Source: a virus
Virus record (IMG/VR): IMGVR_UViG_3300009168_000009
Span: 1-64,000 of that record
Reading direction: 5' to 3' (one strand)
Length of the DNA stretch: 64,000 nt
The notes beneath the pieces were generated by a model. That model was not told where the DNA came from and did no database searches. It saw only the letters and a program-made list of their open reading frames with translations. Of this stretch, positions 1 through 64,000 are shown piece after piece; the first letter of the stretch is position 1, and every line of letters starts with the position of its first letter. The position numbers and the translations under genes are program-made.

Positions 1-719
1 AGGACGGCCTGGACCACGGCCACGTCCGGCCCGTCATCGCCCTTGCCGAGCACACGGCGATCCTCCGGCGGGGGAGGACGATCCACCAGCTCCGGCGGCT
101 CTGGCGGCTGGATCGGTTCGATCGGCGGCCGGTCGATTGGTGGCCGCGTGGGCGGTGGCTGTGTAGCCAGCTCCTCATCTGCGATCGCCTCGGCGATTGC
201 GACGCAGATCAAGTCGAAGTTCTGCCGGTACAGCCCGACATCGGCTTCCGAATTTACGAAGCAGATTTCGAGCAGCACGGCAGTTTCATCGGTGTTGTTG
301 AGGAACGCCAGATTGCCCGTGTACTTTGGTCCGCGGTTGATGAAGTCGCCGGCATCAGCGATGGCATTGACCACTTGCACCGCGACGGCTTCGCCGCTGT
401 CGGACTTGTAGAAAACCTCGGTGCCGACCGGATTGCTGGTTTGATTGGAGCCGTTGAACGTGGCGCTATTGAAGTGCACGCTCACGTCCAGATCGCGCTG
501 CTGATCGTTGTGGAATCGAACGATGCGATCTAAATTTTCGCTCTGATCATTGCTCACGTCGTCGTGGAATACGACGGTGCCAACGCCGAGCGTGCGCAGA
601 TGCTTGGCGGTCTGATCTACCACGCGGCGGGCTTCGTCCACTTCGTCCAGACCCCAGGGCGATGGGCCTTCGGCGCCGCGAATATAGAGGCCGTGGCCGG
701 ACGAAATGACGATATCCAT
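1..719 (-). CDS. N-acetylmuramoyl-L-alanine amidase endolysin (C-terminus off the left edge)
   Basis: Reading leftward from an ATG at 719, the frame stays open to the window edge (239 codons), so the end is missing. Residues 1-175 fit the Amidase_3 family: SSGHG with His9, a Glu at 26 or 29, SVHFN and LLEICFVNSEAD supply the expected zinc ligands and catalytic Glu. A Pro-rich linker (about 187-222) leads into the start of a PG_binding_1 domain (VLGKGDDGPDVAVVQAVL). By family it cuts the MurNAc-L-alanine bond of peptidoglycan at lysis. No signal peptide is seen, so a holin would be needed for release. It is the last visible gene of the leftward late block. Its ATG directly abuts GGAGGGCACGCCC, a palindromic ribosome-binding segment also found before two tail-fibre-region genes. 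Confidence 0.85.
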   Translation of the reverse strand, partial: MDIVISSGHGLYIRGAEGPSPWGLDEVDEARRVVDQTAKHLRTLGVGTVVFHDDVSNDQSENLDRIVRFHNDQQRDLDVSVHFNSATFNGSNQTSNPVGTEVFYKSDSGEAVAVQVVNAIADAGDFINRGPKYTGNLAFLNNTDETAVLLEICFVNSEADVGLYRQNFDLICVAIAEAIADEELATQPPPTRPPIDRPPIEPIQPPEPPELVDRPPPPEDRRVLGKGDDGPDVAVVQAV

Positions 720-742
720 GGGCGTGCCCTCCTGGGCAGCGA

Positions 743-1018
743 CTAGGCCGGAAACCATGGGTGTATGTACGGAACGACTCGACCTTCTGGGTCCGGCGGT
801 GGCTCGTAAGGCGGCTCTGGAGTGACTTGTCCCGGCAACTCTGGGAACGGCGCGCCCTCCATCCGCTTCATCATTTTCACCATGATGTAATCGAGCTGCG
901 GGCCGACGAATCCGGCGGCGACGCAGCGATCGTACAGCGCCATTCCCTTTTCCTCGCCGAGATAGGCAATGACAGTATTGAGCGCGTCGATGGTCGATTG
1001 GTCGGTCGGTAGCGCCAT
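743..1018 (-). CDS. Hypothetical protein, 91 aa, between tail fibre and endolysin
   Basis: A 91-residue protein I do not recognise. The N-terminal 55 residues look helical (DALNTVIAYLGEEKG, DYIMVKMMKRMEG); the last 35 are Pro-rich (PEPPYEPPPDPEG) and probably extended. It has no signal peptide or membrane segment. Its ATG follows an AAAGGAAATGATGC stretch giving a plausible Shine-Dalgarno. It lies 15 nt after the beta-helix fibre gene and 23 nt before the endolysin start, so it is probably translated from the late mRNA. A small virion or lysis-associated protein is possible; nothing in the sequence decides it. Confidence 0.6.
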   Translation of the reverse strand: MALPTDQSTIDALNTVIAYLGEEKGMALYDRCVAAGFVGPQLDYIMVKMMKRMEGAPFPELPGQVTPEPPYEPPPDPEGRVVPYIHPWFPA

Positions 1019-1033
1019 TGCATCATTTCCTTT

Positions 1034-2422
1034 TTATCCGATTATTTGCCCGCCGTTGCTCGCATAGCCGGCGACGTTGCCGGGAAGCTGCTTGCCTTGC
1101 TTGTAGAGAACGGAATTGCCGTCAATGATGTACTGCGTCGCCGGCACCGCCCCGCCCACGTTGAAGTTGATATATTGCAGGCTGCACACCGAGACGCCGG
1201 TGGCGATCATGTATGCCCCGACGCAATTCAGATCGGTGGTGCTGAATGTGCCGCCAGCCACGTCGGCGCAGCCGGTGTATTGACTGTTTCCGGTGATCGC
1301 AAAAGCGGCATTCACGAAGGCGCTGTTGCCCTGAATGTTCACGTCGCCCGTGTACTGGAACAGCGTCGACGACGCCTGCAAGCTCATCAGATACGTGCCG
1401 GTGTTTGAGGTCACGATCTGAAATCCGACGCGATCCAGCGCCACGACGCTGCGCACCGCAGTCAAAACGTGGGAATAGTTTGGCGGGCCAATCTCTTGAT
1501 ACAGGGTGAGATTGCTAAGGCGCGCGCTGCATGAATTGAAGGCCATGGCGGCGTAGTTTGCGCCGCCGCCGTAGAACTCATGGATGCGATACTGCCAGCG
1601 ATCCCCGCCGCCCGCGCCTTCGACCGACACGCTGCCGCCGAACGGTCCAAGCTGGGCACCAACATAGTCGCCAGGAATGCCGAGCTTGATGTTGAGGGTG
1701 AACAGCGGCGTGACCATGAACCGCGTTGCGGCGGCATAGAACGCGCCGGAAATGGTGCGGAATGCATGTTGCGGATCGTTGCTGGTGCCGTCGCCGGTGG
1801 TGTCGTTGCCGTCGGTACGCACCCACATATCCAGCGCGCCGATTTTCAGCTGCGGCACCTGCGAGGCGACGAGGCCGATCATGTAGAACGCATCTTGCCA
1901 GTACGCGCACAGGAACGGCCGGTCGCGCAGAATGTCGCCGGACTGCAGCTCTTGCCCGTCATTGCGATAGAGCGGGACGTAGCCCAGACCATTAAAGTTG
2001 AGCCGCACGTGCTTCTGATTTTTCGCCACGTTCTGCAGCGTCAGCACCGGCGCGAGGAAGTTGTTGTAGCGCGTGGTCGGCGGATCGAGCGCGACGGTGA
2101 AGTGAAAGGCGTCGACGACTGCGGGCAGCATGGTGCTGCCCTTGGGCAAGCCGCGCTGGATCAGGTAGCGCGTGGCCAATTCCAGATTGCGCAACGACGC
2201 CATCCGATAGGCCAGCTCGGCGCGATCAACGACGGATTCGACTTCGCTGATCAGCGAGTTGATAACGTGCGGCCGCAGTCTGACATCGCAGCCATTGCCG
2301 TAGTACAGCGCGGAGGTATCGACCGGCACGATCGCCGGGGGGTACGCCTGGGCGGGATTGTTCGGTGTCCCCGCATTGGGCGGGAGGCCGCCGTCATATT
2401 GATATGGAAAGATGCCGCCCAT
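1034..2422 (-). CDS. Putative tail fibre/tailspike with parallel beta-helix character
   Basis: The 462-residue protein begins MGGIFPYQYDGG, similar to the start of the 485-aa fibre upstream (MAGIFPASDKNG), suggesting a shared attachment segment. Around residues 200-220 it carries WVRTDGNDTTGDGTSNDPQ, the typical opening of pectin-lyase-like phage fibres, followed by Ser/Thr/Asn-rich repeats to about 440 consistent with a right-handed beta-helix. Such proteins bind or digest host surface glycans. It lies downstream of the baseplate genes with the other fibre genes, matching its probable place at the tail tip. No catalytic residues can be assigned by eye. Confidence 0.7.
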   Translation of the reverse strand: MGGIFPYQYDGGLPPNAGTPNNPAQAYPPAIVPVDTSALYYGNGCDVRLRPHVINSLISEVESVVDRAELAYRMASLRNLELATRYLIQRGLPKGSTMLPAVVDAFHFTVALDPPTTRYNNFLAPVLTLQNVAKNQKHVRLNFNGLGYVPLYRNDGQELQSGDILRDRPFLCAYWQDAFYMIGLVASQVPQLKIGALDMWVRTDGNDTTGDGTSNDPQHAFRTISGAFYAAATRFMVTPLFTLNIKLGIPGDYVGAQLGPFGGSVSVEGAGGGDRWQYRIHEFYGGGANYAAMAFNSCSARLSNLTLYQEIGPPNYSHVLTAVRSVVALDRVGFQIVTSNTGTYLMSLQASSTLFQYTGDVNIQGNSAFVNAAFAITGNSQYTGCADVAGGTFSTTDLNCVGAYMIATGVSVCSLQYINFNVGGAVPATQYIIDGNSVLYKQGKQLPGNVAGYASNGGQIIG

Positions 2423-2434
2423 TGCGTGCTCCGA

Positions 2435-2953
2435 TTACTTCTGCGGCGGGGAGGGCCACAGCCCCTCGATGATCTCCTGCACGTCTTGATCGTTGCCGCC
2501 TGCCTTGCGCAGAAGCGCGGACAGCTTGTCGAGGGCGGCGGCGCGGCGCGCGCGCAGCGGGATCAGTGCGTCATTTGCCTTTTTGAGTTCATCGGCAATC
2601 CTGGCGTTTTCCGCCTGTACGAACGCCTCCCGCTTTTCGTTTACGGCCGCCACCTGTGCGTCGATCAGCTCCTGCTGTTGCTCCAGCTCGGCTTGCATGA
2701 CGACATCGGCGCGCGCGAGGACGGCATCAGCGAATGGCCACGGCATCGGGCCGCCGTCGATCACATTGCCGTCGGCATCGATCAGCGGGTGGCGCTTGTC
2801 TTGTTCGTAAATCCGTTGCGCGAAGCGTTGCTCCAACTGCGGGAAAGGTTGGCCGAACAATTTAGAAAATTGGTCCGGCGTAAGCGAATAGTGCCCGGCG
2901 GCAGTCCGCAGCCAAACGAGGGCATCGGGGAATGTGAGCTGATGAAACATCAT
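2435..2953 (-). CDS. Hypothetical tail-fibre-associated protein with coiled coil
   Basis: A 172-residue protein between two fibre genes. Residues about 85-150 form a long charged helix (ELEQQQELIDAQVAAVNEKR and following heptads), so a coiled-coil oligomer is likely. The N-terminal third (LTFPDALVWLRTAAGHYSLT) is unlike known fibre chaperones that I can recall. Its position is where many phages keep a fibre-assembly chaperone or a fibre hinge protein, but this is inference from context. The start codon directly follows GAGGGCGCGCCC, the palindromic segment shared with the genes starting at 719 and 4421. Confidence 0.65.
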   Translation of the reverse strand: MMFHQLTFPDALVWLRTAAGHYSLTPDQFSKLFGQPFPQLEQRFAQRIYEQDKRHPLIDADGNVIDGGPMPWPFADAVLARADVVMQAELEQQQELIDAQVAAVNEKREAFVQAENARIADELKKANDALIPLRARRAAALDKLSALLRKAGGNDQDVQEIIEGLWPSPPQK

Positions 2954-2963
2954 GGGCGCGCCC

Positions 2964-4421
2964 TCACAGCTTGATCATGATGTTTAAGAAGGTGGTCGGC
3001 TGCACGATCGAGAATGGGACGTTGCCGCCCTGGTTGCCGAGGACGATTCCGATCGGGGAGGCATTGACGGTGACTTGCTGCGAGTAGCCGCCCCATAGGC
3101 CGACGTTGTAGGTGCTGCCGCCCTCGATCGAAACATAGCTCGCGGTGATGTTGTAGTTGTAGTTGCCCTGCGCGAAATGGGTATGATTCGGATCGGTGAC
3201 ACCGTGGGTGTGCGCGGCGTGCTCGCCGCCGCTGAAGGTGTAGGTTTCCGCGCCCTGGACGTTGCCGAGTGGACGAGCGGTGAGGCCGAGCCCGCTGCCG
3301 GCAACCGCCAGCGCGCGGCCCAGCATTTTGGTTAGGCCGATCTTTTTATGCGCGTCGAAATCCGCCTTCGCGCCAGTGCCGCGACCGCCCGGCGTCACCG
3401 GCGCATTGGTGTTGTTGATATTGGTCCAGATCAGAATGAACAGAGCTTCGCAATCGGCATTGGCGCGCGTGGTCGCGCCTGACGTGGCATCGCCGATGGT
3501 GCCATCGTTCGCCATCACCCAACCGGGATCGGCGACGGTCTTTAGTGTCAGCTTGGCGTCGCCGGTCGAAAAGTTGGCGGTGGCCAACAGCGCCTTGACG
3601 AACTCGACCGTCACCAGCTGCTTGTTGTCGGCGGGCTCGACTGGCGTGGGCGCTTTCGGTACGCCGGTGAACACCGGCGAGGCCAGCGGAGCGTAGGCCG
3701 AGAGATCGACACCGCCGCCACCGCCGGAGCCCATGGCGATGTCTACATAGTTCTTGGTGGCGACCTCGGTTGGTCCGAGCGGATCACGGTACGCGAACAG
3801 CGGCCCTCCCAGATTGCCGCCGCCGAGTGGAAGCACCCGCAGCCAAGTCCCCTCAAAGCGGCCATAGGCGAACGTGTCGTGAGGCGCGTCGCCGAATTGC
3901 GGCGCGTGGGCATCCACGTAACTCTTGGTTGCCGCCTGGGAATCGAGGGTCGGATCGCCCGGCAGGACCAGTGGCCCCGTCATGGTGTCGCCGGCACGAT
4001 CGACCTTGGCGTTGTTGATTGGGACGACCGCCGCAGCGGCGGTGGCGTCAACGTAGCCCTTGGTCGCCGCCTCGAGCGGCGCTTCTGGGTCGCCGGCCAG
4101 GACCAGCGTGCCGGTCATGGTGTCGCCGGCACGCAGCACCCGTTCGTCAATGCTCGCGTCGTAGGTTTGGAACGTGTCGCGGATCGCTTGACCGAGATTG
4201 TCAACGCGGTTGGCGTTGTAGGGCACGCCGAGATAATCCACGGCCGCCAGAATCTCGGAAATGCCGGCGTTCACCGCGCAGTCGGTGAGGATCGTGGTGC
4301 AGTCGTTTTTGTAGTAGAGCGGCCCCTCGCCGATGACGGCATTCTGCGGACTGTAGCCGTTGCAGACGTTGCCACCGGGCGGCGCGCCGTTCTTGTCGCT
4401 CGCTGGGAATATGCCGGCCAC
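2964..4421 (-). CDS. Tail fibre/collar-type receptor-binding protein
   Basis: This 485-residue protein has a modular fibre architecture. Residues about 95-215 hold three repeats of the form RAGDTMTG-L-L-GDP ... AATKGYVDA, a shaft repeat common in phage tail fibres. The C-terminal half (WVMANDGTIGDATSG onward) resembles phage tail-collar or short-fibre receptor-binding heads, with a Gly/Ser/Asn-rich tip rich in His (EHAAHTHGVTDPNHTH), which in related fibres lines the trimer axis and may bind metal. Translation starts at a GTG at 4421 that abuts GGAGGGCGCGCCC. It is expected at the baseplate, recognising the host surface. Confidence 0.8.
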   Translation of the reverse strand: MAGIFPASDKNGAPPGGNVCNGYSPQNAVIGEGPLYYKNDCTTILTDCAVNAGISEILAAVDYLGVPYNANRVDNLGQAIRDTFQTYDASIDERVLRAGDTMTGTLVLAGDPEAPLEAATKGYVDATAAAAVVPINNAKVDRAGDTMTGPLVLPGDPTLDSQAATKSYVDAHAPQFGDAPHDTFAYGRFEGTWLRVLPLGGGNLGGPLFAYRDPLGPTEVATKNYVDIAMGSGGGGGVDLSAYAPLASPVFTGVPKAPTPVEPADNKQLVTVEFVKALLATANFSTGDAKLTLKTVADPGWVMANDGTIGDATSGATTRANADCEALFILIWTNINNTNAPVTPGGRGTGAKADFDAHKKIGLTKMLGRALAVAGSGLGLTARPLGNVQGAETYTFSGGEHAAHTHGVTDPNHTHFAQGNYNYNITASYVSIEGGSTYNVGLWGGYSQQVTVNASPIGIVLGNQGGNVPFSIVQPTTFLNIMIKL

Positions 4422-4486
4422 GGGCGCGCCCTCCAGATTGCGGTTTTATACGATCCGGGGCGTTCCGGCTATAGTTTAGGGTTGAC

Positions 4487-5464
4487 CTAGAGCGTGATGC
4501 AGTCCTCGGGATTGCATTCGTAGACGCACCAGAACACGCCGCGAAGGCCCTCTAACAGCTTGGGCAGCAGCCATTTCGTGAAGGCTTCGTACAGCTCTGG
4601 ATCGTGCGGCAGCGTCTGCGCCTGGGTCGGAATGTTGCAATTTTCCGGTATCTGAACTTCGGCCGGGCAGTAGACGATATTGAGCGACGGCCACACCCCG
4701 AAGCAGGCCGCCGGCTTGATCACCGGGTTGTTCATGATGGTCGGATCGGGCGGGCAGGCGAAGACCGGCGGGCACGTGCCCTCGTCACGCGCCATGCTCC
4801 ACCAGCCGATCGGTCCGCAGTTCATGTCGCCGGCATAGTGCATCGTCATGTCCACGCCGAAGCGGGCGGCAACCTTGGTCAGAAATTCCCAGTTGATCGG
4901 GCCGCCGTAGTACCGCAGCTGCAGCATGAAGCAGATCAGGAACTTGAGCATCGGCTCGGAGAAGCCGGGGCCGCACGGATCGGGATGCTTGATCCCCATG
5001 CGATCGGCCCAGCGCCGAACCAGCTGCTCGGCGGTGCAGGGATTGAGCTCGCGAAGCATGGCACACAACGCCTGCAGCATGGTGTAGGCGCCGGTTGCAA
5101 AGCAGTCGACCACGGCGAGCTGCGGCGCGACTGGATCGATCTGGCACGGGATGTTGCGTTCCTCGCAGCAGCCGCCGAAGATCAGCTGCTCGCATCCCAC
5201 CTTTGAACATCCGACCGTGATCGATGTGTAAACCGCCGAGACTTCGATCGCCGGCACCAGCGTGGTGTTGTACGGATCGCCTTCCGGCAGCAGCTGCCGC
5301 ACCTGACAAACCAAGTCCCACTCCGTGAAGTCGCACGGCGACGGCCCGCAGCAGCCGTCTGGGATGTAGCACTGAATCGCCGGCTCATCCGGCCCGCTGA
5401 AATTCTTTTCCGGCGGCAGCGGACAGCAGTACGGCGCTTCGTTGGGAACGGTGGGGGCTAACAT
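4487..5464 (-). CDS. Baseplate protein, Mu gp48 / YmfQ (DUF2313)-like by position; very Cys-rich
   Basis: The gene directly follows the gp47-like baseplate gene with a 7-nt overlap, the position of Mu gp48/P2 gpI. Length (325 aa) exceeds the usual about 200. The middle (ALCAMLRELNPCTAEQLVRR, then FLICFMLQLRYYGG and WEFLTKVAARFG) fits the family's helical pattern with a variable C-terminal extension. By hand count 26 residues are Cys, including CC pairs and a CVYEC-type C-terminus, about 8 percent, exceptional for a cytoplasmically assembled virion protein. The family links the baseplate wedge to tail fibres. Family assignment rests mainly on synteny and should be checked by profile search. 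Confidence 0.65.
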   Translation of the reverse strand: MLAPTVPNEAPYCCPLPPEKNFSGPDEPAIQCYIPDGCCGPSPCDFTEWDLVCQVRQLLPEGDPYNTTLVPAIEVSAVYTSITVGCSKVGCEQLIFGGCCEERNIPCQIDPVAPQLAVVDCFATGAYTMLQALCAMLRELNPCTAEQLVRRWADRMGIKHPDPCGPGFSEPMLKFLICFMLQLRYYGGPINWEFLTKVAARFGVDMTMHYAGDMNCGPIGWWSMARDEGTCPPVFACPPDPTIMNNPVIKPAACFGVWPSLNIVYCPAEVQIPENCNIPTQAQTLPHDPELYEAFTKWLLPKLLEGLRGVFWCVYECNPEDCITL

Positions 5465-6807
5465 CGTTCTGGCGGCTCGTTGCGCAGTGCCAGCGCGTTG
5501 ATGGTGCCGAGCCGCTGCATCAGCTCGGCGGCTTTGCGGATGGTTTCAAGTTCGTCTTGCGTCAGCTGCGGCGCGAGCGGTGGCGCGAGCTGCGGCAATG
5601 GATTGATTTCGGGAGCGGGCGCATCGGTGACCACGACTTCGCCGAGCACCGGGAACACGCCGCATTCCAGCACGATGTAGGCGTCATCTTGCCGGCGCAC
5701 GGCCTCGGGCGGATCGAATGTGAACGTCACCGTGGAGAAGCATGGATCGCCAACAGCGCCGTACACCGCCGCACGCAGATGCTCGCGGCAGATCGGCGAG
5801 CCGACGCAATACATGATCCGAATGTACGTGTTGAGCGCCTTGATGATGCGGTCGATCGCGATGTCATCGCAGCCACGGAAGCAATAGCCGGTGACGTTGA
5901 TCTTGACCGGCGCGCCGCAACGATAGGTGCCCTGCACTCCGACTGGCGCGAGCCCTTCGCCCTTGCCGACGTTCCTGCCCCACATCCACCAATTCATTTC
6001 GTCGATCACTTCTCCCGGCGGCACGCCATAGGGAGCGGTGACAGCATCGCCGTAGACGCCCTCGAAAAACGGATAGATGACCAAGTAGGTCGGATCGCAG
6101 CAGCCCTCGCATTCATCGGTGCAGGCGCGCGTGACGCCGGGATAGCGCAGCGTCTCGGTGATGTACCATTTTTCGTTCGTGGACAGGATCATCGAGCTTT
6201 CAGCGGCCAGCACCCGCGCGCGCAGCATGTCGCACGTCTCGTTGCTGGTGCCGCCGATCATGCCGTTGCCGATGACAAGGCCCTCGGGATCGATCCCCGG
6301 CAGCGTGGTCGCCACCGTCAGGGGCGAGCCAACGCCCAGATTGAACTCGCCGCCGGGGAGTGCAGCGACAATCCGGAGCACGGCCCGGCCGGTGCTGTCG
6401 AGCAGCGTTGGATTGAACGTCACGCCAGGATCGAGCTTGTATTCCCGCGAGGAGGCGCCGACGAAACGGATATTCGGCGGGATCGGTGCCGCTGGCGTCC
6501 CGCTGATCGAGACGTAGCCCTTGGCGCGCGTTGCGCCGCGCAAGTTGATGCCAATGCGCGCGGCGTAGCGAATGAGATTGTCGCAGCACATGGTAGCGGC
6601 GTCGTTTTCTTTCAGCGCCTGCGTGACCCAGCCGTGCATGAGATTGACGGTGCCGGCCATCACGAAGGCCAGCACGTCCTCGGTGGTCATCGGCAATACC
6701 GGCGCACCGCCCAGGAGTCGCCGGCTCAACTCGGTGGAGATGTCGTCGTGCAGCTCGGCGATCGAGGGGCGCGGCAGAACACAAGTGATGTCAGTCATAA
6801 CCGGCAT
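5458..6807 (-). CDS. Baseplate J-like wedge protein (Mu gp47 family)
   Basis: The 449-residue length, order and motifs fit Baseplate_J. An N-terminal helical part (VNLMHGWVTQALKENDAA, then LIRYAARIGINLRGATRAKG) leads to YVSISGTPAAPIPPNIRF, the family's conserved 'no-gap' beta segment, and a central repeat that normally wraps the hub. It forms the wedge that switches conformation when the sheath contracts. About 16 Cys are present, including a DECEGCC cluster, more than usual. It lies between gp46-like and gp48-like genes in the Mu order and overlaps the next gene by 7 nt. Confidence 0.88.
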   Translation of the reverse strand: MPVMTDITCVLPRPSIAELHDDISTELSRRLLGGAPVLPMTTEDVLAFVMAGTVNLMHGWVTQALKENDAATMCCDNLIRYAARIGINLRGATRAKGYVSISGTPAAPIPPNIRFVGASSREYKLDPGVTFNPTLLDSTGRAVLRIVAALPGGEFNLGVGSPLTVATTLPGIDPEGLVIGNGMIGGTSNETCDMLRARVLAAESSMILSTNEKWYITETLRYPGVTRACTDECEGCCDPTYLVIYPFFEGVYGDAVTAPYGVPPGEVIDEMNWWMWGRNVGKGEGLAPVGVQGTYRCGAPVKINVTGYCFRGCDDIAIDRIIKALNTYIRIMYCVGSPICREHLRAAVYGAVGDPCFSTVTFTFDPPEAVRRQDDAYIVLECGVFPVLGEVVVTDAPAPEINPLPQLAPPLAPQLTQDELETIRKAAELMQRLGTINALALRNEPPERC

Positions 6808-6810
6808 GGC

Positions 6811-7527
6811 TCACCCCCTGATGTTTCGGTCGTATGGATCATTGCCAAACCAATCGGGACCGACGCGCAGGCGCGGATAATGCCACACCGGAGGCACCGT
6901 GGTCTTGCCGGTATATTCCTCCCAAAGATAGGTCGAGTCCGGCAACGCCGAGCCCTGCACCACTAGCGACGCCGTGCCCAGGCCGGGGCCTTTGAGCACG
7001 ACTTCCAGCCGCATCACGTGGCGCGAAATATACCACGGCATGACATCGATCTTTGAGGCGATGCCCCAGGTCAGCAGGTAGGAGATCGCTTCGAGTGCAT
7101 ACTGTCTGGCCATCATCAGCGTCTGGTTGTTGACGTGATTCCATTGCAACGCCCACAGTTTCGAGCCGCTGATAAAGGACGAGCCGCGACTGCCGACATA
7201 ATCGCCGCCACGAAAAGAGTCTGCCCACCAGCCGCCGGCCCGGCTGTGATCGATGAACGGCGGCGCTTCGTTGCACTCAACTTGCCCGCGCGTGAACAGC
7301 TGAGTGATCACCCATCCACGCAACCAGTCACGGCGATCGAGCGTGCCGCTGGCGGTGACGTTGAGATTGGGATCGCCCTCCTGAATGCCCTCGCAATTCC
7401 CCGGCCGGCACAACGGAATCCGGCGGCTGGAAATTGGCGGCTGGAACAGCGGGAAGTTCGCGGTGCGGCAGCGTGTCGGCGCTGGCTCGCAGAGATTCTG
7501 CGGCGGGCTGTATGTGATCATCGTCAT
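6811..7527 (-). CDS. Baseplate protein, Mu gp46-like
   Basis: Residues about 88-145 (AGGWWADSFRGG, GSKLWALQWN, QYALEAISYLLTWG) match the signature of the Phage GP46 family, in which RRGWWGD and GSRLWLL are typical. The family belongs to the Mu/P2-type baseplate, next to gp47, corresponding to P2 gpW/T4 gp25-type proteins that start sheath assembly. At 238 aa it is longer than Mu gp46 because of an N-terminal Cys/Pro-rich extension (residues 1-50) and a C-terminal tail. It ends 3 nt before the gp47-like start, suggesting coupled translation. Confidence 0.85.
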   Translation of the reverse strand: MTMITYSPPQNLCEPAPTRCRTANFPLFQPPISSRRIPLCRPGNCEGIQEGDPNLNVTASGTLDRRDWLRGWVITQLFTRGQVECNEAPPFIDHSRAGGWWADSFRGGDYVGSRGSSFISGSKLWALQWNHVNNQTLMMARQYALEAISYLLTWGIASKIDVMPWYISRHVMRLEVVLKGPGLGTASLVVQGSALPDSTYLWEEYTGKTTVPPVWHYPRLRVGPDWFGNDPYDRNIRG

Positions 7528-7539
7528 GGCCGGTCGTCC

Positions 7540-7938
7540 CTATGCGAAGATTTCATTGGCGCGTTCCTGCGTGAGCACGCCGGCAGCGACAAGATCGATC
7601 TTAAAATTTTTCACCTTGGTTCGCGTCATATCAATAACGGCATCGGAGGTGATGACGGCTAAATCCTTTCCGGTCTTGCCGTTGTCGGACATGCATCGAT
7701 CTTGCAGCAGGCGATATTCTGCATTCGTCCACCGCGCCAGCCATTCCGTCGTCGCCGGCCTCCCCGGCACCGAGATCGGAATGGTGGCAATCACGTTGTC
7801 GGCGGCGGTGATTTGCGACGGCACGGCTTCCGGCGCCGCCGCATAGGACCAGCTGCTGCGTTCGTCGGAGATCGGAACGAAGGCAGATATGATCGGGCAG
7901 ACTTTGGCGATCTCCTGGCGCAGATAGCCGGCGTCCAT
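7540..7938 (-). CDS. Hypothetical protein, 132 aa, in baseplate operon
   Basis: Inserted between the gp45-like spike gene and the gp46-like gene, where Mu has none. The protein is mixed alpha/beta with no membrane segment. WLARWTNAEYRLLQDR and TRTKVKNFKIDLVAAGVLTQERANEIFA look helical, the latter like a short C-terminal helix-turn-helix-shaped packing motif rather than a DNA-binding domain. I do not recognise a family. Position and operon suggest a baseplate component or assembly factor. Confidence 0.65.
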   Translation of the reverse strand: MDAGYLRQEIAKVCPIISAFVPISDERSSWSYAAAPEAVPSQITAADNVIATIPISVPGRPATTEWLARWTNAEYRLLQDRCMSDNGKTGKDLAVITSDAVIDMTRTKVKNFKIDLVAAGVLTQERANEIFA

Positions 7939-7949
7939 AATCTATACCC

Positions 7950-10799
7950 TCATGCCATGATCTCACTTGCGCGCAACGAGCCGTAGTTGGCGGGAGTCGA
8001 CATGCTGTTGCCGTTCACACTGGTGGCGATAGCGAGGAAGTAAGTCGTTGTTGCCGTGGTAAACGGCGCGTCCATCGCTGCAGCTGATCCCGCGCTTGAC
8101 GTATAGCTCGACACCCCGCCTGGGCCGGCATTCGTGTAAGCGCCGACGATCGTGCTGGTGATAGCGTTTGGATTCGACGTAGTATTCCTATTAAGCCTAG
8201 CCATCGGCTGCGTGGATGCGCTCGGAACGTACGAGTCGTAATCCGAACGAACATCGAAAAAATTGCAGACGCAAGTCGGCGTGATCGAAACCGAAAGCCC
8301 GGAGTTTGTCCACGCACTCGTGGATATGGACGTTCCCGCCTTTGAGGCCATCGCCGTCTGGATAACCTCACCCGGCATCGGCGTCTTCGCGCCAACCGGA
8401 AGGATGCGAGTCGGCGACACGCCCCACGTCCCCGCCGTGGTCAGCCCAGAATCATAGTCGGCAAATGCAATGACACGAAACGGCTTGGCCGATATGGCAG
8501 CGTCGCTGTAGTTCGTCGCGACGGCGTTGCCTCCTGTAATTGTTGAAGCTGACAATACCCCGATGACAGGGAAGCCGGAGATGACGGCAGAACCAACCCC
8601 AACCATGCTAACAAAGTCACTGCATCGTCGAACCACCAGCCGTGGCGTGCCCGCGTCATTCGCTAGTGCGAACCACAACCGAAATGGTTGAGTGTTGCGC
8701 GCGCCGATCGTCGTTGCGGACGGGATGGTGAGCGAAAGCGCAGCGGTCAGCGTGACCGTGGTCCAATCCGGCATGATCGCGTACACCGGATCGCCAGCAC
8801 TCGGATCGTTGCCGCTGATGGTCTTGACTGCGAACGTCGCGGCATTACCGGCGTGCGTTTCGACGATCTTGCCATTGACGAGATTGAACTGCGCCGCTGC
8901 CGCTGCGCCGCCGCCACCGCCCGCCGCAACCGCTGCGCCCACGAACGCCGTCGTAGCCACCTTGTTGGAGGAGTCGCCAGCAGTCGGCGTTACTGCGATC
9001 GGTGCGCCGGATAGGTTGGCGTCAATGATGTTGACCATGCCGCCGCCAACGGCATCGATGATGGCTTGGCCAACTGCCCCACGAAGACGGAGATAGGTCG
9101 AGGCGCCCGCGACGTTGCCAATCTGTGCTTGCCGCACACCTTGACCGTAGAAGTCAATGACGCCGGTGCCTTTGCCTTTGATCGCAAGCGAAATGTCGGT
9201 GTCGATCCCGGTGGCATTGATGGCCGGAACGCCGCCGGTCACCGCTGGAATGATATCGACGCCGTTGGCCGGCAGCGCGACGGTGCTGCGGAAGCTGGTT
9301 GTGCCGTAAAGTCCGGTCGCTGCGGCAAACGAATTGTTGCCGGTAAAAGCATTGTTGGCGGCCAGGAACACATCGCCGCCGACGCCGGGGATGCCTTGCG
9401 CGCCGGTGTCACCCTTGTCGCCTTTGTCTCCCTTTGGTCCCTGGATGCCCTGCGGCCCCTGGATGCCCTGCGGTCCGATCGGGCCTTGTGCTCCGGGCGG
9501 TCCCTGGATCGAGCCGCCGCTGATCCAGGCCGTGCCGTCCCATATCCACAGCGAGTCGTCGGCCTGGACAATGTAGGCGTCGCCCTGGTTGTTGCCGGTC
9601 GGCGGCAGATTGCCCGACGTGGCAACCGATCCCTTCATGGTGATGCCGCTGCCGGCAACGCCCTGCGCTCCCTGGACGCCCTGCGGGCCTTGTGGACCTT
9701 GCGCGCCGGGTGCGCCGGCCGGCCCGTCGGCTCCCTGAATTCCCTGCGGACCTTGCGGCCCTGCTGGGCCAGTTGGTCCCGCTGGTCCGGCCGGTCCGGC
9801 CGGGCCGGTGGTGATGCGCGCCGTCAGAAAGCCGTTGCCGTCGAGGAACAGCGGCTCGGCAAAGAGCAGCTGCATCGTGATGCCGACAACTTGCAACGGC
9901 AGGACAGCGGCAGTGACGCCACCGCCACCGCCTGCGACGATCTGATCGATCTGCTGTTGCAGGCTGACGACGGCACCGCCGACGCCGAGCAATGACACCT
10001 TGCCGGGGATGCCTTGCGAACTCCACGCCTTGGAGCCGTCCGGTCCTTTCGCTAGTCCGATCTCGCCTTCGTCCGCGAATGTCGTTGTCGGCGTGACCGT
10101 GGCGCTGCCGCCGGCCACGTGATCCGTGGCGTGCATCACGCCCTTGTGGAACCAGCCATCCGGGCTTTCATAATGCGTCGTCTTGGTCTTGGTGCGCGCG
10201 GTTTGTGACTCGAATTGAGTGGCGTTGGCGGATTTGATGTCGAAGTTACCGCCGGTGTTATTGCCGATCCCTTTGTCGGCGTTGAGCTTGGACACGTTTT
10301 CAGTCGTGCCCGACATTTTTTCTTTTTCGGCATCATAGTGGAAGCCGGCGACGCGACCGGAGTCCTTGGTCTGCCCGTCCATGTCGTCGGAACCACCACC
10401 GCCGCCGCTACCGTTGCCGCCGCCCCCGCCCTCCTTTTTCATCTTGTGACGGGCGAACATCTTCTTATTGCCGGGCGCGTAGTGGAACGACTCGCCCTCG
10501 TCCGGCTGTGGATGCTGCTCGCGATCTCCGATCACCCACGCGATCACTCGGCGCGAGGCATCCGCGCCCACATCGATGGTGAACACTTCGGTTTTTTCGG
10601 ATGGCTTGACGTGCGCGACATAGCCGACTGGATGCAGCACATCCAGCTTATCGTTCTCCATCTTGTGGCCCATCTTGACGCGGGCTCGCAGCAACTTCTT
10701 ATCGTTGTAGGTTTTTAGCAGATAGCCACGGCGGATCACGTTGCGCACCTTGTTGGAAAGGTGCTGCATGTGCTCCCATGACATGCCGGGGAGAGTCAT
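7950..10799 (-). CDS. Baseplate spike (Mu gp45-like) fused to collagen-like and receptor-binding segments
   Basis: Residues 1-150 ([56 protein letters not shown]) match the Gp45-type spike family, which caps the tube and pierces the outer membrane. After a Gly-rich linker and an extended segment come two Gly-X-Y collagen-like runs, about residues 328-385 and 430-473, separated by a bead containing [20 protein letters not shown] Gly/Ala-rich region and a 250-residue C-terminal domain follow (949 aa; Mu gp45 is about 200). The fusion may make a trimeric fibre at the tail tip. It overlaps the hub gene upstream by 4 nt. Confidence 0.82.
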
Positions 10800-11893
10800 G
10801 AGAACGCCCCGCCTTCGCCGCCGGCTGCGCTGCCGCCGGTGTCGCCGCCGCCCTCCGAATCCTCGAACGATTGCTGCGGCACCAGCACCAGCTCAGCCTG
10901 CCGTTGTTCAGCTTCCAGACTGAACGTCACTTCCTTGAGCTGCAGCATGTCGGCCACGGCATCGACCGGGATGATGACCATGTGCAGATTGCCGGGCTTC
11001 CACAGCTGCCCGCCGTCGTCGGACCACGTGGACATGGTGACGTTGACCGTGAGTCCCGCTGCCTTGCGGCGATTCATTTCGGTCTTCGCGCGTTTTTTCA
11101 GCGTCTCCTTGTCGTGATCAGTGTCGATCAGCGTGTGCATTTTCTTTTTGAATTTGACGTAGGAGTCTTTGGCCTCGCCCATCAATTCTTCGGCTTCCTT
11201 GCCGTATTTTTTATCGGTCGGAATGCTGTTGCCCTTGGCCTCGATATCGCTTTGACGCTCGCTGATGTCGCGTTTCACTGACCAGTTGGTGAAGTTGTGG
11301 CCGAGAATGATCGGCGTGCCGCCGCCGGTGGCCGAGCCCTTCTTTTCCAGAACGACGTTGCCTTCCTCATTCTCCCGCGCGTTGATGCCGAACTCGCGGC
11401 ACACGCGGCGGATGGCGCGCTCGACGCTCTCGCCTTCCTGAATGATGAAGCGTTCGATCTGCCGGCCTTCGCTGCTCTTGTCCTCGATCTTTGACTCGTA
11501 ACCCTCGGCCAGTTTCTTTGCGACTTGACCGGGCTTTTTCTTGTTCTCCTGGCCGCTCTCGTGATCCGGCACGCTATCGACCAGCGCGGAGGCGAGCCCG
11601 CGATAGTGCAGATCGAGCGTGAACGTGTCCGGCGAACCGTGCGACGTGCGGCTATCGATGCGAAAGGTGGCGGCGAGCTGGCCGTCGAGCATCAACGTGC
11701 CCCTGGCGCCGTCGATCAGCGCCTGGACTGGCATACCGCCCGCGCCTGCAATTTCGGCGCCCGGCCATGACAAGGTGAACACGCCGTCGCACGTCATGTT
11801 TTCCAGCGAGCGATGGGCCGTCAGTTTCAGCAGATTCCCATAGGGCACGCCGGCACACATCACATAGCAGCTGCCAAGGGCTTCGTTTGGCAT
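10796..11893 (-). CDS. Baseplate hub protein (Mu gp44 / P2 gpD-like)
   Basis: The N-terminal part (AHRSLENMTCDGVFTLSWPG, GTLMLDGQLAATFRIDSRT, DLHYRGLASALVDS) has the pattern of phage tail hub proteins of the gpD/gp44 type. ESVERAIRRVCREFGINARENE is the typical second element before the OB-like domain. At 365 aa the length is usual. The hub connects the tube to the spike. It lies between gp43-like and gp45-like genes in the Mu order. The C-terminal 25 residues are Gly/Ser/Glu-rich. The stop overlaps the spike start by 4 nt, indicating coupling. Confidence 0.85.
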   Translation of the reverse strand: MPNEALGSCYVMCAGVPYGNLLKLTAHRSLENMTCDGVFTLSWPGAEIAGAGGMPVQALIDGARGTLMLDGQLAATFRIDSRTSHGSPDTFTLDLHYRGLASALVDSVPDHESGQENKKKPGQVAKKLAEGYESKIEDKSSEGRQIERFIIQEGESVERAIRRVCREFGINARENEEGNVVLEKKGSATGGGTPIILGHNFTNWSVKRDISERQSDIEAKGNSIPTDKKYGKEAEELMGEAKDSYVKFKKKMHTLIDTDHDKETLKKRAKTEMNRRKAAGLTVNVTMSTWSDDGGQLWKPGNLHMVIIPVDAVADMLQLKEVTFSLEAEQRQAELVLVPQQSFEDSEGGGDTGGSAAGGEGGAFS

Positions 11894-11900
11894 GGATCAC

Positions 11901-13187
11901 TCACACCCGAGCCGGCGGTTGATACGCCGGGAGCCGACCGATGATTTCGCTTTGCTGTTGCGGAGCCGGGATGGTTGCTTCGCGTCCGATAAAGAACGGC
12001 GGCATGCTGGCGTTGTATTGCTCGACCTCCTCATAGCGACGGCCGTCGCCGTAGAGCTTGTGCGCGACAACGACCGACGGCCAGATGCCGTTGACGCCGG
12101 ACGTGACCAGCCCCGGCAGCCGGATGTTGGCTTGCAAGATTGATTGCGCCGAAGATGCCCGCGCTTCGCGGATGGCCGACACCAGCTTGTCGTCACAGCG
12201 GATGGCGGCGACTTCCTCCTCCTCATCGTAGACCGTCATGATGAAGTCGAGATCAGCGAGCGCCGCCGCGACGGTGGCATAGGTGGTGCCGATCGCCGTC
12301 AGCGCATAGTCACGCACGAGTGAAAGCCGGGCGGCAATGACCAGCGTTTCGACCGAATAGCCGGTGCCGATGCCCAGCTCAACCACTTGCTTGTTGTATG
12401 TACGCAAACGATCCATGGCGTCGGCGTGGATCAGGCGGATGATCATGGTGCCGTGATCGATCGGCATGATCACGTCGCTGAACTCGCTGTAGATCGCAGA
12501 CGGGCCGGCGATCGGGCCGCCGAGCGAAACGCGGGGGGCGACGACGCCGAGTCCAACGGCCATCGATCCCCTGTCCGTCAAGATCGGCTGCACGCCGCGC
12601 TCCAGCGCCGACACGGCGTCGAAGGAGTCCTCATCCGTCGCCGGCTCGATCAGCCGCGCCAGGGCGAGACTCGCTTCCGTGGCGGCAGCGGCGTTGGTTG
12701 GCGTTCCCTGCCAGAAGCCGAGCGCAGCGGCATTGACTGCAGCTGATCCAAGCTGCAGCACGTCGGCCCGCATGGTGCTGGCGTGGAACGGCGCCATGCT
12801 GTTGTTGGCTTCGACAAAATCGTAGCTGAGTTTTGTCCTGCGCTTGTCTCGATAGTATTCGAGATGCGTGGTGAGCCGCACGCAAGCGACTCGTTGCGCG
12901 CCGTAAGCCGGATGCACGAGCGTGCCGGGCTCGGGCGATTCCGCGGCCGATGCATGCGCGATGGTCTGCGCAATCTGATCGCCGCCGATGATCCAGCCCT
13001 CGACCTTAAAGCGGCGGGCCTTGCGCCCCAGGTCTTTGTAGCCGGTGCGATCTGACAGCGGATATTCGTACAGATGACCACGGCGGCCGAAGTCATCGTC
13101 CGAGCTGTCCACGAAAAACGGCACGCCCTTCCACGACGCCGGCTGATAGGTGGGTTCTGGATCAAGGCAATCGCGGATCGTCATCAA
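11901..13187 (-). CDS. Mu gp43 (N)-like tail/DNA circularisation protein
   Basis: The N-terminus (PASWKGVPFFVDSSDDDFGR, then YEYPLSDRTGYKDLGRKARR and VEGWIIGGD) is a clear DNA_circ_N domain, the Mu N protein family, whose members sit between tape measure and hub genes and are tail components required for infection. At 428 aa it has the normal length. The C-terminal two thirds are helical with no recognisable motif. The start overlaps the end of the tape-measure gene by 4 nt (ATGA). Confidence 0.87.
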   Translation of the reverse strand: MMTIRDCLDPEPTYQPASWKGVPFFVDSSDDDFGRRGHLYEYPLSDRTGYKDLGRKARRFKVEGWIIGGDQIAQTIAHASAAESPEPGTLVHPAYGAQRVACVRLTTHLEYYRDKRRTKLSYDFVEANNSMAPFHASTMRADVLQLGSAAVNAAALGFWQGTPTNAAAATEASLALARLIEPATDEDSFDAVSALERGVQPILTDRGSMAVGLGVVAPRVSLGGPIAGPSAIYSEFSDVIMPIDHGTMIIRLIHADAMDRLRTYNKQVVELGIGTGYSVETLVIAARLSLVRDYALTAIGTTYATVAAALADLDFIMTVYDEEEEVAAIRCDDKLVSAIREARASSAQSILQANIRLPGLVTSGVNGIWPSVVVAHKLYGDGRRYEEVEQYNASMPPFFIGREATIPAPQQQSEIIGRLPAYQPPARV

Positions 13188-15625
13188 TCACCTGTTGAGT
13201 CTGTGCCGGCGGGCGCGGTGCCGGTCTTGTTGCCGCCGCTGGAGCCGCCAGCGCCCACCACGTTGACGGTGACTTTCGCCGCGCTGATCTTGGCCGCCGC
13301 AGCCGTGCCGATCGCGCCGCCGATCGCGGCGGCGTTGATGCCCTTGGAGAATGCCGCGCCGCCATCTGATCCGGCTTTAGTGATCCCGGACGCTGCGGCC
13401 TGAGAGAACGCATTGCCGCCGGCCGTACCAGCATTGGTGAACGCCGTCTGATCCGGCACGATCGACGGCGCTTGCGTGGTCGGCACCGCGCCAGGGGCAG
13501 GCTTCGCAGCGGGAGCTGCCGGCGTGACTCCAGGCGTGGGCGGCACGGCGGGCGTGACCGCCGGTGTAGGCTGCGTGACGGTGGTTTGATCAGACTGGAT
13601 GTCGACTCGCTTGACCGGCGGGGTGGCCGCCTCCATTCGCCGCTTGTATTCCTCTGGCGTTATTCCCGCCTCTCGCGCCGCCCGTTCCTCCGCTGCCTTT
13701 TTCTCAATCGCTGCCCGTTCTTCGGGCGTTGCCCCTTCTGGTTCGCCCTGCTCATCGAGCCCGAGACGCTTGCGCCAGACATTGATCATGTTCTGAACGC
13801 CTTCGCCGATGGCATCGCCAAGGCCGGTCATTCCGGCTTCGAAGGCAGCCTTCAGCGCAGTTCCGACTAGGCTCGGAAGTTTCGCCGTCGCGGCGCTGAT
13901 GCTGCTGCTCCAGTCCACGGCGTCCCATGCCGCTTTCATCGCCGTGCCGAGTTTTGAGGCGATCAGTCCGGTGTCCAACGTCTCCCAACTTGCCCCAGTC
14001 AGCGACTTATTAAGATCATCCAGCGCCGTCTTGAGCTTGCTGCTGTCGATCGAGTTGATCGAGGAGGCGATGCCTTCCCAGCCGAGCCGCGCGAATTGTC
14101 CGATCGTGGTAGTGACCGACGGCCCCAGCTCGAGCATTTTTTGATTGAAGGCGGCCAGCGCCTGATTGACCCCCGGCAGCGCCTGGGTGCCGATGCGGTC
14201 CATGCCCTCCTTGAACTGGCTGCCGATCGAGCTGCGCAGGAGGATGTTTTGCTGCGCGTCGCGCAGCTGCTGCTTTTCGTCGACCAAGCCCGCACCGTAG
14301 GCTTGCTGGATTTGCTGCTGCGTCTGTAGGAACTGAGCCAGCGCCTCGCTACCGAACGCCGTGGCGCGGACCAGCTCCGGCCCGAACAAGCCGACATCTT
14401 TCCAGAATTGTGCCAGCCGTTTCTTGGCTGCGTCTGCCGCCTTCGGTGTCTTGGCCCCCTCGACGGCCGCTTCCAGCTGCTCGCGTTTCTTGGCGAAGAT
14501 TTGGCCGATGTCGTAGGCGTCGAGTTTCTTGCCAGCCGCCTCCATCTTCTTGACGTGCGCAGGATCGAGGCCGAGCCGACCATAGAGTCCTTTTTCCCCG
14601 GCGATGCCGCGCTTGGCGCGCTGATCCGACAGCATCTTGGGCAGGCGCTTCTCCAGTCCGGCGTAGCCGGGACCGAAGACCGCTTCGCCGGCCGCCTGCC
14701 GGGCCTCGACCTCATCCACTTCGCGCCGCGACTTGAGCGACTTGGCGGTGTTGGTCACCAAGTCCTCGGCCTGGGCGTTGGCCGCCTTGAAACCGATCGC
14801 CATGGACCCGGCGGCGGCGGCCAACGGGACGGCCGCGAGCGCCGCGCTTCCGAGACCGCGCGCGAGCGCGCCAACGCCCCAGGCACCCGTCGCCCCCTCG
14901 ATCGCGCCGACGGCCCTGGTCCCCGCGCCAGCTAGGAGGCTGCCAGCCCGGCCAGAGCGCCCGCCTGATGCGACGCGAGCGGAGGGCGTGGACCTAGCAG
15001 CCTTGGCCGCTGCCTCCGCAACAGCGGGCTTCGCAGCCATTGCAGCGAGCTGGGCAGCGCCAGCTGCACGGGTCATCCATCCCTGGCCAACGGCGGTTGC
15101 GATGTCTCGCTTGTTGAGGCCCGGCAGTTGGCGGGTGCCGCCGGTCGCTGCCCGGCGGGCATCCTCCAGGCTCATGCCCATATTGCGCTTCTGGATGCTG
15201 CGGAGGAGCTTGTCGGTGATGCCGGAGGCGGCCGCCGCTTGGGCCGGGTAGTTCTCCCGGCCGCGCGCGATGGCCTTGGCGCGCGCCTTCTCGGCCCGCA
15301 GCATGTCGGCAGCCGTCGCCTTCTGGGCCTTCGCCAACTGCGCTTGCTGAGCGACCAGGGGCGCGACGATCTTGGATGTTTGCTGGACTTGCGCCTGCAG
15401 CGGCTTGAGCATCCGGCCAGTGATGGCCTGCGATGCCATCATCTGCGTCGCCGCGCGCTTCATGGCGGCGTTCTGCGCCACCATCTGCGCCGGTCCGGTG
15501 ACACCACCGATCCGCTTGCTGCCGCTGAGTCCCTGCAGCGCCTTGATCTGCGCCGCGAGTGCTTTGATTTTGTTTTCGCCCTCGACTGTGACGATCAGCC
15601 GGGCGGTTGAGGTAACGTCGGCCAT
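13184..15625 (-). CDS. Tail tape measure protein
   Basis: The longest helical gene of the tail module (813 aa), directly after the tail-assembly chaperone. It is Ala/Lys/Gln-rich with long predicted helices, a hydrophobic segment around residues 245-290 (LGSAALAAVPLAAAAGSMAI) and a low-complexity Pro/Ala/Thr region near 690-740. Tape measure proteins set tail length and leave the tail tube ahead of the DNA. A length of 813 aa at about 1.5 angstrom per residue corresponds to a tail of roughly 110-120 nm, a rule-of-thumb estimate. The ATG lies 11 nt after the -1 frame chaperone extension ends. Confidence 0.87.
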   Translation of the reverse strand: MADVTSTARLIVTVEGENKIKALAAQIKALQGLSGSKRIGGVTGPAQMVAQNAAMKRAATQMMASQAITGRMLKPLQAQVQQTSKIVAPLVAQQAQLAKAQKATAADMLRAEKARAKAIARGRENYPAQAAAASGITDKLLRSIQKRNMGMSLEDARRAATGGTRQLPGLNKRDIATAVGQGWMTRAAGAAQLAAMAAKPAVAEAAAKAARSTPSARVASGGRSGRAGSLLAGAGTRAVGAIEGATGAWGVGALARGLGSAALAAVPLAAAAGSMAIGFKAANAQAEDLVTNTAKSLKSRREVDEVEARQAAGEAVFGPGYAGLEKRLPKMLSDQRAKRGIAGEKGLYGRLGLDPAHVKKMEAAGKKLDAYDIGQIFAKKREQLEAAVEGAKTPKAADAAKKRLAQFWKDVGLFGPELVRATAFGSEALAQFLQTQQQIQQAYGAGLVDEKQQLRDAQQNILLRSSIGSQFKEGMDRIGTQALPGVNQALAAFNQKMLELGPSVTTTIGQFARLGWEGIASSINSIDSSKLKTALDDLNKSLTGASWETLDTGLIASKLGTAMKAAWDAVDWSSSISAATAKLPSLVGTALKAAFEAGMTGLGDAIGEGVQNMINVWRKRLGLDEQGEPEGATPEERAAIEKKAAEERAAREAGITPEEYKRRMEAATPPVKRVDIQSDQTTVTQPTPAVTPAVPPTPGVTPAAPAAKPAPGAVPTTQAPSIVPDQTAFTNAGTAGGNAFSQAAASGITKAGSDGGAAFSKGINAAAIGGAIGTAAAAKISAAKVTVNVVGAGGSSGGNKTGTAPAGTDSTGD

Positions 15626-15636
15626 TGAATTAGCCC

Positions 15637-15782
15637 CTAATAGTCGTCTTCAATGTCCGACTCGATGACTGGCCCTCTTTCGTTGAGCACGCTCACCATT
15701 CGCGCCGCGCGTCTGATCGTCATTCGATCCCACGAGCCCGGCGGCCAGTGATGGTTGAAAGCTATGATATTGACGCTTTTTT
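15637..15782 (-). other. -1 frameshift extension of the tail assembly chaperone (slip at A6 run, 15777-15782)
   Basis: On the reverse strand the chaperone frame reads TGG AAA AAA GCG and stops seven codons after the A-run starts. A -1 slip on the A6 run enters a frame that stays open for about 45 codons, reading SVNIIAFNHHWPPGSWDRMT and ending in ESDIEDDY just before the tape-measure start. The HHWPP...M segment resembles the T-domain of tail-assembly G/GT proteins. G/GT frameshifting just upstream of the tape measure is a general rule in long-tailed phages. The exact slip point and ratio are inferred; the P-site pairing here is imperfect, so transcriptional slippage or P-site slippage with the second AAA is also possible. 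Confidence 0.72.
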
Positions 15783-16403
15783 CCACCTCTCGCGCGACGC
15801 TACTAACTTTCCCATAATTTTTCTCCTGATCGCGTAGTAGTCCACGAAGTCGAGTGCGTTGATCACGGCGTCGGTCATCGGCAGCGTGGTGCCGAGCAGC
15901 TTGCCGAACAGCCGCATGAACAGGCTGAACTCTTGCCGCTCGCCGCTGGCGTCCAGAAACTCGGAGAGATCGCCGAGCGTGCGGCCCTCGAATTGAATCT
16001 GATGGATGACGTCGCCGTCATCCTTGCCCGGAGTCAGATGAATTGGGTGCCGCAGCGTGTAGGTTATCGGGGAGTTCACGCCGTCGCCGTCGCCTTCTCC
16101 CAGCACTACGCTGTCGGCTTCGCCCTGCAGCGATGTCATGAGATCGATGATCTCGACCACATCGCCGGACGCCAGATCGCCGGCTTTGAATTCCTCGGCT
16201 TTGTCGCTGCCGTTCAAGGCCCGCGCGTTGATGCTGACGAATTCCTCGATCCGCTTGGCGACCGACGTATGGGCCAAGCTGTCGAACAACTGCTTTGCGT
16301 TGGGCCGATAGAAAACAATCTCGCGAGACTTACCGCCGTTCGCGGTTTCGACCTCCTGCAGCAGTTGCAGTCGCGCATATTCGACTCGCGCAAATTCCGG
16401 CAT
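15762..16403 (-). CDS. Tail assembly chaperone (Mu gp41-like, 'G' form)
   Basis: A 213-residue protein between tail tube and tape measure, the chaperone position. It is acidic and alpha/beta, with EEFVSINARALNGSDKAEEF and IDLMTSLQGEADSV segments like phage tail assembly chaperone (gp41/E-type) proteins. It is expected to coat the tape measure during tube polymerisation and not to be in the virion. Its 3' end carries the A6 slip site that makes the longer GT product. Initiation is at the ATG at 16403, 21 nt after the tube gene stop. Confidence 0.75.
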   Translation of the reverse strand: MPEFARVEYARLQLLQEVETANGGKSREIVFYRPNAKQLFDSLAHTSVAKRIEEFVSINARALNGSDKAEEFKAGDLASGDVVEIIDLMTSLQGEADSVVLGEGDGDGVNSPITYTLRHPIHLTPGKDDGDVIHQIQFEGRTLGDLSEFLDASGERQEFSLFMRLFGKLLGTTLPMTDAVINALDFVDYYAIRRKIMGKLVASRERWKKASIS

Positions 16404-16424
16404 GTACCCCTTGCCCGATCATTA

Positions 16425-16799
16425 CTATGCAGCCAGCGGCAGCAGCTCGATGATCTCGTCTGTGATCAGTGTCAGCTTTTGCGTGTTCTTTTTCGCATCG
16501 TAGGCATCCTCGGCGATATTCGAGGCATGCTCCGTGGAGAACGTGCGGCCGTCGCAAAGCTCAAGCACCAGCGGCACGTTGCAGATTTCTTGGAAGTAGC
16601 GAACGTACATATCGACCGGCACCACCACGGTCGCCTCAATCACCGGGTTGCGATCTTCCAGCGTCCACTCGCCGTCATAGGCTTCTGTGCGCCGCTGGTT
16701 GGTCACGATCACGGTGACATCGCCGTCCGACTGCAAGCGGATCGAACGGCCTTGAATCGTAAAGTTGAGCACGCCTTTGCATTTAATGCAGATCGCCAT
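16425..16799 (-). CDS. Tail tube protein (Mu gpM-like)
   Basis: At 124 aa, immediately after the sheath gene, it has size and place of the Mu tail tube. The sequence is beta-rich (GVLNFTIQGRSIRLQSDGDV, PVIEATVVVPVDMYVRYFQE) with the 'G....V......T' start typical of gpM-family tube proteins. Hexameric rings stack to form the inner tube through which DNA passes. A CIKCKG motif at residues 4-9 and two more Cys are unusual for a tube protein. Confidence 0.8.
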   Translation of the reverse strand: MAICIKCKGVLNFTIQGRSIRLQSDGDVTVIVTNQRRTEAYDGEWTLEDRNPVIEATVVVPVDMYVRYFQEICNVPLVLELCDGRTFSTEHASNIAEDAYDAKKNTQKLTLITDEIIELLPLAA

Positions 16800-16817
16800 G
16801 GCTTTAGCCCCTCACGT

Positions 16818-18347
16818 TTAGACCGGCGGGATGCACGAGAACTCGGGCGCCACATCAATGCTGGTGGCGATACGGGCGAGCTGATTGACTAGATCAAGAT
16901 CAATCATGACGTTGACGCGATTCGGATCGCAGTTGTTGAACGTGTTGGTGCGCTCGACGCGGACCATCTTTTCCAACGACTCCGAAGTCGGCTCGGCGGT
17001 CCAGCCGAATTGCGTGCCACGCATCCACGCGATGATGGACGCCTGCAGAATGCGCGGCGTCACCGCGCGCTTGCCCTGCGGAATGCGGGTGCCATCGTTC
17101 ATCAGCGAGACGCTGGCATAGTTGTGGCGATACCAGTTGCCGAGATCGCGCACAAACTTGACCGTGGTGTAGCGGCTCTCGACGCGCTGCCATGCGCCGT
17201 CCGGCGCGCCGGTGTTAGGATCATACTTGTAGGTCGTCAGCGGCTCCTCGATCCACAGCTGCGTGTTGCGCAAGCCGCGCGAGTTGGCCACGTCCCAATT
17301 CATGATGCCGGCATCGTAGAAGGCGCGCTTCTCGGCCGAAGTCCAGACCGTGGAGCATTGCCGGCTGTCGAATAGGAAGCCAAGGAAGCCGTTGTCATAC
17401 TGCACTGGCCGGCTCGGATCGTAGCAAGCGGTGCAGCACACGCGCGAAGTGGTCGCGGCGGCCATGACATAGCCGGGATACTTGTAGTCGGTGCGCACCG
17501 GCACCACGACTTCCTCTGGATTGTTGCGATCACGGCCATAGGCGGCGATCGTGCCGGCGCTCGCCGTCTTGCTGTGGAATAGATGACCGCCTTTGAAGTT
17601 GCCCTGCACACCGCAGCGCCAGTTTTGCCGCACGAGCTGGATGAACGCCTCGATGGCGATCTCCTCCTCGGTGCCCAGGCAGATGCAATCCCACGGGCAG
17701 GCCATCGCAGGAATCGCCGTCGTGTATTCGACCACGCCTGCGCCTTCGACGCCGGCCGCCTCGACCACGGTCACGCCTTCTGGGAAGTCGTCGCCGAATT
17801 GCGGATTCCACACCGGCACGAACCAGTTGGACTGCTGGCCCTTGTTCTTGGCGGTGAGCGTGACGACGGCCAGCGCCGCCACGGCGGTGAAGGGCAAGTC
17901 TGCGTCGGCATTGAGCGCGGCGGCAAAGTTGGTTGCAACGCTGTCGGCGGTGGCGCCGACCAGCACACCGACGTTGTAAATCTTGTCAACGATGCTCCAG
18001 CTCAGCACGCCGCTGTTGGTGCATGGGCCGGTGAAGGTGACCGTGTACGTGGCGGCCGTGCCGGCGGGAGGGTCTGCCAATGGCGCCACGTACAGCGGCA
18101 GCTCGGGACAGGTGTTGAAGTGCTGCTCAGCCATCAAAGACAGCACCGAGCCCGGCCCGAATAGCTCGCGGGATTCCTGCACCGAATAGACGATATAGAA
18201 TTCGCCGGGGACGGCAGTGCCTTCGTCCGTCATCTGGGCGATGTAGAGCGGGCGACACAGCTCGGCGAGCGGCATGTAGCCAGTGACGCACCAAGTCAGA
18301 AAGTTTCCGCGAGCCTGGGCGAGCGAGATGCGATTCTGGGCCATCAT
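16818..18347 (-). CDS. Contractile tail sheath protein (Mu gpL-like)
   Basis: A 509-residue protein directly upstream of the tube gene. The C-terminal half (NWDVANSRGLRNTQLWIEEP, FVRDLGNWYRHNYASVSLMN, AVTPRILQASIIAWMRGTQF) follows the pattern of phage tail sheath proteins, with the conserved domain that interlocks neighbouring subunits. It shows that the phage is a myovirus-type. About 14 Cys are present, including TSRVCCTACYDPS and CPWDCICLG. Translation starts at the ATG pair at 18347. Confidence 0.86.
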   Translation of the reverse strand: MMAQNRISLAQARGNFLTWCVTGYMPLAELCRPLYIAQMTDEGTAVPGEFYIVYSVQESRELFGPGSVLSLMAEQHFNTCPELPLYVAPLADPPAGTAATYTVTFTGPCTNSGVLSWSIVDKIYNVGVLVGATADSVATNFAAALNADADLPFTAVAALAVVTLTAKNKGQQSNWFVPVWNPQFGDDFPEGVTVVEAAGVEGAGVVEYTTAIPAMACPWDCICLGTEEEIAIEAFIQLVRQNWRCGVQGNFKGGHLFHSKTASAGTIAAYGRDRNNPEEVVVPVRTDYKYPGYVMAAATTSRVCCTACYDPSRPVQYDNGFLGFLFDSRQCSTVWTSAEKRAFYDAGIMNWDVANSRGLRNTQLWIEEPLTTYKYDPNTGAPDGAWQRVESRYTTVKFVRDLGNWYRHNYASVSLMNDGTRIPQGKRAVTPRILQASIIAWMRGTQFGWTAEPTSESLEKMVRVERTNTFNNCDPNRVNVMIDLDLVNQLARIATSIDVAPEFSCIPPV

Positions 18348-18410
18348 GTGCCTCCCTGGTGCGACTGCCGCCGCGCCGCAACGTTACCGGAACTTATAAG
18401 CCACGGCAAT

Positions 18411-18932
18411 CTAGCCGCGACTCTGCTGCTCCTCCTGCCGCCGCTCGGGGCCACGATCCTGCGAGGAATCGGGGCGGCCACCTTCGCGTTGACGTGTGGG
18501 CGCAGCATCTTGCGGCTCCTGCCGCTCGCCGCCCTGCCGCTCGTTGCGCAGCTGCTCGGCCCGCTCGCGGCGCTCCTGCCGCTCCTGCTGGACTTCCTCC
18601 GTCAGCCGGCCGCCGAACTCAGCCGGCATGCCGCCTTTGACCCTGGTGGTGTCGCCGGTGCCCTCGTCGGCCTCCTCGATATCGCCGGCCTTGATCGCGA
18701 GCACGAGACTGGCGGTCAGCGGCGTCGTCACGAAGACATCATGCGGGATCGGGTTGTCGGCCATATCGTAGACCACTCGGGGCGATTCATAAGTCTCGCC
18801 GTTCGTCGCGGTGAGCGTGTCCACGATCGCCTTCACCGTCACCATTTGCGGCTCTGACTGCGCCATGGCACGCGGCGTTGCCGCCCGTGGATTGTGGGTC
18901 GGGACTTTGCGGAGCGTGTTGGGATCAGCCAT
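18411..18932 (-). CDS. DUF2635/Mu gp38-like small tail protein with charged C-terminal tail
   Basis: Residues about 45-85 (VVYDMADNPIPHDVFVTTPL, TASLVLAIKAGDIEEAD) resemble the short DUF2635 protein found just upstream of Mu-type sheath genes. Residues 100-173 form an Arg/Glu/Gln-rich tail (RQERRERAEQLRNERQ), probably disordered or helical, not usual in the family. Location between the gp37-like gene and the sheath supports the assignment. Role in the family is unknown. Confidence 0.6.
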   Translation of the reverse strand: MADPNTLRKVPTHNPRAATPRAMAQSEPQMVTVKAIVDTLTATNGETYESPRVVYDMADNPIPHDVFVTTPLTASLVLAIKAGDIEEADEGTGDTTRVKGGMPAEFGGRLTEEVQQERQERRERAEQLRNERQGGERQEPQDAAPTRQREGGRPDSSQDRGPERRQEEQQSRG

Positions 18933-18935
18933 TGG

Positions 18936-19661
18936 CTACCTCCTGCTGTTGGGACGCGGGGCACCGCCCAGGTTTGGCCAGTATGCACCCGGCGGCTCGG
19001 GTTCTATCGCGTGAATTGGTGGATCGAGCACAAAAATGGTGGGTTCACCCGGCGCGCACGGCTGGCACGGATCGCACGGCGGCGGCCCGCAGTCGTTGTG
19101 CAGATTGATGAAGATGTTGCCCAGCTCGCTGCAGCTCGGGCCTTCCGCGCCGATCTCGGTGTCGCAGTCGAACCTGATCTGCTCAAAGAAGACGAACACG
19201 AAGGCGACTTTGACTTGCGGAATCTGCGTGCCCTCGACCCGCATGCCGGCATAGCCGGTTGGCTTGTAGTGTTCATTCGGCCGCCAGTTGACCAGGGCAT
19301 TGAGCAGCTGCTTTTCCACCAGCTCGATATCGTCGGCCGCCATCCACTCGGCCTCGCTGCCGCGCGCGTCGAGCTGAGCGATGAAGGTGATCGAGCGTGG
19401 ATTGATGATGTCGTCCTGCTCGGTTTCCTCGGGCTTGAGCTGCGGAATCCGGACGACGGTCGGCACCACGAGCAGATACGGCGGCTTGAGCAGCGCCCAG
19501 TGTTCCTGATCGAGCTGCCGCAGCACCAGCTTGATGTTGTCGCCGAAGATCGTGCCGGCGTTGCGCAGCCGCCGCACCACGGCGTTGAACAGGCTTTCGC
19601 GCTGTCCAAATTGGCTCTGCAGGAGGGCGGCGGTGCTAGTGCGGTCGTCCACGCTTGCCAT
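18936..19661 (-). CDS. Putative tail terminator (Mu gp37-like)
   Basis: A 241-residue protein in the Mu gp37 position. The segment RRLRNAGTIFGDNIKLVLRQ and a beta-rich middle (LDARGSEAEWMAADDIELV, QIPQVKVAFVFVFFEQIRF) suit tail terminator proteins, which form a ring at the top of the tail. The C-terminus holds an unusual Cys/Pro cluster (NDCGPPPCDPCQPCAPG). Its start overlaps the end of the 49-aa gene upstream by 26 nt. Confidence 0.55.
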   Translation of the reverse strand: MASVDDRTSTAALLQSQFGQRESLFNAVVRRLRNAGTIFGDNIKLVLRQLDQEHWALLKPPYLLVVPTVVRIPQLKPEETEQDDIINPRSITFIAQLDARGSEAEWMAADDIELVEKQLLNALVNWRPNEHYKPTGYAGMRVEGTQIPQVKVAFVFVFFEQIRFDCDTEIGAEGPSCSELGNIFINLHNDCGPPPCDPCQPCAPGEPTIFVLDPPIHAIEPEPPGAYWPNLGGAPRPNSRR

Positions 19662-19785
19662 CCTCCTCGATCTTCCGGATCACCGCCCACATTGCCATCA
19701 ACTCAGGCATGTGCAGCAGCGCCCAGCTTTCAGCAAAAGCGTCTACCAGCTCGGCCTCGGCTTTCTTGCACTCGTCTTCGTCCAC
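19636..19785 (-). CDS. Small hypothetical protein, 49 aa, GTG start
   Basis: A short frame starts at a GTG that immediately follows the stop of the upstream gene and is preceded by GGGAGG at good spacing (7 nt). It reads about 49 residues (starting VDEDECKKAEAELVDAFAES) and ends within the start of the next gene, so the three genes are tightly coupled. The product is a single amphipathic helix, acidic at the N-terminus and basic at the C-terminus (KRGRPH). Function unknown. Confidence 0.55.
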   Translation of the reverse strand: MDEDECKKAEAELVDAFAESWALLHMPELMAMWAVIRKIEEDGKRGRPH

Positions 19786-20172
19786 CTAGCCGCCTCCCTT
19801 GAACTTCACGGCTTGGGCGAGCTCCGCTTTTTCAGGCCGGGCGGTCAACGACTCGTCCAGGGCATCCGGCAGCATCTTGCGCGCGGCCATGTGGCTCGTG
19901 CCGCTCGTCAGATAGCCGGCATAGTCCACTTCCGAGAACAGCGAGCCTTCGCGGCCGGATGCCTCATAGTCGATCGAGCCGATCAATCGGCCGCTGATCA
20001 CGCCGGGATAAGCTCCTGGCGCGGACGGCGACGGCCCGGATGCATTGGTGATGAACGTGTTGCGCCCATCATTGAGGCGGGCATCGATCCAGCTGGTGAT
20101 GATGTCTTCGTCCACTTCGCACACCGGCGGGTTGCGAATGTCCACGCGAATATGGATCGTGAAGTCGGCCAT
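19786..20172 (-). CDS. Tail completion / neck protein (HK97 gp10-like)
   Basis: The 128-residue protein has VISGRLIGSIDYEASGRE, then SEVDYAGYLTSGTSHMAARK, the typical 'GxLxxSI ... YAxyLexGTsxmxaRPf' pattern of HK97 gp10-type and Mu-type virion morphogenesis proteins that join head and tail. Position after the head-closure gene agrees. Start overlaps the upstream stop by one base. Confidence 0.75.
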   Translation of the reverse strand: MADFTIHIRVDIRNPPVCEVDEDIITSWIDARLNDGRNTFITNASGPSPSAPGAYPGVISGRLIGSIDYEASGREGSLFSEVDYAGYLTSGTSHMAARKMLPDALDESLTARPEKAELAQAVKFKGGG

Positions 20173-20657
20173 CAGATGCGATCCACCGCGCTGCCGGGGA
20201 AGTCGAAATGCGGCGGCAGCTCCTGCGTCACCGGATCAGTGCGAACATCCAGCATCGTCTCAATCGAGCACAGCAGCACGAGAAAGCGGCGCACGCCGCC
20301 CATGTCCTTGGTCATGCGGACGCGATACCACGTCGCCGTGTATTGATCGCGATGGAAGACCCAATGATTAAGATCGATCTTCACATCCGGCGGCGTGCGG
20401 ATGACGATCTCGTGGCTCGGCAGCTTGAGCTGGCCGCCGCCTTGGCCGCGTCCCATGCCGGGCCAGACCGCCTGATAGTCGAGTATCTGCGTCGCCTCCA
20501 ACGGCCGCACGCGGGCGTGAACGTGGATCACGTCCGGCCGATCAACGATCGTGGACACGTTGTTGTCAGGCTTCTCGATCGTCGTGCAGATGACCACGGC
20601 GTCGCGGAGATCGCCGATCTGCGGAATGCTTTCGCGCCGTTGATCGATCCTCGGCAT
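20172..20657 (-). CDS. Head closure / head-tail joining protein
   Basis: A 161-aa beta-rich protein between the adaptor and gp10-like genes. The N-terminus (RRESIPQIGDLRDAVVICTT) and the following VIHVHARVRPLEATQILDYQ are like the phage head-tail joining (SPP1 gp16/HK97 gp7-type stopper) family, in which a strand pattern 'G.LR.rV.i' and 'w..v.p......' is usual. It would plug the portal after packaging. Assignment is from pattern and gene order. Confidence 0.65.
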   Translation of the reverse strand: MPRIDQRRESIPQIGDLRDAVVICTTIEKPDNNVSTIVDRPDVIHVHARVRPLEATQILDYQAVWPGMGRGQGGGQLKLPSHEIVIRTPPDVKIDLNHWVFHRDQYTATWYRVRMTKDMGGVRRFLVLLCSIETMLDVRTDPVTQELPPHFDFPGSAVDRI

Positions 20658-20661
20658 GGCG

Positions 20662-21210
20662 TCACGCGATATAGGTCATGTGCGGCGCAAGGAATCCCTT
20701 GGCGCCGCTATTGCTCAGAATCTGATCGTCAATCTTCACGTCGCCGCGGTTCTCGACCATGTAGGCGAACAGCCGCGCCACGGCCTGGACGAATGACGGC
20801 GACACGCCGCAGCTCTGCGAGCCGACGCTGTAGAGCGCCTGCAGGCAGCCGGCGAGACAGCACAGCGCCGGTGCGCAGAAGTCCGCGTCCTCGTGGGCGT
20901 ATGGATTCGGGAGATTGCGGCTGCCGTTGAGCATCGGCGAGTTGGGCGGGATGATCATCACCAGCCGGCCGTTGGCGTACAGCCTGACTTCGCTGGTCGG
21001 CTTGTGCGACAGCTTGATGGTGCCCCAGGCGTCCACGGTCACGGATTCGGTGACTTGCCCCGGCATGTCCATGCCGATCGCCGACGCACATGTCTCCCAG
21101 GCGGCAGCGAACCAATGCTGCGTCAGCCGCTCGTCAAAAGCCCCGTCGGTCGCCGCGTGCAGCTTGGCGATCGCGTAGGCGTCCTCGTAATACGACGGCA
21201 GCTTGCTCAT
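20662..21210 (-). CDS. Head-tail adaptor (gp6-like)
   Basis: A mainly helical 182-residue protein just after the capsid-associated genes, the place of HK97 gp6-type adaptors. YEDAYAIAKLHAATDGAFDE and LTQHWFAAAWETCASAIGMD resemble the helical ends of that family, with a beta segment (PTSEVRLYANGRLVMIIPPN) between. Six Cys, including a CAPALCCLAGC cluster, are atypical. The role by family is to extend the portal ring for head closure. Confidence 0.6.
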   Translation of the reverse strand: MSKLPSYYEDAYAIAKLHAATDGAFDERLTQHWFAAAWETCASAIGMDMPGQVTESVTVDAWGTIKLSHKPTSEVRLYANGRLVMIIPPNSPMLNGSRNLPNPYAHEDADFCAPALCCLAGCLQALYSVGSQSCGVSPSFVQAVARLFAYMVENRGDVKIDDQILSNSGAKGFLAPHMTYIA

Positions 21211-21295
21211 CGGCGGCCTTATGAGTGGGCTGGTCGTCGTTAACTCTCACGTGCGCCAGCCCTAAGTACCCGTTGCGTCTTCTCGCGTGGGTAAT

Positions 21296-21718
21296 TCAAT
21301 GCCCGGAATGGACCGAGATCGACACGCAATCATTGATGATGATTTTGCGGCCGTTGCAGTCCATCAAGCCGAGCGAGATATCGAAGCGGAAGACCTTGCC
21401 GACTGGCACATTCGCCCCGGTCTTGATCATGTTCATGGTGACGTTGTTCTCGCCGAGAATGAGCGTGTAGCCCGGCCAGCCGGTGCCGGGATCAGTGCCG
21501 AGCCCGGAGACAAGATCGATCTCGGCCGGATCGGCGGGGGCCGGCGGATTGGCCATCATGTTGGTGAGCGAGGCGGCCTCGATCGATGCCAGCTTGAAGC
21601 CGTCCACGCTGGCGAGCAGGCCGGTCCAGTCGATCTGCAGCGGGACGGTTTCATTCGGCCGCACATCCCACAGCATGCAGACGCAAGCCGGGTAGGGAGC
21701 GCATTGGAACGTCTGCAT
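21296..21718 (-). CDS. Hypothetical virion protein, 140 aa
   Basis: A beta-rich protein (NETVPLQIDWTGLLASVDGF, YTLILGENNVTMNMIKTGAN, VFRFDISLGLMDCNGRKIII) of unknown family, with five Cys, three in the N-terminal CAPYPACVC. It looks like an immunoglobulin-like or jelly-roll virion decoration or neck protein; position between capsid and connector genes fits either. No signal peptide. Separated from the adaptor gene by about 85 nt with no gene seen. Confidence 0.6.
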   Translation of the reverse strand: MQTFQCAPYPACVCMLWDVRPNETVPLQIDWTGLLASVDGFKLASIEAASLTNMMANPPAPADPAEIDLVSGLGTDPGTGWPGYTLILGENNVTMNMIKTGANVPVGKVFRFDISLGLMDCNGRKIIINDCVSISVHSGH

Positions 21719-21722
21719 GGCG

Positions 21723-21902
21723 TCACCGGCGGCAGGGCGCAGTCAGCGTGCTGATGCGCCGTTGGCTGTAGAGCGTGAGAATCCGGCGTTGCGAAACGAG
21801 CACGCCGGAGCAGCGGGGGGCGGCATACGTCGGCGAAGATACCGTTTGCCGCCCACCGTTGACCGGACGCAGAGGCGATTGGACCGGCCAAACTCGCATC
21901 AT
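21723..21902 (-). CDS. Possible small protein, 59 aa
   Basis: A frame from the ATG at 21902 to a TGA at 21723, filling the gap between two genes and ending 4 nt before the next start. The product is basic (VSSPTYAAPRCSGVLVSQRR) with no known domain. A competing frame from 21912 overlaps it, and the Shine-Dalgarno (GAGG) is better spaced for that ATG. Gene packing in this operon suggests something is translated here, but the frame is uncertain. Confidence 0.35.
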   Translation of the reverse strand: MMRVWPVQSPLRPVNGGRQTVSSPTYAAPRCSGVLVSQRRILTLYSQRRISTLTAPCRR

Positions 21903-21908
21903 CGATCA

Positions 21909-22082
21909 TTATCCTCGGCGAGCTTCGGTCTGCCGGCGCTCGTCGCGATCGATGCCTTGACCCTGGATGCCGCCGAACGTGGTGGTGCCGGTCGTGGTGC
22001 ACATGCACGGCGACGGGAAGTATTCGGTCTGACACGGAGCCGCCGGCCCAGCGCAGAGCACCATGCAGCGATTTACGATCAT
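21909..22082 (-). CDS. Small Cys-rich protein, 57 aa
   Basis: A frame from the ATG at 22082, preceded by AGGAG at 7 nt, to a TAA at 21909. It reads MIVNRCMVLCAGPAAPCQTE, then a CMCTTTGTTTFGG segment and a charged tail. Five Cys in the first 30 residues match the cysteine-rich style of neighbouring virion proteins. The gene starts 3 nt before the stop of the upstream gene. Function unknown; perhaps a small virion or scaffolding peptide. Confidence 0.65.
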   Translation of the reverse strand: MIVNRCMVLCAGPAAPCQTEYFPSPCMCTTTGTTTFGGIQGQGIDRDERRQTEARRG

Positions 22083-22085
22083 GGC

Positions 22086-22370
22086 TCACTCCTCTTTCTG
22101 TTTGCGTGCCTTCTTATCAACCGATCGCAGCGCGGATAGGTCCACATCGGGGCCGCCGTTGTCCTTGTCGTCCTCGGCCTTGGCCGCCGCTTCGAGCCGG
22201 TCGAAGTCCTCGGCGGTGAGCTGCTTGGCCCAACCGCGCTTGATCATGCTGGCGCCTGCCCAGTCCGGCACCTGATAGACCTCGCCGGGCTCGTATTCGG
22301 TCTGCGTCACGCCGTTGTCGAGCGAATAGCGCACCGCCTTGTCAGATGTGATCCGCAGCAAGAGACTCAT
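22086..22370 (-). CDS. Hypothetical protein, 94 aa
   Basis: The start chosen is the ATG at 22370, which overlaps the previous stop (ATGA); a longer frame runs back into that gene and is unlikely. The protein opens with beta strands (MSLLLRITSDKAVRYSLDNG) and has YEPGEVYQVPDWAGASMIKR, like small phage proteins that sit next to capsid genes and occupy neck or fibre positions, followed by a charged helical tail ending KARKQKEE. Similar small proteins are common in head operons, role not established. Confidence 0.6.
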   Translation of the reverse strand: MSLLLRITSDKAVRYSLDNGVTQTEYEPGEVYQVPDWAGASMIKRGWAKQLTAEDFDRLEAAAKAEDDKDNGGPDVDLSALRSVDKKARKQKEE

Positions 22371-22747
22371 CGCACCGGCTCCATGCTCACGACATAGGCC
22401 GCGCACTCCTGCTCGGTGGCTTCGTCTTTGTCCTCGAATGGCACGACGCGGACCCAATCCGCGATGTGCCGGCGGTAGAGCACTTCCAGCTCGCCCTCGA
22501 CACGATCAACAAGGAAGCCGCCGCGCACGGTGCCGGCCACCTTGTCGACCAGCTTTTCCGGATCGGCGCGGCCGTTCGACAGATTGGACACGTCGCACCA
22601 GCACAGGTCATCCGGCTCGCCGTGGCGATCGTTGGTGTGCTGCAGACGGAAACGCGCGGCCTTGTCGCCGCGAAAGACTATGCGGGCGGCCTTGCCGGTA
22701 ACCGGCTGTGGCGTAACCGTGCCATGATCAAATAGAACATGCGACAT
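22367..22747 (-). CDS. Hypothetical protein, 126 aa, head operon
   Basis: The probable start is the ATG at 22747, 5 nt after the preceding stop; an in-frame start further upstream would run through the paralogue gene. The protein is hydrophilic alpha/beta (KAARIVFRGDKAARFRLQHT, VRGGFLVDRVEGELEVLYRR). I do not recognise it. The stop overlaps the next start. By position it may be a minor head or connector protein. Confidence 0.6.
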   Translation of the reverse strand: MSHVLFDHGTVTPQPVTGKAARIVFRGDKAARFRLQHTNDRHGEPDDLCWCDVSNLSNGRADPEKLVDKVAGTVRGGFLVDRVEGELEVLYRRHIADWVRVVPFEDKDEATEQECAAYVVSMEPVR

Positions 22748-22752
22748 TCTGC

Positions 22753-23394
22753 TCACATACCTGTGTGCCGAAGCCGTGTCACCACGGCCAACAGCTCCAG
22801 ACTGGTCGCGCCCTGCGAGAAAATCCGCACGAATTGCTTGGGGCACGCCACCGCGATCTGGCATTGCGAGTGAGCCTTGATCGGGTTCTGCGCCGACAAC
22901 GTGATCGAGGCATCGCCCACATCAACCCACGTCAGATTGAACGTCGATCCGATTCCGGGGCCGGTGCTGGAGACTTGCGGCCGTGGATTGGTCGGCGTCG
23001 CCCCGGTGAGGCTGCCGCCGTCATCAATCGTAACGGCGGTGATCACTCCCGCATTGACGGTTGCGACCGCGAGCACGACGCCATTGCCCAGGCTGATCTT
23101 GTTGCCCACGACATGGCCGGTGCCGCCAGCGGCAATGGCCGCCGCGTTGACCCGTTTCGTCGCGACGGCTGGCACCGGCGAGCATTCGGGCAAAATCTGC
23201 AGCGGCGCAAACGTCCCCGGCACGCACGGATCGCCGGCAGATGCATCCGCACCCTGGAACGTGTAGGTGCCGCTGGTGATGTCGGAGTCGGTCTGATTGG
23301 CAAGCACCAGGGCGTAGGCATAGCCCGAGCTGATGTCGGCATACTTCGGCGACATTGCATTGAACGTGCGAACCGTGCCGCCTGCCGAGATCAT
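22753..23394 (-). CDS. Capsid-associated protein A (paralogue of the 132-aa neighbour) with an inserted domain
   Basis: The N-terminal 70 residues (MISAGGTVRTFNAMSPKYAD, PCVPGTFAPLQILPECSP) and the last 50 (QIAVACPKQFVRI, VVTRLRHTGM) align residue by residue with the neighbour at 23395. Between them lie about 80 extra residues (VVGNKISLGNGVVLAVATVN, DDGGSLTG) that look like a beta-rich module seen in many phage structural proteins. Directly downstream of the capsid gene, so a decoration or stabilising protein is likely. No separate membrane or signal sequence. Confidence 0.65.
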   Translation of the reverse strand: MISAGGTVRTFNAMSPKYADISSGYAYALVLANQTDSDITSGTYTFQGADASAGDPCVPGTFAPLQILPECSPVPAVATKRVNAAAIAAGGTGHVVGNKISLGNGVVLAVATVNAGVITAVTIDDGGSLTGATPTNPRPQVSSTGPGIGSTFNLTWVDVGDASITLSAQNPIKAHSQCQIAVACPKQFVRIFSQGATSLELLAVVTRLRHTGM

Positions 23395-23793
23395 TTACAT
23401 GCCCGTCCGCTTGAGCCGAGTGACGACCGCGAGGATGTCCAGCGTGCCGGCGGTGCCGGCGACGCGGACGAATTGCTTCGGACATGCAACGGCGATGTGG
23501 CACTGCGACATGGCCTTGATCGGATGCTGCGCATCCACGGTGACGACGGCATCCGGAGCCCCTGCGCCGAGCGGCGGCGAGCATTCCGGCTGCACGTCGA
23601 GCGGTGCGAAGGTGCCCGGCACGCAAGGATCGTTGGCGGAAGCGTCCGCGCCCTCGATCGTGAACGTGCCGCTGGTGACATCGGCGCCGGTCTGGTTCGA
23701 CAGCACGATCTCGTAGGCATAGCCCGCCGAGAGATCGGCGTATTTCGGGCTGGCGACATTGAACGCCAGGACGGTGCCGGCTGCGCTGATCAT
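23395..23793 (-). CDS. Capsid-associated protein B (132 aa), paralogue of the 213-aa neighbour
   Basis: This protein begins MISAAGTVLAFNVASPKYAD and ends VVTRLKRTGM, nearly the same as the next gene, which starts directly after it. The shared fold is beta-rich with conserved Cys at DPCVPG, PECSP, CHIAVACPK. It lies between the major capsid gene and its paralogue, as a tandem duplicate. Placement points to a head decoration or minor capsid role, by inference. Confidence 0.65.
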   Translation of the reverse strand: MISAAGTVLAFNVASPKYADLSAGYAYEIVLSNQTGADVTSGTFTIEGADASANDPCVPGTFAPLDVQPECSPPLGAGAPDAVVTVDAQHPIKAMSQCHIAVACPKQFVRVAGTAGTLDILAVVTRLKRTGM

Positions 23794-23836
23794 GGCTCGA
23801 TCTCCTATTTCGGTTTGTCGGCGTCCGTCCGTCCGC

Positions 23837-25186
23837 TTACTGGATTCGGAGCAAGCGACCGGCGTTGACGCAGAGCGGCGCGCCGCCGATCCGTGCTTCG
23901 AACTTGAACAACACGCAGAAGCCCGCCGAATATGGGTCTTGCTGCATGGTCACCGCCTTGCGATTGACCACCATGTACAGCTGATTCCAATTCGCGAATG
24001 CGACCGGCGTTGCACCGGGCACTGCGTCCGGCATCTGGTTCGCGATCACGACCGGCGAGCCGGCGATGACGTACTGGCCGGCATTGAGCGGCGACGCCAG
24101 CATGATCGGACGGCCCATGGCGTCCGACATGGTGAGCGTGAGGCCGAACGTGTTGCCGTTCATGAGATAGGACGTGCCCGCTCCCTGGAAGTTGGTCGGC
24201 ACCTGATACTTGAGCAGGATCAAGTCCTGCCAGGAGAACTGGCCGGCCGGTGTGATCGAGCCGGTGTCACAGATCGGCATGCCCGAGCGCAGAATGCCGA
24301 GCGGCTTTCCAACGCCATCGCCGCTGACGATCGCCGTGGAGATTTGATTGCGGAATGCCCGATTGACCTTGCCGAGCAGCCAGGACTCCACGTTGACGTT
24401 GGCGTCCTCCAGCAAGTCGCGGCTGGTGCAGACGATATAGCGCAGCGACTCGGGCTTGATCTCGACTTCGCCCAGGCCCTCGCCGATTTGCTGCGTGGGA
24501 TTGTTGGCGAAGCATTGCGACTCGCAAGCCCACGCCGCCTGATCCCAGATTTCATTGTCCACGAGGAATTTGACCGACGGGCCGCTGATCGAGAGGTTCG
24601 CCATCAAGCCGGTGAGATCGGTCACGTCTTCGATACACGAGAGAATCGTGCTGGACATTTCCGGCGCCATCAGGAATCCGGACGCGCCGAGATTGAATGT
24701 TGAGAGCGCCTTGCGTTGATCCTCTGGCAGCACGGCAACGTTGGTGCAGTGCATCAGCGAGCGGATCGCCTTGACCGCGATCTCGGCCACGGCCAGCTCG
24801 TCAGCGGTGTAGCTGAACGGATGATCGCCGCTGTCTGATCGCTTGGTGACGCGATGGAAGTGCTTTGCTTCCAGCAGGCCGACTGCCGACTCTTTCGTGG
24901 ACTCGTTGTCACTGCCAGAGCCGGGGCGGTTGATCTTCTTGGAGAGCGTGTTGATCGTCTCCTGCAACGACTGCAAGGTGGTCGCCTTCTCGGCTTCCTC
25001 CTTCACGATGCGGTCCAGCTTGGCCTGGATGTCCGCGATCGTCTTGGAGCCGGCGTCGTAGCCTTCCTTCAGCTCCTTGAAGGTATCGAGGCGTGCCGCC
25101 TCGGCCTTCTGCATTTCCTCGCCCTGTTTCTTGACCTCGGCCTGGACGGACTTGATCAGATCGGCAACCGTGTCGGCTACGGTCAT
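23837..25186 (-). CDS. Major capsid protein, HK97 fold
   Basis: The 449-residue protein has a charged coiled-coil N-terminus (residues 1-90, the HK97 delta-domain equivalent that acts as scaffold and is normally removed by the protease), then the HK97-type body with GFLMAPEMSSTILSCIEDVT, EVEIKPESLRYIVCTSRDLL and VNRAFRNQISTAIVSGDGVG, matching the family's signature for capsid subunits. The cleavage site probably lies near residues 95-115. The gene directly follows the protease with a 4-nt overlap. Eight Cys are present. Confidence 0.92.
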   Translation of the reverse strand: MTVADTVADLIKSVQAEVKKQGEEMQKAEAARLDTFKELKEGYDAGSKTIADIQAKLDRIVKEEAEKATTLQSLQETINTLSKKINRPGSGSDNESTKESAVGLLEAKHFHRVTKRSDSGDHPFSYTADELAVAEIAVKAIRSLMHCTNVAVLPEDQRKALSTFNLGASGFLMAPEMSSTILSCIEDVTDLTGLMANLSISGPSVKFLVDNEIWDQAAWACESQCFANNPTQQIGEGLGEVEIKPESLRYIVCTSRDLLEDANVNVESWLLGKVNRAFRNQISTAIVSGDGVGKPLGILRSGMPICDTGSITPAGQFSWQDLILLKYQVPTNFQGAGTSYLMNGNTFGLTLTMSDAMGRPIMLASPLNAGQYVIAGSPVVIANQMPDAVPGATPVAFANWNQLYMVVNRKAVTMQQDPYSAGFCVLFKFEARIGGAPLCVNAGRLLRIQ

Positions 25187-25893
25187 GGCAAGCGCCTTTC
25201 TTTAACGTCGTTCAACAATGCCTGGACAGTCGAAGCCAAGGCGGTGAGGGCGGCATCATCGTCAGCCCGATAGCCGTCAATCTCAGTGATCCCGACGCGG
25301 CTGGGCTGCGTCAGCAGCGCGTCAAAACCTTTGCGCATAACCACTTCAATCTCATCATCGGTCAGGCCGTTGTCGCGCAGCCATTGCCACGTGTCGTCAC
25401 GCGACAAACTCTTGACGGTGCTGATCCGCGCGCCACGATTGGCGGGCATCGAGCACACGCTGCATTCCATCAGCTCGGCTTTCTTGATGGTGCGGACTTG
25501 CTTCGTATCATCCCAGGACGCGCCGCCGGGCTCGATCAGAAAGCCGACCGATAGGCCGGTGAGGAAGTTTTGCTTCATCAGCGCGTGCGTCTCGCGGCCC
25601 TTCTCGGTGAGCAGCGTGATCTGGCCTTCGACGTGCAGCGACTTGTCCTGCTGTTCGAACTTGGTCCAGCCGCCGATCAGATGTTCGCGGTTGTGATCGC
25701 GATACATCCGGACTTCTTTAGGATTGATGTTGCCGAAGGCGCCGGGGGCAATGATGTCGCGCGCTCGATCGCGCTGTGCTGTGGAGGCGACGCCAGTAAA
25801 AGTCGCTACGTCGGCGCCTTCGCTCAGGGCTTTGGTTTCAAAGCCGCTGCCGGTCCACGTCAGGTCGTGCTGCAACATGAGTGCCCCGCGCAA
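25183..25893 (-). CDS. Prohead protease, HK97 family
   Basis: A 236-residue protein with the U35-type serine protease pattern: TGVASTAQRDRARDIIAPGA, His67 in YRDHNRE, Ser115 in GLSVGF and an acidic residue in ELMECSV. It cleaves scaffold segments of the major capsid protein during head maturation. The gene lies between the MuF-like and capsid genes. Translation may begin at MRG or at the internal MLQHDLTW six codons later. The C-terminal helix (TALASTVQALLNDVKERRLP) is typical. Confidence 0.88.
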   Translation of the reverse strand: MRGALMLQHDLTWTGSGFETKALSEGADVATFTGVASTAQRDRARDIIAPGAFGNINPKEVRMYRDHNREHLIGGWTKFEQQDKSLHVEGQITLLTEKGRETHALMKQNFLTGLSVGFLIEPGGASWDDTKQVRTIKKAELMECSVCSMPANRGARISTVKSLSRDDTWQWLRDNGLTDDEIEVVMRKGFDALLTQPSRVGITEIDGYRADDDAALTALASTVQALLNDVKERRLP

Positions 25894-25963
25894 GGCGGCG
25901 ACGTGGCCGCCGTGGCGCGGACATTACGGCAAATACCGGAACTGCGCAATTCCCGTTACCGGA

Positions 25964-26764
25964 TCAGGGCGGGGTGATCCAACCGTCCTCGGAAGCCGGC
26001 CGCCGGGCCGGTCGCATCGGCAACTCCGGCGCTGGCCGGGGCGCGGTCTTGTAGAGCACCGAGCAGCGGCAGTTGACGATCTCCTCGGGGCCTGCACCCA
26101 AGCTGCCGTCGCCGGGCCGCATCATCTGCGCGCCGCCAACCGAGAACGGTTCATCCATCGGGACGTTCTGGCCGTGGGCAGCGGCATGCGTCGGCCGCGT
26201 CTTGTTATCTCCGACCGCATGCCATGTCTTGCTCTCGATCTTGATATTCTTGTGCCGCATCGAGGCTTCGATCGCCGCCATGGCGGCGTTGTGCGTCTCC
26301 GTCCGCGCGATCGATGCCGCCCGTGCCCGCGCCAGGGCCGGCGCCTGCTTCCTGATCTCCCGCGCGATCGTGTCGGTGCCTTTGCGATCCCGCACCATGT
26401 CGCTGACGATCGTCGCGATGTCATCCACCATCTTTTGCGCAATGTTATTGATCTGATCCCCGGCGTGGAGATCGAGCCACGCCAGCTGCTCCTGCATGAA
26501 GCGGCTGATATCAAGCGAAATCCCCGCCTTTTCCTCCAGCTGCTTGGTCACGGCACGATACTGATCGCGATAGATGCGGCGGTAGAACCGTGCCAGTAAC
26601 GGCCGGCCGCGCTCGCGGATGTAGGACTGGCCCTGGTTGAAGCCACGGGTCACTTGCATCCGGATCGCCGCCGTCAGAATCGCCGTCAGCAACACGTGCA
26701 GCCGCTGCTCGATCATGTCGAGATACTTTTGGAATTCGCGATCAGAGGCAACGTCAAGCAGCAT
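25964..26764 (-). CDS. MuF-like head morphogenesis protein
   Basis: The 266-residue protein carries the Phage_Mu_F C-terminal signature: ASIARTETHNAAMAAIEASM, DNKTRPTHAAAHGQNVPMDE, FSVGGAQMMRPGDGS and PEEIVNCRCSV. The N-terminal 130 residues are helical. MuF proteins are minor head proteins ejected or located near the portal. It ends with a Pro/Arg-rich tail. The start lies 10 nt inside the end of the methyltransferase gene. Confidence 0.88.
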   Translation of the reverse strand: MLLDVASDREFQKYLDMIEQRLHVLLTAILTAAIRMQVTRGFNQGQSYIRERGRPLLARFYRRIYRDQYRAVTKQLEEKAGISLDISRFMQEQLAWLDLHAGDQINNIAQKMVDDIATIVSDMVRDRKGTDTIAREIRKQAPALARARAASIARTETHNAAMAAIEASMRHKNIKIESKTWHAVGDNKTRPTHAAAHGQNVPMDEPFSVGGAQMMRPGDGSLGAGPEEIVNCRCSVLYKTAPRPAPELPMRPARRPASEDGWITPP

Positions 26765-27401
26765 CGGCCTCAGCCTCCCAGCCCCAGCAATCCCAGCCCG
26801 GCCGCGCCGGGCCGCGACGGTTCAACTCGATCTTAGGCAGCGTTGGATAAAGCTCCTCGATCATCCGCAGAAAGACTTCCGGCTTGGCGCTGTGCGCGCC
26901 GCGTGGAGCCTCGATCACGCTCGACCATTGTGTGCCCGGTGCCGGCGCCGGGATTGCGCCGCGCGTCCCGATCAGCAGCAGCTCGTGCCTGTTTCGGTTC
27001 CAGTAGCCGAGCCCGGCCTTGTCCTTGAGCCAGATGTGATGCGACTTATAGTCGAAGCCCCAATACGCCATCACCGTCAAAGCATGCGGCAACATCGGGA
27101 CGGTCACCCAAAGGAATAAGACGGCATCAGCAGCAGCGATCGTCTCCACTTCACGCCGCGCGATGGTCATGACGCTCGATGTCGGATAGTGATTATCGGC
27201 GGCGCGATCCATGCCCGTCTCCCGCGACCACGGCTCCCAGCGCCATTCCGGATCGGCGACGATCACGCCGTATCGCTTGTCGGGGAGCGCGCGTTGGCGC
27301 TTGCCCAGCTCCCGCTCGCGCTTTGCGCGCAATCGTTTCTTGATCAGCGCCTTTTTATTTTTCGCATTCGCCGCACTCGAAACCGCACGCCGACTGGCCA
27401 T
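26754..27401 (-). CDS. MT-A70-type DNA adenine N6-methyltransferase
   Basis: The 215-residue protein has YGVIVADPEWRWEPWSRETG, the SAM/target-base motif of MT-A70 enzymes in DPEW rather than DPPW form, followed by FLWVTVPMLPHALTVMAYWG, RHELLLIGTRG and HSAKPEVFLRMIEELYP, all in the order of the family. It would methylate adenine in DNA, presumably phage DNA against host restriction. The first 40 residues are basic and may bind nucleic acid. It sits in the head operon as a cargo gene between portal and MuF-like genes, overlapping both neighbours. Confidence 0.82.
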   Translation of the reverse strand: MASRRAVSSAANAKNKKALIKKRLRAKRERELGKRQRALPDKRYGVIVADPEWRWEPWSRETGMDRAADNHYPTSSVMTIARREVETIAAADAVLFLWVTVPMLPHALTVMAYWGFDYKSHHIWLKDKAGLGYWNRNRHELLLIGTRGAIPAPAPGTQWSSVIEAPRGAHSAKPEVFLRMIEELYPTLPKIELNRRGPARPGWDCWGWEAEADAA

Positions 27402-27571
27402 GGCAGGTCAACTCCCACGAAGCTCTCGCCACGCTGCTTGGTTTCGATGAATGTTGCAAATTGTGTCTCGTGGATCAAGCCGCAGTCGCAGCACTCCAGC
27501 TCGAAGCCCTTCATCTTCGGCGTGAACCACCTTGTCCACTTGCTGTCTGGCGTCGTCTTGCCCTTCGCCAT
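27344..27571 (-). CDS. Small Cys-containing protein, 75 aa
   Basis: A basic protein with CCDCGLIHETQF, a compact metal-binding-like cluster, and an Arg-rich C-terminus (RFRVRRMRKIKRR). Proteins of this type (CCDCGL-H followed by a short beta stretch and Arg tail) are frequent next to phage portal and methyltransferase genes, role unknown. The ATG at 27571 is preferred; GTG at 27580 is possible. It overlaps the methyltransferase start by 58 nt in another frame. Confidence 0.65.
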   Translation of the reverse strand: MAKGKTTPDSKWTRWFTPKMKGFELECCDCGLIHETQFATFIETKQRGESFVGVDLPWPVGVRFRVRRMRKIKRR

Positions 27572-27576
27572 CCGCC

Positions 27577-28839
27577 TCACGTCGGCTGGTTCTCCAGCTC
27601 CTTGCCCACATTGCCGGCCATGATCTCAACTTGCAGCCGCTGCCGGTTCATGATCTCGGTCTGGATCGGCACGTCGCTCATCGGATCATCGTTGGGCGGG
27701 TAGCCGAGCAACGCGCGCTGTTCGTTCACCGTCAACATGGTGGCGTTGCGCGCAATGTCGGTGAGCTGCAGCCGCGCTTGCGCCATCGCCGGGATGTGCG
27801 TCACGTCAACCCGTATCTGCGCCTTTGTCTCCCCGTGCAGGAGCGCGTGGTTGAGCGCCGCCACATAGAGATTGAGTTAACCGGGCAGCACGGTGTCGGT
27901 GAGGAAGCCGACGCGCGCGTTGATCAGATTATTATAAGTGTCGGTGCCGGGGATGCCGACGAGCTGCGTGGGCACGCCGAACGTCATGCAAACGTCGCGC
28001 GCCAAGCTGTCCTTGATCTCGACCGATAACGCCGACGCCGGGTCTTCGGACAGTCGCGTCAACGCCCACTTGGCATTGGCGGCGATCATGGTGCCGCCCG
28101 ACTCCTTGCCGTTCAACTTGAAGCGATCGAGCTGCGAGCGCACCTCGTCCAGCACCTTTTGATGCAAGTCCTTTTCCGTGGACAGCAGGCCGGTGATATT
28201 CGAGCTGTTGCTGACGATATCCGCGCATCGCTGCAGAATCCGGGTGAACACTTCGGCCGGTGCTGCCGCGATTGCCGCCGGGGATTTGTCGGTCTGCCAG
28301 TTGAGCGCCGGCCGGTGGATGTGGATCAGCTCGCACTCGCCGGTTTCGGAATCGACCGGATAGGTGATCGTGCCCTTGCCGGTGGTGTGCTTGAAAGCCG
28401 TGATCACTTTAGAATGGTCTAAATACTCGATCTGAATCTCATTCGCGTTGACCGGCCACAGCTCCAGAACGATCGGGCTATTGCCGCTGACGCCCCGGAC
28501 TTGCTTGAGATAGGCGCGGTTGGCCACCGCCAGCGAAGCCGCCACGAAATACTGCAGGCCAGCGCCGGTCCATTGCGGATTGGGCCGCACCAGCACGTCG
28601 GCCACGGCTTGCTCACGCGGCGGCAGGCCGGCGTCGCCGTTGTGGACCTCCAGGGCGACCGAGGAGGACATCTGGCCGATCATGTCGACCGAGCGCCAGA
28701 GGTAGATGCTGCGGACATATTCCCGCAGCATGTCGCTCGACATCCGATCGAGTGAAGCCGTGGTGTGGACCGCCGACGTGACGCCGTTGCCATTCTGGAC
28801 GACCGGAGCCGGCGGCGCAGCCTTGGTGAACCACCCCAT
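27577..28839 (-). pseudogene. Portal protein gene, HK97 type, interrupted by an in-frame TAA
   Basis: Residues 1-320 (from 28839) read as an HK97-type portal: IYLWRSVDMIGQMSSSVALE, YLKQVRGVSGNSPIVLELWP, CADIVSNSSNITGLLSTEKD and the typical FGVPTQLVGIPGTDTYNNL. The frame then meets TAA at 27877-27879, right after DTVLPG, and continues without frame change as LNLYVAALNHALLHGETKAQ and ATMLTVNEQRALLGYPPNDD, the normal end of the family. Total 420 codons, the usual length. A Tyr codon (TAT/TAC) to TAA change is the simplest reading: a null mutation, a sequencing error or an amber-like readthrough case. The second part could start at the GTG at 27864. Confidence 0.82.
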
Positions 28840-28851
28840 GGCGGCCTCCGA

Positions 28852-29067
28852 TCAAGTGGTGCGGCGGTAAGGTCTGGCCTTGACCGTGGGCGTGCCCGAG
28901 CTGGCGCCGCCATACTTGCGATCGATGTCCGTGCGCGACATGCCGGTGAGCTTGTCCACGTTGATGGACACGGCGGTCTTCACCGCCGATCGCATGCCGC
29001 GAAAATCAAAGTGGCGCGCGGACTGCACGAATTGCGACCGCGCCTGCCCACATCCAGCACAAGGCAT
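28852..29067 (-). CDS. Small zinc-finger-like protein, 71 aa
   Basis: The start is the ATG at 29067, preceded by GGAGG at 5 nt; upstream in-frame sequence is unlikely to be coding. The protein reads MPCAGCGQARSQFVQSARHF and ends in a basic SSGTPTVKARPYRRTT. CAGCG near the start could bind metal or be redox-active. It lies between the terminase large subunit and portal genes. No known family recognised. Confidence 0.5.
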   Translation of the reverse strand: MPCAGCGQARSQFVQSARHFDFRGMRSAVKTAVSINVDKLTGMSRTDIDRKYGGASSGTPTVKARPYRRTT

Positions 29068-29172
29068 CTGCCCCTCCATTGAAAACAGAGCGCGATGGGA
29101 ATGGTTCCCAGCGTCGCCAAAGGGCCGGGGGAGGAGCAGCCCTCCCTCGGGGTGACACACGTCGCTCAAAGT

Positions 29173-29259
29173 TTATGGTGCCGGCACCGGCGGCCACGGC
29201 GTCGGCAGCGTGCAAGGCACCGCCGGACCACGGCAGATCGAGATACATTTGGCTTGCAT
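29173..29259 (-). CDS. Possible 28-aa Cys-containing peptide
   Basis: Between terminase and the small zinc-finger-like gene, an ATG at 29259 is preceded by GAGGAGG at ideal spacing and opens a 28-codon frame (MQAKCISICRGPAVPCTLPT, then Pro-rich). The ribosome-binding site is better than that of many neighbours. Cys at 5, 9 and 16. Whether it is a functional peptide or a translational lead-in for the next gene is unknown. Confidence 0.35.
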   Translation of the reverse strand: MQAKCISICRGPAVPCTLPTPWPPVPAP

Positions 29260-29272
29260 CGCTTGGCCTCCT

Positions 29273-30601
29273 CTATGCCATCGGAATGTGCGTCACCACT
29301 CGCGATAGCCGCGACAGACCCCAGACCATAGCATCAAGGCGGTTCGGCGATCCATCTACCGATCGATCCCACTCCCGCGAGAACGACAGCATTTCGCCTT
29401 CCAGCTGATCGAGCCCGCGCCGGTGCAGCACGCGGCCCTTCTCGTAAAGCAGGCTGATCGGCTCGGCGCGGAGAACCTTGCCGCGTGACGCCACCACGTC
29501 ATCGATCCGGATCATCGGCAGCGCGCGCTCGCCCCGATCAAAGGCGCGCTCAGCCGCCGCCTTGACCACTTCGACCGCCATGTCACCGCCGAAGTTGCGC
29601 TCGACCACCACATCATCCGCGTCGAACTCGTCATAAGCGCGCACCACTTCGTCGCCCCATTGCGCCGGGCTGGCAGTCAACGTGCGATCGGCCAGGACGG
29701 CAAAGCGGCCGTTGTTGAGCAACGCCGACACCACGATGCCGACATCATCGCTGCCGCCGGAGGGATCAACGCCGATCGCCACTTGCTCGATCTCGCCGTC
29801 TGGGATGTCCTCGTGCTGCAGCCACTCATCTTTGAACAACGCGCCAGCGGGATCGAGGAGCATGCCGCCCAGCAGCTCCTGCCGCCCGAGCCGCGTGCCT
29901 TCGTACAGCTCGCGAATCTTTTTGAGGAACGACGCCGACAGATGCTGCGCGTTCTCATATGTGGTGCCGGACGTGATCCTGATATCGGCCATCGCCGTCA
30001 GCTTTTTCATGAACGGCGAGGGGCGTGGAGTGGTTGCGATCAGGACGCGCGGCTTATCGCCGAGCCGCAGCCCCATCATCATCATGTCGAAGACTTCTTG
30101 CTGATACCGCATGCGGCCGATCTCGTCGATGATCGCCATTTCGCATTGCGGGCCGCGCAAGGAGTCCGGCTCCTCGCCGGAGAACATCACCGCTTTGGCG
30201 CCGTTGGGCCACTCCAGCCGGCGCTTGGTCGCCAGCCAGCGCGGGCGCATGTCGTCAGGCGCGGTCGCCAGAATTCCGCTCGAGCCCTCCAAGTTGACAT
30301 CGTGCACGTCGGCCGTGGTCGGAGCGATCACGTGCAGACGTTTGATGCCGGCGCGGATCGCCATGTGCACCGCCGAGCTGACGGAGTGAGTCTTGCCGGT
30401 GCCGCGACCGCCCAGGAATAGCCAGCACCAGTCAAGATCACGCGGCGGCAGCTGCGCATCCCGCGCCGTGAATATCCAGTCGCCGGCCACGTCATCGGTC
30501 AGGCTCTTGGCCAGCACGCGGCGCTCGTCATCGTTCAAGGCTTTGAGCCGGGCGCGGATGTCGTGGATGCGATTGATCTCAACGGCGAAGCGATCAAGCA
30601 T
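29273..30601 (-). CDS. terL: Terminase large subunit
   Basis: From the ATG at 30601 the protein is 442 aa. Walker A is LGGRGTGKT (about 63-71), Walker B is EMAIIDEIG, the coupling motif is LIATTPRPS, and the nuclease domain opens with IGVDPSGGSDDVGIVV. This ATP-driven motor cuts and packages DNA at the portal. A longer frame to 30835 lies over the small terminase gene in another frame and is unlikely. The start overlaps the end of the small-subunit gene by 8 nt. Confidence 0.9.
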   Translation of the reverse strand: MLDRFAVEINRIHDIRARLKALNDDERRVLAKSLTDDVAGDWIFTARDAQLPPRDLDWCWLFLGGRGTGKTHSVSSAVHMAIRAGIKRLHVIAPTTADVHDVNLEGSSGILATAPDDMRPRWLATKRRLEWPNGAKAVMFSGEEPDSLRGPQCEMAIIDEIGRMRYQQEVFDMMMMGLRLGDKPRVLIATTPRPSPFMKKLTAMADIRITSGTTYENAQHLSASFLKKIRELYEGTRLGRQELLGGMLLDPAGALFKDEWLQHEDIPDGEIEQVAIGVDPSGGSDDVGIVVSALLNNGRFAVLADRTLTASPAQWGDEVVRAYDEFDADDVVVERNFGGDMAVEVVKAAAERAFDRGERALPMIRIDDVVASRGKVLRAEPISLLYEKGRVLHRRGLDQLEGEMLSFSREWDRSVDGSPNRLDAMVWGLSRLSRVVTHIPMA

Positions 30602-31052
30602 CTTTGATGGCCTCGCCTTCGATGATCGGCCCATTCGCCAGTCGATCGAGCGCCGCCATGATCTTTTCCGTTGCGCTGGCTTGCTCTGGCATCGCTTCGT
30701 GCAGCGCGTTCTCGCCGCGCGGCTGCACGTCCAGGCCGAGGAACTTGGCCCGTCGATCCATGAAGCGCACGCACAGCGAGGCGGCTTCGTGATCCCCGTT
30801 GCGGGCCTTCTGATAGAAAATCTGGTTGAGATCATCGAGCCGGGCGAGATCGAGGGCGAGCGTGCGGCTGCGCAGTGTCGGATTGATCCCGCCAGCGGTG
30901 CGGCTGAGCGCGCGATCGACTTCCTGCGGCTCGACTTGCAACGTCTCGGCGATCTGCCAGTCCGGCACGCCGTTCAACCGCAGCCGCAGAATCTTCCGGT
31001 CTTGCTCGAATTTCTGCGTCACGTCCTGATATGAAACAACTTCCGCGCTCAT
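30594..31052 (-). CDS. terS: Terminase small subunit (putative)
   Basis: A 152-residue helical protein directly upstream of and overlapping the large subunit. The first 60 residues contain a helix-turn-helix-like pattern (RLRLNGVPDWQIAETLQVEP, QEVDRALSRT), as expected for the DNA-recognition part; the rest is helical and Asp/Arg-rich as in oligomerisation domains. It would choose the packaging site. It is the first gene of the leftward block; its start is 28 nt from the GTG of the divergent gene, so any promoter overlaps that gene. Confidence 0.7.
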   Translation of the reverse strand: MSAEVVSYQDVTQKFEQDRKILRLRLNGVPDWQIAETLQVEPQEVDRALSRTAGGINPTLRSRTLALDLARLDDLNQIFYQKARNGDHEAASLCVRFMDRRAKFLGLDVQPRGENALHEAMPEQASATEKIMAALDRLANGPIIEGEAIKDA

Positions 31053-31080
31053 TGTGTTGTCCCCGCCGGAGGATCAGGCC

Positions 31081-31833
31081 GTGCTGCTCGTGACGGATAA
31101 TGCCGCCGTACCGGAAAAGGTGCAATGGCGCGGCCTGGAGTCGGTTCGACTCCCGCCGGCAACGCCGCGTCTTGGCCGCGAGCTGCTGGCGCGGACGCTG
31201 ATCGAGGCGTACCGCGAGGGCGTGGAGCTGCGCCACGTGGCTGCCCTGGCCTGGAGCCGGGGCGCGGCCGTCGCCCTGTCCACGACGATCGGCGGGCTCC
31301 TGGCCGTGGAGCAGGGCTACGATCCGGACGAAATGACGCTGGAGGACTTCGATCGCGACGTGATCACCGGCACGATCGGCGCCGCCTGCTATGACCGCAA
31401 CGACGATCCGCGTGAGCCGATCACCCACAGCGAGCTGGACGATCTGGCCGAGGAATATCTGGCCATGGTCGCCAAGGCGTCCGAGCTCAGCGACACGCCC
31501 GAGGATCAGAAGTTCCTGCGCCAGACCCGCAAGCGGATCAACGCGGCGATCAGCCTGATCGTGCGCGCGCCGCTGTTCGATCGGTCGATATTCGAGGAAT
31601 GGGCGCTGGTGAAGGCGCCGGACTATTCCATGCTCGCCCTGATCGCCGAGCAATATGCCGACTACAAGCGCGCGCTGGACGTGGCAGACATCGCCGACAT
31701 TCTGGCGACGCCGGTGCGGCCGGTCGAGGACTGCGCCCTGGCGCTGATCGATCAGGCCGGGATCATCCCGCCGCTGGGCTATCGCACGCTGCGCCGGCTC
31801 CTGCCGCGCGCCAGCTTCGTGCTCAACGGCTGA
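31081..31833 (+). CDS. Hypothetical protein, about 250 aa, lone rightward gene by the terminase
   Basis: A rightward gene divergent from the terminase block. The GTG at 31081 is preferred because GGAGG precedes it at 8 nt; a GTG at 31054 would nearly abut the terminase start. The protein is acidic and helical (ALAWSRGAAVALSTTIGGLL, EEYLAMVAKASELSDTPEDQ) with no membrane segment or known motif. The stop abuts the stop of the convergent 64-aa gene. An antisense 273-codon frame overlaps it but shows no protein-like character. Function unknown. Confidence 0.6.
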   Translation: MLLVTDNAAVPEKVQWRGLESVRLPPATPRLGRELLARTLIEAYREGVELRHVAALAWSRGAAVALSTTIGGLLAVEQGYDPDEMTLEDFDRDVITGTIGAACYDRNDDPREPITHSELDDLAEEYLAMVAKASELSDTPEDQKFLRQTRKRINAAISLIVRAPLFDRSIFEEWALVKAPDYSMLALIAEQYADYKRALDVADIADILATPVRPVEDCALALIDQAGIIPPLGYRTLRRLLPRASFVLNG

Positions 31834-32028
31834 TCACTTGCAGCTCGGCAGCGACGGATAACGTGCGCAGACCTTGGCGCGGACTCGGGCCTTCTGCGAT
31901 GGCGTCCCGTGTTGCGACACTCTGGCCAGCGCGTTGGCCGCATGCTTGCGATCGTGGATCGGATAGGCGCGCTTGCCGGGGATCGCGAAGGATGACTTGC
32001 GCAGGCTGTTGCGCTTCGATGCTCTCAT
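31834..32028 (-). CDS. Small basic protein, 64 aa, of a type common beside phage head genes
   Basis: The protein contains FAIPGKRAYPIHDRKHAANA and LARVSQHGTPSQKARVRAKV followed by a basic end, a pattern (KRxYPI-x-HAxNALaR-x-GTP) frequently found in short phage-borne proteins near head genes. The role is not established. An excellent GGAGGAAGG stands before the ATG at 32028. It lies convergent with the 250-aa gene, ending directly against it. Confidence 0.75.
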   Translation of the reverse strand: MRASKRNSLRKSSFAIPGKRAYPIHDRKHAANALARVSQHGTPSQKARVRAKVCARYPSLPSCK

Positions 32029-32168
32029 GATCCTTCCTCCTGCAGTGGCCCGTGGCGTCGGGAAAAGGAATTAAACCGGCACCACGGGCGGCCGTTGTTA
32101 TTGCGGACACCGACGGCTGGTCCGGTCGAAGCTGAGGACAGCCGCAAAGCCAGCCCGACCGCCGCAGC
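32029..32168. other. Short non-coding gap
   Basis: No gene, repeat or hairpin with a T-tract is seen between the 70-aa and 64-aa leftward genes. Both may lie on one transcript. Confidence 0.5.
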
Positions 32169-32381
32169 TTAACAGTCGTCGTCGTCGTCGTCGCCTTCGG
32201 CAAAGTCCGGCGGCTCGTCCTCGATCTTGAGCGCGCCGGCTGCGAGCAGCTGCTTGATCTGATCCGTCGCCGTGTCCGCGAGATAGGCCGCAGTTTCGCC
32301 AGCCGGAATCTTGAGCGTGCCGCCCTGGCCGTCCTCGATCTCCAACTCGCTGCCGCTGGTATTCGTAAGCAGTACCGACAT
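32169..32381 (-). CDS. Small acidic protein, 70 aa
   Basis: From the ATG at 32381 (GGGAG at 8 nt) the protein reads MSVLLTNTSGSELEIEDGQG, a beta-rich start with KIPAGETAAYL, then a helix and an acidic end of six Asp followed by Cys. Small proteins with this 'GxxxxIPAGxt' start often accompany head or neck proteins. It is the first leftward gene after the early control region; a leftward promoter would lie in 32,390-32,500. Confidence 0.6.
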   Translation of the reverse strand: MSVLLTNTSGSELEIEDGQGGTLKIPAGETAAYLADTATDQIKQLLAAGALKIEDEPPDFAEGDDDDDDC

Positions 32382-32512
32382 GGCCTGCACTCCCGTTTCC
32401 CTGATCCTGCGCCCCTGGAGCGCGGGGGATCAAGTCATGCACGAACGTGCAAATCCTGGACTTTTCGGACGAAAAATCGGGCAAGTCATTGATATTGCAG
32501 GCAGAATGTGCC

Positions 32513-32541
32513 TTGCAAGTCGCAAAATGCGACATTATAAT
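32513..32541 (+). promoter_or_regulatory. Early rightward promoter with operator in the spacer
   Basis: TTGCAA (32513-32518), a 17-nt spacer and TATAAT (32536-32541) form a near-consensus sigma-70-type promoter pointing into the early genes. The palindrome GTCGCA-AAA-TGCGAC occupies 32519-32533, filling the spacer almost exactly. A bound repressor would block RNA polymerase. The same palindrome precedes the XRE regulator gene at 39263, so that protein is the probable repressor. The first likely gene starts 80 nt downstream, leaving a leader with no obvious structure. Confidence 0.72.
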
Positions 32542-32620
32542 AGAGGCTCTATTGGGAGTGACTGTTTAGACGACGTTCTGCACTCCCCCGCTGTTTGAAA
32601 ATTCGATCGCCCTGGATCAC

Positions 32621-32836
32621 GTGTCCACAACGGCCCAGGCTTTACCCGCTGATCGATCCATAGTCGTCCTAAGTCGCAAGCGCAGAAGTCGCTCGCGTCC
32701 CGCAGTGATTGCGCGACGCAGCGAGGCAATCGGCATTGCCCATCTGGCCTATCGGAATTTCGCCCCGGCCATTCGAGGATTGAGCCCGACGCTTGCAGAT
32801 GTGAGGAAGACCGAAAACGACTCCATGACAGTGTGA
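32621..32836 (+). CDS. Possible first early protein, 71 aa, GTG start
   Basis: A basic protein (VVLSRKRRSRSRPAVIARRS) from a GTG at 32621 to a TGA at 32834. The strongest support is positional: it follows the early promoter, and its TGA is the first base of the first copy of the seven-fold intergenic element, just as in other cassettes. The ribosome-binding site is weak. No known domain; the Arg-rich N-terminal half might bind nucleic acid. Confidence 0.45.
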   Translation: MSTTAQALPADRSIVVLSRKRRSRSRPAVIARRSEAIGIAHLAYRNFAPAIRGLSPTLADVRKTENDSMTV

Positions 32837-32946
32837 CAATACTTAGGGCGGCGAACGCGACTCACGTTGCGCGCGCCGCCTCAGAGTGTTGCTGACGCAG
32901 CACTCGTCGCCTTGCAGCGACGTTTCTCGAAATGGAGTCACAACCA
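32834..32946 (+). repeat. Structured intergenic element, copy 1 of 7
   Basis: Runs from the TGA of the previous frame to the base before the ATG at 32947. Hairpin 1: GGCGGCG ... CGCCGCC. Hairpin 2 (32885-32904): AGTGTTGC-tgac-GCAGCACT. Hairpin 3: CGTCGC (32905-32910), loop CTTGCA, GCGACG (32917-32922). Then TTTCTCGAAATGGAGTCACA and the start codon. The stems differ from other copies but pair fully; loop and GGAGTCACA are shared. Confidence 0.85.
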
Positions 32947-33132
32947 ATGGAAGTCAACACCCGAGAATTTGAATTCTCGCACGGCAAGAAACCCCGAGGC
33001 TCCGGCTTCTGGATTTTCTTTTTCGACAATGCGCGCACGTTCACGTTCGCCGGCAAATACGGCGATGCCGTTCGTGCCGCAAAGATCGAGGCCCGCCAGC
33101 AAGAAGTTTACGAGATCAAGGTGGGGCCGTGA
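32947..33132 (+). CDS. Small protein, 61 aa, early cassette 1
   Basis: The start at 32947 follows the same GGAGTCACA spacing as in the other cassettes; the ATG at 32932 belongs to the element. The protein (SHGKKPRGSGFWIFFFDNAR, then TFTFAGKYGDAVRAAKIEAR) has an alternating pattern typical of a small beta-alpha phage protein with a Trp/Phe-rich core. It is one of several early proteins whose functions cannot be read from sequence. It overlaps the next start region by only a few bases. Confidence 0.7.
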   Translation: MEVNTREFEFSHGKKPRGSGFWIFFFDNARTFTFAGKYGDAVRAAKIEARQQEVYEIKVGP

Positions 33133-33134
33133 TC

Positions 33135-33338
33135 ATGAGCACATCGATCGATCACATCAAACTGGCCGACGGCGCGCGCGTGCGCTGCGGCCTGATCGTT
33201 CACCGCGCGGATGATCCGTTCCACTTGGGACGGATCGAAGCCGTGCACGGCAACATGAAGCTGACAGTAAAGTGGGAAAACGGATGGCTTGAACTTGGAT
33301 GCGAGCCGGACGAATTCGCACGCTGGAGCGGGGAGTGA
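33135..33338 (+). CDS. Small protein, 67 aa, early cassette 1
   Basis: From the ATG at 33135 the protein reads MSTSIDHIKLADGARVRCGL and goes on with VHGNMKLTVKWENGWLELGC, a strongly beta pattern that suggests a small SH3-like or OB-like barrel. The GTG ATC ATG context gives an alternative start 6 nt earlier. It follows the 61-aa gene directly and shares its transcript. Function unknown. Confidence 0.7.
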   Translation: MSTSIDHIKLADGARVRCGLIVHRADDPFHLGRIEAVHGNMKLTVKWENGWLELGCEPDEFARWSGE

Positions 33339-33343
33339 TCAGA

Positions 33344-33433
33344 ATGCTCGCCGTTTACATCACTGCAACGATCCTGGCCGTGCCGGCCGGAATATGGATC
33401 GGACTTAAACTTGCCGATCTGACTTACCGATGA
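33344..33433 (+). CDS. 29-aa membrane peptide, early cassette 1
   Basis: A frame from the ATG at 33344 (GGGGAG at 8 nt) encoding MLAVYITATILAVPAGIWIG, then LKLADLTYR: one transmembrane helix with a short C-terminal tail. Its TGA is the first codon of element copy 2, exactly as for genes before other copies, which supports that it is real. Such peptides may modify the host membrane or act as toxin-like or superinfection factors; unknown. Confidence 0.65.
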   Translation: MLAVYITATILAVPAGIWIGLKLADLTYR

Positions 33434-33529
33434 TCACTAAGGACGGCGCCGCGTGCGCCGTCTCATAGTGTTCAATCGAACACTACGCTGCCTTGCATGC
33501 AGCGTTTCTCGAAACATGAGTCACACATC
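33431..33529 (+). repeat. Structured intergenic element, copy 2 of 7
   Basis: Starts at TGATCACTAAGG. Hairpin 1: GACGGCGC (33442-33449), loop of 5, GCGCCGTC (33455-33462). Hairpin 2: AGTGTTC (33467-33473), aatc, GAACACT (33478-33484). Hairpin 3: CGCTGC (33486-33491), CTTGCAT, GCAGCG (33499-33504). Then TTTCTCGAAACATGAGTCAC and CATC before the MoxR-like ATG at 33530. Confidence 0.9.
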
Positions 33530-34555
33530 ATGACAACTACCCAAGCGTCTAACCAGTCCGGCGTGACAATCGCGAAGGCAGCTGAGCTGCTGGAGGATTA
33601 CACCGAAGCTGGCGACAACGTTTTCCTCTGGGGCGCTCCCGGTATCGGCAAAACCGACATCGCGCACCAACTCGCAGCGCGCAAGAAGCGGCGCCTGATC
33701 GAGTTTCACGCAGCGTTGCGTGAACCAGTGGACTTGCGCGGCATTCCTGCGGCCGATCATAAGACGATGACCACGAAGTGGTTCACGCCGGATGAATTGC
33801 CGCAAGCCAAGCGCGATGGCGAGGAAGGCTACTTGTTCCTCGACGAATTCAATCAAGCCAGCCCGCAGATGCAGGCCGTGCTGGCAGGATTGGTGCTGTA
33901 CGGAAACATTGGCGACTATCGTCTCCCGAAAGGCTGGCGATGCATCGCTGCAGGAAACAGCGTTTCCGACCGTGCAGCCGCGCAACGAATGCCGACGCAT
34001 ATGCGAAACCGTTTCGCGCACGTTTACTGCGTGCCGGACGTGATCGCGTGGACGAATTGGGCGACCGCCAACGGCGTCGAGCCGGAAATGATCGCCTTCA
34101 TTCGTTTGCGACGTGAGCTGATCCACCGCATGCCGCGCGGTGACGAGAATGCATTTCCCACGCCGAGGTCGCTGACCAAAGCCGCGAAATACATTCACCA
34201 TCCGGACGATCGCCGCTTGCGATTGTTCGCGGGATTGATCGGGGATGACGTTGCAGCCGAGTTGAACGGCTTCATCCGCCTCTATCACTCGCTGGGAAGC
34301 CTGGAAGATATCGTCGCCAATCCTGATCGTGCGCCGATACCGACGCAAGCCTCCGAACGCTGGGCCGTCTGCACTGGCCTTGCCCGTCTCGCGGATCGCA
34401 AAAACTTTCCGCAGATCATGAAGTATGCCGCGCGCCTCGACGGGGAGCCGGCCACGTTGCTTGTTCATGACGCAACGATGATCAAGCCGGAGCTGAAACA
34501 AACGTCTGCCTATTCAAAGTGGGCAGTCGAGCATGCCGACTTGATCCTGCAGTGA
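33530..34555 (+). CDS. MoxR-type AAA+ ATPase
   Basis: At 341 aa, with Walker A WGAPGIGKT (34-42), Walker B YLFLDEF (101-107), sensor-type CIAAGNSVSDRAA and a C-terminal helical lid, this is an AAA+ ATPase of the MoxR/CobS-like group. Members act with a VWA-domain partner, remodelling protein or metal complexes; the partner is here two genes downstream (35849). The ATG at 33530 matches the element spacing used by all cassettes. The order ATPase, helical protein, VWA protein is repeated in several phages and bacteria. Target in this phage is unknown. Confidence 0.85.
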   Translation: MTTTQASNQSGVTIAKAAELLEDYTEAGDNVFLWGAPGIGKTDIAHQLAARKKRRLIEFHAALREPVDLRGIPAADHKTMTTKWFTPDELPQAKRDGEEGYLFLDEFNQASPQMQAVLAGLVLYGNIGDYRLPKGWRCIAAGNSVSDRAAAQRMPTHMRNRFAHVYCVPDVIAWTNWATANGVEPEMIAFIRLRRELIHRMPRGDENAFPTPRSLTKAAKYIHHPDDRRLRLFAGLIGDDVAAELNGFIRLYHSLGSLEDIVANPDRAPIPTQASERWAVCTGLARLADRKNFPQIMKYAARLDGEPATLLVHDATMIKPELKQTSAYSKWAVEHADLILQ

Positions 34556-34652
34556 TCACTAAGGACGGCCCCACGCGGGGCCGTCTCATAGTGTTCATGA
34601 CGAACACTCCCGCCCTTGCAGCGGGATCATCTGCAAAATGGAGTCACACATC
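34553..34652 (+). repeat. Structured intergenic element, copy 3 of 7
   Basis: Begins at the MoxR-like TGA (TGATCACTAAGG). Hairpin 1: GACGGCCCC (34564-34572), acgc, GGGGCCGTC (34577-34585). Hairpin 2: AGTGTTC (34590-34596), atgac, GAACACT (34602-34608). Hairpin 3: CCCGC (34609-34613), CCTTGCA, GCGGG (34621-34625). Then AAAATGGAGTCACACATC before the ATG at 34653. Confidence 0.9.
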
Positions 34653-35744
34653 ATGCCTACCAAGACCACAGGCGCGGCGAAACGCAACGCAAAGGGGCTT
34701 CCCCCGATCGTCGCGAAAAAGTCGAAGGCCAAGGCGCACACTTCCAAGGCTGCACCGCTGGCGATCGTGAAGGCTGACAAGCCCGCACCGAAGCCCGTCG
34801 CGCCGCCCGCGCCGAAGCCCGCTCCCGTGATCACTAAGACAGTCGTCGCCACGCCGCTCTCGCGGAAGGCCACGCTTGTCGCCGTAGTGATCTCGCAATG
34901 GACAGCCCGCAAGCTGGACAAGAAAGTGACCGATGAAGTCAATCGTTCACATGGAGCTGCAGCCGACGCCGGACGATTCAACAAGTTGCTGATCGAGGCC
35001 GCGCGCCTCGAAAAGCTCGGATCGCTCGTGTCGCAAGCCCGCCACGCACATTATCGCTACACGAAGCCGTGGTGCGATGAAGGAATGAGAATCCTGCCGA
35101 ACGCTCTGCATCAAAAGTTTGCCGAGGAGTTTCGCAGGATCAAACGGGAATTCCATATCGCGGCCGATGAATTCTGCCGCGACTACCCGTCATTCGTGGC
35201 TGAACGCAAGAAGGCGTTGAATGGATTGTTCAACGCTGCCGACTATCCGGACGCAAAGGAAATTCGTGCCAAGTTTCAACTCGACACGAAAACATTCCCC
35301 GTGCCGGACGCTGGCGACTTCCGCAGCGACGTGCTCGATCATGACACGATCGAGGACATCAAGCGGGAGCTGGCCGAGACGAACGAACAAGTGCTGGCCG
35401 ACGCCACCCGCCACTCGATCGATCAGATCACGCGGATCGTTGGCCACATGTCGGAAAAGCTGTCGGAATACAAGCCGGGAGCGCCCGTCAAGAAAGGCAA
35501 GGGCGGCAAGCCGAAGAAAACATTCTTCACCGACTCGCTCGTGGAAAACGTCCGCGAGCTGGCCGACTTGTTGCCTGCGTTCAATCTGACGAATGATCCG
35601 AAGATGGATCACATCGCCAGTCGCATCAAAAAAGAGTTGTGCACCGAGGATGCCGCGGAATTGCGAGTGAGCGAACGTGCTCGCGATGCCGTGCAGAAGT
35701 CGGCAGACGACATTCTTAAAGATGTGAACAAGTTGCTCGGCTAA
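34653..35744 (+). CDS. DUF3150-like helical partner of the MoxR/VWA module
   Basis: A 363-residue protein between ATPase and VWA gene. The first 60 residues are Ala/Pro/Lys-rich (KPVAPPAPKPAPVITKTVVA), the rest is long helices. Features such as TKPWCDEGMRILPNALHQKF and the FPVPDAGDFRSDVL stretch recall DUF3150, a family that sits with CobS-like ATPases and CobT/VWA-like proteins in phage genomes; this recall needs a profile check. A structural adaptor between ATPase and VWA protein is the most natural role. Start chosen to fit element spacing. Confidence 0.65.
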   Translation: MPTKTTGAAKRNAKGLPPIVAKKSKAKAHTSKAAPLAIVKADKPAPKPVAPPAPKPAPVITKTVVATPLSRKATLVAVVISQWTARKLDKKVTDEVNRSHGAAADAGRFNKLLIEAARLEKLGSLVSQARHAHYRYTKPWCDEGMRILPNALHQKFAEEFRRIKREFHIAADEFCRDYPSFVAERKKALNGLFNAADYPDAKEIRAKFQLDTKTFPVPDAGDFRSDVLDHDTIEDIKRELAETNEQVLADATRHSIDQITRIVGHMSEKLSEYKPGAPVKKGKGGKPKKTFFTDSLVENVRELADLLPAFNLTNDPKMDHIASRIKKELCTEDAAELRVSERARDAVQKSADDILKDVNKLLG

Positions 35745-35848
35745 GACGAGCTGCAGCGTGATCAGCGACTCGAATCGAGTCGCTGATTGCAGTGGAGCTA
35801 GTCCACTCCCCGCCTTGCAGCGGGGCCTTTCCAAAATGGAGTCACATC
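35745..35848 (+). repeat. Structured intergenic element, copy 4 of 7 (most diverged)
   Basis: Lies right after the TAA of the DUF3150-like gene, so it lacks the TGATCACT start. Hairpin 1 is longer: ATCAGCGACTCG (35761-35772), aat, CGAGTCGCTGAT (35776-35787), with an outer CTGCA/TGCAG. Hairpin 2: AGTGGA (35791-35796), gctag, TCCACT (35802-35807). Hairpin 3: CCCCGC (35808-35813), CTTGCA, GCGGGG (35820-35825). Then CCAAAATGGAGTCACATC before the ATG. Confidence 0.88.
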
Positions 35849-37297
35849 ATGGAAACCAAAACCGACAAGGTTGCCGGCGATCGTGTCCGCAAGGCGCGCG
35901 CCGAGTTGATCTTGTCGCAAGTGTTCTACAGCGTGCTCGTTTCAAACGTTGATCCGAAGCCGTCGCGGGCGATCCCCACGATGGCAACGGATGGCCGGAA
36001 CCACTTCTATAATCCGGACTTCATTGCGAAGCTGAATCAAACGCAGCTGCTCGCAGTGCAGGCGCACGAAAGCGAACACGATGCCCGTCGCCATCACAGC
36101 CGACGCAATGGCCGTGATCCTGCGAAGTGGAACGAAGCCTGCGACTACGCAATCAACGTTGATCTCGTGGACGCCGGCTTCCAGCTTCCAGATTGGGTGC
36201 TCCTCGATCCGAAATATCGCGGCATGTCTGCCGAGGATATCTATCGGACACGGGAGCTGGATCAGCAGAAGGAGGAGGAGGCCAAGAAGCCACCGCCCCC
36301 GGATGACGATCAAGACGAGCCCGAGGACGGCGAGGACGATCAGGAGCAAGACGATCAGTCGGAGGATGACAGCGACACCGGCGACGGTGACGACGAATCC
36401 GAGGACGACGCCGAGGACGATGACGCCGACGAAGGCGACAGCGACCAGGGCGGTGATGATCAGTCCGAAGATGGCGCCGACGGCGACTCCGGAAACGGGG
36501 ATGCCGAGGGCGAGGACGAAGCCGACGGACAGGGCGAAGGCCAAGCCGAAGGCGACGGCCAGGATCGCCCCGGCAAGTCGAGTGGCGATCCTGGCGGGAT
36601 GGGCGAAGTGCTCGATGCCGCGACGGATGCAGCCGACATGGCCGCAGCCGATGCCCAATGGGAGACAATCTTCCGACAGGCCGCGTTCCTCGCCGAGAAG
36701 CGGGGCACGGCTCCTGGGCACGTTACAAGAGAGATCAAGCGCGCGGACAATCCCCCGCAAGATTGGCGAGAGACGTTGCGCGCTTGGTTCGATCAGGGAT
36801 CACTCAAAGTCGAAAGCTGGAACCGTCCGAACCGGCGCTTCGCCGGGGCGGGCATCTATCTTCCTGGCCAGAGGCGGGACGGGATCAACCGTGCCGTGTT
36901 CCTGATCGACACGAGCGGATCAATGGACCCGATCGCGTTGGCCGCCATCAATAACGAAGCGCAAGCTGCGATGGACGATGGCGTGCTTGACGAAGTGATC
37001 GTGATCTATGGCGACGTTCGTGTGACGCGCGTCGATACCTACCGCCAAGGCGATGAAATCGAATTCGATCCCCGAGGCGGGGGCGGCACTGATCTCAAGC
37101 CGCTGTTCAAACACGTTGCAGACGAGCTGGAAGATGTATCCTTGATCGTCTGCTTCACCGACATGGAAATTGGCGATCCTGGCCCCGAGCCCGCGTGCCC
37201 CGTGCTGTTCGCAGCAACGGGATATCCGGAATCGGTGCGACGATATCTCGCCAACGCTCCGTGGAATTCTCCCGGCATCGATGTCGGGACGCATTGA
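35849..37297 (+). CDS. VWA-domain protein with N-terminal HExxH motif (CobT/DUF2201-like)
   Basis: The 482-residue protein has HESEHDARRHH (73-83), a zincin-type HExxH in a metallopeptidase-like fold, a very acidic linker of about 125 residues (130-255; Asp/Glu/Gly repeats) and a C-terminal von Willebrand A domain with the MIDAS start DTSGS (about 354-358). This layout matches putative metallopeptidase-VWA proteins paired with MoxR ATPases. Whether the peptidase motif is active cannot be told; the third ligand is not clear. The acidic linker resembles that of CobT. Element copy 4 precedes it and copy 5 begins at its TGA. Confidence 0.8.
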   Translation: METKTDKVAGDRVRKARAELILSQVFYSVLVSNVDPKPSRAIPTMATDGRNHFYNPDFIAKLNQTQLLAVQAHESEHDARRHHSRRNGRDPAKWNEACDYAINVDLVDAGFQLPDWVLLDPKYRGMSAEDIYRTRELDQQKEEEAKKPPPPDDDQDEPEDGEDDQEQDDQSEDDSDTGDGDDESEDDAEDDDADEGDSDQGGDDQSEDGADGDSGNGDAEGEDEADGQGEGQAEGDGQDRPGKSSGDPGGMGEVLDAATDAADMAAADAQWETIFRQAAFLAEKRGTAPGHVTREIKRADNPPQDWRETLRAWFDQGSLKVESWNRPNRRFAGAGIYLPGQRRDGINRAVFLIDTSGSMDPIALAAINNEAQAAMDDGVLDEVIVIYGDVRVTRVDTYRQGDEIEFDPRGGGGTDLKPLFKHVADELEDVSLIVCFTDMEIGDPGPEPACPVLFAATGYPESVRRYLANAPWNSPGIDVGTH

Positions 37298-37388
37298 TCA
37301 CTAAGGGCGGCCCTGCGGGGCCGCCTCGTAGTGTTCATTCCGAACACTCGCCCATCTTGCATGGGCGTTTCTCAGAAGGAGTCACGTC
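37295..37388 (+). repeat. Structured intergenic element, copy 5 of 7
   Basis: Begins at the VWA gene TGA (TGATCACTAAGGG). Hairpin 1: GGCGGCCC (37306-37313), tgcg, GGGCCGCC (37318-37325). Hairpin 2: AGTGTTC (37330-37336), attcc, GAACACT (37342-37348). Hairpin 3: CGCCCAT (37349-37355), CTTGC, ATGGGCG (37361-37367). Then TTTCTCAGAAGGAGTCACGTC before the ATG at 37389. Confidence 0.9.
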
Positions 37389-37565
37389 ATGGCTACGAAA
37401 GTTGGTCGCGCACGAGCGTTGCGAGCGTGGGAGACAATGCGCTCCCCGGTTTGGCAACGGCAGCGACGGAAGATTGAGAATCTGCGGCAAGCCCTCGCCG
37501 CAGCGCGTCGCGAGCTGATCACTGCACTGTCCAATCTGGACAAAGTGATTAAGCAGTCATCATGA
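37389..37565 (+). CDS. Small basic helical protein, 58 aa
   Basis: From the ATG after element copy 5 the frame reads MATKVGRARALRAWETMRSP and a long amphipathic helix (RRKIENLRQALAAARRELIT) to a TGA that overlaps the next ATG. Rich in Arg, pI clearly basic. A DNA- or RNA-binding role is possible. It fits the cassette pattern (element, then one to three short genes). Confidence 0.65.
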   Translation: MATKVGRARALRAWETMRSPVWQRQRRKIENLRQALAAARRELITALSNLDKVIKQSS

Positions 37566-37744
37566 ACCGCAGCGACTTCTTTGATCAAGGCTACGAACAA
37601 CACGCTTCCGCCCCCGACATGTTGATGACGGAAGTCTGGCGTTTCGCTTGCATGTTCATCACGGATCAAGAGAACGCCCGCGCCTTCGTTGAGGGTTACA
37701 CCGCCGCGCGCAAGCAGCGCGACGAACGCAACGCAGAACAGTGA
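37562..37744 (+). CDS. Small acidic protein, 60 aa
   Basis: Start overlaps the previous stop (ATGA). The protein (MNRSDFFDQGYEQHASAPDM, then FACMFITDQENARAFVEGYT) is helical with aromatic residues and ends in QRDERNAEQ. Its TGA opens element copy 6. No family recognised. Confidence 0.65.
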   Translation: MNRSDFFDQGYEQHASAPDMLMTEVWRFACMFITDQENARAFVEGYTAARKQRDERNAEQ

Positions 37745-37839
37745 TCACTGCAGGACGCCGCCGCTGTGCGGCGTCCGACAGTGTTCATGCCGAACACGCC
37801 CCGCCTTGCAGCGGGTTTTTCGAAAAAGGAGTCACAGTC
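37742..37839 (+). repeat. Structured intergenic element, copy 6 of 7
   Basis: Begins TGATCACTGCAGG at the previous stop. Hairpin 1: GGACGCCGC (37753-37761), cgctgt, GCGGCGTCC (37768-37776). Hairpin 2: GTGTTC (37781-37786), atgcc, GAACAC (37792-37797). Hairpin 3: CCCGC (37800-37804), CTTGCA, GCGGG (37811-37815). Then CGAAAAAGGAGTCACAGTC before the ATG at 37840. Confidence 0.9.
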
Positions 37840-38088
37840 ATGTTACGAGTTTTGTTTGGCGTCATCCTCGCCAGCATCTTCGGCCGGTCAAGCGTATCGG
37901 TCGAAACGAACGTGCAAACGTTCACAGACGAGCTGCCGGACGACGAGCTGCCCGAGGATGTCGGCGAAGTCGCCGAGGACTACGACTTGCTCGATGTCGA
38001 TCTTGCCGACGGCCTGATCGATGACGTGAGCGATTCGCTGTTCGATGATCTCGGCGGATCAGTCCTCGACTCATTCCTCGACTGCTGA
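37840..38088 (+). CDS. Small very acidic protein with hydrophobic N-terminus, 82 aa
   Basis: Starts MLRVLFGVILASIFGRSSVS, a short hydrophobic segment like a signal or membrane anchor, then an Asp/Glu/Leu-rich body (ELPEDVGEVAEDYDLLDVDL) with about a third acidic residues and a final Cys. Acidic proteins of this kind can mimic DNA, but a membrane-tethered acidic peptide is equally possible. Follows element copy 6. Confidence 0.65.
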   Translation: MLRVLFGVILASIFGRSSVSVETNVQTFTDELPDDELPEDVGEVAEDYDLLDVDLADGLIDDVSDSLFDDLGGSVLDSFLDC

Positions 38089-38099
38089 GGAGGCGAACG

Positions 38100-38246
38100 A
38101 TGGAATCATTATTGATGGGCATCCTCATGATCGCAGTCGGCGTCGGAGTGTGCTGGCTGGGAAATGCCAAAGCCAGAAGACGACGGCGGCTGATCATAGA
38201 ACGCTACGAAATTCTCCGAGAGCACGCCGCGCGGAAGCGCAAGTGA
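38100..38246 (+). CDS. 48-aa membrane protein
   Basis: A frame with an excellent GGAGG before the ATG at 38100. It encodes MESLLMGILMIAVGVGVCWL, one transmembrane helix, followed by a strongly basic tail (KARRRRRLIIERYEILREHA) that should stay in the cytoplasm. The TGA at 38244 opens element copy 7, consistent with a true gene. Function unknown. Confidence 0.7.
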   Translation: MESLLMGILMIAVGVGVCWLGNAKARRRRRLIIERYEILREHAARKRK

Positions 38247-38337
38247 TCACTGCAGGACGCCGCCGCTGTGCGGCGTCCGACAGTGTTCATACCGAACACT
38301 CCCCGCCTTGCAGCGGGGCGATTGAATGGAGTCACAC
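38244..38337 (+). repeat. Structured intergenic element, copy 7 of 7
   Basis: TGATCACTGCAGG start. Hairpin 1: GGACGCCGC (38255-38263), cgctgt, GCGGCGTCC (38270-38278), identical to copy 6. Hairpin 2: AGTGTTC (38282-38288), atacc, GAACACT (38294-38300). Hairpin 3: CCCCGC (38301-38306), CTTGCA, GCGGGG (38313-38318). Then ATTGAATGGAGTCACAC before the ATG at 38338. Confidence 0.9.
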
Positions 38338-38985
38338 ATGCCTAAGTTACCCAAGTGGCGGCCGTTGCAGCGCGCAACGACTGCCGGACGGGAGAATGCC
38401 GAAGCCGTCGCCACGGCCATGCAAACGTATGGCCTGGACGAAGCAGCGGCACGGGCAAAACTTGATGCCTACGCCGCCGAGTCTGAATACTGGATCAACG
38501 ATCTCTATCAAGTCCAAGTCCGACGCTACGCCGATCTCACTCACATCAATATCCGACGACGCGACGGCGGCCCGATCCTGCGAGACTGGCGACACTTCCA
38601 GCAGATCAAGAATGAGTTGGTCGGCACGGAGGCGGAAGCCGTCGAGCTGTATCCAGCTGAGAGTCGGAAGTGGGATGAAGCCAACAAGTATCATCTTTGG
38701 TGTCTGACGGACGGCTCGCGCTTTCCGTTCGGCTTCGATGATCGTCACGTCAGCTTCGACAGCGGCAAGGCCCGTGGATTGCGGCAACGGGGCCGCACGA
38801 TGGAATTCCCCGATGATGACAAGTCCACAGCGCAGGAGCTGGGACCGCAGAGACGCGCCTGCAGAATGTGCGGAGCGACCGAGGGCGAGCTGCATCACGA
38901 TCAATCCGCGCGCGATCGAATGACGACGCTCGATCCGCGACTCGTCTGCATGCTCTGCGCAGAAGGACTGGCCGAGCTAGACTGA
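38338..38985 (+). CDS. Hypothetical protein, 215 aa, with C-terminal Cys/His motif
   Basis: The middle (IKNELVGTEAEAVELYPAES, DEANKYHLWCL, then FPFGFDDRHVSF) is a pattern seen in a phage-typical family of unknown role (DUF7694-like, from memory). The C-terminus CRMCGATEGELHHDQSARDR, then LVCMLC, has two CxxC pairs with HH between, consistent with a zinc-binding, possibly HNH-like, finger. Last gene of the element-bearing cassette run; an intrinsic terminator follows 10 nt after the stop. Confidence 0.7.
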   Translation: MPKLPKWRPLQRATTAGRENAEAVATAMQTYGLDEAAARAKLDAYAAESEYWINDLYQVQVRRYADLTHINIRRRDGGPILRDWRHFQQIKNELVGTEAEAVELYPAESRKWDEANKYHLWCLTDGSRFPFGFDDRHVSFDSGKARGLRQRGRTMEFPDDDKSTAQELGPQRRACRMCGATEGELHHDQSARDRMTTLDPRLVCMLCAEGLAELD

Positions 38986-38994
38986 AACTCAAAA

Positions 38995-39026
38995 CCCCGA
39001 CCACTTGCGTGGCCGGGGTTTTTTTT
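38995..39026 (+). terminator. Intrinsic terminator
   Basis: CCCCGACCAC, loop ttgc, GTGGCCGGGG form a 9-bp stem with one mismatch, followed directly by eight T. It ends the rightward early run just after the gene that stops at 38985. Confidence 0.9.
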
Positions 39027-39262
39027 GGCGTGGCAGTCTTGCATACAGCCAGCCCGCCGCGCGCTCTGCGAGTCACACGAGCACGGCACGCGCGATTGCG
39101 TGAAGTGGTATCCCGTTCGTATCGTCCGCACAACAAGCCGTTGCCCAAGTCCCGCACGTGCGGGCTCGACTTGACGCAGCAAGCTGTGCCCGATCGTGCG
39201 TCACTTGCAAAAGTTTATCTTGTGCAATGTCGCATTTTGCGACACGTTCAACGGAGTGAAAG
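39027..39262. other. Non-coding control region before the XRE gene
   Basis: No convincing gene is seen in these 236 nt. It contains the operator palindrome at 39228-39244 and, just upstream, an AT-richer stretch (ACTTGCAAAAGTTTATCTTG) that may hold the promoter of the second rightward operon; -35 and -10 elements at normal spacing could not be assigned. Confidence 0.5.
39228..39244. promoter_or_regulatory. Operator palindrome TGTCGCATTTTGCGACA
   Basis: A perfect inverted repeat (TGTCGCA-TTT-TGCGACA) 18 nt upstream of the XRE start codon. The early promoter at 32513 carries 16 of 17 of the same positions in the opposite orientation. Placement suggests autoregulation by the XRE protein. Confidence 0.75.
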
Positions 39263-39451
39263 ATGCAAACGAAAACATTCGTCAGGCAAGTCCGCCAGGA
39301 GCTTGATCTGCGGCAGCTGGACTTCGCTGCCGCGCTTGGAGTCTCGCGTGCGACGATCGTTCGTTATGAGAACGGGGCATCCGTCCGCCCCATTGTCCTA
39401 CGTGCGATCCGTCAACTGCGAGAACAACACAAGAGGAAAAGGAAGACATGA
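39263..39451 (+). CDS. XRE-family helix-turn-helix regulator, 62 aa
   Basis: A compact Cro/CI-type DNA-binding domain: FVRQVRQELDLRQLDFAAAL and GVSRATIVRYENGASVRPIV give the helix-turn-helix, followed by a basic tail (EQHKRKRKT). No other domain, so it probably binds as a dimer, Cro-like. The palindrome just upstream and its copy in the early promoter are the expected targets. The stop overlaps the next gene (ATGA). Confidence 0.82.
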   Translation: MQTKTFVRQVRQELDLRQLDFAAALGVSRATIVRYENGASVRPIVLRAIRQLREQHKRKRKT

Positions 39452-39651
39452 GACGCCGACGCATATCGAGGCTTAATCCCGCGAAGCCTCCTCCTCCTCC
39501 GATCGCATTGAACGCGCTCGGACTGCCGTTGTCTCCGTTGTTCGATCGCAAGTGGAAACGCAAGATGCCGCTGACATCGATCCGGAGACTCCTTGTACCG
39601 CAGAACGGATTCCGTTTTGTGCAGGACGATCGAGGACACGATGGACCCTGA
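39448..39651 (+). CDS. Small basic Pro-rich protein, 67 aa
   Basis: Starts at an ATGA overlap with the regulator gene. The protein (MRRRRISRLNPAKPPPPPIA) is Arg- and Pro-rich with a run of five Pro and no recognisable domain. Translation coupling supports expression, but its sequence character is poor and an artefact cannot be excluded. Confidence 0.45.
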   Translation: MRRRRISRLNPAKPPPPPIALNALGLPLSPLFDRKWKRKMPLTSIRRLLVPQNGFRFVQDDRGHDGP

Positions 39652-39811
39652 CGCATGTTTGATCCGACTCCTCGAAGCGATCGGGGACAACGATTGGGAT
39701 GAATCCCTCCATGCCCTGGACGATCTATTCCAGTGGCTCAGTCGTGGGGGCTTCGCCCCCAACACGCAAGCTGCAGCCGAGACGCTGCGAGAACGGATGC
39801 GTGATCGATGA
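39641..39811 (+). CDS. Small helical protein, 56 aa
   Basis: From the ATG at 39641: MDPDACLIRLLEAIGDNDWD, then LDDLFQWLSRGGFAPN, the pattern of a very common small phage protein (LLEAL...AxxxLxxLxxWLxxGGFxP) often found near ASCH or recombination genes. Role unknown. Overlaps both neighbours. Confidence 0.72.
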   Translation: MDPDACLIRLLEAIGDNDWDESLHALDDLFQWLSRGGFAPNTQAAAETLRERMRDR

Positions 39812-40164
39812 AGGCACTCTCCATCCAGCAGCCGTGGGCTCACTTGATCGTCGCGGGATTGAAGCCGATCGAGAATCGGACGTGGACGACAGCCTATCGC
39901 GGCCCGCTCCTGATCCATGCGTCGCAGAAGATGTGCATTGCAGTCGAGTCGATCGAAGCCGCGTTCGGCATCAAGATCGATCGCCGACTTCTGCATTTCG
40001 GATGCGTGATCGGGCGCGTCGATCTTGTGGACGTGATCGAGGAATCGGACTCCCCATGGTTCGATGGCCCCTACGGCTTCGTCCTGCGCAATCCACGTCC
40101 GATCAAGCCGAGGCCGTGGCGTGGCCAGCTCAAACTCTTTGACGTGACGATGAAAATTCACTGA
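39808..40164 (+). CDS. ASCH-domain protein
   Basis: MKALSIQQPWAHLIVAGLKP, then IENRTWTTAYRGPLLIHASQ is the hallmark of ASCH (PUA-related) domains, which bind RNA or modified nucleotides; some act as hydrolases of modified cytidine. The 118 aa form a single domain. GCVIGRVDLVDVIEESDSPW and YGFVLRNPRPIKPRPWRGQL complete it. In phages such genes lie in early operons, perhaps acting on RNA or modified DNA bases. Start overlaps the previous stop (ATGA). Confidence 0.85.
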   Translation: MKALSIQQPWAHLIVAGLKPIENRTWTTAYRGPLLIHASQKMCIAVESIEAAFGIKIDRRLLHFGCVIGRVDLVDVIEESDSPWFDGPYGFVLRNPRPIKPRPWRGQLKLFDVTMKIH

Positions 40165-40192
40165 CTCCAACCCAGAGTGAAAAGGAAAAGAC

Positions 40193-40381
40193 ATGACTCG
40201 ACTACTGACTGCCGCTGCGATCCTCGCAGCGTTGACGCTGACGGCTCACGCCGAATCGCGTTCCTACTACAATGCGAAGGGCTCCTATGCGGGCTCCTCC
40301 TACACGCGCGGCAACTCCACGTCCTTCTATGACAGTCGCGGATCGTATGCCGGATCGAGCATCCGGACGGGGAGGCGATGA
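40193..40381 (+). CDS. Small secreted protein with a duplicated motif, 62 aa
   Basis: MTRLLTAAAILAALTLTAHA is a clear Sec signal peptide, cleaved after AHA. The mature 42 residues are two copies of a motif: SRSYYNAKGSYAGSSYTRGN and STSFYDSRGSYAGSSIRTG. It would be exported to the periplasm or beyond. Small proteins like this occur in rhizobial prophages. Preceded by AAAAGGAAAAGAC. Confidence 0.75.
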   Translation: MTRLLTAAAILAALTLTAHAESRSYYNAKGSYAGSSYTRGNSTSFYDSRGSYAGSSIRTGRR

Positions 40382-40557
40382 TGGCGCACAAGGTATCCCG
40401 CGACGATGATCTGATCCCCGAGCTGCGTAAATACGTCAGCGCGCATCCGCCCCACGCTGAGCTGATACGCGCGATCGATCGCTATCGTAAAGCGACGCGC
40501 GTGCAGCTGCAGCCTGCGCTGCGAATGATCCTGCAGGTACTTGAGGAGGCGGCGTGA
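40378..40557 (+). CDS. Small protein, 59 aa
   Basis: Two adjacent ATGs overlap the previous stop (GGGGAGGCGATGATGG), giving 58 or 59 aa. The protein is helical (DDDLIPELRKYVSAHPPHAE, LIRAIDRYRKATRVQLQPAL). No known motif. The stop overlaps the next start (TGATG). Confidence 0.65.
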   Translation: MMAHKVSRDDDLIPELRKYVSAHPPHAELIRAIDRYRKATRVQLQPALRMILQVLEEAA

Positions 40558-40820
40558 TGGCAACTTTCAAAGTCCACGTGTCCCAATACGTGGAGGAAAC
40601 GGCTGTGCTGGAAGTCGAGGCCGACACGGTTGAGGCTGCGCGCGCGCTGGCCGAGATCACGTTGACCGAGGGCGAGATCGATTGGGAGGACGGCACGGAC
40701 TGCTTTCCCGCAACGATCCAGCGCGTGGACAACGACAACAACGACACGCTGTGGGAGGCAGGCGACGACGATCGTCCCGATCGCCCGCGAGTTGGATCAA
40801 AATTGTTGCTGGAGGAATGA
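40557..40820 (+). CDS. Small acidic protein, 87 aa
   Basis: MATFKVHVSQYVEETAVLEV and EADTVEAARALAEITLTEGE form a beta-beta-alpha pattern seen in short phage proteins; the second half is very acidic (DNDNNDTLWEAGDDDR). It may be an RNA- or protein-binding small domain. The ATG is chosen over the GTG at 40554. Overlaps neighbours by 1-4 nt. Confidence 0.65.
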   Translation: MATFKVHVSQYVEETAVLEVEADTVEAARALAEITLTEGEIDWEDGTDCFPATIQRVDNDNNDTLWEAGDDDRPDRPRVGSKLLLEE

Positions 40821-41002
40821 ACATGTGGGCGTTGCTGATCTATGTCGGAGAGGGCGCCGCGCGCGCACTCGTGATGGCCGTTGGGCCGTTCGATGACGAA
40901 GCCGACGCCTGGGTCTTCCACGAACAACATGCGGACGTTTGCAAGCACACGGTCGAAGTGCTGCGGCTTGCGCATCCGCTGCACGAGGTAGGTGCGGAAT
41001 GA
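40817..41002 (+). CDS. Small protein, 61 aa
   Basis: From the ATG at 40817 (GGAGGA just before). MNMWALLIYVGEGAARALVM, then PFDDEADAWVFHEQHADVCK: a small beta-alpha domain with a Trp/Phe core. Tightly coupled to the recombinase by an ATGA overlap. Unknown role. Confidence 0.65.
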   Translation: MNMWALLIYVGEGAARALVMAVGPFDDEADAWVFHEQHADVCKHTVEVLRLAHPLHEVGAE

Positions 41003-41550
41003 CCGCCTACGGCTATGCCCGCGTTTCGACGCGGGATCAGGACTTGACCGGCCAGCTCCACGAGCTGGCCGGTGCCGGGTGTGCGGAAGTTTTCCGCGAG
41101 AAGCTGTCTGGAGCGAAAACGGATCGGCCCCAGCTTGCGCACGTTCTGTCTAAACTTGGGGCCGGCGACGTGCTCGTGGTCACGCGGCTCGATCGACTGG
41201 CTCGATCGACGCGCGATCTCCTCAACGTCATCAACGAAGTGAGCGCGCGCGGGGCCGGCTTCCGCTCGCTGAAAGACGTGTGGGCAGACACGACGACTCC
41301 GCATGGACGTTTGATGCTCACGATCCTGGGCGGGCTCGCAGAGTTCGAACGCGAGCTGATCCGCGCCAGGACCGGGGAGGGGCGACAACGGGCACAGGCC
41401 CGTGGCGTCAGCTTCGGCCGGCCGCGCAAAGTCACGCCAGACATCCGGCGCGAGATCGATAGACGACTGCAACGCGGCGAGACGCAGCTTGCCATTGCGC
41501 AGGCTCTCGGCGTTCACGCCGCGACGATCAGCCGACGCAAACGGACATGA
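40999..41550 (+). CDS. Small serine recombinase (resolvase/invertase)
   Basis: 183 aa. YGYARVSTRDQ places the nucleophile at Ser10; VLVVTRLDRLARSTRDLLNV, LMLTILGGLAEFERELIRAR and EGRQRAQARGVSFGRPRKVT follow in family order, and the end (RGETQLAIAQALGVHAATIS) is the DNA-binding helix-turn-helix. It is a resolvase/invertase of normal length, not a large phage integrase. Likely roles are multimer resolution or inversion; no obvious res or inversion site was found nearby. Confidence 0.88.
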   Translation: MTAYGYARVSTRDQDLTGQLHELAGAGCAEVFREKLSGAKTDRPQLAHVLSKLGAGDVLVVTRLDRLARSTRDLLNVINEVSARGAGFRSLKDVWADTTTPHGRLMLTILGGLAEFERELIRARTGEGRQRAQARGVSFGRPRKVTPDIRREIDRRLQRGETQLAIAQALGVHAATISRRKRT

Positions 41551-41648
41551 GAGAGTTGGTCAATTTCATCGGCGTGCTCATTCTGATCGTGCTCGCCTCA
41601 ACCGTCGCCGTCCTGATCGGACTGGCGATCTATGCATGGACACACTGA
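41547..41648 (+). CDS. 33-aa membrane peptide
   Basis: Begins at an ATGA overlap with the recombinase stop and reads MRELVNFIGVLILIVLASTV, AVLIGLAIYAWTH: a single transmembrane helix and almost nothing else. The overlap and the hydrophobic pattern support a real gene. One of five tiny membrane peptides in this region. Confidence 0.6.
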   Translation: MRELVNFIGVLILIVLASTVAVLIGLAIYAWTH

Positions 41649-41657
41649 GAGGGACCG

Positions 41658-41948
41658 ATGCTGAAACCTATTTGCGTGAAGTGCCAGCGGTTCTATCGGC
41701 CGCACTACAACGGCCGCTGGTTCGTGGAAGGAATGCCGAAGGGCGGCTCTGCCGACGCGCTTCCCGGCAAGGATCATCCCGAAGATTGGAAGCCGTACAA
41801 GGTCTGGGTCGGCGACGAATGGATATGCCACGGCTGCGGCCACTTGATCATCGTTGGCGTCGCTTGGTCGCCGGTGCGCGAACACTATCAGGACGACTTC
41901 GAACAAGCGCGAGAGCGCGCGACATATCTGCAAGTCAATGATTGCTGA
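41658..41948 (+). CDS. Zinc-ribbon protein, 96 aa
   Basis: CVKCQRFYRPHYNGRWFVEG at the N-terminus and WICHGCGHLIIVGVAWSPVR give two CxxC knuckles, a probable zinc ribbon. The linking segment is hydrophilic. Such small ribbons are frequent in phage early operons and may bind nucleic acid or host enzymes. Preceded by GAGAGGGACCG. Confidence 0.75.
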   Translation: MLKPICVKCQRFYRPHYNGRWFVEGMPKGGSADALPGKDHPEDWKPYKVWVGDEWICHGCGHLIIVGVAWSPVREHYQDDFEQARERATYLQVNDC

Positions 41949-41956
41949 GAGGGACC

Positions 41957-42535
41957 ATGAGCAGAAACAACGCCAGCGCGAGGCGCACACGGCCGAGCGA
42001 CATCGCCGCGTTCAAACACAAGCATCCGCTCGACTCGCACGTGGAGCGCACGATCGCCGAGTTTGGCAATCAGTATGTGGTGGAGATCAAGGGCACGTTC
42101 GAAATCTTCCGCTTCACTGCGCCGGAATACGGCGAGGTCATCTTCGATATCCGAGGGATCAAGGACGCGCTGGCCGAAAACCGGCTGCCGTTCCAGATGA
42201 TGCAGCTCAAGCTGGATGCCGGGCTGGTGGAGCACGTCCGCAGGAATAACGGCGTGGAGGCCAAGCGCATGGCCGAGCTGACGGCCGCCGATCTGGAACG
42301 TCCAGGGATCATGGCGCAATGGCCGGATCAGCACACCAGCTGCATCGACGGCAACAATCGGCTGGTGCGGCGCTGGGATGACGGGCTGCGCACGTATCGC
42401 TTCGCGCTGATCTTGATGAACGAAACGATTCAGCCGTACATCTGCCGTCCTGGGCAAGAGGATCACTTCCTCGATCGCAAGAATCAGGAGCAGGGCGTGG
42501 TGTCGATCCGCCGCATGATCGCGCCGCACCAATGA
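41957..42535 (+). CDS. Hypothetical protein, 192 aa
   Basis: From the ATG at 41957 (GAGAGGGACC before it). The first 20 residues are basic. The middle EYGEVIFDIRGIKDALAENR and the WPDQHTSCIDGNNRLVRRWD segment resemble a phage family with a ParB-like 'IDGNHRL' turn, but the usual ParB motif order is not evident. Hydrophilic, cytoplasmic. Function unknown. Confidence 0.6.
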   Translation: MSRNNASARRTRPSDIAAFKHKHPLDSHVERTIAEFGNQYVVEIKGTFEIFRFTAPEYGEVIFDIRGIKDALAENRLPFQMMQLKLDAGLVEHVRRNNGVEAKRMAELTAADLERPGIMAQWPDQHTSCIDGNNRLVRRWDDGLRTYRFALILMNETIQPYICRPGQEDHFLDRKNQEQGVVSIRRMIAPHQ

Positions 42536-42541
42536 GGGGCA

Positions 42542-42730
42542 ATGGAACGACTGGACAGGCTGCAGCGGTGCGTGCTGAACGACTTCGGGGAATGTCTCAG
42601 CGTGAGCCCACCGATCGGCTGCATCTGTGCGCAGATGCCGCCCGACGTGCTGCGCGCGGCGCATCGCTATTTCGGGGGCGACGATGACGAAGCCGCTGGA
42701 TATGTGGACGATCTACCACAAGCCCGATGA
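42542..42730 (+). CDS. Small protein, 62 aa
   Basis: Follows GAGGGGCA. MERLDRLQRCVLNDFGECLS, then VSPPIGCICAQMPPDVLRAA, with three Cys and an acidic end. The last 47 nt overlap the next gene in another frame. No known family. Confidence 0.5.
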   Translation: MERLDRLQRCVLNDFGECLSVSPPIGCICAQMPPDVLRAAHRYFGGDDDEAAGYVDDLPQAR

Positions 42731-42905
42731 CTACCCCGACGAATTCGTGGCGCGGCGCTGGGAAATTCTCATCGATATCACGGCGACCAATGACATGTTC
42801 GTGGCCGACACCCTGGAGGAGCTGCGCGCGCTGCTGCCGCCGGGGCTGGTCTGTCTGCACCGGCAGCCGCTCGATGATCCGAGGATCGTGGAGGTTTGGT
42901 TATAG
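42684..42905 (+). CDS. Small protein, 73 aa, of a common phage type
   Basis: MTKPLDMWTIYHKPDDYPDE and FVARRWEI form a pattern (hydrophobic-Trp-IYxxPxDYPxxFVARxW) seen in many short proteins of phages of alphaproteobacteria. The rest is DITATNDMFVADTLEELRAL, helical. Role not established. It is the last rightward gene before the convergent junction. Confidence 0.72.
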   Translation: MTKPLDMWTIYHKPDDYPDEFVARRWEILIDITATNDMFVADTLEELRALLPPGLVCLHRQPLDDPRIVEVWL

Positions 42906-42922
42906 GGCGGCTTTAGCCGCCC
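42905..42922. terminator. Hairpin at convergent gene ends
   Basis: GGGCGGC, ttta, GCCGCCC: a perfect 7-bp stem at the point where the rightward operon (TAG at 42903-42905) meets the leftward one (TAA at 42913-42915 inside the hairpin). No T-tract is present on either strand, so it may slow or protect transcripts rather than terminate alone. Confidence 0.5.
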
Positions 42923-43014
42923 CACCACCACCCGATGATCACCAGCCAGAGCAGGGCCGCCGCCACGATCAAGTAGCCGCAGCCCTGCAGCGTCTCGTCG
43001 CCGTTGTCAGCCAT
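42913..43014 (-). CDS. 33-aa membrane peptide
   Basis: A frame from the ATG at 43014 to a TAA in the convergent hairpin reads MADNGDETLQGCGYLIVAAA, LLWLVIIGWWWGG: one transmembrane helix with a Trp-rich end. It overlaps the upstream gene by 8 nt. Similar in size to the peptides at 41547 and 43965. Confidence 0.5.
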   Translation of the reverse strand: MADNGDETLQGCGYLIVAAALLWLVIIGWWWGG

Positions 43015-43255
43015 GCTCCGGCAATGGCGGCTGCGTGTTCACGAGATCGGCGAATGCGCCCCGCGTCTTTGACAGTTTGAAGTTGCACATCTGCATCGCC
43101 AGCCCGCCGTTCACGTTGGCCGGAAAGCCGCGATATATCCCGCGCTTGGCGTAGGCGTTGGCGGCCGTGGTGTCGAAGATGCCCGACGATGGAATGTCGG
43201 CGGTCTTCAACTCAAGTGATGCGAACTCCATATCCACTTTGCTTGCTAGGGTCAT
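43007..43255 (-). CDS. Hypothetical protein, 82 aa
   Basis: The ATG at 43255 overlaps the previous stop and is part of a 21-nt repeat (CTCAAGGACACCACACCATGA). The protein (MTLASKVDMEFASLELKTAD, FDTTAANAYAKRGIYRGFPA) is a mixed small domain with no known motif; longer frames upstream are unlikely. The last segment (LSKTRGAFADLVNTQPPLPE) is conserved-looking but unknown. Confidence 0.6.
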   Translation of the reverse strand: MTLASKVDMEFASLELKTADIPSSGIFDTTAANAYAKRGIYRGFPANVNGGLAMQMCNFKLSKTRGAFADLVNTQPPLPEHG

Positions 43256-43470
43256 GGTGTGGTGTCCTTGAGGGCGTGGCTGGCGGTTTCGTGCTGATCC
43301 CGACATGCACTCGACCTGCAGACGTGGACGCTGTGTCCGGTTTTGATAGCGCAATCCGAGCAAGCCAATATAGTGTCCTGTCCGCAGATGACACATGGGG
43401 CGGTTGTGAATGGGCACCGTGTAGAACCGATGTGCATCCCGCCGCAGGTCGGACAGTTCTGAATAATCAT
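43252..43470 (-). CDS. Cys-rich zinc-finger-like protein, 72 aa
   Basis: From the ATG at 43470: CPTCGGMHIGSTRCPF, CVICGQDTILACSDCAIKTG and HVCRSSACRDQH give up to nine Cys in CxxC-type pairs, enough for two zinc sites. It ends ALKDTTP, the same seven residues as the next protein, because both gene ends are made by the same repeat. It may bind nucleic acid or be a protein-interaction finger. Confidence 0.65.
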   Translation of the reverse strand: MIIQNCPTCGGMHIGSTRCPFTTAPCVICGQDTILACSDCAIKTGHSVHVCRSSACRDQHETASHALKDTTP

Positions 43471-43494
43471 GGTGTGGTGTCCTTGAGGGCGGCG
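43252..43494 (-). repeat. Two copies of CTCAAGGACACCACACCATGA (about 43252-43275 and 43467-43490)
   Basis: The repeat encodes the last residues ALKDTTP of the upstream gene and, in the same bases, the AAGGA ribosome-binding site and ATG of the downstream gene. It therefore links three consecutive genes. Either a recent duplication carried it or it is a conserved start-associated module. Confidence 0.75.
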
Positions 43495-43808
43495 CGGGCA
43501 GCGTTTACCCGCTCGTTCGCAGCCTTGGCCATCGGGCTCCCATATTTGGTCAGCTTGTCCCACTCCATCAGCAATCCTTCGACTGCCGCCGTCAGCCGCT
43601 CGATCTCGGCTTCTGCCTTGTGCGCACGTTCATGCCAATATTCCCATGCGTCGGCGCACTCTTCTTCTTCGGTTGGCGCGGGTAATGGCTCATCGCCGAG
43701 GTCGGGCTCTTGATCCATTCTGCTCATGACACGACGCACATAGCCCATTTCCGTCATCCATATCCGCAGCGCAGCGCCCAGCTTACTGTCAGAGTCGTTG
43801 TTGCTCAT
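43467..43808 (-). CDS. Coiled-coil protein, 113 aa
   Basis: The ATG at 43808 has GGAGGGG before it. The middle (YWHERAHKAEAEIERLTAAV) is a clear coiled coil, preceded by an acidic stretch (PAPTEEEECADAWE). It ends in ALKDTTP through the repeat that also provides the next ribosome-binding site. Function unknown. Confidence 0.62.
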   Translation of the reverse strand: MSNNDSDSKLGAALRIWMTEMGYVRRVMSRMDQEPDLGDEPLPAPTEEEECADAWEYWHERAHKAEAEIERLTAAVEGLLMEWDKLTKYGSPMAKAANERVNAARAALKDTTP

Positions 43809-43962
43809 TCTCCCCTCCAATGGGATCGATCGGCGCTGTCCGCTTCTGAAAGCGGCGGATCAGCTCCTCCAACAGCAGCAAGTCTGAATTCTTGAACCAC
43901 ACCCCGGCCGCGCGCCGCAGCTGCTCGATCAGCTCGGCTTCGCTCATGTCTCGCGGTCCCAT
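43789..43962 (-). CDS. Small helical protein, 57 aa
   Basis: MGPRDMSEAELIEQLRRAAG, then LLLLEELIRRFQKRTAPIDP: an amphipathic helical protein. Start overlaps nothing upstream but lies 2 nt from the membrane-peptide stop; the end overlaps the next gene by 20 nt. No family recognised. Confidence 0.55.
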   Translation of the reverse strand: MGPRDMSEAELIEQLRRAAGVWFKNSDLLLLEELIRRFQKRTAPIDPIGGENEQQRL

Positions 43963-43964
43963 GA

Positions 43965-44084
43965 TCACTCCCAATCGCGACGGCGATAATCCCGCGTCAC
44001 CCACCACGCCGCCAGCAGCGTCAGCAGCATGAAGATCACCGCGACGACTCCGACGATGATCAGGACGCTTGCGAGCGTGCCCAT
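43965..44084 (-). CDS. 39-aa membrane peptide
   Basis: MGTLASVLIIVGVVAVIFML, LTLLAAWWVTRDYRRRDWE: one long transmembrane helix and a basic tail. The ATG at 44084 lies inside the end of the HTH gene (25-nt overlap). The clean hydrophobic-then-basic pattern supports a real product. Confidence 0.6.
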   Translation of the reverse strand: MGTLASVLIIVGVVAVIFMLLTLLAAWWVTRDYRRRDWE

Positions 44085-44239
44085 TTGAGAATGATCTCGA
44101 CCCGCTTGATGGAAAGCCGGAAACGTCGCGCAATCTGCAGCAACGGTACTCCGGCGGCAGCCCGTCTCACAATCTCGGCGTCACGTTCTTTGCGTTGCTG
44201 CGACGATAACGACGGCTTGCCGGTCGCCGTGCGCTTCAA
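44060..44239 (-). CDS. Small helix-turn-helix protein, 59 aa, TTG start
   Basis: The likely start is a TTG that overlaps the dehydrogenase stop (TTGA). The protein has a basic start (KRTATGKPSLSSQQRKERDA) and EIVRRAAAGVPLLQIARRFR, LSIKRVEIILKWARSQAS, a good helix-turn-helix of the Hin/sigma-region-4 type. It may regulate the leftward operon or be a truncated recombinase tail. Start codon is inferred from coupling. Confidence 0.55.
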   Translation of the reverse strand: MKRTATGKPSLSSQQRKERDAEIVRRAAAGVPLLQIARRFRLSIKRVEIILKWARSQAS

Positions 44240-45105
44240 TAATCGAAGCTGGCACCCAGCTCCTCCGCGTCCACGAGTGGCGGCTTGGCCTTCTCCTTCG
44301 GCTTGACCGGCGGCCCGTCCCGCATGCCGAGCGACAGCCCGCCGTCGATCGTGAGCACCGCGCCGTTGATGTAGCGGCCGAGATCGGACACGAGCAGGAG
44401 GAGTGCGCCATCGAGATCGGCCGGATGCCCGAACCGGCGCAGCGGAATGTCCTGCACGATCCCCGCGCCGCGCTCGCTCTGCAGGAAGGCTTGCGTCATT
44501 GGAGTCAGTGACCAGCCAGGGGCGAGCGCGTTGACGCGGATGCCCAGCTCGCCCCACTCCAGGGCCAGACACTTCGTCAGCTGGATCAGGCCAGCCTTGG
44601 CCACGGCGTAGGCCACCATGTTTTTGGTCGGCAGCTGCCCGAAGTTCGAGGCGATGTTGACGATCGAGCCGCCGATCGGCTGCGGGGCGCTGGTCATCCG
44701 ATTGGCCGCCTCCTGCGCCAGCAGGAACGGCGCGATCAGGTCCACGTCGAGCACGTCGCGGAATGTCGCGGCCGAACACTTGTGCGCCTTGTCGGCGTGG
44801 CCGATGCCGGCGTTGTTGATCAGGATCGAGGCCGGCCGCCTGAATATCCGCTCGACTTCATCGAACAACGGCCCCGGCTCGTCGCGCACGTCATGCGGAA
44901 AGAATACCACCCGGCCGCCTATGCCTGTGAGCTCCTCCGCCAGCTTCTCCATGCGATCGAGATCACGCGCCACGATCGCAACGTCGGCTTGGCACGCCAG
45001 CAGCAGCCGGCACATGCGTTTGCCAAAGCCGCCGGTGGCGCCGGTGACGATCGCGAGCTGATCCTCCAGATTGTAGGCCGGCGGCCGCATCATGATCTTG
45101 ATCAT
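44236..45105 (-). CDS. Short-chain dehydrogenase/reductase
   Basis: 289 aa with all classical SDR motifs: IVTGATGGFGKRMCRLLL (cofactor loop TGxxGGxG, near 21-28), ILINNAG, IVNIASNFG (catalytic Ser) and YAVAKAGL (Tyr-x-x-x-Lys), and a C-terminal GRYINGAVLTIDGGLSLGMR. It reduces or oxidises an unknown carbonyl/alcohol with NAD(P)H. The Lys-rich tail (PPVKPKEKAKPPLVDAEELG) is unusual. A metabolic or DNA/sugar modification gene in a phage operon, next to an ABC-ATPase/acetyltransferase fusion; the substrate is not suggested by sequence. Confidence 0.85.
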   Translation of the reverse strand: MIKIMMRPPAYNLEDQLAIVTGATGGFGKRMCRLLLACQADVAIVARDLDRMEKLAEELTGIGGRVVFFPHDVRDEPGPLFDEVERIFRRPASILINNAGIGHADKAHKCSAATFRDVLDVDLIAPFLLAQEAANRMTSAPQPIGGSIVNIASNFGQLPTKNMVAYAVAKAGLIQLTKCLALEWGELGIRVNALAPGWSLTPMTQAFLQSERGAGIVQDIPLRRFGHPADLDGALLLLVSDLGRYINGAVLTIDGGLSLGMRDGPPVKPKEKAKPPLVDAEELGASFDY

Positions 45106-45323
45106 GACTGCGCCTTGCCGCATGTCGGACACACCGGCGATGCCGGCGGGGAGCCGAACACCTTCTCGGCCGGCAGCGTCTTCCATGTCGGATTGCCGCG
45201 CTCGATCACGCCAGACGCCAGCAGATTGAGCCGGTCGAATTCCGGCGTGCGCGCCAGCCGCGAGTCCGCGATCATGTTGAGCGCGCTGCGCAAGCCGGCG
45301 CGGAGTTCGTCCACTTCGCTCAT
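45102..45323 (-). CDS. Small protein with C-terminal CPTCG, 73 aa
   Basis: Start and stop both overlap neighbours by 4 nt (ATGA). A helical start (MSEVDELRAGLRSALNMIAD) is followed by a C-terminal PASPVCPTCGKAQS, a half zinc-ribbon that may pair in a dimer. Unknown function; coupling to dehydrogenase and ATPase genes suggests a shared process. Confidence 0.62.
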   Translation of the reverse strand: MSEVDELRAGLRSALNMIADSRLARTPEFDRLNLLASGVIERGNPTWKTLPAEKVFGSPPASPVCPTCGKAQS

Positions 45324-46450
45324 CCCAATGCTCCCTCGATCCCGAGCAGCGCCTTGGCCACGTCCTTGTCGATCGCCGGCCCGCAGAATTCGAACATCGC
45401 ACACGGCCGCCCGCCCCAGTGGCCGACGAACGTCTTGCGCTGCGTGCGCTGATTGGACTTGGCGAAGCTGCCCGGTTTTTTCAGCAAGCGCCAGTCCGGC
45501 GAACGGTCCAGGCTGCGGATGTGAGACGGATGCGCCGGGAAGCCGTGCACGTCAATGCCGAGCGCGCGATAGGCCCCGCACACCTTGCTCTCCAGAAACA
45601 TCACCAGCCCCATGCCCTGATAATCCGGCAGCGTCACCGCGCGGCTGATCGCTCGCAGATTTTTCCGCTTGGGATGTGGAATGTTGATCATCGCGATGAA
45701 ACTGGCCGGCGTCCCGTTGACGAATAGGCAGAAACATCGCGCCGCGCGGTGCAGCTCGGCAGTCAGATAGTGAAAGGGAGCGAACAAGCGCCAAGTCGGG
45801 TAATCGACCCGCGAAATCTCGACGGCGAGTGCCGGTCGTCGTTGAACCGACCTCCATTGAAACGTCATCGTGGCCGGCTCCAGCAGCCAGTCCGGCTGCA
45901 GCCATTCGATGATGTCATAGTGACAGCTGGCGGCGACGAGTTTTTTGTTGGGATGCTTGCGCACATACTTCTGCACCGCATGACTGCCGATCTGCGCCAC
46001 CTGACGATCAACCACGCTGGTGAATTCATCGATCGGCACCGTGTCGCCGCCCTCCAGCAGCTGCCTTGCCACTTCGACGCGGAATTTCTCGCCCGTGGAC
46101 AACACGCTATGCGGCTTGCACCAGCTCGGAATGGTGTTGAAGCCCACGGCACTGCATATCTCGGCGATCTTCTCGATGCCGTGCTCGCTGCCGAAGTCGT
46201 CAATGACCGAGCCAGCATTCCATTGCAGCTGGGCTGGCTCGCCGAACACGTGGCGCAGGATCGAGGACTTGCCGCAGCCACTTGGGCCGACGATCAGACC
46301 GAGCTGCCACGGTTTTTGCTCGAGCGGAATGTCGCCCTGCCAGCGATGCGTCAGCTTGTCGGCCAACGGCACGTCGAACATGCCGGACAGCTGCTTCACT
46401 CGTGGAGTGGCGACGAGGTTGGAGGCGACTTCAAGATCGATCGTGGTCAC
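45320..46450 (-). CDS. ABC-type ATPase fused to a GNAT-like acetyltransferase domain
   Basis: 376 aa. Residues 40-200 are an ABC nucleotide-binding domain: Walker A IVGPSGCGKSS (53-63), signature LSTGEKFR (117-124), Walker B DTVPIDEFTS (136-145), followed by a CHYD switch-like His. There is no membrane part. Residues about 215-376 (HRAARCFCLFVNGTPASFIA, RAVTLPDYQGMGLVMFLESK) look like GNAT. The arrangement recalls COG2401 (ABC-ATPase fused to predicted acetyltransferase). Mu Mom, a DNA-modifying enzyme, is also GNAT-like, so DNA base modification is a reasonable but untested idea. Confidence 0.78.
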   Translation of the reverse strand: MTTIDLEVASNLVATPRVKQLSGMFDVPLADKLTHRWQGDIPLEQKPWQLGLIVGPSGCGKSSILRHVFGEPAQLQWNAGSVIDDFGSEHGIEKIAEICSAVGFNTIPSWCKPHSVLSTGEKFRVEVARQLLEGGDTVPIDEFTSVVDRQVAQIGSHAVQKYVRKHPNKKLVAASCHYDIIEWLQPDWLLEPATMTFQWRSVQRRPALAVEISRVDYPTWRLFAPFHYLTAELHRAARCFCLFVNGTPASFIAMINIPHPKRKNLRAISRAVTLPDYQGMGLVMFLESKVCGAYRALGIDVHGFPAHPSHIRSLDRSPDWRLLKKPGSFAKSNQRTQRKTFVGHWGGRPCAMFEFCGPAIDKDVAKALLGIEGALG

Positions 46451-47301
46451 AGCGATGCGCCGGTTGCTTTGTTGTCTGGCTTTGGCCGCGACGGCTCGTC
46501 GTCGGGAAAGTCGTAGCCGTTGGCTTCCAGCCAGAGCTTGAGGCCGCGCCGCAATACCTCCTGCATCGTTATTCTTTTATCAAAGGCGGCCTGCCGCATG
46601 ACGGCATGAACCTCCTCCTTGATCAGGAAAACCACCTGCTTCATGTTGGCGCGGTCCTTGCGCTCAAGCGTGATGCCAACATCCCTCATCGCAACAGCCG
46701 CGGCTTCTGCCAGCTCATCGAAGTGTCTGTCCTCCCGCGCCCGCTGCTTCGCGTCTTCAGCCTGCTGCTTCGCGAATTCAGCCTGCTGCCCTTTTGCATA
46801 CTGCTCGTTCTGCTTGGCAGCCGCCGCCGTGGCCCGATGATTCGCCGCCACCCAGGCTTCATGGGCGGGCGTGCGCCGCAGCAGATCAACGATGCTGCCG
46901 TTGATCTCCTGCTGTATGGCATGCTCAAAATCGGCGTCGGATATCTCCATCAGCCTCATGATCTCGATGATGCGCGCGTCGCTCATGTCCGCCACGGTCG
47001 AATCGTCGGGAAAGGCCGCTCTGACCTTCTTGACCCTGGCAACCTGCGTTTCGCCGTCATAAAACTTCACCGCCGACGCAACCAACTCCCCGATCCGCCG
47101 CCATGCACGGGCGCGGACACGATGAAACATCAGCACCGTCTTGCTGTCATTGATCTGCTTGTAATAGGCCGCCATCGCCACCGACTTGTCGACGATATCC
47201 TTGCATTCATCGAAGCCGTGGCAGACGGCGATCGCCTTGCACATCTGCTTGTATTGAACCAGATGCTTGTCGGCCTTGCTCAGCACGATGTCCCTGTCCA
47301 T
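46447..47301 (-). CDS. Hypothetical protein, 284 aa, helical
   Basis: The N-terminal half (DIVDKSVAMAAYYKQINDSK, FHRVRARAWRRIGELVASAV) matches a pattern found in many phage proteins of unknown role that contain repeated helices with Arg/Tyr. From about 170 to 215 a Gln/Ala/Glu-rich coiled coil (QQAEFAKQQAEDAKQRARED) follows, then a domain ending in VLRRGLKLWLEANGYDFPDD, reminiscent of a ribbon-helix-helix-like end. DNA-binding is plausible. Overlaps the ATPase gene by 4 nt. Confidence 0.6.
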   Translation of the reverse strand: MDRDIVLSKADKHLVQYKQMCKAIAVCHGFDECKDIVDKSVAMAAYYKQINDSKTVLMFHRVRARAWRRIGELVASAVKFYDGETQVARVKKVRAAFPDDSTVADMSDARIIEIMRLMEISDADFEHAIQQEINGSIVDLLRRTPAHEAWVAANHRATAAAAKQNEQYAKGQQAEFAKQQAEDAKQRAREDRHFDELAEAAAVAMRDVGITLERKDRANMKQVVFLIKEEVHAVMRQAAFDKRITMQEVLRRGLKLWLEANGYDFPDDEPSRPKPDNKATGASL

Positions 47302-47329
47302 TGCTGCTGTCCTTTTGGTTGTGGAAGGC

Positions 47330-47569
47330 TCATCGTGCCCCCCGGCCGGCGCAGTTGTCGCCGCGCGCGGTCATCGTCTTGGATTGTACACGCTGATCGA
47401 GGAGGGCGGCTAAGCCGGTGTGCTTGGCACAGCTCCAGCCCTCGGGAGCCATCGTCAGATAACGGCAGCAGGCGTGGCCCTGGCCCAGCTTGCAAACGCC
47501 CTTGGCCCATTCCGGCGTCGGCGGATCAAAGCTCTGATACGTCCGCAGCAGCGCGGCACGATCGTCCAT
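47330..47569 (-). CDS. Cys-rich protein, 79 aa
   Basis: WAKGVCKLGQGHACCRYLTM, then APEGWSCAKHTGLAALLDQR contain the pattern KxGxGxxCCRYL...GxxCxKH that is widespread in short phage proteins; it is a likely iron-sulfur or zinc site. The ATG at 47569 follows a GTG; both could serve. Unknown role. Confidence 0.68.
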   Translation of the reverse strand: MDDRAALLRTYQSFDPPTPEWAKGVCKLGQGHACCRYLTMAPEGWSCAKHTGLAALLDQRVQSKTMTARGDNCAGRGAR

Positions 47570-47591
47570 CACTGGCCCCTCGCAGTTGTTG

Positions 47592-47783
47592 TTAGTCGCC
47601 TCCCTGGATGGCCTGGATGATGTCGGCGATCGTCTCGGTCACCGTGAACGTCAACACCCCGTTGCCGGCCGCGATCGACAGCCGAACATGCTCAATGTTC
47701 GGCAGCTGCTCGATCGTGATCACTCGCTCCAGATCGATGATCACTTGCTGGCCGTCGATCTTCTTGAGCAACAGCGGATTCAT
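47592..47783 (-). CDS. Small beta-rich protein, 63 aa
   Basis: From the ATG at 47783: MNPLLLKKIDGQQVIIDLER, then VRLSIAAGNGVLTFTVTETI, alternating strands of a small barrel. Family unknown. The upstream 61-aa frame overlaps it by 92 nt. Confidence 0.62.
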   Translation of the reverse strand: MNPLLLKKIDGQQVIIDLERVITIEQLPNIEHVRLSIAAGNGVLTFTVTETIADIIQAIQGGD

Positions 47784-47877
47784 GGATTTTTTCCTCGGCC
47801 TCAAATTGACGCACACGCGCGATCATTTTGCAAACCGGACAGGCTTGCGGGGAGACGAAGCCGTGATGGCACGTCAT
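47692..47877 (-). CDS. Small CxxC protein, 61 aa
   Basis: The ATG overlaps the upstream stop (ATGA). The N-terminus MTCHHGFVSPQACPVCKMIA is a typical small phage metal-binding start; the last 30 residues overlap the next gene and are of low quality, so a functional domain may be only the first 35 residues. Confidence 0.5.
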   Translation of the reverse strand: MTCHHGFVSPQACPVCKMIARVRQFEAEEKIHESAVAQEDRRPASDHRSGASDHDRAAAEH

Positions 47878-48083
47878 CGGTGCCCACTCGCAACATGCGC
47901 GCGCCGCACGTGCTTGATCCGGGGATGATCGACCGCGTGGCCGCTGCGATGCACGGCATGGCGCAGATGATGCGAGATCGAATGCCACAGCGCCTCGTTG
48001 TCACGATCGCGGCGCAACGCACGGAAATCCTCCCAGGCATGACAGGCATGACGATGCAGCGCGTCGCGGTTGCTCCACGTCAT
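47874..48083 (-). CDS. His-rich small protein, 69 aa
   Basis: Starts at an ATGA overlap with the ParB-like gene. MTWSNRDALHRHACHAWEDF and WHSISHHLRHAVHRSGHAVD have about twelve His and several Arg, perhaps metal- or nucleic-acid-binding. No family recognised. Confidence 0.55.
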   Translation of the reverse strand: MTWSNRDALHRHACHAWEDFRALRRDRDNEALWHSISHHLRHAVHRSGHAVDHPRIKHVRRAHVASGHR

Positions 48084-48616
48084 GAGATCAGCGCCTCGCA
48101 TTGCAGACCCTCCTGGCCGAACTTCTGCAGGAGCTGCGTCTGCTGATGCTCGTCACGGCAGCGGATCACGATCGAATACTGCAGCCCGTCCAAGAGCTGC
48201 GGCGTCGGCGGCTGCGCGTCGGTGAATAACTTCATCAGCTCCTTGTCCTCGAAACCCAGGCTCGATGCGTCGAAGTCGTCCTTGATCGCAAGCAGCTCCT
48301 CCAGCAGCGCGTCGTCGTGCCAGTTCGAGCCGTCACCAATCTTGTTGTCGGCAATGGTGTAGGCACGGCATTGGCTCTCGGTCCAGTCGGTCGCGATGAT
48401 CACCGGAACGTCGGCCATGCGCTCCAGCTGCGCCGCTTGCAAGCGCGCGTGGCCCGCAATGATCGTGCCGTCCTCTCGCACGAGAATGGGCATCGTCCAG
48501 CCAAACTGCTTGAGGCTCGCTCGCAGCTGGTCAATCTGCTTGGTCGGATGAATGCGGCTGTTGCGGGCGTAGGGTTTCAGTTTGTCGATCGGCCAGCGTT
48601 CGATCTGCGTCGTCAT
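48080..48616 (-). CDS. Stand-alone ParB/Srx-like nuclease-domain protein
   Basis: 178 aa from the ATG at 48616. DKLKPYARNSRIHPTKQIDQ, FGWTMPILVREDGTIIAGHA and AYTIADNKIGDGSNW are the ParB N-terminal domain signature (boxes I and II, GHARLQAA). This type is usually fused N-terminal to a DNA adenine methyltransferase; here the methyltransferase part is missing. It could recruit DNA-modification enzymes or bind DNA. A parS-like site lies at 51891. Confidence 0.8.
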   Translation of the reverse strand: MTTQIERWPIDKLKPYARNSRIHPTKQIDQLRASLKQFGWTMPILVREDGTIIAGHARLQAAQLERMADVPVIIATDWTESQCRAYTIADNKIGDGSNWHDDALLEELLAIKDDFDASSLGFEDKELMKLFTDAQPPTPQLLDGLQYSIVIRCRDEHQQTQLLQKFGQEGLQCEALIS

Positions 48617-48816
48617 TGCCAGCGCCTCGGCGGCGAGGAAATGCAGGCCAGCCGCTGCATCAATGGACACTCGGGACCGGGAGCCTTGCCGCAGCCGGGC
48701 CGGAACGGACAGCGCGGCGGCGCGTCGCGATCCATCTCCCCAGCACAGTCAAAGCCGGTCAGATCAAGATCGAAACCGTTCAACACGGCGTGCATGTTGA
48801 TGTCCATGCACCCCAT
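48613..48816 (-). CDS. Cys-rich small protein, 67 aa
   Basis: MGCMDINMHAVLNGFDLDLT, then RCPFRPGCGKAPGPECPLMQ have six Cys with Pro between them. The ATG at 48816 or a TTG at 48831 that overlaps the previous stop could serve. The stop overlaps the ParB-like start. Unknown function; possibly a metal-binding knuckle. Confidence 0.5.
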   Translation of the reverse strand: MGCMDINMHAVLNGFDLDLTGFDCAGEMDRDAPPRCPFRPGCGKAPGPECPLMQRLACISSPPRRWQ

Positions 48817-48827
48817 GCTGTCACAGC

Positions 48828-49001
48828 TCAACGACGCTTGCCACCTTTGCTGCGGCCAGACTTGCCGCGCTTGCCCTTGGCACCGCCCGCAGCCATCCAG
48901 TTGCTGATCGCAGCGGCAGAGGACTTGCTGAAGCCGTGACGCTTCAGCCCCTCATAAGCACTCGGCTTCTTGATCGACGGCCCATGATTGTGCCCCGGCA
49001 T
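48828..49001 (-). CDS. Small basic protein, 57 aa, common phage type
   Basis: MPGHNHGPSIKKPSAYEGLK, then RHGFSKSSAAAISNWMAAGG, AKGKRGKSGRSKGGKRR. The pattern (PSxKxPxxYExLxxxGxSKxxAAxIsN plus Lys/Arg/Gly tail) is found in many phages; it resembles a DNA-binding tail protein, function not established. First gene of this leftward operon; its promoter should lie just to the right of 49001. Confidence 0.75.
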   Translation of the reverse strand: MPGHNHGPSIKKPSAYEGLKRHGFSKSSAAAISNWMAAGGAKGKRGKSGRSKGGKRR

Positions 49002-49487
49002 CCGTTCCTCCCGTGCGCTGAACTTCCTGCCATGCTAAACGTTGATCCGCGCAACGTGATCCACGTCCCCCCCGAACGGATCACAACCGCAACCAGCCGG
49101 GACGCATCCCCCAAGCCCCCCATTGGCCCCGCGTCCCGACTGGACTTCCCCCGATCGATCCCCGCCAGAACGTAGTCCAAGGCACGTCCAGGGCGCGCCT
49201 GTGGGCGCTTCACGGTTTTTCCGTGTCAGATGTCCCCCGGACGCCGTTTGACGCACCAGCGGACGCTGTAGGGGATTTTTGGGGACTTTGTTCCCGTACC
49301 GTTCACAAAGGGAAACCGGGGGGAGTGCATCGCCGGGGGGGAGCCGTGGGGGATGCCGCCTCGGCTCACGTCGGCGCAGAAAAAGCTGGGCCTAAAATGC
49401 CTTTGCTGCCAATAGGTTGCGCCGGTCAAGGCTAGGCAGTGCGACATAAACCTTGAGCGAGATTGTGCAATGATTTCAAAGGCTTAT

Positions 49488-49506
49488 GAGAGAAAAACAT
49501 TCTCTC
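49488..49506. promoter_or_regulatory. Inverted repeat in an AT-rich island
   Basis: GAGAGAA, aaaca, TTCTCTC is a perfect 7-bp inverted repeat inside the only clearly AT-rich stretch of the region (about 49440-49545). A further TGCAT/ATGCA pair lies at about 49517-49538. It could be an operator, a terminator-like hairpin or part of an unwinding element. Confidence 0.5.
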
Positions 49507-49902
49507 TGATCCAGATTGCATAAATGTTGATTAATGCACCGACTGGAATCCGAGCGGCAGCACGCGAAGCTCCGGCGAGGCGACGCGAAGCTGCGAGCGC
49601 AGCCACGCGACGCAGCTGCAGGAGTGCAGAAGCCGTACGGCAGCTGCTGCCTAAGCCGCTGAGATCATTAGCCGAATAACTGGACACAGCAGCACGGCCA
49701 GCGGCTGGCGGCAGGCGGCAGCGGCACAGCGGCGGCGTGGATGCAGGAGGAGCTGATCGACGGCGGTGCGGCGGCGGTGATTCCAGGGGCGCGGCTCAGT
49801 CTCGGCGCGGCCGGGGCTGGAGGCGGCGACCGCCGGGCGGGTCGGTTCTTCGGAAGCCCGGCGTGGATCAGAGCGGCAAGCTTAAAACCAAATTCGAAAC
49901 GG

Positions 49903-50162
49903 CTGACGTATCTGACATTGATTTCGACCATCAGTGTTATGTGCGTGCGTACTACATATGATGTAAGTCCGTCAGGTATGTCAGGATCGTCAAGACCAGC
50001 ATGGCAGCAGGGTTGTCGGCCTGACATGTCTGACGAGCCTGACAATTTTGCTGCTGAATGGTGGCATGCAGAACGCCACTCATGTTGCGAAGTCCCGTCA
50101 GGCATGACAGGCATGGCAGTGCCTGACGTTGCTCAGGAGCAACCCGTCAGGATTTTGTCAGG
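49903..50162. repeat. Iteron-like array of GTCAGG/CCTGAC
   Basis: About a dozen copies of GTCAGG or its reverse occur within 260 nt: at 49903, 49912, 49971, 49980, 50020, 50030, 50038, 50097, 50106 (GACAGG), 50122, 50146 and 50157. Neighbouring copies are mostly 9-11 nt apart (for example GTCAGGTATGTCAGG, and GTCAGGCATGACAGGCAT), in both orientations. This resembles replication iterons or a cooperative regulator site. It ends 83 nt from the helicase gene stop. Confidence 0.7.
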
Positions 50163-50244
50163 TTCACTTAGCGGCCAGTTGCTAGAAACGACTTTAAGAT
50201 TGAGCTATGCCGCATGGACGCATGGCTGGCACAACTTGTGCGGC

Positions 50245-51669
50245 TTAATCGACCGTCTCGCGCTCCAGAATGGTGAGCGTTCTGATACCGACGAAGCCGC
50301 GTGCTTTGTCGGTTCGGTCGCGGACGATCCCCTTGGCTTCCAGCCGCTCGACAAACGCCTTTCGGGTTCCGTGGCGTTCGCCTGCGGCTTCGCAGAACAG
50401 CTTCCAGCTGCCGTACAGCTCGGTCGAGGATGCGAAGGCGTTGACGTCGGTGGTGCTGCACCACTTATCGAGCCACTGCTGCAGCGCATCTTGGTTTTCG
50501 AAGTAGTCGTCGGTTGCGCCGGTGACGGCGGCTGGCGGATCGAGGCCGCGCTCGCGCCACTGGTCGAAGCCTTGCATGATCCAGGCGAGGATGCCGGGGT
50601 ATTCCGGCTTGAGCCGTTCGAACAGGCCGAGATCGCGGTCGGCTTCGGCGATCTCGACGGTGAACGGGATCAGCTGGAGTCGCCGGCGCATGGCGCGATC
50701 GGCGTTGCGGATGACCGGCTTATTGTTGCCGACGACGATGATCTTGTACTGCGGCAGGTACTCGAAAGAGTTTTGCCGCATGAAGTTGGCGCGCACCATG
50801 TCGCCGCCGGTGAGCTGCTTGAGCTTGGCTTCATCCCAGGACTGGTTCTGTGCCGTCTCGGCGGTGAGCACGAGGCGCGTGCCGACCAGGGAGGCCAGCT
50901 CCTCATTGTGCTTGGGGTGATTGGTGGCCTGCAGCAGTTCCAGCGAGGCTTGTGCGGCGTAGTCGCCGAGCACGGCCTTGACCGTGTTGAGGAAGGTGCC
51001 CTTGCCGTTCTGTCCGGTGCCGTAGCAAAAGAAAAACGCTTGCTCGGTGATGAACGGTGTTGCGCAATAGCCGACGACACGTTGCAGATATGCCACCAGC
51101 TCCTGATCGCCGGCTGTGATCTGATCGAGGAACGTGAGCCAGACCGGGCACTCCATCCGCTCGGCGGTGACCGCCGTGATCCTTGAGCAGTAATCCTCCC
51201 GCCGCTGCGCCCCGAGTTGCCAGGGGCCCGGCCGATCGAGCCGCACGCTGGCGGTCGCCATGTTCAAGACCGGGGCCTGATCGAACAGCCCGACCGGCCG
51301 CGCCGTCTCGTCCTTCACCCGATCGGCACATCGCTTGACCAAGCCGGCGCTCTCGGCCGTGCGCTTGTCGCCCTTCTTCTTGAGGCGCGCGCCGATCTCG
51401 CGGCAGAGATCACCCATGCGCCGATTGATCGTGCGCTGCTGATCGTATTTCCAGACATGGCCGGTCCACTCGAACACCCCGATCGGCTCCAAGAATACGA
51501 ACCGATCGCCGTGCCGCTGCAGGAATATCTGCAGCACAGCGTCGTCAGTCAGCAGCCAATTCGCTGCCAGCCAGGGGTCCGGCTGCGCCGAGTGCACGAC
51601 ATGCAACCGTGGCTGTGGCCGCTCGCCTATGTCATGTTCGTCTCGATCGCGCCCATCGTCATCCGCCAT
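50245..51669 (-). CDS. SF3 helicase / P4-type primase C-terminal domain
   Basis: 474 aa from the ATG at 51669 (GAGGGATCA before it). The N-terminal 180 residues match the D5_N-type domain. Walker A is CYGTGQNGKGTF (215-226), followed by VGTRLVLTAETAQNQSWDEA, IKLLQTG-type TGGDMVRA and KIIVVGNNKPVI, the SF3 motifs B and C. It unwinds phage origin DNA. The primase half is not in this gene but in the separate CHC2 and Toprim genes upstream. Confidence 0.86.
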   Translation of the reverse strand: MADDDGRDRDEHDIGERPQPRLHVVHSAQPDPWLAANWLLTDDAVLQIFLQRHGDRFVFLEPIGVFEWTGHVWKYDQQRTINRRMGDLCREIGARLKKKGDKRTAESAGLVKRCADRVKDETARPVGLFDQAPVLNMATASVRLDRPGPWQLGAQRREDYCSRITAVTAERMECPVWLTFLDQITAGDQELVAYLQRVVGYCATPFITEQAFFFCYGTGQNGKGTFLNTVKAVLGDYAAQASLELLQATNHPKHNEELASLVGTRLVLTAETAQNQSWDEAKLKQLTGGDMVRANFMRQNSFEYLPQYKIIVVGNNKPVIRNADRAMRRRLQLIPFTVEIAEADRDLGLFERLKPEYPGILAWIMQGFDQWRERGLDPPAAVTGATDDYFENQDALQQWLDKWCSTTDVNAFASSTELYGSWKLFCEAAGERHGTRKAFVERLEAKGIVRDRTDKARGFVGIRTLTILERETVD

Positions 51670-51676
51670 TGATCCC

Positions 51677-51871
51677 TCATAGCAGCCGCTCTCCAGCTGC
51701 CAGTTGCTGTTGCTCAAGGTCTTCTTGGATCGCTTCCATGATCTCGATCTGCAGCTTCGCCACGTGCGGCTTCATCTTGCCCAGCTCGATCTGGCGCCGG
51801 TAGAATGGCCGCCGCAGCGCCAGCTCGCGCTTCACTTCGTTGAGCTTGTCCGTCACGCTAAACCGCTGCAT
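51677..51871 (-). CDS. Small coiled-coil protein, 64 aa
   Basis: From the ATG at 51871: MQRFSVTDKLNEVKRELALR, RPFYRRQIELGKMKPHVAKL and QIEIMEAIQEDLEQQQLAAG. All helical, with a pattern common in phage replication operons. The longer in-frame start (MFHVKH...) at 51907 arises from the parS-like palindrome and is less likely. Unknown function. Confidence 0.7.
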   Translation of the reverse strand: MQRFSVTDKLNEVKRELALRRPFYRRQIELGKMKPHVAKLQIEIMEAIQEDLEQQQLAAGERLL

Positions 51872-52178
51872 CGCCGTCGCTTTCGTCAGATGCTTCACGT
51901 GAAACATCGTCCAGCTCGCGCCGCTGGATCAGGCCCGCGCCGCGCCGTGAACGCACCGCCGTGCCGTAGGCCGTGACGCGATAGACCGCCGGGGATGATC
52001 CGATCCGCTCCACCCATCGCTTGCGCAGCAGCGAACGCAAGACGCCGCGATGAAAAACCTTCGGCAGCTGGCCGTCGCCGAACGTCAACCAGTCCAAGAG
52101 CCGCAGCTGCTGCGCCGACACCGGCTCCTGCCGTGGACGCGGCAGGCGAAACAACTCCCGTCGGAACCGCGAGGTCAT
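51858..52178 (-). CDS. Hypothetical protein, 106 aa
   Basis: Start overlaps the upstream stop (ATGA). RRELFRLPRPRQEPVSAQQL, then WLTFGDGQLPKVFHRGVLRS and VERIGSSPAVYRVTAYGTAV look like a winged helix. A regulator or DNA-binding accessory in the replication operon is likely. The parS-like site is within its 3' end. Confidence 0.6.
   Translation of the reverse strand: MTSRFRRELFRLPRPRQEPVSAQQLRLLDWLTFGDGQLPKVFHRGVLRSLLRKRWVERIGSSPAVYRVTAYGTAVRSRRGAGLIQRRELDDVSREASDESDGDAAV
51891..51906. promoter_or_regulatory. parS-like palindrome TGCTTCACGTGAAACA
   Basis: Differs from the chromosomal parS consensus TGTTTCACGTGAAACA at one base only (position 3). It lies inside the coding region of the 106-aa gene. 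ParB of the host, or a ParB-like phage protein, may bind it. The reverse strand gives MFHVKH, a typical shadow peptide of parS sites. Confidence 0.65.
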
Positions 52179-52852
52179 AGCCGCCCCTCCTGGCTTTGCT
52201 CGAGCACGAGATCAGCGAAGTCGGTCCCGACCCGGCTGGTGCTGATGCAGGACGCCCGCCAGCCCCACGTCAGCCGCGCCGCAGCCGCCGCCGCGTCACC
52301 CGCCCGGCTCACGTCGTTGTCGATCGCGATCACCAGCTGGCCGACGAACCACAGCAGCGGTAGCCGTTCGATCGCGCCCGCGGAACCCAGCGCCCAGGCC
52401 GGCGTGTAGCCGAGCTGCAACAAGGCCAGCCCCGTCTCAAAGCCCTCGCACACGTGCAGGCGGGGCATGAACCACGTCTGAGCTCCAGTGCAGCACGCGC
52501 GATGCGAGATCAGCTTCATCGCCGCGCCGCGCACCGGCCCCAGCATCATGGGCTGGCCGTCCTTCTGGAAGTCCTGGCCGATGAAGATGCGCTGCAGCGC
52601 GGTCGGGGTGTCACCCTCGATCGTGCGCAGCAGCGCGATTAGGGCCGGAGCGGCCCCATCGCGCCGTGGGCAGCTGGGATGGAAGCGCGCCTCGACGCCG
52701 GTGGGCAGCTCCAGGCCACGCAACGCGAGGTAATATTCTGCCGGCGTCCCGGCGATCGGCACGCCCTGATCCCACACCTTGAGCGCATAGGCCGTCTTGC
52801 GCTTGCGCTCGGCGCGCTCCTCCTCCAGCTCGCGGCGCTCGTCCTCGGTCAT
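52175..52852 (-). CDS. Toprim-domain primase subunit
   Basis: 225 aa from the ATG at 52852. GTPAEYYLALRGLELPTGVE, then IGQDFQKDGQPMM, followed by RLHVCEGFETGLALLQLGYT and VIAIDNDVSRAGDAA make the Toprim domain (Glu in CEGFE, DxD as DND). It carries the catalytic part of a primase; the zinc-binding part is encoded by the gene at 53004. Splitting of the two is unusual. Overlaps both neighbours. Confidence 0.85.
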   Translation of the reverse strand: MTEDERRELEEERAERKRKTAYALKVWDQGVPIAGTPAEYYLALRGLELPTGVEARFHPSCPRRDGAAPALIALLRTIEGDTPTALQRIFIGQDFQKDGQPMMLGPVRGAAMKLISHRACCTGAQTWFMPRLHVCEGFETGLALLQLGYTPAWALGSAGAIERLPLLWFVGQLVIAIDNDVSRAGDAAAAAARLTWGWRASCISTSRVGTDFADLVLEQSQEGRL

Positions 52853-53007
52853 AGCGGCGGCTCTGGATCGCAGATCGGACAGCCTGCCCGGCCGCACGGC
52901 GAGACGCCCTCACGGGGCCACTCCCAGCGCATGAACCGCGAGCGCAGCCAGCCCGGCGCGGCATAGCCCAGCTCGCGCTCCGGCAATTTCAGGATTCCGG
53001 ATTTCAT
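52849..53007 (-). CDS. Small protein between the two primase genes, 52 aa
   Basis: MKSGILKLPERELGYAAPGW, LRSRFMRWEWPREGVSPCGR, AGCPICDPEPPL, with a CxxxxCxxC C-terminus. It overlaps its neighbours by 4 nt each. It may be a small zinc-binding linker of the primase complex. Confidence 0.58.
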   Translation of the reverse strand: MKSGILKLPERELGYAAPGWLRSRFMRWEWPREGVSPCGRAGCPICDPEPPL

Positions 53008-53231
53008 GCCCGCCTCCGCTTGCGCTCGGGCTCGTCCCACAAGCCGCGCGCGCGGAAAGCCGCGATGATGTCGGCTGGATCACAGCCGGCGAAGCAGTGC
53101 AGGAGAATGGTGCTGTGGCCCTGCGTGATCGACAGCGACGGATCGCGATCGTTGTGCGCCGGGCAGCATGCTAGAAATGATCGTCCAGATTTTCGTGCGC
53201 GCAGACGCGCAGCCAAGTCTGCCGCTCGCAT
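53004..53231 (-). CDS. CHC2-type zinc-finger primase protein
   Basis: 75 aa: FLACCPAHNDRDPSLSITQG, then LLHCFAGCDPADIIAAFRAR is the CHC2 zinc finger (Cys, His, Cys, Cys) normally at the N-terminus of DnaG-type primases. Here it is a separate gene upstream of the Toprim gene. Recognises template trinucleotides in known primases. Confidence 0.85.
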   Translation of the reverse strand: MRAADLAARLRARKSGRSFLACCPAHNDRDPSLSITQGHSTILLHCFAGCDPADIIAAFRARGLWDEPERKRRRA

Positions 53232-53286
53232 GGGGCCTCCTCCCTTTGGTTGTTGTTGCTCCCGCCGCCGAGAGTGTTACATGCGC

Positions 53287-53700
53287 TCACACTCCGATCG
53301 ACACTCGCACCACGCGCCAATCGCGCAGCGCATCCATGACATCCTCGAAGCGATCGGTGATCAGATAGCCGGCACCGCCGTGCATAAGACGGAACGCCAG
53401 CGCCTTCTGCTCATCCGTCGGCTGTTCGCCGCGTCGCTTCAATTCGATAAACGCCAGCAGGCCGCAGACGTGGAATAGCTGGAAGTCGGGCCAGCCCTTC
53501 TGCACGCCCATGCGCTTGAGCCGCTGCGCCGTCGCGGGATGCCGCCACTCACCGGCAGGGAAATGCGTCCAGCTCCACTCCGGCACACACCAGCGCCGCA
53601 GCACGTCGGCCGTCATGCAGTGCAGATTGAATTCAGGAGCCGGCGGCGGCTTCACGCCGCGCTGTCGCTTGCCTTTGAATAACGACAGCTGCCCCGGCAT
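53287..53700 (-). CDS. VRR-NUC nuclease
   Basis: 137 aa with GVQKGWPDFQLFHVCGLLAF, then IELKRRGEQPTDEQKALAFR: the GxPD...ExK core of VRR-NUC, a PD-(D/E)XK nuclease superfamily acting on branched DNA. Common beside phage replication genes. It may resolve replication or recombination intermediates. Confidence 0.85.
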   Translation of the reverse strand: MPGQLSLFKGKRQRGVKPPPAPEFNLHCMTADVLRRWCVPEWSWTHFPAGEWRHPATAQRLKRMGVQKGWPDFQLFHVCGLLAFIELKRRGEQPTDEQKALAFRLMHGGAGYLITDRFEDVMDALRDWRVVRVSIGV

Positions 53701-53706
53701 CGATCA

Positions 53707-53973
53707 TCACCGCTGCGCTTTGCGCGTGCGCTTGCTGTTGACGTGAGCAACGGTCAACACCCGCTGCAGACGTTCGTTGCCCTGCGGACACAAGAGTCGC
53801 GCCGGGAATTCTCCGTTGGTCACTTGCTCGATCAGCACCGCCATTTCCCACGACGCCCAGCCGCGATGCTTGGCGACGTGCACACTGTTCTGGCTGTAGC
53901 CGATCGCCGTCGCCAACTTCGCTTCCGAGCCGTAATGGGCAATGGCTCGCTCCATGAGCTTGCGTGCGCTCAT
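53707..53973 (-). CDS. Cro-like/YdaS-type DNA-binding protein, 88 aa
   Basis: From the ATG at 53973: MSARKLMERAIAHYGSEAKL, ATAIGYSQNSVHVAKHRGWA form a helix-turn-helix, followed by a basic tail (VLTVAHVNSKRTRKAQR). It is divergent from the CI-like gene at 54101 and heads the leftward replication operon: the classical cro position. Confidence 0.78.
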   Translation of the reverse strand: MSARKLMERAIAHYGSEAKLATAIGYSQNSVHVAKHRGWASWEMAVLIEQVTNGEFPARLLCPQGNERLQRVLTVAHVNSKRTRKAQR

Positions 53974-54100
53974 TCCACACTCCAGATTCAAGGAAACGAA
54001 GATGCCGCCGTCCGGATTATCAAGGCACAACTCGCTGCCGATTTCAACAATAGACAGTCGTTCGCAAAAGTTGGATTGTAGGATCAGAGGGACTGCCACC
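53974..54100. promoter_or_regulatory. Divergent CI/Cro-like control region
   Basis: 127 nt between divergent regulator genes. A TTGATAAT stretch (reverse strand, near 54020-54030) may be the -10 region for the Cro-like gene; GGATTGTAGGATCAGAGGG precedes the repressor start. Repeated GGATTAT/GGATTGT-like words are seen, but no clear operator repeat could be defined by eye. Confidence 0.5.
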
Positions 54101-54727
54101 ATGGACGCCACGCCGCGCGCTGACATCAAGGACCGCCGCAAGCAGCTCGGCTTGTCGCAGCGCGAGCTGGCCGCGATCGTCGGTTCCCATGCCCAGACGG
54201 TAGACAAGATCGAGCGCGGGCACATCAGCTTTTCGCGCTATCTGGCCGGCATCGAACAGCATCTTGGCATCAAGCCGGCGGCCGTGGAGTTCAAGGACGC
54301 CGAGCAAGGCGTTGAAAAAATTCCGCTTTACGCTACAACGGCCGCGACGCTGCGAGCGGTGAGGATGAACCACGACATTGCCCCCGTGCATCACGTGATG
54401 CCGCCGGAATGCCTGCGCGGCAAACGATCGAGCTATGGCGGCATGGTTTCCACCGACGCCATGGCCCCGATCTTCGCCGTTGGTGATTCGTTCTACTGCA
54501 ACCCGCATCTAGCCCCGGCTCCCGGTAAATTCGTGCTGCTGCGGCAGAAGCCCCCATGGCAGCGCGGGCAGATCATCCTCTGCCAGCTGATCTCGTTCAC
54601 TGAGCGAGAATGGACAGTGATGCTGCTCAATTCCGGCGGCAAGAAACGCGGCTATGAGGAGCGGCTGGTGCTGTCGCGCGCCGACTTCCCGATCGCCCAT
54701 CGTGTCGTGGCGAAGGATTTCAGTTGA
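54101..54727 (+). CDS. CI-like repressor with S24-type C-terminal fold lacking the Ser
   Basis: 208 aa. The HTH is KDRRKQLGLSQRELAAIVGS HAQTVDKIERG. From about residue 100 the protein follows the LexA/CI S24 pattern (GGMVSTDAMAPIFAVGDSFY), but the nucleophile position, usually Ser before Met-x-Pro, is Ala (DAMAP). It therefore probably cannot self-cleave and would not respond to RecA in the usual way. A divergent Cro-like gene lies next to it, so the phage is probably temperate. Confidence 0.78.
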   Translation: MDATPRADIKDRRKQLGLSQRELAAIVGSHAQTVDKIERGHISFSRYLAGIEQHLGIKPAAVEFKDAEQGVEKIPLYATTAATLRAVRMNHDIAPVHHVMPPECLRGKRSSYGGMVSTDAMAPIFAVGDSFYCNPHLAPAPGKFVLLRQKPPWQRGQIILCQLISFTEREWTVMLLNSGGKKRGYEERLVLSRADFPIAHRVVAKDFS

Positions 54728-54743
54728 TCTAATCGAGCGTCTA

Positions 54744-54773
54744 TTGACCGGCTTTCCCTGGACCGGCTACGCT
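54744..54773 (+). promoter_or_regulatory. Possible promoter of the recombination operon
   Basis: TTGACC at 54744-54749 and TACGCT at 54768-54773 with an 18-nt spacer, in the gap between repressor and exonuclease genes. The -35 is good and the -10 poor. Confidence 0.3.
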
Positions 54774-54795
54774 GCCGCAGGCCCAGGGGATTACG

Positions 54796-55623
54796 ATGGC
54801 TTTGACGGCTGCCCAACTCGCGGCACGCGAGGGAAAGATCACTGCATCGTTCGCGCCGCAGCTAATGGCCGGCGATCTCCCCGCTATCCACAACAAGTGG
54901 CTTGAGCTGATCGGCGATCCGTCCTGGCAGCCGGAGGACATGACCAACAACTGGCCGGTGTATCACGGCACCGTCATGGAGCCGCACGTCATCGACTGGC
55001 ACGAGCGATTGACCGGCGTGCCGCTGACACGGCGCGGCGAAGTCGTTGTGCATCCGCACCGGCCCAACGTCTGCGCCACGCTCGACTGCTACCGCGCATT
55101 CGATCAGTGCGTGATCGATGCAAAATGCCCCGGCGCGTGGATGAAGCTGGACGACATCCTCGCCTACTACCAGCCGCAGCTGATCGTGCAACGCGGCTGC
55201 GTCGAGTGCATCAACGCCAGCCTGCTGATCTCGCACGGCGGTGCCGCGCCGCACGAATATGCGATCACGATCGATCCGGACTACGAAGCCAAGGTCTGGC
55301 AGCGCGTCGATCAATTCTGGCGCTGCGTGGAAATGATGATCCCGCCGGTCGAGACGATGGCGCTGCAGCCGCTCACGGCGCCGGAGGAATGGCGCACGGT
55401 CGATCTCAGCCGCGATGGCGAGATCAATCTGCACAACTGGGCACCGGAAATGGTGCTGCAGCTGGTGACGTGGAACGAAACGCGCGACAACGCAGTGGCG
55501 CACGAATTCGCGCGCGAGCAGATCAAGGCGTTGTTGCCGGAAAATGTCGGCGTGCTGCGCGGTGCCGGCCTGATAGTGAAACGCAACCGTGCGCGCGCCG
55601 TCTCGATCAAGCGTGACGAGTGA
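54796..55623 (+). CDS. YqaJ/lambda-exonuclease-type recombination nuclease
   Basis: 275 aa. The fold pattern (AAQLAAREGKITASFAPQLM, VYHGTVMEPHVIDWHERLTG, then CATLDCYRAFDQCVIDAKCP) has the GT-E and D...DAK catalytic arrangement of the YqaJ viral recombinase family. It would resect 5' ends so that the annealase at 57435 can act. AGGGGATTACG lies before the start. First structural gene after the repressor. Confidence 0.78.
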   Translation: MALTAAQLAAREGKITASFAPQLMAGDLPAIHNKWLELIGDPSWQPEDMTNNWPVYHGTVMEPHVIDWHERLTGVPLTRRGEVVVHPHRPNVCATLDCYRAFDQCVIDAKCPGAWMKLDDILAYYQPQLIVQRGCVECINASLLISHGGAAPHEYAITIDPDYEAKVWQRVDQFWRCVEMMIPPVETMALQPLTAPEEWRTVDLSRDGEINLHNWAPEMVLQLVTWNETRDNAVAHEFAREQIKALLPENVGVLRGAGLIVKRNRARAVSIKRDE

Positions 55624-55648
55624 TCAACCAGCGAAAGGAAAGCGACCG

Positions 55649-55849
55649 ATGAAAAACAAGTCCACGACCAGCGTCACCACCAGCGAGGAGAGTCCGCCGG
55701 CCACCATCAGCGTGCGCGAGTCGCTGGAGCAAATTCGCTCCGAGCATCTGCGCATACGCAACGATGCCCACGACACCATCACCCGGCTGGAACGCTGGCG
55801 CGACGAGATCGACGCCACCATCGCCTTCCTGCGAGCGCAACGGAAATGA
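55649..55849 (+). CDS. Small coiled-coil protein, 66 aa
   Basis: From the ATG at 55649, preceded by AAAGGAAAGCGACC. Ser/Thr-rich start, then ESLEQIRSEHLRIRNDAHDT, ITRLERWRDEIDATIAFLRA, a two-heptad coiled coil found in many phages between exonuclease and annealase genes. Unknown function. Confidence 0.7.
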   Translation: MKNKSTTSVTTSEESPPATISVRESLEQIRSEHLRIRNDAHDTITRLERWRDEIDATIAFLRAQRK

Positions 55850-56139
55850 GAAAGAGCGACGCGAAGTTGTCGGCGGCTCTGCAGGAGGCGGGGCTGGACG
55901 ACATGGCGAAGCGCGCGGCGGCTGGACACTACAACGAATTTTTCGGGCCGCTCGACACGCCAATGCTGACGTTGATCGAGGAGCTGCACAAGGCCGGCAG
56001 TGCGCCGGCACTTGCGCTGCGGCTGCGTGTGATGGATGGCGACTATGATGCCGACTTTGAGGAGTCGGAGGAATGGGCGGCGTCGGAGGGCGGGCAGAAT
56101 GCGTTCAACAGCTTGCTGGGGAGGAAGCACGATGACTGA
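55846..56139 (+). CDS. Small protein, 97 aa, common phage type
   Basis: Starts at an ATGA overlap. MRKSDAKLSAALQEAGLDDM, then AAAGHYNEFFGPLDTPMLTL and GDYDADFEESEEW are typical of a small, widespread phage protein of unknown role located in recombination operons. Mainly helical and acidic. Confidence 0.75.
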   Translation: MRKSDAKLSAALQEAGLDDMAKRAAAGHYNEFFGPLDTPMLTLIEELHKAGSAPALALRLRVMDGDYDADFEESEEWAASEGGQNAFNSLLGRKHDD

Positions 56140-56788
56140 CAAGGAATACAACATCGCGATCCAGCGGCTCAAGCTGCCGCCGCGCATGCAGAAGCTGCCC
56201 GTGGATGATCGCGGCTATCCGGTGCCGAAGTTCGTGCAGTGGATCGACGGCAAGCCGGACTTCCGCGTGGTCAATCGATCGTTCATGGCAAATGCGGTGC
56301 GGATCAAGTTGTGCTGGCTGTGCGGCGAACCACTCGGCCGCTTCCAGGCATTTGTCATAGGCCCTATGTGCTCGATTAACCGTGTCAGCTCGGAGCCGCC
56401 GTCGCATCTGGAGTGTGCGCGCTTCGCGGTGCAGGCGTGTCCGTTTTTGACGCAGCCGAATCGCAAGCGCAACGAAGATGGACTGCCGGAGGAAGCCGAA
56501 CAACCGGCTGGCATCATGATCCCGCGCAATCCCGGCGTGTCCATGATCTGGGTCACGGAATCCTATACGCCGTTCAAAGCGCACGGCGGCGCGTTGTTTC
56601 GGATCGGCGAGCCGACCAGCGTGGAGTGGTGGGCGCACGGCCGCGAGGCGACGCGGCAGGAAGTGATCGACTCGATCGCCAGCGGACTGCCGCTGCTGGT
56701 GGACGTGGCGGCGAAGGAAGGGCCGGACGCGATCGACGCGCTCAACCGCGAGATCAGACGCGGGCTCGCATTGGTGCCGGCGATATGA
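56132..56788 (+). CDS. Hypothetical protein, 218 aa, with CxxC motif
   Basis: From the ATG at 56132 (GGGGAGGAAGC before). LKLPPRMQKLPVDDRGYPVP, KFVQWIDGKPDFRVVNR and LCWLCGEPLGRFQAFVIGPM, then SEPPSHLECARFAVQACPFL: a family widespread in phages with a CxxCG zinc-like motif and further Cys, role unknown. The C-terminal half is a mixed domain (WWAHGREATRQEVIDSIASG). Overlaps the previous gene by 8 nt. Confidence 0.72.
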   Translation: MTDKEYNIAIQRLKLPPRMQKLPVDDRGYPVPKFVQWIDGKPDFRVVNRSFMANAVRIKLCWLCGEPLGRFQAFVIGPMCSINRVSSEPPSHLECARFAVQACPFLTQPNRKRNEDGLPEEAEQPAGIMIPRNPGVSMIWVTESYTPFKAHGGALFRIGEPTSVEWWAHGREATRQEVIDSIASGLPLLVDVAAKEGPDAIDALNREIRRGLALVPAI

Positions 56789-56952
56789 ACGAAGAATATC
56801 TGGGCGATGGCCTCTACGCGTCGTTCGATGGCTATGCCATCACGTTGCGCGCGCCGCGCGAAAACGGCGATCACTACGTCGTGCTGGAACCGCTCCAGTA
56901 CGACGCGCTGCTGGAATACGCCATGCGGATGTACGCGAAGGAAACGTCATGA
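56785..56952 (+). CDS. Small protein, 55 aa, common phage type
   Basis: MNEEYLGDGLYASFDGYAIT, LRAPRENGDHYVVLEPLQYD, then a helix: a pattern (YLGDGxYAxxDGxxIxLxA) seen in many short phage proteins. ATGA overlaps on both sides. Role unknown. Confidence 0.75.
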   Translation: MNEEYLGDGLYASFDGYAITLRAPRENGDHYVVLEPLQYDALLEYAMRMYAKETS

Positions 56953-57269
56953 GCGACGAATATTCCGTCTGCCAGTTTTTCGTCAACGGCACCTATGAAT
57001 ACGTTCGCCGCTACGTGTCGGAGGAGGAGGCGGTCAAGGCGTTTGCTCACTACACGAACAACGTTGCCACGGCAGCGGGCGTCGTGGAGCGCGTGATCAT
57101 CACCGACGGCGGCGACTTCACCAATCTCGAATGGGTAAGAGGCAAAGGCTACAGCTACGACGGCGTGCACTACGCCGCGACGGCGCACACTGACGCGCAT
57201 CCGAATCTAAACCGAGAGGACAGCGAAGATGAAAGCGACGATCGAAGTGAAGGACAGAAAGGAAGCTGA
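56949..57269 (+). CDS. Hypothetical protein, 106 aa, common phage type
   Basis: MSDEYSVCQFFVNGTYEYVR, RYVSEEEAVKAFAHYTNNVA and VERVIITDGGDFTNLEWVRG form a well-known unnamed phage domain (YSVCQFF...EYVRR...RVIITDGGD). Acidic C-terminus. The end overlaps the next gene by 41 nt. Function not established. Confidence 0.78.
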   Translation: MSDEYSVCQFFVNGTYEYVRRYVSEEEAVKAFAHYTNNVATAAGVVERVIITDGGDFTNLEWVRGKGYSYDGVHYAATAHTDAHPNLNREDSEDESDDRSEGQKGS

Positions 57270-57438
57270 CGCCGTGCGCGTTGGACTCGAAGACCCGGCG
57301 GTGCGCGCGTTCGTAGTCATCATCGGCTTGCTGTTGCCGATGACACAGCGCCAGCGCAAGCGTGTGCTGCAATACGTGATGGATAAGATCGACGAGGACG
57401 CCGAAGGCAAAATCGAGAACGGCGGGCAAGCAGCATGA
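57229..57438 (+). CDS. Small helical protein, 69 aa
   Basis: MKATIEVKDRKEADAVRVGL, AFVVIIGLLLPMTQRQRKRV, LQYVMDKIDEDAEGKIENGG. A short hydrophobic helix and charged ends; similar small proteins precede annealase genes in related phages. Preceded by AGAGGACAGCGAAG. Unknown role. Confidence 0.7.
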   Translation: MKATIEVKDRKEADAVRVGLEDPAVRAFVVIIGLLLPMTQRQRKRVLQYVMDKIDEDAEGKIENGGQAA

Positions 57439-58463
57439 ACGTCCCCGCCTTGCGTCCTGCCCGGCTGCCGATGCCGCCGGGCATAGACGATCCCGGCAAG
57501 TGGCGCGTGCTGGTGGAAGCGATCTTTCCCGCTGCGCAGAGCGTGGAGTCGGTGTTGCTCGCACTCGACTACTGCCGCGCGCGCGGGCTCGACGTGCTCA
57601 AGAAGCCCGTCAATATCGTGCCGATGTGGAACAACAAGCTGGGCCGCTATGTCGAGACGGTCTGGCCCTCGATCAATGAGATCGAGGTCACGGCGGCACG
57701 CACCGGCCAGTGGGCGGGCATGGACGAACCGAAATGGGGACCGACGATCGAGGAGACATTCAGAGGCCGCAAGAAAGATCGCGGCGGCTGGGTGGATGCC
57801 GAAGTCACCCTGAAATATCCGGAGTGGGTTGCCGTCACCGTGTACCGAATGATCCACGGCAATCGCTGCGCCTTCACCGAGCCGGTCTACTGGCTGGAAG
57901 CCTACGGACGGCTGGGCGGCAGCGTGTTGCCCAATGACATGTGGTCGAAACGTCCGCGCGGCCAGCTGCACAAGGTCGGCAAGGCTGCGTCGCTGCGTGC
58001 GGCATTCCCAGAGGAAGGCGACTATGCCTCCGACGAAATGGAAGGCGCAGTGATTGACGTGCAGGCGACGCCGGAAGCGCCGACGCCAACCGACAACTGG
58101 AAACCGCCCGACACGATTCCTGACGAGCCCGCCGAGGAGCAGATCGATCCGGAGACGGGCGAAGTCACGACGGCAGCGCCATCGCCTCCTCCGACGCCGC
58201 GTCTGCTGGCGCGCGGTGATGACGAGCAGGCCCGCGACTGGTGCTCGCGCTTCCTGACCGAGCTGCGCAAGTCGAAGACGATCGGCGAAGTCGACCAGTG
58301 GGAGGCGCTTAATCTGGAGATCAGCGACGCGATCAAGATCGACGCGCCCAAGCTGCATGTCCAGTTGAAGGCGGCGATCGGGCGGCATCGTGTGGAGCTG
58401 GCAGGGGCGGAGCAGAAGTCGGAGACGGGGAAGCCGGCCGACGAGCAGGCACCGCCACCGTGA
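57435..58463 (+). CDS. Bet/RecT-type single-strand annealing protein
   Basis: 342 aa. Residues about 15-200 follow the phage Bet family: SVLLALDYCRARGLDVLKKP, VNIVPMWNNKLGRYVETVWP and ARTGQWAGMDEPKWGPTIEE. After that an acidic, Pro-rich linker (PDTIPDEPAEEQIDPETGEV) and a helical C-terminal part follow. With the YqaJ-type exonuclease it would form a Red-like recombination system. ATGA overlap with the upstream gene. Confidence 0.82.
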   Translation: MNVPALRPARLPMPPGIDDPGKWRVLVEAIFPAAQSVESVLLALDYCRARGLDVLKKPVNIVPMWNNKLGRYVETVWPSINEIEVTAARTGQWAGMDEPKWGPTIEETFRGRKKDRGGWVDAEVTLKYPEWVAVTVYRMIHGNRCAFTEPVYWLEAYGRLGGSVLPNDMWSKRPRGQLHKVGKAASLRAAFPEEGDYASDEMEGAVIDVQATPEAPTPTDNWKPPDTIPDEPAEEQIDPETGEVTTAAPSPPPTPRLLARGDDEQARDWCSRFLTELRKSKTIGEVDQWEALNLEISDAIKIDAPKLHVQLKAAIGRHRVELAGAEQKSETGKPADEQAPPP

Positions 58464-58918
58464 AGCGCGCCAACTATATCGTGGGCGATATGCTGTTGTT
58501 CCCCGACGACACCGACGCCCGCCTGCAGCTCGGCACGCTCGATCCCGGCGAGAAAGTCGGGGTCGAGATCACCCGGCCGCGCCGATCGGAGGCGGTCAAG
58601 TTCAACGCCCATGTGCATCTGACTCTGGAACGTGTCGCCGCCGCCATGGCGCACAAGACCAGCGGCGTGTGGACCGTGCGCAATCTGCGCAGCTGGCTAT
58701 GCATCCGCACCGGCCGCGTTGACGTGGTGAGCTGGCCGCCGCGTTCTGCCGTGATCCCGCATTCGATCGGGGACATGAACGCGATGGAGCTGGACCTATG
58801 GTGGCAGGAGGCGCAGCGCGTGATCATCACCGACGTGCTGCCGATGCTGGCGCGCGATGAAGCCGACGATATCCGCAGTCGTTTGAGATCATGGAAGGAG
58901 TCCGAAGATGGTGATTAG
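58460..58918 (+). CDS. DUF1367-like protein, 152 aa
   Basis: The segment FNAHVHLTLERVAAAMAHKT, then LRSWLCIRTGRVDVVSWPP and RSAVIPHSIGDMNAMELDLW fits DUF1367, a family near phage recombination genes, sometimes called NinB-adjacent. It may be a DNA-binding recombination factor. ATGA overlap with the annealase. Confidence 0.68.
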   Translation: MKRANYIVGDMLLFPDDTDARLQLGTLDPGEKVGVEITRPRRSEAVKFNAHVHLTLERVAAAMAHKTSGVWTVRNLRSWLCIRTGRVDVVSWPPRSAVIPHSIGDMNAMELDLWWQEAQRVIITDVLPMLARDEADDIRSRLRSWKESEDGD

Positions 58919-59156
58919 TCGTGGCGGTGGTGGTTTCAATCCGTGGCAACGCCGGCCGCAGCAAGCGCAACGCGGCGTGTCGCGGATGCCGAGCGCCAAT
59001 CCACGCGCGATCGCCGCGCTCAAGGCATACGAGCAGCAATCCAGGGTGCCGGTGAATTTCGACATGCTCTACCGGCATTTGATGGAGAGCGGCTTCACGC
59101 CGAACGATGCACATCTGGCAGCGGAGAGCTACTGGCGCGGGAGGCCGAAGCGATGA
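58908..59156 (+). CDS. Hypothetical protein, 82 aa
   Basis: Gly/Arg/Gln-rich start (SRGGGGFNPWQRRPQQAQRG) and a helical end (LYRHLMESGFTPNDAHLAAE). Overlaps both neighbours. No family recognised. Confidence 0.62.
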   Translation: MVISRGGGGFNPWQRRPQQAQRGVSRMPSANPRAIAALKAYEQQSRVPVNFDMLYRHLMESGFTPNDAHLAAESYWRGRPKR

Positions 59157-59371
59157 CCGAGGAACAGGATCAGTTGCTGCGATTGATGGCGGCGACCGAC
59201 AACATGGATGACCACAGCATCTGGCAGTATTCCTGCGTTGCCGTTGCGCTTGCCGGCATGCGTGCGCGCAAGATCGGCCGCGAGGACATCGAGAAAATCT
59301 GCGTCCGATATATCGAGACGATGGCCAAGACCGCCGGCACAACGCCGATGCAATACGAGCTGGACTCATGA
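59153..59371 (+). CDS. Hypothetical protein, 72 aa
   Basis: From the ATG at 59153 (ATGA overlap): MTEEQDQLLRLMAATDNMDD, HSIWQYSCVAVALAGMRARK, IGREDIEKICVRYIETMAKT. All helical, similar in style to small phage proteins of unknown role. Confidence 0.62.
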   Translation: MTEEQDQLLRLMAATDNMDDHSIWQYSCVAVALAGMRARKIGREDIEKICVRYIETMAKTAGTTPMQYELDS

Positions 59372-59871
59372 CGCGCGCATTGATCCTCAGCGAGGTTGAA
59401 GTCGCGGCGATCCGTGAGGCATTCGCGAAAGCGTGCGCCAAACCGATCTCGACGAAAGAATTTATGGCCTTGGTGGTGCCGCAGCAGAACGTGGATGTGC
59501 TCACGCTCGACAATCGCGCGCCAGGGCAGGAGAACGTCCGACCGCCCAGCCATCAAGTCCTGATCCCGCACGGCTACCGCATGGCGATCAGCGTGGAGGA
59601 GCAGCCGGCTGGAATGGTGGGGCATTTCTCATTCTCGGTCGAAGCCGCCGGCAAGACACCGAATCCAGTCGCCGTGGAAATGCTGCTGGCGGTGCTCGGC
59701 TTCGAATTGCGCGATGCAAATGCGCAATGGGTCGAGGAGTTTCTGATTGACGACAAGTCCGGAGGCTTGGCGGTCAATCTGTTGTTCGTATTAAACGACT
59801 CCCAGAGGGAGCGGCGGCAGCACGAACCATCGTTCCCCCGGCCAGTGCTGCCGTCGTCACTCAAACACTGA
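59368..59871 (+). CDS. Hypothetical protein, 167 aa
   Basis: Starts at an ATGA overlap. A helical beginning (SEVEVAAIREAFAKACAKPI) and a beta-rich middle (YRMAISVEEQPAGMVGHFSF) with VAVEMLLAVLGFELRDANAQ; the end is Arg-rich. No membrane segment or known motif. Possibly a nucleic-acid-linked accessory; the sequence does not decide. Confidence 0.6.
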   Translation: MTRALILSEVEVAAIREAFAKACAKPISTKEFMALVVPQQNVDVLTLDNRAPGQENVRPPSHQVLIPHGYRMAISVEEQPAGMVGHFSFSVEAAGKTPNPVAVEMLLAVLGFELRDANAQWVEEFLIDDKSGGLAVNLLFVLNDSQRERRQHEPSFPRPVLPSSLKH

Positions 59872-59883
59872 AAAGGAAAGCTA

Positions 59884-60144
59884 ATGGCAGAACGTTCTGA
59901 GGTTTTGCGTGTCCAGAATGATGCGCTGCTGAATGAATATCACCAGCTGATCGCCGCGCAGGTCAGACGCATTGACGAGGCGATCGCTGTGCTGGATCGC
60001 GAGCGCAACAATCTGATGGTGGAGCGCGATCATCTGCTTAAACATCTGCCGCAGGCAATCGAGCAGGAGCAGCAGCATCGCATGCCGAAGTCGGAGCCGA
60101 TGCCGAAGCTGGTACAGAAAGGCCCGGCGAATAGCCATGGCTAA
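59884..60144 (+). CDS. Coiled-coil protein, 86 aa
   Basis: AAAAGGAAAGCTA precedes the ATG. EVLRVQNDALLNEYHQLIAA, QVRRIDEAIAVLDRERNNLM and VERDHLLKHLPQAIEQEQQH form long heptads; the tail is basic and Pro-rich. Overlaps the next gene by 8 nt. Unknown role. Confidence 0.68.
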   Translation: MAERSEVLRVQNDALLNEYHQLIAAQVRRIDEAIAVLDRERNNLMVERDHLLKHLPQAIEQEQQHRMPKSEPMPKLVQKGPANSHG

Positions 60145-60451
60145 GATCGGGGTCGGCGACAGCGTGCGGACGCCGGAGGACAACTGCCGCTCCTGCGGCA
60201 AGTCTCTCACCGGCGCGTTCGCTGTGGGCGATATCGATCGCAAGATGCCGAAGGCCGGCGATGTGAGCCTGTGTCGTTACTGCGGGCACATTGCCGTCTT
60301 CGGCGATGATCTCAAGTTGCGCGAGCCGAACGGCGAGGAGATCAGGGAGATCGCCGGCAACCCGCTCATTCTCTTGATGCAGCGGATTCGCGGGCAGCTC
60401 GCAAAAGAGGAAGCCCCCGATCGGAGGGACCAACCAACGACCGAGGGCTAA
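60137..60451 (+). CDS. Zinc-ribbon protein, 104 aa
   Basis: VRTPEDNCRSCGKSLTGAFA and VSLCRYCGHIAVFGDDLKLR have paired CxxCG knuckles, a zinc ribbon typical of many phage proteins. C-terminal helix (REIAGNPLILLMQRIRGQLA). May act as a nucleic-acid-binding factor. No known specific function. Confidence 0.75.
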   Translation: MAKIGVGDSVRTPEDNCRSCGKSLTGAFAVGDIDRKMPKAGDVSLCRYCGHIAVFGDDLKLREPNGEEIREIAGNPLILLMQRIRGQLAKEEAPDRRDQPTTEG

Positions 60452-60548
60452 CGTGCGGCTGGGATGGACTTGGGACCGCATCCCAGGCGCGGCACGCTGT
60501 CCGATTCGGACGCCGGAGGCAACCGGCACAGGTGGGGATTGAACGCAA
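60452..60548 (+). ncRNA. Structure-rich intergenic segment (possible RNA element)
   Basis: No gene is seen here. Three hairpins occur in a row: CTGGGATG ... CATCCCAG, inside an outer CGTGC/GCACG; GTCCGATTCGGAC; and GCCGG AGGCAA CCGGC. The order and density suggest an RNA element or a 5' leader of the small gene downstream. It does not fit a tRNA or a known riboswitch by eye. Confidence 0.35.
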
Positions 60549-60674
60549 GTGAGCAAGATAACGCGAGTGGAGCTGATGGCTGTTGCGCATGAAAGATTGC
60601 CACGCATTCCAGAGCGCGCGAGCGCGAAGGTTGGGACCAGAGCGATAGCAACGTCGCCGGGTTCGGCCAAGTGA
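60549..60674 (+). CDS. Small protein, 41 aa, GTG start
   Basis: The frame VSKITRVELMAVAHERLPRI, PERASAKVGTRAIATSPGSA K resembles a short phage protein type (xRVAHxRLPxxPxxxxxKVGTRAIA). The GTG start lacks a strong ribosome-binding site; ATG at 60576 would give a shorter product. Tentative. Confidence 0.45.
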   Translation: MSKITRVELMAVAHERLPRIPERASAKVGTRAIATSPGSAK

Positions 60675-60722
60675 TGGACGCTGCTCTCGCGGCGTTTGCC
60701 GCCACTGAATGCAGGTCAGACG

Positions 60723-60950
60723 ATGCGTGAATGGCTTGTGATCGATAGCACCTACAAGAACGCGGTGTTCCGGGGTGATGATGCCAAGAAGCCGCGCGGC
60801 TATATCCCGCGCGACGTTGCCGAGAGACTTCTTGGACGTGATCTTGGCGGAACCGTTTGGTTCACCAAGGACGACAGCAAACGAATGCGCGAGCATCCAG
60901 ATTGGCGAGATACGGAGCCCGGATGGACTCCGCTGGGGTTCTGGTCATGA
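60723..60950 (+). CDS. Hypothetical protein, 75 aa
   Basis: MREWLVIDSTYKNAVFRGDD, AKKPRGYIPRDVAERLLGRD and GGTVWFTKDDSKRMREHPDW: a small mixed alpha/beta protein. Start at 60723, with GCAGGTCAG upstream. The stop overlaps the next gene (ATGA). Unknown. Confidence 0.58.
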   Translation: MREWLVIDSTYKNAVFRGDDAKKPRGYIPRDVAERLLGRDLGGTVWFTKDDSKRMREHPDWRDTEPGWTPLGFWS

Positions 60951-61168
60951 AACCTGCTCAGAAGCCCGATGAACGCGGATGGGCATGGCCGGACCCGCCG
61001 ACAACACCGCGCGAGGTCATAGCGGGACATCTCAGAAGCTGGGGACCGAAGCTGGCATACGACCTTGCAGACACCCTGCTTATCGAATTGGCATGTCGCG
61101 GGTTTAGTGTGACCCGCACTGACGACGAATCAGCTCAAGAGAATCACGAGCGTGATCGCCCACAATAG
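60947..61168 (+). CDS. Hypothetical protein, 73 aa
   Basis: MKPAQKPDERGWAWPDPPTT, PREVIAGHLRSWGPKLAYDL and ADTLLIELACRGFSVTRTDD. Helical, acidic end. Overlaps the convergent gene by 38 nt at its 3' end. Function unknown. Confidence 0.58.
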   Translation: MKPAQKPDERGWAWPDPPTTPREVIAGHLRSWGPKLAYDLADTLLIELACRGFSVTRTDDESAQENHERDRPQ

Positions 61169-61423
61169 CAACGGCGGCAACGCGCCGATCGTGATGCCGC
61201 GCCACAGCAAACAACACGGGCAATCGGTCGCGAGATACTGCGTCAGCCGGCTCGTAAAATGCTCGGGCGTCTGACACCATGTCGGCAGCAATTTGTGCGA
61301 GGCCCAGGCGAAAGCATTGGACAGCCAATTATCCGCCCACTCGGTCGGGCCGCCGGGACGGCGATCGTGCTCCGCTTCGACCACGGCTCGAATGCGGGGA
61401 TCGTGCTCGGGACGGAAGCGCAT
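61130..61423 (-). CDS. Small membrane protein, 97 aa
   Basis: MRFRPEHDPRIRAVVEAEHD, then YLATDCPCCLLWRGITIGAL, PPLLLWAITLVILLS. A CPCC motif just before one transmembrane helix; a type seen in many phage genomes near lysis genes. The start overlaps the start codon of the divergent 67-aa gene. Role unknown. Confidence 0.68.
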   Translation of the reverse strand: MRFRPEHDPRIRAVVEAEHDRRPGGPTEWADNWLSNAFAWASHKLLPTWCQTPEHFTSRLTQYLATDCPCCLLWRGITIGALPPLLLWAITLVILLS

Positions 61424-61625
61424 GACGAATCCCGCACCGACTTTTCATTTCCGCGAGGGCTTTTGGACCGGCGTTGCGTGGGGTGCACCGGATAGTCCGG
61501 TGCACCCGCTTTGTTCGAAGTGTCAGGGCGCGCTGCCCGATGTGCCGCTGATGCTGTGGATCGAGAACGGCGCCATGATCCAGCTATGCGATGACTGCAT
61601 CGAACGCTGGCTGATCGCGAGTTAA
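61422..61625 (+). CDS. Zinc-ribbon protein, 67 aa
   Basis: From the ATG at 61422: FHFREGFWTGVAWGAPDSPV, PLCSKCQGALPDVPLMLWIE, LCDDCIERWLIAS. Two CxxC pairs make a zinc ribbon; many phages carry this small protein. The start is divergent from and overlapping with the membrane protein start. Confidence 0.68.
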   Translation: MTNPAPTFHFREGFWTGVAWGAPDSPVHPLCSKCQGALPDVPLMLWIENGAMIQLCDDCIERWLIAS

Positions 61626-62263
61626 CGGCGACCCTTCGGCTGTGCCTCACCTTCCGGCAAGCCCTGATCCGGGCTGCTGCCCACGTCGATTGGATTGCGG
61701 CGGCCTGAAACCGGAATGTACATCCAGCCGTAGTTCGGCACCCACGCGAGCACCCATCCGGGACCGCCCTCGGGCCGTGGCAAGGTGTTGTCGACCCCCG
61801 GCTGGCTCCCCGGCAGGCTGTTGTCCGGCCGAGCGCCGCTTCCTCCACCACCCGGCAGGGTGTTGTCTGGCCGCCCAGGACGGCCGCCCGGCAGCGTGTT
61901 GTCGATCCCCGGCTGACTGCCCGGCAGTCCGATATCCGGATGCACTGGCGCCCACGGCAGGCCGTTGTCGGGATACACTGGAGCCGGCGGCAGGCCGATG
62001 TCTGGCCGGCCAGGGGCGATCGGGAGGCTGTTGTCGGGACGGCCACCGCCTGGACGGCCATAGCCTGGATCGACCGGCGGGCGGTTGCCGAAGCCGGGAT
62101 CGACCGGGGACCAGCCTGGGCGGCCGTAGCCTGGATCGATCGGTGGGCGCACGCCCCAGCCAGGATCAACGGCACCGCCACCGAGGCCCGGCGGCAGCGA
62201 ATTGTCGGGGCGGCCGTCACCGCCGCCCAGCGGTACGATCATAGCGAAAGTCGGTTGCGTCAT
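61622..62263 (-). CDS. Pro/Gly repeat protein, 213 aa
   Basis: Low-complexity protein with about nine copies of a seven-residue motif of the form xPDNSLP (RPDNSLP, RPDIGLP, YPDNGLP, GVDNTLP) between residues 15 and 165, and PGYGRPG-type stretches. The C-terminus has VLAWVPNYGWMYIPVSG. It resembles extended, polyPro-II-like linkers or a virion surface protein. No signal peptide or enzyme motif. Location in the accessory/lysis region suggests virion or host-surface role, by inference. Confidence 0.62.
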   Translation of the reverse strand: MTQPTFAMIVPLGGGDGRPDNSLPPGLGGGAVDPGWGVRPPIDPGYGRPGWSPVDPGFGNRPPVDPGYGRPGGGRPDNSLPIAPGRPDIGLPPAPVYPDNGLPWAPVHPDIGLPGSQPGIDNTLPGGRPGRPDNTLPGGGGSGARPDNSLPGSQPGVDNTLPRPEGGPGWVLAWVPNYGWMYIPVSGRRNPIDVGSSPDQGLPEGEAQPKGRR

Positions 62264-62286
62264 CGGCTATCCTCCGGTTGCAGCTC

Positions 62287-62589
62287 TCAGTTGATACGCC
62301 GCCCCAGCGTCTCGGGGATCATGATGCTCGGCGTTGGCGCCAGCTCGGCGCCGATCGGTGCCCGTTGGTGATAGCTGATCACGCGGATCGTCGCGAGCCC
62401 GAACAGCAGCGCCACGACCATGTAGAGCGCAATCAACGCGACCACGAGCAAGTAGAGTCGCTGGACGTTCCAGTCGATCGGCCACTGCATCCACTTTGCA
62501 AACATGACGATGACAGCACCGACCAGCACGAGGATTGCCACCACGATCGCAACATTGATCAGGCCGAGAACTATGCCGCTGAGTGTCAT
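62287..62589 (-). CDS. Membrane protein with about three helices; holin candidate
   Basis: 100 aa from the ATG at 62589. MTLSGIVLGLINVAIVVAIL, VLVGAVIVMFAKWMQWPIDW and LYLLVVALIALYMVVALLFG are hydrophobic stretches, then a short polar tail (ELAPTPSIMIPETLGRRIN). Size, helix number and neighbouring lysozyme-like gene are compatible with a holin. GAAAAG is the only ribosome-binding-like stretch (AGGAGAAAAGCC). Confidence 0.55.
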   Translation of the reverse strand: MTLSGIVLGLINVAIVVAILVLVGAVIVMFAKWMQWPIDWNVQRLYLLVVALIALYMVVALLFGLATIRVISYHQRAPIGAELAPTPSIMIPETLGRRIN

Positions 62590-62616
62590 GGCTTTTCTCC
62601 TTCTAGGAACTATAGA

Positions 62617-62648
62617 GTTCAGCGCCGAGTTATTCTCGGCAACTGAAC
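62617..62648 (+). promoter_or_regulatory. Leader hairpin before the 68-aa gene
   Basis: GTTCAG, c, GCCGAG, ttatt, CTCGGC, aa, CTGAAC is a 12-bp hairpin with a bulge, between two divergent genes. Without a T-tract it is not a typical terminator; it may protect or regulate the mRNA of the gene at 62665, or be a binding site between divergent promoters. Confidence 0.5.
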
Positions 62649-62664
62649 CAGCGAGGAAACGACC

Positions 62665-62871
62665 ATGGCGAACGAACGACCGGAAGACGACAAGCAGAAC
62701 CAGCAGCAACGCCGCGATCAGAAGCCGGGCCAGCAGAAGGATCAGGACGAGCAGCCGGTGTCGCAGCCGCACTATCCGAATCCCGGTGCCGGCGGGCATC
62801 AACCCGGCCAGCAGAACCCGCAGCAACGTGAGCCCGGCAAGAATCAAACCGAGCGGCAGCCGGGCCGCTAA
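62665..62871 (+). CDS. Disordered hydrophilic protein, 68 aa
   Basis: Almost only Gln, Asn, Pro, Glu, Asp, Lys, Arg and Gly (DDKQNQQQRRDQKPGQQKDQ, PNPGAGGHQPGQQNPQQREP): intrinsically disordered. GCGAGGAAACGACC precedes the ATG, a good ribosome-binding site. It is divergent from the holin candidate and convergent with the next leftward gene, overlapping its end by 4 nt. Unknown role; might be a stress- or virion-linked peptide. Confidence 0.62.
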   Translation: MANERPEDDKQNQQQRRDQKPGQQKDQDEQPVSQPHYPNPGAGGHQPGQQNPQQREPGKNQTERQPGR

Positions 62872-63209
62872 TTCGGTCGCGACGATGGGAGCGGCACGTC
62901 GCAAGCCGGCGGCTCCCATTTCATCGCCAGATTGCGTGCGCGGATGTAGGCACTGATCGCCTGCTGATTACCAGTCTGCGCCCGCCTTGGCTGCTCGTGC
63001 GGGTCTTGCACCCAGATCACGAACAATTTGGCGACGTGCTCCACGAACGCCTCATCATAAGCCCGCAATGACAACGCACGAATACGATCGCGCGTCTCAG
63101 GATCAGCACACACCGCCGCAGCTTCCGAGCTCGACTGCCGCGCGATCACCACGATGATCGCCAGGATCAGCAACGTGCCGACAGCTCCTATGAGAATGCC
63201 GAGCCTCAT
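62868..63209 (-). CDS. Membrane-anchored protein, 113 aa, common phage type
   Basis: From the ATG at 63209 (ATGA overlap). MRLGILIGAVGTLLILAIIV is a transmembrane anchor; the rest (DPETRDRIRALSLRAYDEAF, VAKLFVIWVQDPHEQPRRAQ) is a helical domain seen in many phages of alphaproteobacteria in the lysis region. It might be spanin-like or another envelope protein. Confidence 0.7.
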   Translation of the reverse strand: MRLGILIGAVGTLLILAIIVVIARQSSSEAAAVCADPETRDRIRALSLRAYDEAFVEHVAKLFVIWVQDPHEQPRRAQTGNQQAISAYIRARNLAMKWEPPACDVPLPSSRPN

Positions 63210-64000
63210 GATGTCGGAGTCGGCACCATCGCCACGATCATTTCGACGGTCTGCAGCAGCACCATCGCATCCGTAGACAGCGTGACCGCCTTTTCGTTGA
63301 TCGGTCCCCAGTGCTTGCGGCGTGCGCGCAAGCCGATCGCCGTGGTCATCACCGCAAAGGCGGGCGAGTATTTTGCCAGCCATTGATAGGCGGCGCCGTT
63401 GCCGCTGCCATAAACGTCCAGATTGTCGGCCGTCGGATTGATGCCGAGAGCAAACGTCGGCAGGAAGCCGTTGGGATCATCCCAGTACATTTCGAACAGC
63501 CGAGCCATTTCATCGCTGGCCGTCTCCATGTTCCAGCTGGTTTGGAATAGGCCGGCTTCGCACGTGTCCGACTCGATATTGCTGGCCGACATGTCGCGGC
63601 CTTCACAATATTTGCCAGACGACTCCCGCATGCCCAGGCCGATCATCAGCACGAACAATGCGCGCAACGCCTCCACGCCGGGCGCGTCCACTCTGAGGCC
63701 GAGATCGCGCAGCTCCGACCCGTACCAACTCAGCGCATCATAGTCTTCGCCGTTGGGCGCGGCCTCCTGCGCCATTTCCTCGGCCCAGGACTCGCCTTGA
63801 GCGAGCCACATCAGGACCAGCGCGTAGCAAAGCGCCATGCCGGGGATGTAGCCGGCGGGTGCGCGACCGCGATCGGGCCACGAATAGAACATGAGCGGCG
63901 ATGCTTTCGCCAACAGCGTCACAACGGCGGCGACGCTCTCGGGTAGATCGGTGCCGCCCTTGGCCATGCGCACCACAAGCCGGTCGATCTCCTCCCACGT
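63206..64000 (-). CDS. Lysozyme-like peptidoglycan-degrading protein (start off right edge)
   Basis: The frame stays open to the right edge (TWEEIDRLVVRMAKGG at the visible start), so the N-terminus is outside. It contains LMIGLGMRESSGKYCEGRDM, EAGLFQTSWNMETASDEMAR and VYGSGNGAAYQWLAKYSPAF, AVMTTAIGLRARRKHWGPIN, a pattern typical of phage lytic proteins of the goose/soluble transglycosylase kind in which the Glu in RESSG would be catalytic. It is adjacent to an anchored protein and a holin candidate. Together with the amidase at the left edge, the phage would carry two wall hydrolases. Confidence 0.7.
   Translation of the reverse strand, partial: TWEEIDRLVVRMAKGGTDLPESVAAVVTLLAKASPLMFYSWPDRGRAPAGYIPGMALCYALVLMWLAQGESWAEEMAQEAAPNGEDYDALSWYGSELRDLGLRVDAPGVEALRALFVLMIGLGMRESSGKYCEGRDMSASNIESDTCEAGLFQTSWNMETASDEMARLFEMYWDDPNGFLPTFALGINPTADNLDVYGSGNGAAYQWLAKYSPAFAVMTTAIGLRARRKHWGPINEKAVTLSTDAMVLLQTVEMIVAMVPTPTS

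Follow-up and report, generated by a model that had tools for sequence, protein, structure and literature searches.

The portal gene of this phage, of the HK97 type, runs along the minus strand from 28839 to 27577 of the window (the whole stretch of DNA analysed here, 64,000 bases out of a 64,226-base virus record). Its translation gives 420 codons and a terminal TGA, with a single internal stop, TAA at 27879 to 27877, codon 321, directly after the residues FLTDTVLPG. Does this codon record a genuine nonsense mutation, an error in the consensus sequence, or a stop that the phage in some way reads through or bypasses? The parts of the gene are these:

27577..28839, minus strand: portal gene, HK97-type, broken at codon 321 (translation; PF04860 and phrog_12; full-length intact relatives).
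27877..27879, minus strand: in-frame TAA at portal codon 321, Tyr in relatives (translation; alignment with relatives).
27880..28839, minus strand: 5' part of the portal gene, residues 1-320, open (PF04860 profile positions 4-263 of 321).
27577..27876, minus strand: 3' part of the portal gene, residues 322-420, open, conserved and severed from the start (dN/dS like that of the 5' part; phrog_12; 85% identity to a relative).

The initial annotation had described a portal frame of 420 codons, open but for the TAA at 27877-27879 after DTVLPG, and its coordinates are right, as is its statement that both flanks of the TAA are intact; the strand, which it did not give, is minus. Each side of the stop matches the portal family, and the two are similarly conserved. 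Residues 1-320 match PF04860 (Phage_portal) with an E value of 4.5e-27 and 95.5 bits against a cut-off of 39.1, which places the product in the family, and residues 322-420 match phrog_12 (portal) with an E value of 3.8e-5 and, weakly, PF04860 positions 270-321 (E 0.012). Two relatives cover PF04860 positions 4-321 without any stop; the window, with its TAA at codon 321, encodes no uninterrupted full-length PF04860 product. The stop stands right after the invariant PG of an LPG motif, inside the portal domain. A sigma-70-like match, at the level of consensus only, was also seen within the gene, at 27959-27931.

The placement of the gene is that of a head gene cluster, with the terminase upstream and the Mu F-like, protease and capsid genes downstream:

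29273..30835, minus strand: terminase large subunit, upstream of the portal (PF03237, PF17289).
25964..26764, minus strand: Mu F-like head morphogenesis protein (PF04233).
25183..25893, minus strand: prohead protease (PF04586).
23837..25186, minus strand: major capsid protein, ending in TAA as in the relatives' stop place; a control (PF05065).
16818..18347, minus strand: tail sheath, ending in TAA as in the relatives' stop place; a control (phrog_165).

Several observations on this region stand apart from the portal question. In two relatives (G001 and G002) the terminase frame is closed by a stop just before MLDRFAVEINR, and in G004 too the stretch upstream contains stops, so that the terminase probably begins near 30594, within the listed frame 29273-30835. 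The portal and Mu F-like genes are separated by an MT-A70-type methyltransferase gene (26754-27401). Behind the capsid gene, at 22753-23793, adjoining genes for proteins of 213 and 132 residues have directly repeated sequence in common (off-diagonal matches around 23176-23394 and 23576-23793); the 132-residue protein has several matches in relatives too, and the pair is probably a duplicated head gene. The tail tube-like and sheath genes (16425-18347) are 98% and 94% identical to those of relatives, and the baseplate and fibre genes farther on are only about 40-65% identical.

Relatives of the portal were drawn from IMG/VR viral contigs, with 15 loci recovered by residues 1-320 as the query and 26 by a ten-row alignment, many of them on the same contigs. 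As the initial annotation held for related portals, the residue at the site is Tyr: codon 321 is TAT or TAC in 24/24 distinct contigs with an aligned residue (tblastn), and none of the 24 has a stop inside the aligned portal. These 24 contigs do not amount to 24 independent lineages, as L008, L009 and L015 are mutually near, and likewise L011-L013. Outside the count stand L068, a 27% identical relative with a gap at the site, L067, in which the site is uncovered, and L016, the other end of the contig of L004. Because the relatives at 85-86% identity have Tyr at the site and a frame open throughout, and because Tyr recurs in all 24 contigs, the stop in the window stands out beyond chance. When 20 of the 24 contigs were compared (L008, L011, L013 and L015 being dropped as close to others), 114 positions showed no variation in 15 rows or more, and only one of them, codon 321, differs in the window.

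The portion of the gene past the stop has been kept under the same constraint as the portion before it. By the Nei-Gojobori method, dN/dS before and after the stop was 0.165 and 0.101 against L002, 0.152 and 0.140 against L003, and 0.136 and 0.126 against L004, the three nearest relatives in this comparison; the values past the stop are similar or lower, which indicates no relaxed constraint there. For some distant pairs the ratio is higher past the stop, for example 0.259 rising to 0.594 between the window and L006. It rises likewise, from 0.262 to 0.442, between two intact relatives (L003 and L006), and the increase is therefore a property of the region. Judged from the sequence, the stop, if real, would be too recent for decay to have set in downstream, and a consensus error would give the same picture.

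Exact DNA patterns across the site (with three N at the stop) or beside it did not bring up a further record of this virus in the viral contigs, in a search that may leave out the window's own or very near records. Phage and plasmid collections held only portals about 22-26% identical (6 and 4 records), and no phage relative was matched by megablast with the head and tail region.

The record as a whole bears on whether the base is real. Its ends overlap exactly by 123 bp, and one reading frame is open across the joined ends; together these indicate a closed circle, with no host flanks. The overlap looks like a k-mer length used in short-read assembly, which makes a random one-read error less likely. 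The gene order is common to the window and to G002, a record of 65,017 bases with an end overlap of 128 bases (99.2%), and the window encodes a contractile tail, with sheath and baseplate.

A screen for further lesions aligned the open reading frames of four relatives to the window and kept the best-scoring frame at each place, a selection that was needed as GC-rich antisense frames otherwise gave very many false stops. The accepted matches cover 48,144 (G002), 31,248 (G001), 39,270 (G004) and 12,855 (G003) bases. Only one internal stop, the portal TAA, fell in a frame of strong conservation (75-86% identity over 401-423 aligned columns); all four relatives revealed it. By eye, from their coordinates, the stops at 6813, 11899, 18938, 25204, 37550, 38323, 52912, 57384 and 62269 lie just upstream of a start, and those at 25966 and 58461 are the genes' own terminal stops; at 25966 the relative's frame continues with poor similarity, and we have taken this as a variable end. 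All other reported stops belong, again by eye, to less conserved frames that are antisense or overlap a gene. The screen, which is blind to missense lesions and to genes without relatives, flagged no frameshift and made no second broken conserved gene visible.

On this evidence, we favour, by somewhat better than an even chance, the reading that the phage, whose genome is complete and myovirus-like, acquired the TAA very recently as an isolated nonsense (ochre) lesion. We infer the base to be truly present in the DNA and the truncated product to be non-functional. Translation would end after residue 320, yielding a portal short of its last quarter (about 100 residues), including the end of the portal domain. 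Alignment with portals of solved structure passes through the site, with GY conserved, and continues for some 60 residues more; the AlphaFold prediction for the portal of one relative was of poor quality (mean pLDDT 43.7) and was left unused. A portal so truncated should not assemble a working ring, and a copy of the genome bearing the lesion would be expected to form neither a working portal ring nor packaged DNA, with rescue possible only where another genome in the cell provides the portal. Virions would not be expected to carry mostly a genome without a functional portal gene, and this counts against reading the TAA as a lesion.

The main competitor, to which we give a substantial chance though one short of even, is a single-base consensus or assembly error, or a wrong pick between strain variants, in which case the portal of the phage is intact; a sequencing error was also among the options of the initial annotation. 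One lesion only in the record, a clean sense codon in every relative and the lack of decay past the stop would all fit an error, and perfect conservation past the stop is equally what a consensus error would yield. Against it, the ends join into a clean circle and conserved genes show no further stop or frameshift artefact, so that the assembly does not look error-rich. Codon 322, where the window alone has Leu and 20/20 relatives have Ile or Val, might be set against a single-base error too; we draw no inference from it because neighbouring differences that span a codon boundary occur often in this gene (27/415 boundaries against L002). For the same reason, we set aside the idea that the differences at codons 321 and 322 were a sign of one event. 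We prefer a nonsense lesion to a consensus error mainly because of the cleanly closed circle, the k-mer-like overlap and the absence of other errors among those looked for.

The remaining explanations, by which the phage reads the stop through, splits the gene, recodes TAA or decays as an old prophage, jointly take only a small part of the probability. Leaky termination, with low-level reading of TAA (perhaps as Tyr) supplying a few portal copies per virion, is improbable, although a portal is needed in only 12 copies, strong constraint persists on both halves of the gene, and the TAA is followed by C, a weaker termination context. The stop is shared by no relative, and shuffled sequences fold as well as the 143 nt around and downstream of the site (z 0.26). 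ARAGORN found no tRNA gene in the 64,000 of 64,226 bases, and hence no suppressor tRNA borne by this part of the phage genome, the host being outside this test; no Rfam element was matched either. Programmed readthrough would be marked by a stop and context conserved in relatives, and here the relatives have a sense codon in all 24 contigs. A more elaborate version, in which a real and tolerated TAA terminates weakly as UAA-C, most product is truncated and rare readthrough makes the portal, so that a leaky ochre codon controls dosage without a suppressor tRNA, is somewhat less probable still.

We rate just as low a portal made in two pieces, with a restart codon allowing separate translation of the 3' part. 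A GTG at 27864 opens a frame of 95 residues past the stop, and the 3' part is conserved. No Shine-Dalgarno-like sequence was seen by eye before the in-frame start codons past the stop, however, and the break falls inside a domain, right after the invariant PG; no relative has a split gene.

Still weaker is an old prophage in decay, one sense of the defective prophage that the initial annotation had offered among its options, and one that the comparison did not support. A lysogenic life is possible, in that the genome encodes an HTH repressor-like protein and a resolvase-type recombinase; RecT and a ParB_N domain protein are encoded too. An integrated element in decay would be expected to have several lesions and flanking host DNA; the record closes into a circle lacking such flanks, with no second lesion and no relaxed constraint, and two scans of genome contigs for a prophage relative by portal gave 39 and 21 pattern matches, none of them confirmed. 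The ParB_N domain protein (48080-48670), together with the resolvase and the closed circle, would also allow a phage-plasmid life; no ParA was identified among the proteins scanned.

Reassignment of TAA to a sense codon is the weakest of all and can be practically dismissed: nothing beyond codon 321 itself speaks for it, and it is contradicted by conserved genes that end in TAA at or near their relatives' stops. Six genes make the case: the tail sheath; the 132-residue gene at 23395-23793; the major capsid; the gene at 34638-35744; the primase; and the gene at 61622-62263. Their counterparts in relatives end at that residue or only a few residues away, and a seventh, at 47592-47816, is similar, so that TAA is a real stop in this phage. 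The lesion screen showed no other TAA inside a conserved frame, where a TAA-recoded phage would have several such genes with TAA not serving as a stop, and the window has no suppressor tRNA gene. The argument of the initial annotation against recoding is thereby strengthened; the TAA at 21909 that it gave as an example is present, on the minus strand, as a candidate gene end, and the conserved genes are better examples. The readthrough that it also proposed gained no positive evidence here, and the same holds for a split portal.

Most likely, the event is of an ordinary kind and not a new way of reading genes. The finding has mainly annotation value, in that the record is to be flagged as having one unverified null portal codon, not as evidence of recoding; should a productive phage truly carry this stop, it would offer a rare example in which a head protein is made by passing an ochre codon without assistance.

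Among known systems, stop-codon-recoded phages (crAss-like and others; PMC7886860, PMC9523058) resemble the window in having an in-frame standard stop in a phage structural gene; in them, suppressor tRNAs accompany the recoding and many codons are affected, whereas in the window one codon only is concerned and TAA ends other genes. The HK97-type portals (PF04860; phrog_12) share with the window the family, the place by terminase, protease and capsid, and a full frame on both sides of the stop, but not the in-frame TAA at codon 321. The closest solved portals by profile, gp7 of PDB 8fwb (E 3e-26) and the portal of PDB 9rkq (E 1.1e-20), keep GY at the site; they are intact, unlike the portal of the window, and are only distant relatives by sequence. 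Nonsense mutants in portal genes are classical in phages, the T4 gene 20 ambers among them. Although the window comes from an uncultivated phage under no laboratory selection and is known from consensus sequence alone, its likeness to these ambers lies in a premature stop in an essential head gene, with packaging lost unless a suppressor is present.
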